Positions 1 to 21,308 of a stretch of 21,308 bases of DNA are shown piece by piece. How positions within the stretch are numbered: the stretch's first letter is position 1; every line of letters starts with the position of its first letter. Origin of the DNA: a virus. The notes beneath the pieces are model-generated. The model made no database searches, had not been told where the DNA came from, and saw nothing but the letters and a program-made list of their open reading frames with translations. Made by a program: the position numbers and the translations under genes. The DNA lies in IMG/VR virus record IMGVR_UViG_3300020442_001735, positions 1 to 21,308 of that record; one strand, given 5' to 3'.

Positions 1-377
1 GGGCTAGTTGTACCAATACCTACACGATCATTAGCTGTATCGGCAGTAATAACATCCGTAACATCATTAATAGACGTATTCATATCTTGAATAGAAGTAG
101 CATCTAAAACATGATCAACATTAGCTCCGCTAGAATGTGTAGTAGCAGTAGTCCCATCATAACCACGCTGACTGACCGTCAAAGTGTTTGAAGTTCTTGA
201 CGTAATAAGAATCTTCTCTTCAGAACCAGTACCTCTATCGATAACAATCACAAAAGGGTTTGCCGAACCAGTTGGGAACGTGCTTCCATCAGTAAGAGAA
301 ATAGATGTATCAGTACTAGTCAAAGAACCCGTAGTTGTTGTTTCAACTACACTACCTAAAAACTCTCTTCTTGCCAT
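1..377 (-). CDS. Tail fibre or tail-tip protein, N-terminal part (cut by the left edge)
   Basis: An open frame starts at ATG 377 (minus) and runs off the window without a stop, giving about 125 residues. A GAGG Shine-Dalgarno lies 6 nt upstream. The N-terminus (MARREFLGSVVE) is followed by a Thr/Ser-rich beta region with the pattern 'dTsIsLtDgStFP ... EekILITsR ... LTVsqRGyDGTtAttHssGanV'. I recognise this as a module common in phage tail and baseplate-associated proteins. The last visible residues are VGIGTTSP, the same repeat found four times in the 549-aa fibre at 4157-5806, so the missing part is probably a fibre shaft of that type. It is the last gene visible in the minus-strand structural series, 12 nt after the 127-aa gene. 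The virion role is inference from motif and position; the exact fibre type is unknown. Confidence 0.75.
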   Translation of the reverse strand, partial: MARREFLGSVVETTTTGSLTSTDTSISLTDGSTFPTGSANPFVIVIDRGTGSEEKILITSRTSNTLTVSQRGYDGTTATTHSSGANVDHVLDATSIQDMNTSINDVTDVITADTANDRVGIGTTS

Positions 378-389
378 TCTTTACCTCAA

Positions 390-773
390 TCAGTCAATAC
401 TAATATCAAGATCGCCAGCAGCAATACGCAAAGTATCACCAGCATCAAGGCTTTTGCTAGCAGTCAAAGTTCCATGAACCAACAAGTTGCCACCAGATGA
501 AGCATCAAAAACACCAACAGCAGTCACAGTACAAGAAGGCATACTCGTAAAATCAATATTGCTAGTATTAGCAGTAGCACCGCTAGCAGCAGCATCAAAA
601 GCAGCTGACTGGCGAGCATAAGAACCACCAGAAACCTCAGTACCACCACCACTATCCGATGGCGCAGCAGTATACAATGCTACGTAAACGGCACTAGGTG
701 CAGTATAGGAAGTTGTACCAAGAAAGTGATCCAGCAGAGCATCTTCTAAATAATCGCTAAGATTTCCAGCCAT
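390..773 (-). CDS. Small conserved phage virion protein (127 aa)
   Basis: The protein begins MAGNLSDYLEDALLDHFLGT and continues with a 'PSAVYVALYTAAPSDSGGGTEV' type segment, then a glycine/alanine-rich beta region. This start, 'YLEnALLDHhlGtt.ytpPa.lYvaLyTa.P', is one I recognise from a widespread family of small phage structural proteins, often labelled tail-fibre-like or hypothetical. No transmembrane segment or catalytic motif is visible. Its ATG overlaps the stop of the upstream 116-aa gene by one base (TAATG), which suggests translational coupling. It is followed 12 nt later by the fibre gene at the left edge, so it probably belongs to the tail or adhesion part of the virion. The family match is from memory and the function is unproven. 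Confidence 0.8.
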   Translation of the reverse strand: MAGNLSDYLEDALLDHFLGTTSYTAPSAVYVALYTAAPSDSGGGTEVSGGSYARQSAAFDAAASGATANTSNIDFTSMPSCTVTAVGVFDASSGGNLLVHGTLTASKSLDAGDTLRIAAGDLDISID

Positions 774-1123
774 TAATTATTCTCCTTATAATGATCTTCC
801 AACTCCAATTGTGTTGGAAGTCTAAAATTATCTAGAGTAAGCAAGTGGTCAGCCTCTTGCTTCTCAATCTCATAAATCCTGTTCTCTCTAGTAAACCGAA
901 TGCCATTCTTAGTAGAATAAGCAGATCCACTAGCAAAATAAATAAACTTTTTACCCGCAGAAGCTTTTGAAACAGTCTTCTTTGGAACAGGAGACTTTTC
1001 AGCTTTAGGAGCAGCTTTCTTAGCGGTTGTTTTTTTAGCCGGTGCCTTCTTCGTCGCTGCTTTCTCAGCAGGAGCCTTAGTAGGCTCAGGAAGGTCAGAC
1101 GACTTTACTACGTTATCACTCAT
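773..1123 (-). CDS. Lys/Ala-rich small structural protein with histone-like N-terminal tail
   Basis: This 116-aa protein has two parts. Residues ~1-57 are low complexity and strongly basic, with KKAPAKKTTAKKAAPK-type repeats like histone H1 tails. Residues ~58-116 look globular: 'KFIYFASGSAYSTKNGIRF ... EADHLLTLDNFRLPTQLELEDHY'. It lies directly after the major capsid gene in the direction of transcription but is separated from it by a terminator hairpin (1164-1185), and a TATAAT hexamer (1153-1148) sits about 25 nt before its ATG, so it may be transcribed separately. No clear Shine-Dalgarno is visible. The tail could bind packaged DNA or the negatively charged capsid interior, but this is inference. 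The gene overlaps its downstream neighbour by one base. Confidence 0.75.
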   Translation of the reverse strand: MSDNVVKSSDLPEPTKAPAEKAATKKAPAKKTTAKKAAPKAEKSPVPKKTVSKASAGKKFIYFASGSAYSTKNGIRFTRENRIYEIEKQEADHLLTLDNFRLPTQLELEDHYKENN

Positions 1124-1141
1124 AACAACAATTCTATCATA

Positions 1142-1162
1142 AGTATCATTATAAAACAGAAA
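1142..1162 (-). repeat. 21-bp inverted repeat, copy A (partner at 3857-3877)
   Basis: The minus strand here reads TTTCTGTTTTATAaTGATACT. The plus strand at 3857-3877 reads the same with one difference (g for a), giving 20 of 21 matches in opposite orientation. The two copies bracket the protease/scaffold and major capsid genes. Copy A contains the TATAAT hexamer at 1153-1148. Confidence 0.7.
1148..1153 (-). promoter_or_regulatory. Candidate -10 element (TATAAT) after the capsid terminator
   Basis: On the minus strand a perfect TATAAT lies at 1153-1148, just downstream of the terminator hairpin and about 25 nt upstream of ATG 1123. With 17-bp spacing the -35 position reads TTTATC, only three of six matches to TTGACA, so the promoter may be weak or need an activator. 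Placement after a terminator suits separate expression of the 116-aa, 127-aa and fibre genes. Confidence 0.45.
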
Positions 1163-1185
1163 AGGTGGGGGATAAATCCCCCACC
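1156..1185 (-). terminator. Rho-independent terminator after the major capsid gene
   Basis: Positions 1164-1185 form a perfect hairpin: GGTGGGGGAT against ATCCCCCACC, 10 bp if the two central bases form the loop, or 8 bp with a six-base loop. Read on the minus strand the stem is followed by TTTTCTGTTTTAT. This lies about 40 nt after the capsid stop. A strong terminator directly after the major capsid gene is a common way for phages to concentrate transcription on capsid. Confidence 0.85.
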
Positions 1186-1226
1186 AATTCTACTAGGAAT
1201 GTAACTATAACAGTCCTAAGATTTTA

Positions 1227-2255
1227 TCATGAACGAAGCTTGACGTTCTTAGCGATTACGTAGCTGTCAGCATTTTCAATGTTAGCAGCAACACGCATGT
1301 ACTGAGTGTACTCAATCGTGTCAGTCTTCGGCTGGAACTGGCGGTAGACCGTGATGTCACGATGCAAACCAACAACGCGGTTGTTCGGGAAGGTAAGTTC
1401 CACATAACCGTGTGAACCAGATGCGCCTGAGTAGTCGCCTGACTCTGCTTCTGGCATCAAAGGCACTTCAACGAGGCCGATACCATAAGGTGCAAGACCA
1501 GTTGCACCAGCACCACCGTTTGCACGCATTGCGCCGTTCAAGAAGGCGAGATCGCCAGTCGTTGAGCCGGGGCTTGGTGCGCCAGCAGCCGATTCAGTAG
1601 CCGAGTTCGGGTTCTGAAGCGAGTAAATTGCGTCTTGGACAACGCCCGGGCCAGTGAAGAAACGAAGTTCGTTACGACGCTGGAGGTACTTGCTAGGAAG
1701 GTTACGAAGAACACGGTCGAAAACCGAACGTGAAACATTGTCACCAGCCTCATCAACCGTTGTACCGGAAGCGAGAGCAAGCTTAACAAAGCCGTCAAGG
1801 GCTTTGAGCAGGGTGTTGCTTGACGAGGTGTTGCCGTTGATGAGAAGGTCATCAAGATCGTTAGCGGTCTGGCGAGCCATGACCTGTGCGAGATGATCCT
1901 CAAGCGAGGCACCCTCAATGTTGTCCTCAAGGGACTCTGTTGAAATCTCCCAATCAAGACGAAGCTTGACGCTGGAGAGTGAAACCTTTGAGAAGGTTAC
2001 TGCTGCGTTGGAACCGTCATCGGTTGCCTCCGTAGCTTTACGCATGATGCGTGAACCAACCGAAAGCTTGTCAATATCCATGCTTGATGCACGCATACGG
2101 ACAACACGGCTGTTTTGCATAAGAACAGACTGATCGACCACAAAATCTAGGAACCGATTAGACTGTTCAGCATTGAGAAGGCCACCAGAAGCGCCACCCA
2201 CAACAGAGGTGGTGACTTCATTAGCCTTTGCTAGAATTTCTTCTTGAGTTGCCAT
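1227..2255 (-). CDS. Major capsid protein, HK97-like fold
   Basis: The 342-aa product (MATQEEILAKANEVTTSVVGG...) has the expected size and layout of an HK97-type major capsid protein. It has an alpha-helical N-terminus with 'LLNAEQSNRFLDFVVDQSVL', a charged 'VVRMRASSMDIDKLSVGSRI' E-loop-like stretch, a central 'LEDHLAQVMARQTANDLDDLLINGN' spine-helix segment, and a C-terminal 'VVGLHRDITVYRQFQPKTDT' beta segment typical of these capsids. AGGAGG lies 9 nt before ATG 2255. It directly follows the protease/scaffold gene (18 nt gap), the standard head-gene order, and is followed by a strong terminator. The C-terminal RDI..Y.QF.P..DT pattern and the neighbourhood make the call firm. Whether subunits crosslink cannot be told from sequence. 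Confidence 0.9.
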   Translation of the reverse strand: MATQEEILAKANEVTTSVVGGASGGLLNAEQSNRFLDFVVDQSVLMQNSRVVRMRASSMDIDKLSVGSRIMRKATEATDDGSNAAVTFSKVSLSSVKLRLDWEISTESLEDNIEGASLEDHLAQVMARQTANDLDDLLINGNTSSSNTLLKALDGFVKLALASGTTVDEAGDNVSRSVFDRVLRNLPSKYLQRRNELRFFTGPGVVQDAIYSLQNPNSATESAAGAPSPGSTTGDLAFLNGAMRANGGAGATGLAPYGIGLVEVPLMPEAESGDYSGASGSHGYVELTFPNNRVVGLHRDITVYRQFQPKTDTIEYTQYMRVAANIENADSYVIAKNVKLRS

Positions 2256-2273
2256 TTTATATATTCCTCCTAA

Positions 2274-2639
2274 TCACGACTCATAGCCCAGAGCCTTGAC
2301 TAGCTCTTGTGGCAGATAAACATTGTTCCAGAAAGAAGGAGCTGACTTGCGGATTGTGTCCTCGTCGCCCTCTTCCTCATCGCCGTCTGGATCGACGCTT
2401 TTCTTAACTGCACCAGCAGCGGCAAATGCCTCCACCTTTTCAGTCTGCTCAGCAAGTGAAGCTTCGGCTGAAGCAAGCTTCTGCTCCAAATCCTCACGCT
2501 GTGCGTCTGCGCTCTTAGTAACTTCTTCGATCTTAGCGTCCATTGAAGCCTCAACCTCTTCTTTAAACGAAGCGGCAAAATCAGTGAACTTCTGATCAAT
2601 GACCGAACCAAGAGCATCTTTCAAGATATCAATATCCAT
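2274..2639 (-). CDS. Internal in-frame start: scaffold-only product (121 aa)
   Basis: Within the protease/scaffold gene, codon 400 is an ATG at 2639 (minus) starting MDIDILKDALGSVIDQK. It is preceded by GGAGG (2649-2645) with 5 nt spacing, a textbook ribosome-binding site, whereas the full-length start at 3836 has none. The product would be 121 residues covering exactly the helical, coiled-coil scaffold segment plus the acidic C-terminus. Phage lambda makes its scaffold Nu3 from an internal start inside the protease gene C, so this arrangement has precedent. Expression of the short form is inference. Confidence 0.6.
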   Translation of the reverse strand: MDIDILKDALGSVIDQKFTDFAASFKEEVEASMDAKIEEVTKSADAQREDLEQKLASAEASLAEQTEKVEAFAAAGAVKKSVDPDGDEEEGDEDTIRKSAPSFWNNVYLPQELVKALGYES

Positions 2640-3836
2640 TTGATCCTCCATTTGATTTGTATCCGCTTCAACCTCAGATTCAGTTGAAGCTTCTTCTAAT
2701 TCGACAGACTTTTGTACGACTGCCTCTTCCTCAACTGTAAGCCAGTTGACGAATCGCTTTAACAAAGAAAGCTTCTCTTCAGCGGTCGTATCCATCTCTG
2801 ATACCTTAGCATAATTTTCATCATTACGCAAAGACTTCTCAACCTCTTCAAGAGTTGTACCTTCTTCATCAAGAACTTGTTCCAAAACATCTTCCATTTC
2901 AGTGAACTCCTTAATAATATCATCATTACAAGTCCCGCATCCGCAAGAACAAGCAATTTCTTTTTCTAAATCAACATCGTCATCAAATTTGCGTGTGCAA
3001 TTATCCAATTGACGAACTTTTGACCTTGCCCAAACCCAACCCGGAGTACCACCCCAAAGGTTCCAAGCAATTCTTCCATTAGAAGGATAACCTTTATCAC
3101 CCGGATCGGCACCTGTTGCTCTTAAGTCAACAGCGTGTCTTGGGAAATATCTTGCTACCTTTCTAACGAACTCTGGAGAAACAGTGCCGCCTTGAGCCAG
3201 CCTTCTTGCTGACCCGAGACCAACACTCGTTCCTCCACGACCATGCTCTTTTCTTTGATTCAACCCGACCTGAGCCATTCTCTGAACAGACTTTGGAATA
3301 GTTAGGTTAATATCATTGCAATCAATTTTTAAAATGTAATCAAGTTGATCAGTAGTGTCAAACTTAACGATATCAATAACCGCAGCTGGGTTCGCAGGAT
3401 TATCTACAAGACTCAACTCACCAAGTTCATACTTCTTAATTACATTAACCGGACGACCACGGAACATCTTTTCTGAATCAATCTGCTTGTCAAGAATTTT
3501 ACCCCCGACAGAGAAAGAGCGAAGTGTGCCGTCAAGGACTTTCTCCCAAGTGTCCTGAGCGCCCTTAGAAATATATGCTTCTACTTGCATAGCATTGTAG
3601 TTTTCACCATTAGCACCTTTAACCTTAACCGGCTTGTAACTAATAGCCTTACCTACAGCAATTGGAGCGTGCATCTCACGGATGTTTCCGGTCCAATGCT
3701 TAAATGCTTCAACAGAAGCTTCGAACTCAATAAGATCTCCAGCCTTATCAATATTGTCAGCGGTTGCAATACCGACAACAATGCGCTCTTCCCGCTTGAT
3801 CATATCAATGGGAAAAGAAAGGTTTAAATCTTCCAT
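2274..3836 (-). CDS. Prohead maturation protease fused to insert domain and scaffold
   Basis: This 520-aa protein appears to be three modules. Residues ~1-160 resemble XkdF-like / HK97-type prohead serine proteases: 'GIATADNIDKAGDLIEF', a candidate catalytic His in EMHAPIAVGKA (H56), a candidate Ser in LRSFSVGGKI (S107) and the family-typical ELSLVDNPANP. Residues ~190-275 are an insert rich in Gly/Arg/Trp ('SARRLAQGGTVSPEFVRKVARYF', 'GYPSNGRIAWNLWGG'), also seen in phage head proteins. Next come a cysteine cluster (C296, C298, C300, C303), then from ~400 a helical coiled-coil scaffold-like tail ending in an acidic stretch and 'FWNNVYLPQELVKALGYES'. The protease would process scaffold and capsid in the prohead. 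ATG 3836 has no clear Shine-Dalgarno; a weak TGATACTAT -10-like element ends 9 nt before it, so leaderless translation is possible. Confidence 0.85.
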   Translation of the reverse strand: MEDLNLSFPIDMIKREERIVVGIATADNIDKAGDLIEFEASVEAFKHWTGNIREMHAPIAVGKAISYKPVKVKGANGENYNAMQVEAYISKGAQDTWEKVLDGTLRSFSVGGKILDKQIDSEKMFRGRPVNVIKKYELGELSLVDNPANPAAVIDIVKFDTTDQLDYILKIDCNDINLTIPKSVQRMAQVGLNQRKEHGRGGTSVGLGSARRLAQGGTVSPEFVRKVARYFPRHAVDLRATGADPGDKGYPSNGRIAWNLWGGTPGWVWARSKVRQLDNCTRKFDDDVDLEKEIACSCGCGTCNDDIIKEFTEMEDVLEQVLDEEGTTLEEVEKSLRNDENYAKVSEMDTTAEEKLSLLKRFVNWLTVEEEAVVQKSVELEEASTESEVEADTNQMEDQMDIDILKDALGSVIDQKFTDFAASFKEEVEASMDAKIEEVTKSADAQREDLEQKLASAEASLAEQTEKVEAFAAAGAVKKSVDPDGDEEEGDEDTIRKSAPSFWNNVYLPQELVKALGYES

Positions 3837-3847
3837 AGTATATAAAT

Positions 3848-3877
3848 AGTATCACATTTCTGTTTTATAGTGATACT
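3848..3877 (-). promoter_or_regulatory. Inverted repeat just upstream of the protease gene; contains repeat copy B
   Basis: AGTATCAC (3848-3855) and GTGATACT (3870-3877) form an 8-bp perfect stem with a 14-nt loop, ending 11 nt before the protease ATG. On the minus strand it could be a weak terminator or attenuator for the fibre/chaperone genes, since only ATTTATAT follows rather than a U-run, or an operator for the head genes. The right arm and loop (3857-3877) are the 20/21 inverted copy of the sequence at 1142-1162. Confidence 0.45.
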
Positions 3878-3897
3878 GTTTACAGGATTCTATTTGT

Positions 3898-4146
3898 TCA
3901 CGCAGGTTTGTCAGGAAACGTCACAGTTTCTGGAATCGGAGTGCCTACAGTCGCTGGGAGATCACGCAACGCTTGACGGTATGTTGCCCACTCTGCCTTC
4001 TTACTGTCAGTTAGTGCACTGTCAGGCATTTGCGTCCAGTCGGATGCTTGCAACATTATGTCTCGCTTTGTCCGTAATTTCGCACCTCTGTACTCGTCTA
4101 GGTCGTCTGGAACCACAGCTTCTGGCGGTATAAGTGAAATATCCAT
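3898..4146 (-). CDS. Tail-fibre assembly chaperone (Phage_tail_APC-like)
   Basis: The 82-aa protein contains 'RTKRDIMLQASDWTQMPDSAL' followed by 'KKAEWATYRQALRDLPATV'. This matches the pattern R..RD.LL..sDWTQ.pD.pl...k..W..YRQALRdlP of phage tail-assembly chaperone proteins (family PF16778 as I recall it), usually found at the end of tail-fibre genes or directly after them. It lies 10 nt after the 549-aa fibre gene, with AGGAG 7 nt before its ATG, so it probably helps fold or trimerise that fibre. The base composition is as GC-rich as the fibre gene distal to its first ~100 bp, suggesting the two moved as one unit. Confidence 0.8.
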   Translation of the reverse strand: MDISLIPPEAVVPDDLDEYRGAKLRTKRDIMLQASDWTQMPDSALTDSKKAEWATYRQALRDLPATVGTPIPETVTFPDKPA

Positions 4147-4156
4147 AATCTATCTC

Positions 4157-5806
4157 CTACTGGTTTCCTACCATCCAGAATACATACACCGTAGCGTTGT
4201 AAATCGTTGACGAGGTGTAGTTTGAGTTACCATCGCCATTGATCTCGTATGCACGGAACGTAATACTTGTTGAGTTGTAACTGGTGATAGGGAAAGACAA
4301 CTGATTGTCATTCCCGTTGCTTAGTCTTGTGCGAGCACCAACAAAGGCAAAGTCTGGGGTTGCTCCCAGACCGTGGTTGATCGTACCGTAACCAGTACTG
4401 CTCACAGCGACAGATGTGGCTCCACCTCTCAGGTCGCCACGATGCCAGATCTTGTGGTCTGTGCTGTTGGCATACAGTGTTTCTTTGTTGAAATAAAACG
4501 AACCACGATCTGTGTAGATATGGCAGTAGGTGGAGTTCTTCGGGCCGACATCAATATAACCGTTGTTGCCTTGTACCCGCATCGAACCGTCAGCGTCAAC
4601 ATTCGTCAAATGTACTGAGGTGTTTAGGTTGACTGTTGTGGCGTTGACTGTTGTAGCGTTAGCAGTAGAGACATTCAGCGAACCTGCGGTTAGAGCAGAG
4701 TTCCCTGCTGCCTTGTAGGTTGAATCTGAAACAAAGTTCCAAGCGTTGTTTGTCTCGTCATGCCAGATGTGGTCGATGTTGGTAGAACTAGCGTTAGACA
4801 CCACAAGTGCGTTGTTGTTGAAATAAATATCGCCAGCAACATCCAACATCGCCGCAGGCGAATTAGTGCCGATACCGACATAGCCAGAATCCTTGATGTA
4901 CATGCGATCAACACCGTCGGACTGAAACACAATGTTGGTTGAAGCAACCTCATTGTTGATATCAGCCGCAATAATCAGCGAACCAACAGTTGAACTAGCA
5001 CTGATTTTGGAGTCAGCGTTCGTGTCAGTGTCAGTCAAAAAGATCTCTGGGCTGGAACCGTTGACCTGAATGTCGCCAGACACGGTAAGTTTGCTGGTTG
5101 GGACAGTGGTGCCGATACCGACCTTGCCGTCGTCAAGTATTATCATCCTGTACGCTTTGGTGCCGCCGGGAGTGCCACCGTAAATGATGAAGCGATCATT
5201 TGACCCACCTTCATAACCAGCAACCCAAGCCTCAACGCCTCCCTCTGACCAGCCAAGATAAGAGTTCGTTGCATCATTTAGATCAAGCAACCTGTTCGGA
5301 CTTGTTGCACCGATACCGACTCGCTGGTTTGCCCCATCAAGTGTAAAAAACTCGTTTGCGCTCGTAGAGTTGTAGCGATGGCGAAGTGCGCCACCGCTGT
5401 ACGAGTAATGAATGAACGTGCTGTCGTCGGTGTCTGTCAACTGAAGTTGAGCGTATGACGCTTTTAGTTCCAGCACCGCCTCGGTTGACGCAGAGATTGA
5501 CTTGCCAAGAATCGCACCAGCAACATCGAGAGTTGTACCGGGGCTAGTTGTGCCAATACCGAGCCGAGCGTTGCCGTCGTCATAGTGCAAACCTGAAGCA
5601 CCGCCGAACGCTCCACCGTTGTTGTACTGAACCTGACCGTCCGAACCCGCAGGGCTTGCTGTTGCGGTAAACTCAACAATACTCCCGCCACTATCTTTAT
5701 AGAAAAGTTTGCCATCAGCATAATTAATAGCAAGTTCCCCATATTCCAAAGAAGAAGGAACATTAGAAGATGTGCCTGAATTTTTTAGTTTTATGGTGTT
5801 AGCCAC
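4157..5806 (-). CDS. Tail fibre with GIGTxxP repeats (probable receptor-binding protein)
   Basis: The 549-aa product starts at GTG 5806, preceded by AAGGAGG. Residues 1-46 are an N-terminal module (ANTIKLKNS...VPSSLEYGELAINYADGKLFY) that resembles the start of the neighbouring 574-aa fibre and is probably the virion-anchoring part. Four shaft repeats of the form VGIGTxxPxxxLDVxGdI occur at residues ~82-97, 162-177, 229-244 and 310-325, a pattern seen in phage fibres and trimeric adhesins. The C-terminal ~95 residues, beginning RGGATSVAVSSTGYGTINHG and ending in VYVFWMVGNQ, look like a distal receptor-binding tip. No C-terminal autoprotease motif is seen. A tail-assembly chaperone follows directly. 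After roughly the first 100 bp the gene is visibly GC-richer than its neighbours, consistent with exchange of the distal part. Confidence 0.85.
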   Translation of the reverse strand: MANTIKLKNSGTSSNVPSSLEYGELAINYADGKLFYKDSGGSIVEFTATASPAGSDGQVQYNNGGAFGGASGLHYDDGNARLGIGTTSPGTTLDVAGAILGKSISASTEAVLELKASYAQLQLTDTDDSTFIHYSYSGGALRHRYNSTSANEFFTLDGANQRVGIGATSPNRLLDLNDATNSYLGWSEGGVEAWVAGYEGGSNDRFIIYGGTPGGTKAYRMIILDDGKVGIGTTVPTSKLTVSGDIQVNGSSPEIFLTDTDTNADSKISASSTVGSLIIAADINNEVASTNIVFQSDGVDRMYIKDSGYVGIGTNSPAAMLDVAGDIYFNNNALVVSNASSTNIDHIWHDETNNAWNFVSDSTYKAAGNSALTAGSLNVSTANATTVNATTVNLNTSVHLTNVDADGSMRVQGNNGYIDVGPKNSTYCHIYTDRGSFYFNKETLYANSTDHKIWHRGDLRGGATSVAVSSTGYGTINHGLGATPDFAFVGARTRLSNGNDNQLSFPITSYNSTSITFRAYEINGDGNSNYTSSTIYNATVYVFWMVGNQ

Positions 5807-5816
5807 CTAGACCTCC

Positions 5817-7541
5817 TTAGAATGTTCCTCCATCAAAAGTGACACCATCAATAGTACCACCGTCAATGTTGACGTTTGTTGAAGCTTGCGTAGCCATTGT
5901 ACCAAGTCCAAGAGTGGTGCGTGCGGTAGAAGCATCAGTATCATCAATTAAAGAGCGACCAAAGGAAGTCAAAGTCGCAACAGCAGCAGTATCTGCTGCC
6001 GTGAAGTAAATCATTCTATCAGCAACAGTTGTCAGACCAGCGATAGTTGCAAGAGTTGCATCATAAGCCTGAACATTTGTACCAATAGCAAGACCCAAAT
6101 TATTTCTAGCGTTTGCCGCATCAGTAGCACCAGTACCACCATAAGCAACACCAACAGCAGTACCCTGCCAAACACCAGTCCCAATCGTACCGACCGAAGT
6201 TAAACTAGAACCAGTAATCCCAGAACCAAGTTCGCTACCATCAAGAACCTTGGTGCCATCAATCTTGTATTCTTTACCAGAAGCAAGATCCATGTGCTCT
6301 GAAGATGTCCAAGCATCAGTCGTATTTACCCAGTTGAAGGTGTGGTTGGTTGTACCAAGAAGTGTAATACCACCACCATCAGCAGACGCATCAGAAGGAC
6401 TGGCAACATTAGCAAGAATGACGTTCTTATCCTCAACATTAAGAGTTGCAGCATCAATCGTTACAGTTGCACCACTTACAGTCAAGTCACCAGTAACCGT
6501 AAGATTACGTCCAACAGTCAAGTCCTGAACAATAGAAACATCATCCGGCAAAGTAAGTGTAATATCACCAGTAGAAGCATCAGCAGTAATTCTGTTAGTA
6601 GTTCCGGTAATAGAAGTCACACCAGAGTTAGTGATAGTTGCGGTTGAACCCTCACCAGCAACATGAGAAACCGAAATACCCGTACCGGCAGAAACATCAG
6701 CCATATAGTTGCCGGTAGTATCAGTACCCAAAGCAACAGAGTTAGCAGCAATAGTTGCCGTAAGAGTAGCGTTACCAAGATTTGTAACAGTTGCACTACC
6801 AGTCAAATCACCTGCAAGAGTCAATGTAAAGTCATCAACATTAAGAGCAAGTGTTCCAGCAGTATCATCGTAAGTAGCTGCAATACCAGAATGAGTTGCA
6901 CCAGTAATCATTGTAGAAGCAGTATCTTCAATATACTCTTCCAAGCCCGTCACGGCAGAAGTTGCAATAGCGATATTTGTATCAGAGGCAGCAGTCAAAC
7001 GACCTTGACCATCAACAGTGAACGTAGCAACGGCAGAGGCGGAACCGTAACTAGCCGCAGTAACAGCGGTATCATCAAGATCAATAGCAATTTGATTATT
7101 AGAAACAGTAGTACTGATGCCAGTATCACCAGCAAAAGTCAAAGTATCAGTACCAACAACAACACCATCGGCAGTTCCGCTATCAGCAGCAACAGTCAAC
7201 GTACCACCAACACCCGCAACAGCGGTATCTACATAAGCAGTTGTTGCTACAGATGTTGAGTTATCACTTTGCGATTTAGTTGTAGAAGTTGCAGAAGAAC
7301 CAAGAGCAACACTGCCACTAAAAGTTTTACCACCAGTAATAGTTTGTGTGGATGAGAGGTCCACAAAAGCACCAGTACCACCAATAGAAATGACGGTATT
7401 AGCGTCACCATTGACATCAGTACCAGTACCATAATACAAAGTATTATCTACTTCATTAAATGCTAGTTCAGCATTTTTAAGACTAGACGGAGCGCCTGAA
7501 TCTCCAGTTGCCCTCCTTTTAATTCGAATCGTGTTCGACAT
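5817..7541 (-). CDS. Tail fibre, 574 aa, beta-rich
   Basis: The N-terminus 'SNTIRIKRRATGDSGAPSSL' continuing 'KNAELAFNEVDNTLYYG' is an anchor-type module related to that of the next fibre. The body is Thr/Ala/Gly/Asp-rich and repetitive, with many TVTG..TLTIAA-like strands, typical of fibre shafts. Near residues 490-550 is a module I recognise from many phage fibres ('GTNVQAYDATLATIAGL', 'DDTDASTARTTLGLGTMATQ'). The C-terminus ends in short repeats (NIDGGTIDGVTFDGGTF) that suggest a beta-helical end. Its ATG overlaps the upstream stop by one base (TAATG), with GGAGG before it. The gene stops directly before the AAGGAGG of the 549-aa fibre gene. It is probably a fibre or adaptor that works with that protein; which one binds the receptor is unknown. 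Confidence 0.8.
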   Translation of the reverse strand: MSNTIRIKRRATGDSGAPSSLKNAELAFNEVDNTLYYGTGTDVNGDANTVISIGGTGAFVDLSSTQTITGGKTFSGSVALGSSATSTTKSQSDNSTSVATTAYVDTAVAGVGGTLTVAADSGTADGVVVGTDTLTFAGDTGISTTVSNNQIAIDLDDTAVTAASYGSASAVATFTVDGQGRLTAASDTNIAIATSAVTGLEEYIEDTASTMITGATHSGIAATYDDTAGTLALNVDDFTLTLAGDLTGSATVTNLGNATLTATIAANSVALGTDTTGNYMADVSAGTGISVSHVAGEGSTATITNSGVTSITGTTNRITADASTGDITLTLPDDVSIVQDLTVGRNLTVTGDLTVSGATVTIDAATLNVEDKNVILANVASPSDASADGGGITLLGTTNHTFNWVNTTDAWTSSEHMDLASGKEYKIDGTKVLDGSELGSGITGSSLTSVGTIGTGVWQGTAVGVAYGGTGATDAANARNNLGLAIGTNVQAYDATLATIAGLTTVADRMIYFTAADTAAVATLTSFGRSLIDDTDASTARTTLGLGTMATQASTNVNIDGGTIDGVTFDGGTF

Positions 7542-7966
7542 TAGTAATTACCTCCGTTTAAGAACATCCCTGTTGACGGATGCCTATGATCTGCTCTTGA
7601 AGCGAGCACACTTGTCCCAGCAGAACCTGTATTGGACAACTCAAGAGGAATATCGCTAGAAAACTGAATTGCCGCACCCAAGTTCAATGTTGCTGGAGCA
7701 GCTACCAAAACTGTCGCTTCGGCATTTGCAAACGTGACAGCAGTAGCCTGAGCATTTGTGACACTCAAAGAAGTTGACTGACCGTTTACAACAGAAACCG
7801 TTGTGGTTGTATTATTAGCCACCGAAAGAGTACTTGCGTCCCCCGCCCTAATTGACAAAGAAGTCGAATTAGACGGAGTAACAGAAACACTGGTTGACTC
7901 AGTAGTAAAAGTTACGTTACTAGACTCAGCAGGTGTAACCTGAACAGTAGTTGTCTGAGAACTCAT
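7541..7966 (-). CDS. Short fibre-like structural protein (141 aa) with SRADHRHP motif
   Basis: Residues ~1-90 are a run of Thr/Ser/Val-rich short strands (VTPAESSNVTFTTESTSVSV...) in a roughly 15-residue rhythm, consistent with a beta-solenoid or fibre segment. The C-terminal part has 'GTSVLASRADHRHPSTGMFL'. The ASRADHRHP motif is common near the ends of modules in phage tail fibres. The gene overlaps its upstream neighbour by four bases (ATGA) and its downstream fibre gene by one base (TAATG), so the three are probably translated as one unit. It may be an adaptor between the tail tip and the longer fibres; that role is inferred. Confidence 0.7.
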   Translation of the reverse strand: MSSQTTTVQVTPAESSNVTFTTESTSVSVTPSNSTSLSIRAGDASTLSVANNTTTTVSVVNGQSTSLSVTNAQATAVTFANAEATVLVAAPATLNLGAAIQFSSDIPLELSNTGSAGTSVLASRADHRHPSTGMFLNGGNY

Positions 7967-8295
7967 CTCGTAACCTCTGCTGTGACAGTCACTGTGCCAG
8001 ACATAATAGTTAAGACCACAGAACCGTTTGTTTCCTGCAAGTCATACACATATGTCCCAGCAGCAATGTTTGCTGTCTGAGCAGAAGTTAAACTAAATCT
8101 CATCAAACCCGAACCGGCATTAACAATCTCTGTAGTAAAAGTAGCAGAAACATCCGTTGATCCAGCAAATGGTCTAATTTGACCAGCATATGTTCTGTCG
8201 GTAATATCAATAGCAGTATTTGACGAATCATTCAACGTCACATCATGCGTATAAGTATCACCTTGATAAATAGAAATATTTCTTTCAGCAGCCAT
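7963..8295 (-). CDS. Beta-rich phage structural protein (110 aa)
   Basis: The sequence 'ISIYQGDTYTHDVTLNDSSN' with 'DITDRTYAGQIRPFAGS', 'SGLMRFSLTSAQTANIAAG', 'YVYDLQETNG' and 'MSGTVTVTAEVTR' follows a pattern I recognise from small phage proteins in tail and fibre clusters: GDT...v.L.d..g.piDlTg....aqiR ... G.YvYDLe.t......l.G.v.V..evT. They look like an immunoglobulin-like or baseplate-upper-protein-like beta domain. GAGG lies 7 nt before ATG 8295, and a strong extended -10 element lies about 25 nt upstream, so this may be the first gene of the fibre transcript. The exact virion location is unknown. Confidence 0.7.
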   Translation of the reverse strand: MAAERNISIYQGDTYTHDVTLNDSSNTAIDITDRTYAGQIRPFAGSTDVSATFTTEIVNAGSGLMRFSLTSAQTANIAAGTYVYDLQETNGSVVLTIMSGTVTVTAEVTR

Positions 8296-8312
8296 TCACA
8301 AACCTCAATTAA

Positions 8313-8321
8313 ATTATATCA
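8313..8321 (-). promoter_or_regulatory. Extended -10 promoter element before the fibre operon
   Basis: On the minus strand 8321-8313 reads TGATATAAT, a perfect TGN-TATAAT extended -10. Transcription would begin near 8307, about 12 nt before ATG 8295 and 3' of the GAGG's upstream flank. No -35 match is seen at normal spacing, which an extended -10 can tolerate. The same 9-mer occurs on the plus strand at 16998-17006. It could give the fibre genes expression independent of the portal. Confidence 0.55.
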
Positions 8322-8325
8322 GCGA

Positions 8326-8586
8326 TCACCCTACAGCGAATACTGCAACTGTTGAGGCAGCCGTAACAACTTCAATAGTATTATAATCGCCCGGAACTAC
8401 AACATAAGCATGACCATGATCATTACTTGCTGGCAGAATAACTGAGTGCTTACCATTCAGTTTAACTTCAACATCATTGTTAGAAAGGGATAGCATATGA
8501 ATGCTATAAGTATGATGCGTGATGTTAGTTTCACCATCAGCTGTTGCTAAACCTGTATCCGAGTAGACAATATGTCCATCAATCAT
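8326..8586 (-). CDS. Small beta-rich protein after portal (86 aa)
   Basis: I place the start at ATG 8586 (MIDGHIVYSDTGLATADGE...) because AGGAGG sits 4-5 nt upstream and this start overlaps the portal stop by only 8 bases. A longer in-frame reading would have to lie inside the portal gene, where its residues look like an out-of-frame shadow. The protein is mostly beta and Val/Thr/Ala-rich, with 'VKLNGKHSVILPAS' and 'AYVVVPGDYNTIEVVTAAS'. There is no signal peptide or membrane helix. Its place between portal and fibre genes suggests a small virion component such as a decoration, adaptor or fibre-base protein. I do not recognise the family. Confidence 0.65.
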   Translation of the reverse strand: MIDGHIVYSDTGLATADGETNITHHTYSIHMLSLSNNDVEVKLNGKHSVILPASNDHGHAYVVVPGDYNTIEVVTAASTVAVFAVG

Positions 8587-10195
8587 TATTTCCTCCTGTA
8601 TCTTGATTCTCGCCTCTTTCGGCTTGATCACCAGTAGTTCTTGGATCAGTTGACCCTTCCGGTGAATCTGCTCTAGCCCTTCTTGGCACAGCAGATTCAT
8701 TATTAGTATTACCGGGAGGAGCACCGGGGCCACTGCTACCCTGCTCCTTCTTTAGCTTTGTTGGGAAAGGCAAAGGCTCATCACCATCAATCCTTTCCGG
8801 CATATTCAAATCACTACGGACTTCATTCGGCGTAATAACTTCGGTACGCAAATACCTGTCATGAATCCTAGACTGAATATCCTCATCGACCAGATCAATA
8901 CGTTCAAACTTGATAGAAACCAAATCTGTGAACTCAGCCATAAGTCGGTTAAGTTTCTTCTCAATAACAGATTGATCCGGACTAATGACCTGAGTCTTGA
9001 ACGTCTTGTCAGCATCTCTAGAAACCGCAAGGTTAGCATTGTCATAAACACCTACCTTCGGGGCGGGAACCCTATTAGCAACAAGAATTTCATCCCGGTT
9101 TGACTTGCGGTACTTGTCAAATGATGCATCTTGAATACCTGCCTCAAGTTTCTCAAACTTGATATCGGTATCACCACCAAGAGAAGCTGGCAAAGGAACA
9201 ATAAGCGTTCCGTGATTTCTGCCCTTCACCTCCTGACGGAAGTAGTTGACCAACTCCTGCTTTGAACGATTGCTAAGTTTTGCACCCTTAACAATAATTG
9301 CGTAGCGTGGAATAGCCTTGTTTTCAAAGTAATCAATATTATACTCTTTAGCAAACTTATCACCAATAATAGCCGCAGCAGCAGAAACGCTTGACGGGAT
9401 ACCATAGTAAGTGTTATTTGGTGAATAAGTTTTAAAGTGAATCACTTCGTTTGGATTAGGATCTGAGTTAATCGGATCTTCCATGTCAGTGTCTTGAAAG
9501 TTTCTAAAAAACACTGCTTGAATTTTGTTGCTCTTAGCTATTTGAACATAGCCATCACGATGACGACGAATCCTCATCAAAGTTGCTGGAATGTGACCAA
9601 TATAGCCGACCTCGCCAGAATTGGTTCTACCGATCTCCATGTAGCCATTGCCGGTAGTCAGTACGTCAAGCCATACTCTAGTAATTGTTTCAATAAAAGT
9701 TTCTTCTTCATTGAAATCTTCGAATTTTTGCTCCAGATCCTGTCGGGTATCTTGAATAGCCTTTCTGACTCTGGCGAGCCTTTCAGGGTTTCCTTGAGCC
9801 TTCTCAAGCCTTCTCTTAGACTTAAGAGTTTCAGGGAATGTATAGCCTAACCCAACCGTATTCATAACTCTAGCATTTATAGCAGCATTGTGAATTGCAC
9901 TAGAATCATAAAGATCAGCAAGCGTTTCTAAATCATAAGGAGGAGTAACAACATCATAAAGGGAATAGCCATCAAGTTCTTCAGGATCGATGTACTTACC
10001 ACTTGCACCCTCAACGCCCTCATATTTTTTAGCAAGACGAGTAGCTTTACGCTTCATGCGTGAAGACAAGGATGTATACTTAACTTTCTTAAACGGATCT
10101 GAAACATCAGTCTTTCTAATTGTCTGAAAGTAATTTACATCATCAATAAACTCTTCCGAGTCACCGTCTTCCATGTGGAACATTTCACCTTTCAT
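8579..10195 (-). CDS. Portal protein
   Basis: The 538-aa product forms the dodecameric ring at the head vertex through which DNA is packaged. Characteristic stretches are 'VVTPPYDLETLADLYDSSAIHN' (broken here as TPPYDLETLADLY and DSSAIHNAAINARV), 'VWLDVLTTGNGYMEIGR', 'EVIHFKTYSPNNTYYGIPSS', 'FAKEYNIDYFENKAIPRYAI' and a C-terminal 'RSDLNMPERIDGDEPLPFP' clip/crown-like region. These fit the SPP1/HK97-like PBSX-type portal family in order and length. The last ~50 residues are Gly/Pro/Asn-rich and probably disordered. AGGAG lies 6 nt before ATG 10195, and the gene overlaps its upstream neighbour at that point. No terminase gene lies upstream; a 117-aa gene and RNR occupy that place instead. Confidence 0.9.
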   Translation of the reverse strand: MKGEMFHMEDGDSEEFIDDVNYFQTIRKTDVSDPFKKVKYTSLSSRMKRKATRLAKKYEGVEGASGKYIDPEELDGYSLYDVVTPPYDLETLADLYDSSAIHNAAINARVMNTVGLGYTFPETLKSKRRLEKAQGNPERLARVRKAIQDTRQDLEQKFEDFNEEETFIETITRVWLDVLTTGNGYMEIGRTNSGEVGYIGHIPATLMRIRRHRDGYVQIAKSNKIQAVFFRNFQDTDMEDPINSDPNPNEVIHFKTYSPNNTYYGIPSSVSAAAAIIGDKFAKEYNIDYFENKAIPRYAIIVKGAKLSNRSKQELVNYFRQEVKGRNHGTLIVPLPASLGGDTDIKFEKLEAGIQDASFDKYRKSNRDEILVANRVPAPKVGVYDNANLAVSRDADKTFKTQVISPDQSVIEKKLNRLMAEFTDLVSIKFERIDLVDEDIQSRIHDRYLRTEVITPNEVRSDLNMPERIDGDEPLPFPTKLKKEQGSSGPGAPPGNTNNESAVPRRARADSPEGSTDPRTTGDQAERGENQDTGGNND

Positions 10196-10548
10196 TATTT
10201 TCTCCTATTAAGTTCTTTGCGAACAGCGGCTTCAATAACATCTTCATATGGATCTGGATTCAAACCAGCAGCAAGACGTTCCGCTTGATCGTCTTTTTCA
10301 GAAGCGGTAACTTTCCTAGCCCCGCCTACCCAAGTTGCGTAGCCCTCTTCACTACCAGTCCAATACTTAGCGGCCTGCGTAACTTGCTTTTCCACATTCT
10401 TATCGTTCATAATGCCTTCAGCACACAAAACACCATCGCCATCAGACAACGGCTTCCCATCAGGCATAATCCAAATGCAGACACCATATGCCCTCTCAGG
10501 GACATAAAGCTCTTTCTTCTTTACGTAATCGTCAATCATCTTAGACAT
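10195..10548 (-). CDS. Hypothetical protein upstream of portal (117 aa)
   Basis: I choose ATG 10548 (MSKMIDDYVKKKELYVPERA...). A start 72 bases earlier at 10620 is open, but its extra residues are encoded by the terminator hairpin at 10588-10614 and look unlike protein. The product has 'YGVCIWIMPDGKPLSDGDGVL' and 'TQAAKYWTGSEEGYATWVGGARKVTASE', ending in a charged helix 'EDVIEAAVRKELNRRK'. I do not know the family. In phages this slot, before portal, often holds terminase or a small packaging-related protein, so a head or packaging role is possible but unproven. No clear Shine-Dalgarno is visible. Its end overlaps the portal start. Confidence 0.65.
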   Translation of the reverse strand: MSKMIDDYVKKKELYVPERAYGVCIWIMPDGKPLSDGDGVLCAEGIMNDKNVEKQVTQAAKYWTGSEEGYATWVGGARKVTASEKDDQAERLAAGLNPDPYEDVIEAAVRKELNRRK

Positions 10549-10582
10549 TCTACACCACACGGTGTTCAAAAGCATTAAGTAA

Positions 10583-10614
10583 AGACAAAAAGCGCACCAT
10601 TCCGGTACGCTTTT
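10583..10614 (-). terminator. Rho-independent terminator after the ribonucleotide reductase gene
   Basis: AAAAGCGCACC (10588-10598) pairs with GGTACGCTTTT (10604-10614) at ten of eleven positions around the loop ATTCC. On the minus strand the stem is followed by TTTTTGTCTTTA. It begins about 25 nt after the RNR stop. The A-run on the other side means it could also work on plus-strand transcripts. Confidence 0.8.
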
Positions 10615-10638
10615 CGCCATTTACTATGTAAACCTGAC

Positions 10639-12567
10639 CTATCTGATCGGACAAGCCCCACCTTCACACTCAAGGTCTTCAAGAGCGTACTCGTTGATCT
10701 CGTCAACAAAAGTGATTTCTTTAATCTTACCTTTCAAGCGATTATACTCTTCTTTGCTAATTTCTTCGTATGGAGCAAGAGCGAATCCATGATCACTGTG
10801 CAACAGGAATGAAACCGACTTCAAACGGTCTTTGTAATTCTTCTTCATCCACTCCTGAATCTCAGGCAACTCTTCCTTGTGATAGTAAACAGTCACAGAA
10901 ACATTGTTGTCAGCCCAAGCAGCCTGCGCCTTAGCAACCCACTCCAACTGATCTACAGCCTTCAAATCCTTAGCAAGCACAGCGTGCTCAGGAGTTTCGC
11001 ATGGGAACGAAACAACACAAACAGTATGGTTTTCTTTACCATCAAGACCAACATCATACTGAACGTCGTAACCCTTATCACGACAATAGTTCACTAAAGG
11101 ATCACTGCTTCCCATACGAACTCTACGGATATAGTACTGGGAATAGGCAGGATGAATACCCGGAGTAACACCGGCAAGCAAACTCAAGGTTCCAGAAGGC
11201 TTTACAGTTGTCAACTTAATTGACTTGTTAATGCCCTTCTCCGCTGACCATTCCTTATCGTACTCTCGCAGTTGCTCGTAGCAATCAGAAATCCAAGACA
11301 GTTGTTCTTCAGTTGATTGCATCCAGCCAGTGATACCCTGACCCAGACGACGGTTGCGAGCAATAACAGCTTGTGACTTAGCATAAGGATATGAGAGTGT
11401 CGTAATAGCCTTCTGCGTCTTATACAGCAGACGACTAAGATCCATCAACTCTTCTTTACTTTCAATATTAGGTAAGAAGATCTCTGCAAGGTTGCAAGGC
11501 TCACCATCTTCAAGCCCAATCTCACCGCATGGATTTGTACCAATTACTTTGCTGTCATTGACTTTCTCACCCGTGCGACCAGTCTTACGAATAAGCTTGC
11601 GATTAATAAGTCCGTAAGGCTCACCTGTGCCATCATACCCCTTCCAGAATTCATCAATAATTTCATCGTATGAATCAGCAAAGATTGAGTTGTTTGAATT
11701 ACCACGCCATGCAGGAATATCACCCTTTGACCAATTCTTTGCACGCAGATACAAAAAGTCATCGGGATCACCAATAGCAATCTGTGCCGAACGACGAGCA
11801 GAACCTGCTACAACAATTTTACCAATAATATTACAAATATCCAAGGCATCAACAGACCGGAGTTTCTTACCTACACGATCATCAAGAATAGTACAGATAT
11901 CAGCGATACCTTCAATTAAAACTTCAGGCCCAGATGCAGTGCCACCAAAAGTCTTAAGTGGTGCGCCGAACCCTCTAATCAGAACAGTGCTATAGGTAAA
12001 AGACTCTCCACTATGGAAATAGCTTTGAAGAACTTTTCCAAGCAAAGCCGACCAACCCTGTCGAGAATCAGGAACAATAAAATCAGCATCGTTTGTTCTT
12101 TCATGAACAATACTCTCTACTTCACGAACCTTAGGTAAATCGTGGACAATGGCTCTTTCAACAGAAAAACCAACTCCACCACCGACCATAAGGTGATCCA
12201 TCAAAAACTGAAAATCTTCTACTTTTGAAATGGTAGTCATCCAGCAGTTAACCAATGAGACACCGCTCATTTTGCGAACGAGTGGCGTACCAAGTTGCCA
12301 AAGAGCACGACCAGCAAAAATGCCCTTCAAATTAAAAATATAATCGAAAAGACGTTCAGCCTCTTCCTTTGTGTAACCAGCACCAATTTCTTGAGCACCA
12401 TTGATTGCCCTAGCAATCGTCTCAAACCAATACTCTTTACGACCAAGAGCTTCTAAATCTCTTGAATAGGTACGACGGTAAACAATCTCCCCCATACCGT
12501 TGAAACCCCAAGGTGGGGTCTTGTTTGTATACTGAGCAACAAACTCAGGTGTAATAACATTTTCCAT
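10639..12567 (-). CDS. Class II (adenosylcobalamin-dependent) ribonucleoside-triphosphate reductase
   Basis: The 642-aa enzyme reduces ribonucleotides to deoxyribonucleotides using a cobalamin-derived thiyl radical. Its motifs match the monomeric RTPR type: C108 in SLVNCWM (redox cysteine), the active-site motif NPCGEIGLEDGEPCNL at 345-360 with C347 as likely thiyl radical, E349 and C358 (second redox cysteine), VKPSGTLSLLAGVTPG in the C-terminal third of the barrel, and the terminal CEGGACPIR (C634/C639), the swinging dithiol pair that regenerates the active site. It is a little shorter than the Lactobacillus enzyme (about 740 aa). AGGAGG lies 4 nt before ATG 12567. It has its own promoter-like element and terminator, so it looks like an independent unit inserted between a glycosyltransferase gene and the head genes. 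The short predicted leader leaves no space for a cobalamin riboswitch. Confidence 0.95.
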   Translation of the reverse strand: MENVITPEFVAQYTNKTPPWGFNGMGEIVYRRTYSRDLEALGRKEYWFETIARAINGAQEIGAGYTKEEAERLFDYIFNLKGIFAGRALWQLGTPLVRKMSGVSLVNCWMTTISKVEDFQFLMDHLMVGGGVGFSVERAIVHDLPKVREVESIVHERTNDADFIVPDSRQGWSALLGKVLQSYFHSGESFTYSTVLIRGFGAPLKTFGGTASGPEVLIEGIADICTILDDRVGKKLRSVDALDICNIIGKIVVAGSARRSAQIAIGDPDDFLYLRAKNWSKGDIPAWRGNSNNSIFADSYDEIIDEFWKGYDGTGEPYGLINRKLIRKTGRTGEKVNDSKVIGTNPCGEIGLEDGEPCNLAEIFLPNIESKEELMDLSRLLYKTQKAITTLSYPYAKSQAVIARNRRLGQGITGWMQSTEEQLSWISDCYEQLREYDKEWSAEKGINKSIKLTTVKPSGTLSLLAGVTPGIHPAYSQYYIRRVRMGSSDPLVNYCRDKGYDVQYDVGLDGKENHTVCVVSFPCETPEHAVLAKDLKAVDQLEWVAKAQAAWADNNVSVTVYYHKEELPEIQEWMKKNYKDRLKSVSFLLHSDHGFALAPYEEISKEEYNRLKGKIKEITFVDEINEYALEDLECEGGACPIR

Positions 12568-12595
12568 AAAGCCTCCTAAAAAGTGATAGACAACA

Positions 12596-12604
12596 ATGAT
12601 ACCA
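12596..12604 (-). promoter_or_regulatory. Candidate extended -10 promoter of the ribonucleotide reductase gene
   Basis: The minus strand 12604-12596 reads TGG-TATCAT, an extended -10 with five of six matches. The -35 position at 17-bp spacing is TTTATC (weak), the same hexamer found at the capsid-proximal promoter candidate. Start near 12589 would give a leader of about 20 nt holding the AGGAGG. Confidence 0.45.
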
Positions 12605-12643
12605 AGCGCATCGTGCTGGATAAAGAAACGGTACTAGGGAAGA

Positions 12644-13654
12644 TTAGAAAGAATTTTCAAAATCTTCCAACCGTGCGATTATCTTATCAGCAACGGCAGA
12701 CCACGACTGCGTTTCGTGAAGAATTCTTGCAGATTGAATCGTGTACTTCTTAAAATCGTCGTATTCGTTTACAACATGCGACATCAAATCGCACAGGTCG
12801 TCGTAATTTGGAATAGCCCACTCACCACCATCACAACCATACAAATGGCTTTGCAGTGGTGCTTCACCCCAATCAGCATCAAGCGGAATTGACATTTTAG
12901 CAAAGTCTGCGGTGCCAGTAAGATTGGTTACAATGCTCGGCATACCTGTAGCAATAGCCTCAAAGGGGATCATACCGAAACCCTCACCGCTGGTCGGATA
13001 AACCAGACAATGACAAGCATGATATAGTTGCACCATTTGCTCTGTAGTTAAAGAATCTGTCACAACATAAATTTGCGGATGATTACTGGCTGGAACAATT
13101 TTGCCATTATAGTAAACATCTGCATCACAGTAACCGTTGTACTTTAAAACTAGCTGATAGTCCATCTGACCTTCATACAAATCTATAAAAGCATCAACAA
13201 CCATCTGCACATTTTTACGTTTAGAATCTCCACCAACATGCAAAAAGTTAAACTTACCAGTCAACTCTCTATCAACAATACTAAAATCTTCTGAAATACC
13301 GTGAGGAATTACATAAATGTTAAAGTGAAGATTGTTTTTTTCATACACTTCTTTTACAAAGTTAGAGGTAGCCCAAATCTCATCACACTCAGACATAGGC
13401 TGTCTCCAACTAGGAGGAACTTTACTGCTTTCCCAAGGAGTGTAGCCAACAGTATAACTACGACCTGTCTGATAATAAACCGGCTGACAAAAGTTTACAT
13501 GAAAAGGAATAGCACGCCGGTTATAGTAGACACCGATGTCCTTCTCCTGTAGAGCTTTAATTGTCTGTAGAGCAGCGTTAGAATAACCCTGACTGTACCA
13601 TGACTCGCCAGACTCATCTACACTGCTGGGTGTGAACCAGCTTATTTTCTTCAT
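12644..13654 (-). CDS. Glycosyltransferase, GT-B fold (family 4-like)
   Basis: The 336-aa protein begins MKKISWFTPSSVDESGES and has 'PHGISEDF' at the domain hinge, 'NFLHVGGDSKRKNVQMVVDAF' (start of the second Rossmann domain), and 'LVYPTSGEGFGMIPFEAIATGMP' at ~218-239 (here the EX7E motif is E224/E232), followed by 'VTNLTGTADF'. These are hallmarks of retaining GT-B glycosyltransferases that use nucleotide-sugars. Possible roles are glycosylating phage DNA bases, virion proteins or the host surface; the sequence does not decide. It is distinct from T4-type DNA glucosyltransferases. No strong Shine-Dalgarno is present; a TATACT hexamer lies 15 nt before the ATG, suggesting a very short leader. 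It follows the 72-aa gene by 9 nt and precedes the RNR gene. Confidence 0.85.
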   Translation of the reverse strand: MKKISWFTPSSVDESGESWYSQGYSNAALQTIKALQEKDIGVYYNRRAIPFHVNFCQPVYYQTGRSYTVGYTPWESSKVPPSWRQPMSECDEIWATSNFVKEVYEKNNLHFNIYVIPHGISEDFSIVDRELTGKFNFLHVGGDSKRKNVQMVVDAFIDLYEGQMDYQLVLKYNGYCDADVYYNGKIVPASNHPQIYVVTDSLTTEQMVQLYHACHCLVYPTSGEGFGMIPFEAIATGMPSIVTNLTGTADFAKMSIPLDADWGEAPLQSHLYGCDGGEWAIPNYDDLCDLMSHVVNEYDDFKKYTIQSARILHETQSWSAVADKIIARLEDFENSF

Positions 13655-13663
13655 AAAATCTAA

Positions 13664-13882
13664 CTACTTAGTATAACTCTCTATCTCGATACATTTCACG
13701 CCTTTTAGAATTAATTTCTTAGCGTCTTCTTCAGAAAGTTCACAAGTAATCGGTGTGCCTCTAAAAACACACCTAGTTGCGCCAAGATAAAATCCGTCGC
13801 ACTTCATAATCGAAATAAAATCAGAGTCCAAAACAGCAGCCGGTCCACAATCATTAGACTCTACAATCGCAATAATTTGCAT
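13664..13882 (-). CDS. Hypothetical protein (72 aa), first gene of the leftward arm
   Basis: MQIIAIVESNDCGPAAVLDS begins a small protein with four cysteines (C12, C28, C38 and one near the C-terminus) and 'GFYLGATRCVFRGTPITCEL'. It has mixed alpha/beta character and no membrane segment. I do not recognise it. The ATG at 13882 is 36 nt from the divergent thyX start, so the two genes mark the switch point between leftward and rightward transcription and probably share a control region. A GGTGG lies 12 nt upstream of the start, rather far for a ribosome-binding site. It is followed 9 nt later by the glycosyltransferase gene. Confidence that it is a gene comes from spacing and its protein-like sequence. 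Confidence 0.6.
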   Translation of the reverse strand: MQIIAIVESNDCGPAAVLDSDFISIMKCDGFYLGATRCVFRGTPITCELSEEDAKKLILKGVKCIEIESYTK

Positions 13883-13918
13883 AGTTATATATTACCACCT
13901 AGTTAAATAAATAGATAT

Positions 13919-14746
13919 GTGAACCGTGTTACGTATACCTTGTATAACCAGTCTAACGGTCACACTATCATAGAATCAGGGATTCTGTGTGAATTAGAAA
14001 AACTTTTTTGGAATCCACATTCTATCCGGACTTGTGATAGCATCAGATTTATGACTGATAATAGAGTAATTCCGGTTTTAAACGCAGGGAGTGTTAAACT
14101 ACTTGACTGCTTTGGTTCTGACATTGACATTGTAAACTCTGCTCGCGTTAGCTTTGCATCATACCAGTCAGAAATGGACGAAAAAGGACTGGGACTTATT
14201 AACTTTCTTATTAAAAATAAGCACGCAACACCATTTGAACATGTTGTTTTTAAGTTTTATATTAAATGTCCGATCTTTGTCGCCAGAGAGTGGTTTAGAC
14301 ATCGCTGGTCATCATTCAACGAAATGAGCATGAGATATTATGTTCCTGACAGCTTAGATTTCTTCTACCCAGCAGAAGATTCTATTAGAAAACAAGTCGG
14401 TAAACCCGGCCATTATACTTTTGAACAAATTGATGATCCAGCAGTTTACGATTTTGTTACAGAAACGTATGAGTCTGTTTACAAGCAAGCAGAATCGGCA
14501 TATTATGAAATGCTTGATGCAGGGATTGCAAAAGAAATTGCACGCAGCGTTCTGCCAGTTGGTCAATATACAGAGTTTATCTGGACTGTGAATTTAAGAA
14601 GTTTACTAAATTTTGTTTCATTGCGAAACGATAGCAACGCTCAAAAAGAAATAAGAGAATACGCAGATGTTGTTGAAAGAATTGCAAATGTCCATGTCCC
14701 AAACACAATGGAAGCATTTGTCAACAATAACAGAGAGGCGATCTGA
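13919..14746 (+). CDS. thyX: Flavin-dependent thymidylate synthase ThyX with N-terminal extension
   Basis: ThyX makes dTMP from dUMP using FAD, NADPH and methylene-tetrahydrofolate. The signature RHRxxSxNxxSxRY is present as RHRWSSFNEMSMRY at 127-140. Further family features are 'VNSARVSFASY', 'KHATPFEHVVFKF', 'IAKEIARSVLP' and the C-terminal 'LRNDSNAQKEIREYA'. The conserved family part begins near residue 45 (MTDNRVIPVLNAGSVKLLD). Before it lie 44 extra residues (VTYTLYNQSNGHTIIESG...) in frame and protein-like, starting at GTG 13919. ATG 14051 is the alternative start, but neither has a Shine-Dalgarno. The stop overlaps the next ATG (TGATG). It acts with the RNR and dCMP deaminase in this window to supply dTTP. 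Confidence 0.95.
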   Translation: MNRVTYTLYNQSNGHTIIESGILCELEKLFWNPHSIRTCDSIRFMTDNRVIPVLNAGSVKLLDCFGSDIDIVNSARVSFASYQSEMDEKGLGLINFLIKNKHATPFEHVVFKFYIKCPIFVAREWFRHRWSSFNEMSMRYYVPDSLDFFYPAEDSIRKQVGKPGHYTFEQIDDPAVYDFVTETYESVYKQAESAYYEMLDAGIAKEIARSVLPVGQYTEFIWTVNLRSLLNFVSLRNDSNAQKEIREYADVVERIANVHVPNTMEAFVNNNREAI

Positions 14747-15066
14747 TGCGAATAGTCCCCTATGACGGGGAAGAGAGTATTGAGGATTTAAATACTCTGA
14801 GTATTATAATTAAAGCAGTGCCGTTTGAAGACGGCTTTGTTCCTGCTTACAGCATGATTGCTCCTGATGATAATTATTTTATCACCATTGATGAAGTAAA
14901 CGCTTTAATGGATGGTATTGAAATTGCTGGGGAGAAACTAGACGACTTGATTGCAGCAATGCTTCAAAGCAAAATAGCTGAACGCTTAACAGGTTTAGAA
15001 GAGACTACTATAGTGTATAATCAAGAAGAAGAGGTTGATGAAGATGATAATGGGGAAGATAATTAA
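14746..15066 (+). CDS. Hypothetical acidic protein (106 aa)
   Basis: Starting at ATG 14746 within the TGATG overlap with thyX, the product reads MRIVPYDGEESIEDLNTLSI... and contains 'YFITIDEVNALMDGIEIAGEKLDDLIAAMLQSKIAERL', which appears helical, and ends in a strongly acidic EEEVDEDDNGEDN tail. I do not recognise the family and see no motif that gives a function. The one-base overlap with thyX suggests translational coupling. The 3' end overlaps the next gene's start, as is usual in this compact arm. The acidic tail could simply reflect the shared bases with the next gene's ribosome-binding site. Confidence 0.65.
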   Translation: MRIVPYDGEESIEDLNTLSIIIKAVPFEDGFVPAYSMIAPDDNYFITIDEVNALMDGIEIAGEKLDDLIAAMLQSKIAERLTGLEETTIVYNQEEEVDEDDNGEDN

Positions 15067-15331
15067 AGACTTTCCGTATCCGGAAAAACGATGTCCTTAC
15101 TGCAATAGTAAATTACAAATAGCTAATGCAATCCATTATGAAAATGACCCGTATCATTTTAAGGCACTATACTTAGATCCAAATCCGAACTGCTCAGTCT
15201 ATGATGAAGGGGCAATGCAGGCTTATGCAAGAATCTATTATTCGTCAGAGGAAGCATATTGGTATTACGGTGATGTAAAAATCCCAGTTCAACGCTGGAA
15301 TCGTGACGACCTCTATACTATTTACCAATAA
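15044..15331 (+). CDS. Small protein with CPYC motif (95 aa)
   Basis: The frame offers starts at ATG 15038, 15044 and 15050; AAGAAGAGG upstream gives best spacing (9 nt) for 15044. The protein has 'FPYPEKRCPYCNSKLQIANA' followed by a Tyr/Asp-rich region with 'ALYLDPNPNCSVYDEGAM' and 'AYWYYGDVKIPVQRWNRDDL'. The CPYC pair with the later NCSV cysteine suggests a small metal-binding (zinc) fold, but only three cysteines are visible, so a complete ribbon is not established. It overlaps the preceding gene by 23 bases. The stop falls inside an inverted repeat at 15321-15340. I cannot name the function. Confidence 0.65.
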   Translation: MIMGKIIKDFPYPEKRCPYCNSKLQIANAIHYENDPYHFKALYLDPNPNCSVYDEGAMQAYARIYYSSEEAYWYYGDVKIPVQRWNRDDLYTIYQ

Positions 15332-15342
15332 TCTGGTAAAAT
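15321..15342 (+). promoter_or_regulatory. Inverted repeat overlapping an extended -10; possible leaderless promoter
   Basis: TTTACCA (15321-15327) and TGGTAAA (15334-15340) are a 7-bp perfect inverted repeat with a 6-nt centre. Its right arm overlaps TGG-TAAAAT (15334-15342), an extended -10 with five of six matches. Start would fall around 15349-15352, at or just before ATG 15352, which has no Shine-Dalgarno. A repressor binding the palindrome would block this promoter. Both readings are inference. Confidence 0.4.
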
Positions 15343-15351
15343 TGGAATACT

Positions 15352-16407
15352 ATGCCAGTTGAAAGATGCTCAGAGGGCGGAAAGCCCGGTTTTAGATTTG
15401 GAGATTCCGGTAAATGTTACACCTATACAGAAGGCGACACACCCGGAATGAGGCAAGCACGAAACAAAGCCCGTGCTCAAGAAAGAGCGGCTTACGCTTC
15501 AGGGTTTACAGGCAAGTCATATGATGACACAGAATATGACTTTCTAAACGAAATTCTTCTTGCCGAAGAAGTCTGGTCTTACGAAGAATTTTTGCCTGAC
15601 CCAACAAACAACTTCGAGTTCCTGCGAGATATTATCAAAGAAGTTCATGACAATGAAATGAACATGCCGCCAGATGACCAAGAAGAAGAAGGTCACGAAC
15701 ATAATTTCTTAGAAATGCTTGATCCAGAAGAAAGAATGTTTGCTAATGCTTTGATTGCAATTACTCAAAAATACGGTAAGTTTAATGCCGATGATGAAGG
15801 TGTATGGGTTGGATACACCCCAGCAGAAGAAAACGACAATAGAGATATTGGTGTTAAGTGTGCTAACTGCGCCTTGCACGAATCAGAAAAGGTGTGCAGA
15901 ATTATTTCTGCCACTATTGAACCCGGTGGTTATTGCCGTCTTGCTGTAATCCCTAAAGGGTATGTTGACCCTTCAGCAGACGAGGATGACGATGTGAGTA
16001 AAGTCACATACGGTCGTCCGGGGCGCAACGACCCTCGCAAGACACCGGCTAAGCCTTCTGAGAGGAGAAGTGGTTCTAGACGGAACCGAAGGGGGTCGGC
16101 TCAGTCTGGTTCTTCTGTCACCTTCTCAGAGGCTGTGACTAATTCGCTTAAGACTAAGATGGAGAATCATAATAAAAAGCATGATGCTGCATCTAAGCGT
16201 GCTACACTGTCAGCACTGAAGGCAGTTTATAGGCGTGGAGCTGGGGCTTTCTCAACTTCGCACCGTCCGGGTATGACAAGAGGTCAATGGGCAATGGCAA
16301 GAGTCAATGCTTACCTTTATCTTCTTCGTAATGGAAGACCGTCTAACCCAAACTACACTACAGATAACGATCTTTTGCCGAAGGGTCACCCCAGAAGCAA
16401 GAAGTAA
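15352..16407 (+). CDS. Multidomain phage protein: GKCYTY module, cysteine cluster, C-terminal HRPGMTR domain
   Basis: This 351-aa protein has at least three parts. Residues 1-45 (MPVERCSEGGKPGFRFGDSG, KCYTYTEGD, ARNKARAQ) form a module I have seen in phage structural or head-associated proteins. A middle acidic region leads to a cysteine cluster, C170-x2-C173-x8-C182-x12-C195, in 'GVKCANCALHESEKVC' and 'GGYCRLAVIP', consistent with a small metal- or Fe-S-binding fold. A basic, Ser/Arg-rich linker (222-255) precedes the C-terminal domain at ~280-345 ('TLSALKAVYRRGAGAFSTSH', 'RPGMTRGQWAMARVNAYL', 'DNDLLPKGHP'), which I recognise as a conserved domain of phages and large viruses without assigned function. 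The start at ATG 15352 has no Shine-Dalgarno and may be leaderless. A structural or head-morphogenesis role is possible, though the gene lies on the strand with the metabolic genes. Confidence 0.75.
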   Translation: MPVERCSEGGKPGFRFGDSGKCYTYTEGDTPGMRQARNKARAQERAAYASGFTGKSYDDTEYDFLNEILLAEEVWSYEEFLPDPTNNFEFLRDIIKEVHDNEMNMPPDDQEEEGHEHNFLEMLDPEERMFANALIAITQKYGKFNADDEGVWVGYTPAEENDNRDIGVKCANCALHESEKVCRIISATIEPGGYCRLAVIPKGYVDPSADEDDDVSKVTYGRPGRNDPRKTPAKPSERRSGSRRNRRGSAQSGSSVTFSEAVTNSLKTKMENHNKKHDAASKRATLSALKAVYRRGAGAFSTSHRPGMTRGQWAMARVNAYLYLLRNGRPSNPNYTTDNDLLPKGHPRSKK

Positions 16408-16422
16408 TAAGGAGATAAAATA

Positions 16423-16794
16423 ATGATCATTAATCTACCCTATGACAATGTTGAGACTATGAAGTATCACCATGACAAAATGAAGTCATGGAATGAGAAC
16501 ATGGCTAAACAGCATGAGGCTGCTGCTGACTGGCATCAACAGCAGATTGAAGAGCTTGAGAAGGCTATGGTTCAAGTTCCTTTGGAACCTGAGAAGAAGC
16601 CTGCCCCAAGTGCTGGTGGTGCAAGAGGAGAGTCAACTGATGGCCCTGATCCTGCTGCCCCTGCTCCGACTCAAGTTCCTCTTGACCCAGTTAAGAAGGC
16701 TGATCTCATCAATATTCTTCAAGACCATGCCGCAGAGTATGGTGACTTTGAAAAGTCAATTGAAGATATTGCTGATATGATTCTTGGTGAGTGA
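16423..16794 (+). CDS. Coiled-coil / Pro-rich protein (123 aa), unknown function
   Basis: ATG 16423 is preceded by AAGGAG 8 nt upstream. Residues ~10-50 are a charged helix rich in His, Gln and Glu ('YHHDKMKSWNENMAKQHEAA', 'DWHQQQIEELEKAM'), probably a coiled coil. Residues ~51-88 are a Pro/Ala/Gly linker in which 'VQVPLEPEKKP' and 'TQVPLDPVKK' form an imperfect internal repeat. The last ~35 residues are again helical and acidic ('DLINILQDHAAEYGDFEKSI', 'EDIADMILGE'). There is no membrane segment. The stop overlaps the ATG of the next (membrane) protein in TGATG, so the two may be made together. I do not recognise the family. Confidence 0.65.
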   Translation: MIINLPYDNVETMKYHHDKMKSWNENMAKQHEAAADWHQQQIEELEKAMVQVPLEPEKKPAPSAGGARGESTDGPDPAAPAPTQVPLDPVKKADLINILQDHAAEYGDFEKSIEDIADMILGE

Positions 16795-17000
16795 TGGATA
16801 ATACTACTCTTTCTGCGATAATTGTTGCTTTAATTACAACAATGGGAACAGTATTAGTAGCATTGTTTAACTCTCTCCGAAAAGAAAATCGTCAAGATCA
16901 TAACGTTGTTAAAGAAAAACTTGAAGAACTTCGTCAAGATGTAAAAGATGTAGACGACAAATTGGATGGACACATTAGCTGGCATTTAGACGATAAGTGA
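16794..17000 (+). CDS. Small one-TM membrane protein with coiled coil (holin-like or DUF2746-like)
   Basis: I use ATG 16794, in a TGATG overlap with the previous stop; a GTG one codon earlier is also open. The 68 residues begin MDNTTLSAIIVALITTMGTV with a hydrophobic helix to about residue 25 (LVALFNSL), then a charged helical tail 'RKENRQDHNVVKEKLEELRQ' and 'DVDDKLDGHISWHL'. One N-terminal TM helix followed by a coiled coil ending in a WHL-type motif resembles small membrane proteins of actinophages (DUF2746 as I recall it) found near lysis genes. No endolysin is visible nearby, so a holin role is only one option. Its stop codon forms part of the TGATATAAT promoter that follows. Confidence 0.7.
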   Translation: MDNTTLSAIIVALITTMGTVLVALFNSLRKENRQDHNVVKEKLEELRQDVKDVDDKLDGHISWHLDDK

Positions 17001-17006
17001 TATAAT
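16998..17006 (+). promoter_or_regulatory. Extended -10 promoter before the 17013 hairpin RNA
   Basis: TGATATAAT is a perfect TGN-TATAAT extended -10; its TGA is also the stop codon of the membrane-protein gene. Predicted start is about 17012-17014, the first base of the long hairpin. There is no good -35 at 17 bp. The identical 9-mer occurs on the minus strand at 8321-8313. Confidence 0.6.
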
Positions 17007-17012
17007 AGGTTC

Positions 17013-17080
17013 GTGACGGACTCTCTGGTTGTAAGTATTTCGTAAGACTATTTATGATGCGGGGAGTCCGTCACATTTTA
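17013..17080 (+). ncRNA. Candidate small structured RNA or stable 5' leader
   Basis: GTGACGGACTC (17013-17023) is perfectly complementary to GAGTCCGTCAC (17064-17074); with two G-U pairs the stem extends to 15 bp (17013-17027 / 17060-17074). The 32-nt loop contains an imperfect direct repeat, GTAAG-TATTT (17031-17040) and GTAAGACTATTT (17042-17053). The stem begins where transcription from the TGATATAAT promoter should start, and ATTTTATTT follows it, a broken U-tract. This fits a ~65-70 nt RNA whose ends are paired. Alternatives are a protective leader of the next gene or a long-loop terminator. It does not fold as a tRNA and I do not recognise a family. Confidence 0.5.
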
Positions 17081-17087
17081 TTTGATC

Positions 17088-17423
17088 ATGGAACATGAAT
17101 TTTATCCCGTCGTAGAACTTTTTTGGAAAGACCACTACAGCATTGGTGATGAGTGGTATGATGAATCACCGGAGGCCGATGCTCGCATTATTTCAGCAAC
17201 AGGGTATTTGGTTGCAGAAGACGATGACTACTATTATGTATGCTGCAACTATGACTTTGGAAACAACAGTTACTCTGGGGGAACGGCTGTTCTCAAAAAC
17301 TGTATTATTAAAAGAAGAGTGTTGAGTAGAGGTAAATTTAATTATGATCAGTTTACAGGAAAAAGAAAAGCTAATAAAGATAGTAAATCACAGTCGCTTC
17401 CCCCACAGACCGGAACGTGGTAG
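17088..17423 (+). CDS. Hypothetical protein (111 aa), Tyr/Asp-rich
   Basis: I choose ATG 17088 (MEHEFYPVVELFWKDHYSIG...); the frame is open two codons further upstream, to a TTG. The N-terminal ~75 residues follow a pattern, 'VELFWKDHYS..DEWYDE...ARIISATGYLVAEDDDYYYVCC', that I associate with small phage proteins of unknown function. The last ~30 residues are polar and basic (GKFNYDQFTGKRKANKDSKS) and overlap the next gene by 80 bases. No Shine-Dalgarno precedes the ATG. The start is only about 8 nt after the hairpin RNA, so translation may depend on that leader. Function unknown. Confidence 0.6.
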   Translation: MEHEFYPVVELFWKDHYSIGDEWYDESPEADARIISATGYLVAEDDDYYYVCCNYDFGNNSYSGGTAVLKNCIIKRRVLSRGKFNYDQFTGKRKANKDSKSQSLPPQTGTW

Positions 17424-17784
17424 AGCCGGTTATTGCGTAATCACTGGATACTACGAGAGTAAGTCGCTATCAGAAGTTTGCGCTTACTATATGATCTCAG
17501 AAGAAGATGGATTGTACTGGTGGAATCATTTTGGTTTTAGTGAAGAAATGTCTAAACCCACCAAAAAACGAAGCAAAAACAAAAGCGCAGACATCTTTAA
17601 TTACTTAAAAGAAAAAACAGGTAAAGAGATAACTGTTAAACAGTTTACCGAAGAGTGCTCTATTAGTTCCCCAACTGCTTATAAGTTTATTAATGAGAAT
17701 GTGGGCTGGTTTAAAAAAGTTAAAAGAGGTGTTTATGAAATCGTGGACGGAGACGAAGAGAGAAGAAAAGCGAAAGCTAAGTAA
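17344..17784 (+). CDS. Probable winged-helix DNA-binding protein (146 aa)
   Basis: Starting at ATG 17344 (MISLQEKEKLIKIVNHSRFP), with AGAGG about 11 nt upstream, the protein has a basic linker near residue 72 (KPTKKRSKNKS). Then follows 'ADIFNYLKEKTGKEITVKQF', 'TEECSISSPTAYKFINENVG' and 'WFKKVKRGVYEIVDG'. The last part has the layout of a helix-turn-helix followed by a wing: helix, 'T..ec.iS.pTaykfi' recognition-type helix, then a beta hairpin W/F-x-K..RG.YEI. The N-terminal half has 'YESKSLSEVCAYYMISEEDG', also helical and possibly a second small helix-turn-helix. It is probably a transcription regulator or a replication-associated DNA-binding protein. It overlaps both neighbours, the previous gene by 80 bases and the next by 50. 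Confidence 0.6.
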   Translation: MISLQEKEKLIKIVNHSRFPHRPERGRAGYCVITGYYESKSLSEVCAYYMISEEDGLYWWNHFGFSEEMSKPTKKRSKNKSADIFNYLKEKTGKEITVKQFTEECSISSPTAYKFINENVGWFKKVKRGVYEIVDGDEERRKAKAK

Positions 17785-17974
17785 AGTGAAAAAAGAATAT
17801 GAAGAACAGATGGCTGTCGCTACAAAAGTTGCAAGAGCAGTTAGAGATCTTGAAGCACATAACAGAGAGCTTATGTTAAAGTTAGCTAATGCTTATGAGG
17901 AATTAGAAGAATTGCAAGAATCTTATTACAATCTTTTAAATGAAAGAAAGAGGGAAAATGGACACTATGGTTAA
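17735..17974 (+). CDS. Coiled-coil protein (79 aa)
   Basis: I place the start at ATG 17735 (MKSWTETKREEKRKLSKVKK) because GAGG lies 5 nt upstream; a longer reading from 17693 lies inside the preceding gene and lacks a ribosome-binding site. The protein is helical throughout, with heptad-like Leu/Ala spacing: 'ARAVRDLEAHNRELMLKLAN' and 'AYEELEELQESYYNLLNERK'. The N-terminus is very basic. It has no membrane segment or known catalytic motif. It overlaps its upstream gene by 50 bases and its downstream gene by 17. A role as a small adaptor or host-interacting protein is possible; nothing in the sequence decides. Confidence 0.6.
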   Translation: MKSWTETKREEKRKLSKVKKEYEEQMAVATKVARAVRDLEAHNRELMLKLANAYEELEELQESYYNLLNERKRENGHYG

Positions 17975-18521
17975 AACATGGCAAGATGCGGCTGAAGTAG
18001 CTGTAAATGAAATTTATGATATGGCTATCCCATCTAACACCGCAACTGTTGATACTTTAATTCGCTTTATGCGTCACAGATTTGATCTGTCTTTAGCTTC
18101 AGTTGATAATTACAATTATGTTACAGAAAAATCATTGGTTAGCGATGGTCAAGTATTGTGGTCTTTTGTTGGTAGACATGCGCTAAACATTCTTACAATT
18201 ACTGGATGGCGACCAGACAAGCAAGAGATGATTAACACGCTTATTCGTAAGCAAAAAGACTATGGGCCTGAAAATATTGCTAGGTTTGGCAACATTGGTT
18301 TGCTTATCAGAATGCATGATAAGATTGCACGGCTAGAAAATATTTACGCTAAATGTGACGGAGAGTTTAACACGGCTGTTAATGTTAATGCCGTTTCCGA
18401 CGAAACAATTATTGATACCCTCATTGATATCATGGGGTACTCAGCAATTGCACTAATGTGGTCAACAGTTGATGCGGAAGGAAATAGAGCCTTCCTTTAT
18501 GAAATGAGTCAAGATGTCTAA
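17958..18521 (+). CDS. DUF1599-type (nucleotide modification associated) protein
   Basis: ATG 17958 (MDTMVKTWQDAAEVAVNEIY...) follows GAGGG by 3 nt; the frame is open a little further upstream without a better site. The conserved core is 'LIRKQKDYGPENIARFGNIG', 'LLIRMHDKIARLENIY' and, after a short linker, 'DETIIDTLIDIMGYSAIALM'. The pattern K.KDYG..Ni..FG..G...R..DK..RL.Nl ... E...DtliDi.gYa.ial is that of DUF1599 (PF07659), an all-alpha family related in layout to MazG-type nucleotide pyrophosphatases and often found in phages with nucleotide-modification genes. It probably acts on a deoxynucleotide pool, in line with RNR, ThyX and dCMP deaminase in this window. Substrate is unknown. Confidence 0.75.
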   Translation: MDTMVKTWQDAAEVAVNEIYDMAIPSNTATVDTLIRFMRHRFDLSLASVDNYNYVTEKSLVSDGQVLWSFVGRHALNILTITGWRPDKQEMINTLIRKQKDYGPENIARFGNIGLLIRMHDKIARLENIYAKCDGEFNTAVNVNAVSDETIIDTLIDIMGYSAIALMWSTVDAEGNRAFLYEMSQDV

Positions 18522-19074
18522 TTCTTCAAACGAAGGCAAGCTGTGGATTAAAGACAAAGTTCAAGGATACTTGCACAATGTACCCAATCCTCATTTTTTG
18601 GATATCGGTACAGGGCAAGGGACATACTACAGGCTTTTAAACCAATTCTATCCTAACGCTAAATGGACAGGTGTAGAAGGATATAAGCCTTATATTGAGG
18701 GCTTTAAGCTTAGAGAAAAATACGACATACTTCATCATGCAGATGCCCGTGAACTTTATGGTAAAAACGTTGATGTTTCTCAACTACATTACCATGTGGT
18801 ATTTTGTGGTGACGTACTGGAGCACATGCACAAAGAAGAAGCAATTGCGCTGGTTGAAAAACTAACTCCTGTTTGTGGCATGTTGATTATTTCTATCCCT
18901 ATTATTAAGTGGCCTCAGCATGATGAGTCGAACCCGTTCCAGATTCATGTTAAAGATGATTGGTCACATAAAGAAGTGATGGATTCATTCAACGGCATCA
19001 CAGCGTTCTTTGTGGGTTCCGCTATAGGTGTCTATATTGTCGCAGGAGACCGATACACAACAAAAGAGCCATAA
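18514..19074 (+). CDS. SAM-dependent methyltransferase, class I
   Basis: The 186-aa protein contains motif I as FLDIGTGQGTYY (residues 28-39; D30, G32, G34), an acidic residue after strand 2 in WTGVEGYKPY (E55) that would hold the ribose, and 'HVVFCGDVLEHMHKEEAIAL' (strand 4, D100) followed by 'CGMLIISIPI'. These are marks of small Rossmann-fold methyltransferases of the Methyltransf_11/23 type. No DNA-methylase catalytic motif (DPPY or PC) is visible, so the target is more likely a small molecule, sugar or protein than a DNA base. Start ATG 18514 overlaps the previous stop by 8 bases. It ends the compact rightward block; the next unit has its own promoter. Confidence 0.8.
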   Translation: MSNSSNEGKLWIKDKVQGYLHNVPNPHFLDIGTGQGTYYRLLNQFYPNAKWTGVEGYKPYIEGFKLREKYDILHHADARELYGKNVDVSQLHYHVVFCGDVLEHMHKEEAIALVEKLTPVCGMLIISIPIIKWPQHDESNPFQIHVKDDWSHKEVMDSFNGITAFFVGSAIGVYIVAGDRYTTKEP

Positions 19075-19101
19075 TGTGACGGCTTTCACCTACTTATAGC
19101 A

Positions 19102-19130
19102 TTGATACCCAAACAGTCAGTAATTATACT
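19102..19130 (+). promoter_or_regulatory. Sigma-A/sigma-70-type promoter of the 41-aa cassette
   Basis: TTGATA (19102-19107) and TATACT (19125-19130) are separated by exactly 17 bp, ten of twelve matches to the consensus. Start is expected near 19137, directly before AAGGAGGTGA. It is the best -35/-10 pair I find in the window. Confidence 0.75.
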
Positions 19131-19158
19131 GGAAGTATCAAGGAGGTGAACCACACAA

Positions 19159-19284
19159 GTGACAAAAGTAATCAATCGGCTACGTAATCGTCGTCAAGAC
19201 CAAAAGCACACAGAAGACATCCGTTTAACAGACGACTTGGAGCGAGAAATGTTGAAAGCACTCGCATATTTTAAAATCCACTAA
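19159..19284 (+). CDS. 41-aa small basic protein with its own promoter and terminator
   Basis: The frame starts at GTG 19159 and ends at TAA 19282-19284. It follows AAGGAGGTGA (19139-19148), a ten-base complement of the 16S rRNA 3' end. The product begins VTKVINRLRNRRQDQKHTED and ends LEREMLKALAYFKIH: a strongly basic N-terminus, then 'IRLTDDLEREMLKAL', which looks like the strand-helix start of a ribbon-helix-helix DNA-binding protein, though it is short for that family. The consensus promoter upstream and strong terminator 20 nt downstream make this a single-gene unit likely to be highly expressed, as with phage early host-takeover peptides. The function is unknown; the resemblance to ribbon-helix-helix proteins is weak. 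Confidence 0.65.
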   Translation: MTKVINRLRNRRQDQKHTEDIRLTDDLEREMLKALAYFKIH

Positions 19285-19303
19285 ACAAGAAACATAATGC
19301 AAG

Positions 19304-19336
19304 AAAGAGACCCCTATCCAAAACGGGGTCTTTTTT
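19304..19336 (+). terminator. Rho-independent terminator of the 41-aa cassette
   Basis: AAAGAGACCCC (19304-19314) pairs with GGGGTCTTTTT (19325-19335), eleven pairs including one G-U, around a 10-nt loop, and the stem ends in a run of six T (19331-19336). It lies 20 nt after the stop. Confidence 0.9.
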
Positions 19337-19410
19337 CTATTCAGCACCCCATATTGGCAGTGTCCGAAAAAACTAACTTCCGTTCAGAAGTGGCCTCATA
19401 GCCGTCTAAA

Positions 19411-19436
19411 ATGTCGTACAATGCGATAAACGACAT
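19411..19436 (+). promoter_or_regulatory. Inverted repeat ATGTCGT/ACGACAT upstream of dCMP deaminase; possible operator
   Basis: ATGTCGT (19411-19417) and ACGACAT (19430-19436) are a perfect 7-bp inverted repeat with a 12-nt centre that includes TACAAT, a possible -10. The repeat ends just before AAAGAGG, the ribosome-binding site of the deaminase. A third ACGACAT occurs shortly inside the gene (near 19470). This layout suits a dimeric repressor site over a promoter. Confidence 0.4.
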
Positions 19437-19447
19437 AAAGAGGAATG

Positions 19448-20050
19448 ATGCTCCAATACAACATTATAAAACGACATGAGCAAAAATGGGTGCAAGCATG
19501 TGACGCACTCGCACCAATCTTCTCCACATGCTCAAAACGACAATACTTCGCCGTCATAATTGGCAGCAACAAAAGACTAATCTCTCAAGGATACAACGGG
19601 TCACCGCCGGGAGCACGCCATTGCACACAAGGAGCTTGCCCAAGAGCACAAGAAAACTCGCCATCAGGCTCAATATACGACAACTGCATTGCAACACACG
19701 CAGAAGCAAACGCCATCATGTGGGCAGACCCAATAGCCAGACAAGGAGCCACACTCATCATCAACGGCTCACCATGTTACAGTTGCGCCAAACTCATCGC
19801 CAACTCAGGAATCACCCGTGTCATAGGCAAACACGACGACACCTACCAAGACCAACAACGAGTCATAAACTACCTGAGAGAAAACAGAATCGAAACGATT
19901 CTGCTGAAAAACAAAGAAACCCGCAAAACACATACCCCTATCTTCTATCCAACAGAACAAACAACATCGCCTATCCCTAGACACTTCCAAATACCTAACA
20001 CCAAAACCCCGCCAGACAACCTCCCCGAAGACAACCACCCAGTCCTCTAA
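19448..20050 (+). CDS. dCMP deaminase (zinc-dependent, ComEB-like)
   Basis: The enzyme deaminates dCMP to dUMP, the substrate of the ThyX encoded here. Zinc and catalytic motifs are present: 'CIATHAEANAIMWA' (HAE, with the proton-shuttling Glu) and 'INGSPCYSCAKLIANSGI' (PCxxC). 'SQGYNGSPPGARHC' and the extra Cys/His of 'CTQGACPRAQE' match the second, structural zinc region of dCMP deaminases. I use ATG 19448 since AAAGAGG lies 4 nt before it; an adjacent ATG at 19445 is too close. After residue ~150 the C-terminus (~50 residues) is Pro/Thr-rich and probably disordered, longer than usual. The coding strand is rich in A and C and poor in T and G, unlike the other plus-strand genes, suggesting different origin or a different replication history. 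Confidence 0.9.
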   Translation: MLQYNIIKRHEQKWVQACDALAPIFSTCSKRQYFAVIIGSNKRLISQGYNGSPPGARHCTQGACPRAQENSPSGSIYDNCIATHAEANAIMWADPIARQGATLIINGSPCYSCAKLIANSGITRVIGKHDDTYQDQQRVINYLRENRIETILLKNKETRKTHTPIFYPTEQTTSPIPRHFQIPNTKTPPDNLPEDNHPVL

Positions 20051-20289
20051 CTTTCCCCCAACTTTAACAAATATTTTTCCTAAGGAAACACAGACCCAAT
20101 ATTTCCTAAAATTTTAATATGTATCCGAGAAAGGCTATGCGTGCCCTAGCGCGCTGCTGCGCCCCTGTGTGGGGTAGGGTCAATGTCACTTGCAAATGCA
20201 ATAAAGAAATCTTTGCCTAAAGCGTGGAAAGTGTGTTTGGAGATGGTATCGTGTTTGTTAGTGGGAAGTACCCACAGGAAAGGGAAGAA
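20051..20289. other. Intergenic region with AT-rich repeats and a composition switch
   Basis: No gene is supported here. The first ~80 bp are AT-rich and hold two imperfect copies of AATATTT(TT)CCTAA (20070-20083 and 20098-20109), the first running into TTTCCTAAGGAAA (20077-20089), a 5-bp-arm palindrome. From about 20138 the DNA becomes GC-rich (CTAGCGCGCT at 20147-20156). TTGCAAATGCAA (20190-20201) is another small dyad. No terminator for the deaminase and no clear promoter for the next gene can be named. Confidence 0.5.
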
Positions 20290-20670
20290 ATGAAAGCAAT
20301 CACTATCAAGACAGCAACCGCAACGGTCAGCCCCGAAGGGGTCAAGATTACCGGCGCAGATATCGCAACGGCGCACGCTAACGTCGTAGCGTGGGCGAAC
20401 TCTGACGCTAAGCGTTCGACCTACTCCGACGAACGGGTCGCCATTGTCGCCGGTCTTATCGCAATCGCTCGCACCGGCTCCGGTTCTATCCTCGTCAATG
20501 TTGCCGACGTTTGCGAGCCGGTCACCGATGGCAAGTGGAACGATGGGGCGGCTCTCGCTCGGTGGCTCCGCTCCGCCGGTTGCGCCGGTTGCGCCGGTGT
20601 TGCTCCGCTCTCCGTGCGTCAATCCCGCACCGGCAAGGGTTCGCCGGTGTTCTCGGTGACCCTCGGCTAA
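20290..20670 (+). CDS. Hypothetical protein (126 aa) in GC-rich segment
   Basis: I choose ATG 20290 (MKAITIKTATATVSPEGVKI) because of the purine-rich AGGAAAGGGAAG just before it; the frame is open to 20224 without a better site. The third codon positions are mostly G or C, quite unlike the phage genes to the left, which supports coding in this frame and a different origin. The sequence has 'VSPEGVKITGADIATAHANV', 'ERVAIVAGLIAIARTGSGS' and 'ALARWLRSAG' followed by a Cys-Ala-Gly repeat and 'PLSVRQSRTGKGSPVFSV'. The GCAGCAG stretch comes from a 9-bp tandem repeat (GCCGGTTGC from 20575). The C-terminal layout could be a small winged helix, but I do not recognise the family. A strong hairpin follows directly. 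Confidence 0.65.
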   Translation: MKAITIKTATATVSPEGVKITGADIATAHANVVAWANSDAKRSTYSDERVAIVAGLIAIARTGSGSILVNVADVCEPVTDGKWNDGAALARWLRSAGCAGCAGVAPLSVRQSRTGKGSPVFSVTLG

Positions 20671-20673
20671 TCC

Positions 20674-20699
20674 GGTTGGGGGTCGCAAGACCCCCAACC
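20674..20699 (+). terminator. Strong GNRA-loop hairpin after the 126-aa gene
   Basis: GGTTGGGGGTC (20674-20684) and GACCCCCAACC (20689-20699) form a perfect 11-bp stem capped by the tetraloop GCAA. It begins 3 nt after the stop codon. No U-tract follows, so it is either a U-less terminator of the kind proposed for actinobacteria or an mRNA 3'-end stabiliser. Confidence 0.7.
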
Positions 20700-20744
20700 A
20701 CTAACACTCTCAAACACTCCCGACCGCACGAAAGAAACGAAACA

Positions 20745-20999
20745 ATGAAAGCAAGAACCGCTCATATCATCGAAGTAGCAATCGCACTGGCAACTAGCGC
20801 GCTAGGTCTGTCAATCTTCACCGGCATCGTTTGGAAATATGCCAGTGATGGAGATACAGAAACCGCCGCGGTGTTCTGCATCATCGGGGCGTTCACGTTC
20901 GCCGCCGTTGCCGGTGCTGTGTTCGACATAATCCGAGATAGTCGCCATGACTACCTCGTCAAGACCGGCAAGCGTGACCCCTACCGCTACTGGCGGTAA
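20745..20999 (+). CDS. Small membrane protein with two TM helices (84 aa)
   Basis: From ATG 20745 the product reads MKARTAHIIEVAIALATSAL... Hydrophobic segments at about residues 8-29 (VAIALATSALGLSIFTGIVW) and 41-62 (AAVFCIIGAFTFAAVAGAVF) are joined by a short acidic turn (DGDTE), and the C-terminus is charged and polar (DSRHDYLVKTGKRDPYRYWR). By the positive-inside rule both ends should face the cytoplasm. GC-rich third codon positions match the preceding 126-aa gene. The stop codon (20997-20999) overlaps the first, degenerate DnaA-like box. The Shine-Dalgarno is weak (AAAGAAACGAAACA). I do not recognise a family; possible roles include holin-like or superinfection-exclusion protein. Confidence 0.65.
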   Translation: MKARTAHIIEVAIALATSALGLSIFTGIVWKYASDGDTETAAVFCIIGAFTFAAVAGAVFDIIRDSRHDYLVKTGKRDPYRYWR

Positions 21000-21209
21000 T
21001 CCACAGGTTGTCCCCACCTTGTCCACAGGGTGGGGATAACATGTTTGTCCACAGGCTGTGGAAAACCACTTATCCACAACATATCCACAGGCTTATCCCC
21101 AGCTTATCCACAATCCACAGGGTTATCCACACCTGTGGATAAAGTTATCCACAATATCCACAGAGTTATCCACAGGTTGTCCACAGGGTTATCCACAGGC
21201 TGTGGATAA
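20997..21209. repeat. Dense, helically phased DnaA-box array (candidate replication origin)
   Basis: Eight perfect DnaA boxes (TTATCCACA) occur: plus strand at 21070, 21104, 21123, 21145, 21166 and 21189; minus strand at 21134 and 21201 (left coordinates). Nine more 9-mers differ by one base, including three TTGTCCACA (21019, 21045, 21177), the form typical of actinobacterial oriC, plus ATATCCACA (21081, 21154), TTATCCCCA (21093 and minus 21031), TAATCCACA (20997) and minus TTTTCCACA (21057). Two weaker ones lie at 21008 and 21111. Left edges step by mostly 11-12 bp (range 9-14, ignoring 21111), about one helical turn. Boxes 21123/21134 and 21189/21201 are facing pairs forming near-perfect palindromes. 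The AT-rich end of the window could be the unwinding element. Function is inferred. Confidence 0.85.
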
Positions 21210-21214
21210 GTCGG

Positions 21215-21261
21215 CGGGTGTGCGATTAGCTCCTTCGTCGCAGCACACCCGTGGTTTTTTT
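21215..21261 (+). terminator. Rho-independent terminator to the right of the DnaA-box array
   Basis: CGGGTGTGC (21215-21223) pairs perfectly with GCACACCCG (21243-21251) around a 19-nt loop, followed three bases later by seven T (21255-21261). It would stop transcription crossing the box array from the left. Confidence 0.75.
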
Positions 21262-21308
21262 AACGTTAAAGCCTAGACTTTATTATGCATTTTTTAACGT
21301 TCAATTGA
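21256..21308. repeat. AT-rich tract with two TTTTTTAACGTT repeats
   Basis: TTTTTTAACGTT occurs at 21256-21267 and 21290-21301, 34 bp apart. The first extends into the 12-bp palindrome TTTAACGTTAAA (21259-21270), the second into TCAATTGA (21301-21308). The tract is strongly AT-rich. It could be an origin unwinding region or a promoter/operator for a gene beyond the right edge. Confidence 0.5.

Follow-up and report, generated by a model that had tools for sequence, protein, structure and literature searches.

Probable initiator-binding sites in a phage contig

Why would a tailed phage carry so many closely packed sites for DnaA, the replication initiator of its host? The question is raised by an intergenic locus near one end of the window, the whole 21,308-bp stretch analysed here, which is a linear virus record carrying tailed-phage genes. 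A scan that allowed up to one mismatch to TTATCCACA revealed 17 boxes within 213 bp (20997-21209). Eight of them are perfect and nine carry one mismatch, exactly as counted in the original prediction, and its total of about 19 is reached with two further boxes at two mismatches (21008 and 21111). Thirteen of the 17 boxes lie on the + strand and four on the - strand. The genes and elements referred to below are as follows.

1227-2255: capsid-type protein gene
8579-10195: portal gene
10639-12567: class II ribonucleotide reductase (RNR) gene
13919-14746: ThyX gene
elsewhere in the window: methyltransferase-like gene
19445..20050, + strand: dCMP deaminase gene, the synteny anchor with the related loci L003 (83%) and L005 (71%)
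20290..20670, + strand: orphan ORF of 126 aa, also listed from an upstream GTG at 20224
20745..20999, + strand: small ORF of 84 aa, hydrophobic in its first two thirds, with a stop codon that abuts the array
21007..21040: dyad with a 15-bp stem, GTTGTCCCCACC-TTGTCCACA-GGGTGGGGATAAC, in which two inverted box-like sequences enclose one box
21070, 21104, 21123, 21134 (- strand), 21145, 21166, 21189 and 21201 (- strand): perfect boxes from the scan against TTATCCACA
21189..21209: perfect palindrome TTATCCACA-GGC-TGTGGATAA, two perfect boxes that converge where the array borders the hairpin
21214..21262, + strand: terminator-like hairpin CGGGTGTGC...GCACACCCG with a T run, immediately after the array, recognised from sequence and fold (it falls outside a stem scan with a loop limit of 8)
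21259-21270 and 21293-21304 (one mismatch): two copies of the palindrome TTTAACGTTAA(A), flanking TTTATTATG at 21279-21287

The array is thus bounded by the 84-aa ORF on one side and by the hairpin on the other, and, enclosed as it is by a stop codon and a terminator, it is probably transcribed. No initiator gene is recognisable beside it in the window, as had been stated before. The 84-aa ORF has no match in Pfam or PHROGs and no homologue in L003 or L005. Likewise, the 126-aa orphan ORF has no family match and, with 20224-20670 as the query, no homologue in the viral contigs, L003 or L005.

The array is genuine and beyond chance. Base composition predicts about 0.06 boxes per 213 bp, against the 17 found, and the window as a whole holds 23 matches where 5.85 are expected, a number reached by none of 100 shuffles. 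Among 120 viral loci with a three-box pattern, sampled from the matches listed, the maximum was 14 boxes in 213 bp. From the letters of the boxes we strongly infer that DnaA binds here, and DnaA is very probably the ligand of the array.

Distribution among related phages

The lineage was found by a search with the dCMP deaminase of the window. In L005 (contig G004, 23.7 kb), whose deaminase is 71% identical, about 18 boxes occupy the position that matches the window (L005:11850-12122). They lie about 1.35 kb past the deaminase and are followed by a comparable hairpin and then by small ORFs over about 8 kb. At their ends next to the hairpin, the palindrome of the window included, the two arrays can be aligned over 47 bp at 85% identity.

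A more distant member, G018 (97.5 kb), was reached via a 22-mer common to the window and L005 arrays. Its capsid and RNR are 59% and 39% identical to those of the window, its DnaE is 49% identical to that of contig G002, and it shares a small-ORF family with L005. Here about 19 boxes (75,871-76,245) lie inside an island of small ORFs, the genes of which run mostly opposite in direction to the rest of the genome.

The remaining member, L003 (contig G002, 70.3 kb), has a deaminase 83% identical to that of the window and no array in the corresponding gap, which measures about 80 bp and separates a small hydrophobic ORF from a hairpin similar to those of the window and L005. Thus, the array is present in three of the four lineage members with a readable region. 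Outside this census are L002, L006, L234 and L249, whose contigs break off no more than about 300 bp past the deaminase match; that of L004 runs on for about 0.9 kb. Presence in close relatives, which the original prediction had made a test, gives a mixed result: the array is absent from the close relative G002 and present in two other relatives, L005 and G018.

These comparisons also bear on whether the array is an assembly chimera or a fragment of a host oriC joined to a phage contig. The window array ends only 100 bp from the contig end, and GC content is higher in the last 2 kb of the window, as such a junction would have it. Yet in L005 the same arrangement is internal to the contig, with phage genes on both sides, and the final 50 bp of the window already carry the TTTAACGTTAA repeat of L005: the segment 21259..21304, right after which the window contig ends, is the first unit of the repeat family that fills gaps farther downstream in L005 (12871-17768). 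The chimera, and with it a mis-assembled junction with host DNA, was rejected on the strength of L005 and retains a negligible probability.

A related observation comes from L307, the start of the 93.8-kb contig G013, which carries a more distant deaminase relative and begins inside a short run of DnaA boxes. This start suggests that DnaA-box arrays break assemblies and are hence under-counted.

Spacing of the boxes

The steps between successive box starts in the window are 22, 12, 14, 12, 13, 11, 12, 11, 19, 11, 11, 9, 12, 11, 12 and 12 bp. Eleven of the 16 are 11 or 12 bp, which agrees with the spacing first reported and corresponds to gaps of 2-3 bp. In vivo, E. coli DnaA is found mostly at paired boxes set 2 or 3 bp apart, and one extra base pair between the boxes makes its binding sharply weaker (PMC11317965). 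Since such gaps mean steps of 11 and 12 bp, the array can be read as double DnaA boxes strung together, with the 2-3 bp gaps that allow cooperative binding by the rule from that study (PMC11317965). The E. coli sites share this spacing with the array, but they are pairs at single promoters, whereas the phage array is a near-continuous chain with boxes in both orientations.

The original prediction described the array as helically phased. With a 10.5-bp period, phasing is partly supported in the window (resultant length 0.54, Rayleigh p ~0.007); it is not seen in L005 (0.15, p ~0.67), and the resultant in G018 is 0.39. The best-fitting periods are 12.1 bp in the window, 12.0 bp in L005 and 13.4 bp in G018. 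Fixed 10.5-bp phasing was therefore rejected as a defining trait because it is lost in the relatives. The recurrent trait is the 2-3 bp gap between boxes rather than one fixed helical face.

Cellular origins had been offered as a contrast, with irregularly spaced boxes, and this contrast needs correction. The core of E. coli oriC contains two arrays of four sites each, exactly 2 bp apart (PMC4451416). We also compared 120 cellular with 120 viral loci, each sampled among the matches listed and fetched identically. Of the 120 cellular loci with the three-box pattern, 32 have at least 6 boxes per 213 bp and the richest has 13; a DnaA sequence signature occurs within the 8-kb locus in 10 of these 32, and a locus with such a signature nearby reaches 13 boxes. 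Both the E. coli chains and these cellular loci indicate that regular spacing is not foreign to cells.

Box letters and likely hosts

The arrays differ at the third box position, which was left free in a count that imposed the core TCC[A/C]CA in the search. This letter is A in 13 boxes, G in 4 and T in 1 in the window; A in 7, T in 6 and G in 5 in L005; and G in 11, T in 6, A in 3 and C in 1 in G018. The other letters stay constant, the search itself having fixed part of the core. E. coli, Vibrio and Bacillus have TTATCCACA as their high-affinity box, and Streptomyces and Mycobacterium have TTGTCCACA (PMC4285127). As the third letter is the one that differs between the boxes of different bacteria, its shift suggests that the arrays may be tuned to the DnaA of different hosts. 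It may also offer a sequence clue to the hosts of uncultured phages.

By portal, capsid and DnaE (the latter from G002), the closest named phages are Streptomyces phages, including Comrade (Stanwilliamsviridae), so actinobacterial hosts are likely, and the host of the lineage probably belongs to the Actinomycetota. Comrade itself offered no comparable array, only one adjacent pair of boxes in a non-coding stretch.

Possible titration sink or replication origin

Taken together, these sequence features suggest that the array probably captures host DnaA in order to block the host or else to replicate the virus. Both models had been proposed from the start and both remain sensible. Our best explanation, held tentatively, is a cooperative capture array for host DnaA whose most likely function is that of a titration sink, in tailed phages of probable Actinomycetota hosts. 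The presence of the array, its recurrence in the lineage and the grammar of its boxes are established. We infer the sink function from the position of the array, the number of boxes and their patchy distribution, and we consider it slightly more likely than an origin. The initial observation is confirmed, and its interpretation is supported in part.

As a sink, the chained double boxes, spaced at 2-3 bp, would take up numerous host DnaA molecules in adjacent positions. A multicopy phage genome with about 17-19 sites per copy would then draw DnaA away from host oriC and from DnaA-controlled promoters, and host initiation would be held back, phage copy number being assumed in this scheme.

Titration of this kind is known from E. 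coli. The datA locus, which binds DnaA, contains two consensus boxes and four with one misfit; multicopy datA disturbs initiation, and plasmids with DnaA boxes delay it (PMC5835720). Like datA-type titration/DDAH loci, the array is a cluster of consensus and near-consensus boxes outside oriC, and with eight perfect and nine one-misfit boxes against two and four it has about four times as many consensus boxes. For its part, datA needs an IHF site between two of its boxes (PMC5835720); the actinobacterial equivalents are different.

The sink is placed ahead because a close relative lacks the array, because the replication genes are distant and because the array belongs to a variable island of small genes. 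The G002 gap lacks it in spite of 84% DNA identity to the window in the dCMP-deaminase region, an argument from one genome, and in G018 it lies about 33 kb from the DnaE gene, inside the variable small-ORF island.

The same facts count against a host-DnaA-dependent phage replication origin, which we regard as possible. On that account, DnaA would fill the array, melt an AT-rich stretch past the hairpin and help to load the phage or host helicase. The cluster of DnaA boxes typical of oriC-type origins is present, and box number and grammar resemble those of cellular origins, which contain 5-19 boxes, with 19 in S. coelicolor (PMC4285127). Streptomyces oriC is the closest parallel in this respect, having a comparable box number (19), boxes of the TTGTCCACA/TTATCCACA type and many close near-consensus sites (PMC4285127, PMC4451416). 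It differs in being chromosomal and spread over up to about 950 bp, whereas the phage array packs 17 boxes into 213 bp, where no AT-rich unwinding element was identified with confidence.

An AT-rich stretch does occur 40-100 bp past the array, after the hairpin, in both the window and L005 (72% AT in the last step of the window contig and 60-70% at L005:12180-12280, places that are also promoter-like gaps). However, AT-rich gaps occur throughout the small-ORF module, and beside the G018 array none stands out at 250-bp steps. The replication genes of G002 include DnaE, a DnaB-like helicase and primase, with no initiator recognised among the ten ORFs scanned, a point in favour of an origin.

Elsewhere, two unrelated phage contigs have arrays of 7 boxes (L031:11215-11295) and 6 boxes (L033:6834-6946) that lie 55 and 13 bp, respectively, from lambda-O-like initiator genes. 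This favours an origin for arrays of this kind in general. A microvirus, too, has a box array 5' of its Rep gene. In our lineage, on the other hand, the G018 array is not near DnaE, and the region upstream of the missing array in G002 is 84% identical in DNA. The location between a stop codon and a terminator, and hence probable transcription, also speaks against an origin.

A skew minimum at the array had been expected of an origin, and GC skew passes it without inflection: none of the three arrays (window, L005, G018) coincides with a turning point, although in phages, whose skew tracks gene direction, this test is weak. The minima lie at about 14.0 kb in the window and about 4.5 kb in L005, and in G018 the skew climbs steadily through 76 kb.

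If the sink reading is extended, the arrays would form a DNA decoy against the host initiator, namely an exchangeable sink of 17-19 boxes in Actinomycetota phages, with box letters tuned to the host and with phage copy number shutting off initiation of the host chromosome. We put this forward as a possibility of lower standing than a sink as such. Phages attack host replication using proteins. Neither a pure-DNA decoy for DnaA nor a phage origin borrowing DnaA at such a scale was found in the literature searched, where the one case of a phage DnaA array was an Ori-Finder prediction for a Pseudomonas phage (PMC11512268). At 213 bp the fragment is short and easily moved, which opens DnaA binding, titration and origin function to separate tests in a laboratory strain.

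Less likely readings: regulation, packaging and RNA structure

Two other explanations start from the surroundings of the array. It could be a DnaA-responsive transcriptional or nucleoid element controlling the adjacent small-gene module, given that in the window it adjoins promoter-like TTTAACGTTAA...TTTATTATG units. We find this quite improbable: the position of the array relative to genes differs in G018, in L005 about 750 bp separate it from the first exact TTTAACGTTAA unit, and the box count is far above the need of known DnaA-regulated promoters.

It is also unlikely that the array serves something other than DnaA, whether a phage DNA-binding protein, packaging or, after transcription, a structured RNA. 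Packaging is brought to mind by the terminase, the nearest large gene in 12 of 28 other viral array loci with at least 6 boxes, and by the arrays of T7- and SP6-like phages at or near genome ends. In this lineage, however, the array is not near the terminase: in G002, TerL lies at about 39.7-41.4 kb and the gap matching the array at about 66 kb, which speaks against a packaging-end array. Moreover, the repeat unit is the DnaA box itself, set at the gaps that DnaA prefers, and it varies at the letter that distinguishes the DnaA boxes of different bacteria.

As for RNA, the + strand folds better than shuffles, with z-scores of -6.9 in the window (20997-21262) and -8.9 in L005 (11850-12175), and somewhat better than permutations of boxes and gaps. 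Permutations folded as well in 6 of 200 cases for the window and 0 of 100 for L005, and in 0-4 of 100 in a second run (+ strands). Inverted boxes fold well by construction, and the UTR position is lost in G018. We therefore rejected an RNA element: the strong z-scores follow in large part from the inverted boxes, and a modest excess over permutations stays unexplained.

Arrays in other phages and gap repeats

Smaller DnaA-box arrays occur in unrelated phages, namely SP6-like Klebsiella phages, Berlinvirus, Arthrobacter phages (some 50 bp short of the record end) and microviruses (beside Rep). Those of the SP6-like Klebsiella phages vB_KpnP_ZK1 and Koku and of the T7-like Berlinvirus phages A7 and nasanit resemble the window array in consisting of repeated TTATCCACAGG units. 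They differ from it in having fewer boxes, usually with longer steps, and in lying near terminal repeats or terminase. Repeats at or near record ends were seen in SP6-like, T7-like and Arthrobacter phages (MK685668.1:24-115, PV105567.1:50435-50481 and MH910041.1:56388-56432), and ZK1 (OK625527.1, L303, L306) has one box pair near both record ends, as in terminal repeats.

A terminase, usually no farther off than about 1.4 kb, is the closest large ORF to the arrays in L029, L031, L039, L043, L047, L058, L072, L076, L100, L116, L125 and L135, a raw count made without a control set; several of these apparently come from one TerL group. The association was not found in the literature searched and may be a separate finding. 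A plasmid parallel was also sought, and a BLASTN comparison of the array with 72,556 plasmid records produced no match at 1e-4, a weak test with such short repeats.

The small-ORF modules carry repeats of their own. In L005 (12865-17768), TTTAACGTTAA has 60 strand matches (about 30 sites) against 0.7 expected, mostly between small ORFs and often around TTTATTATG or CTTTATGG, and looks like a phage-specific promoter/operator family. In comparable gaps (L003:3440-8151), the array-less L003 carries a gap repeat of its own, CTAACCTAAC/GTTAGGTTAG together with ACTTTATG. The layout is the same and the word is different, as if the specificity of the regulator differed between the relatives. In G018 (L446:7532-9430), several ORFs begin VNN(T/A), and the gaps before them are similar and contain words like GTGAACA/TTGTTCATC, which may be the gap repeat in a third version.
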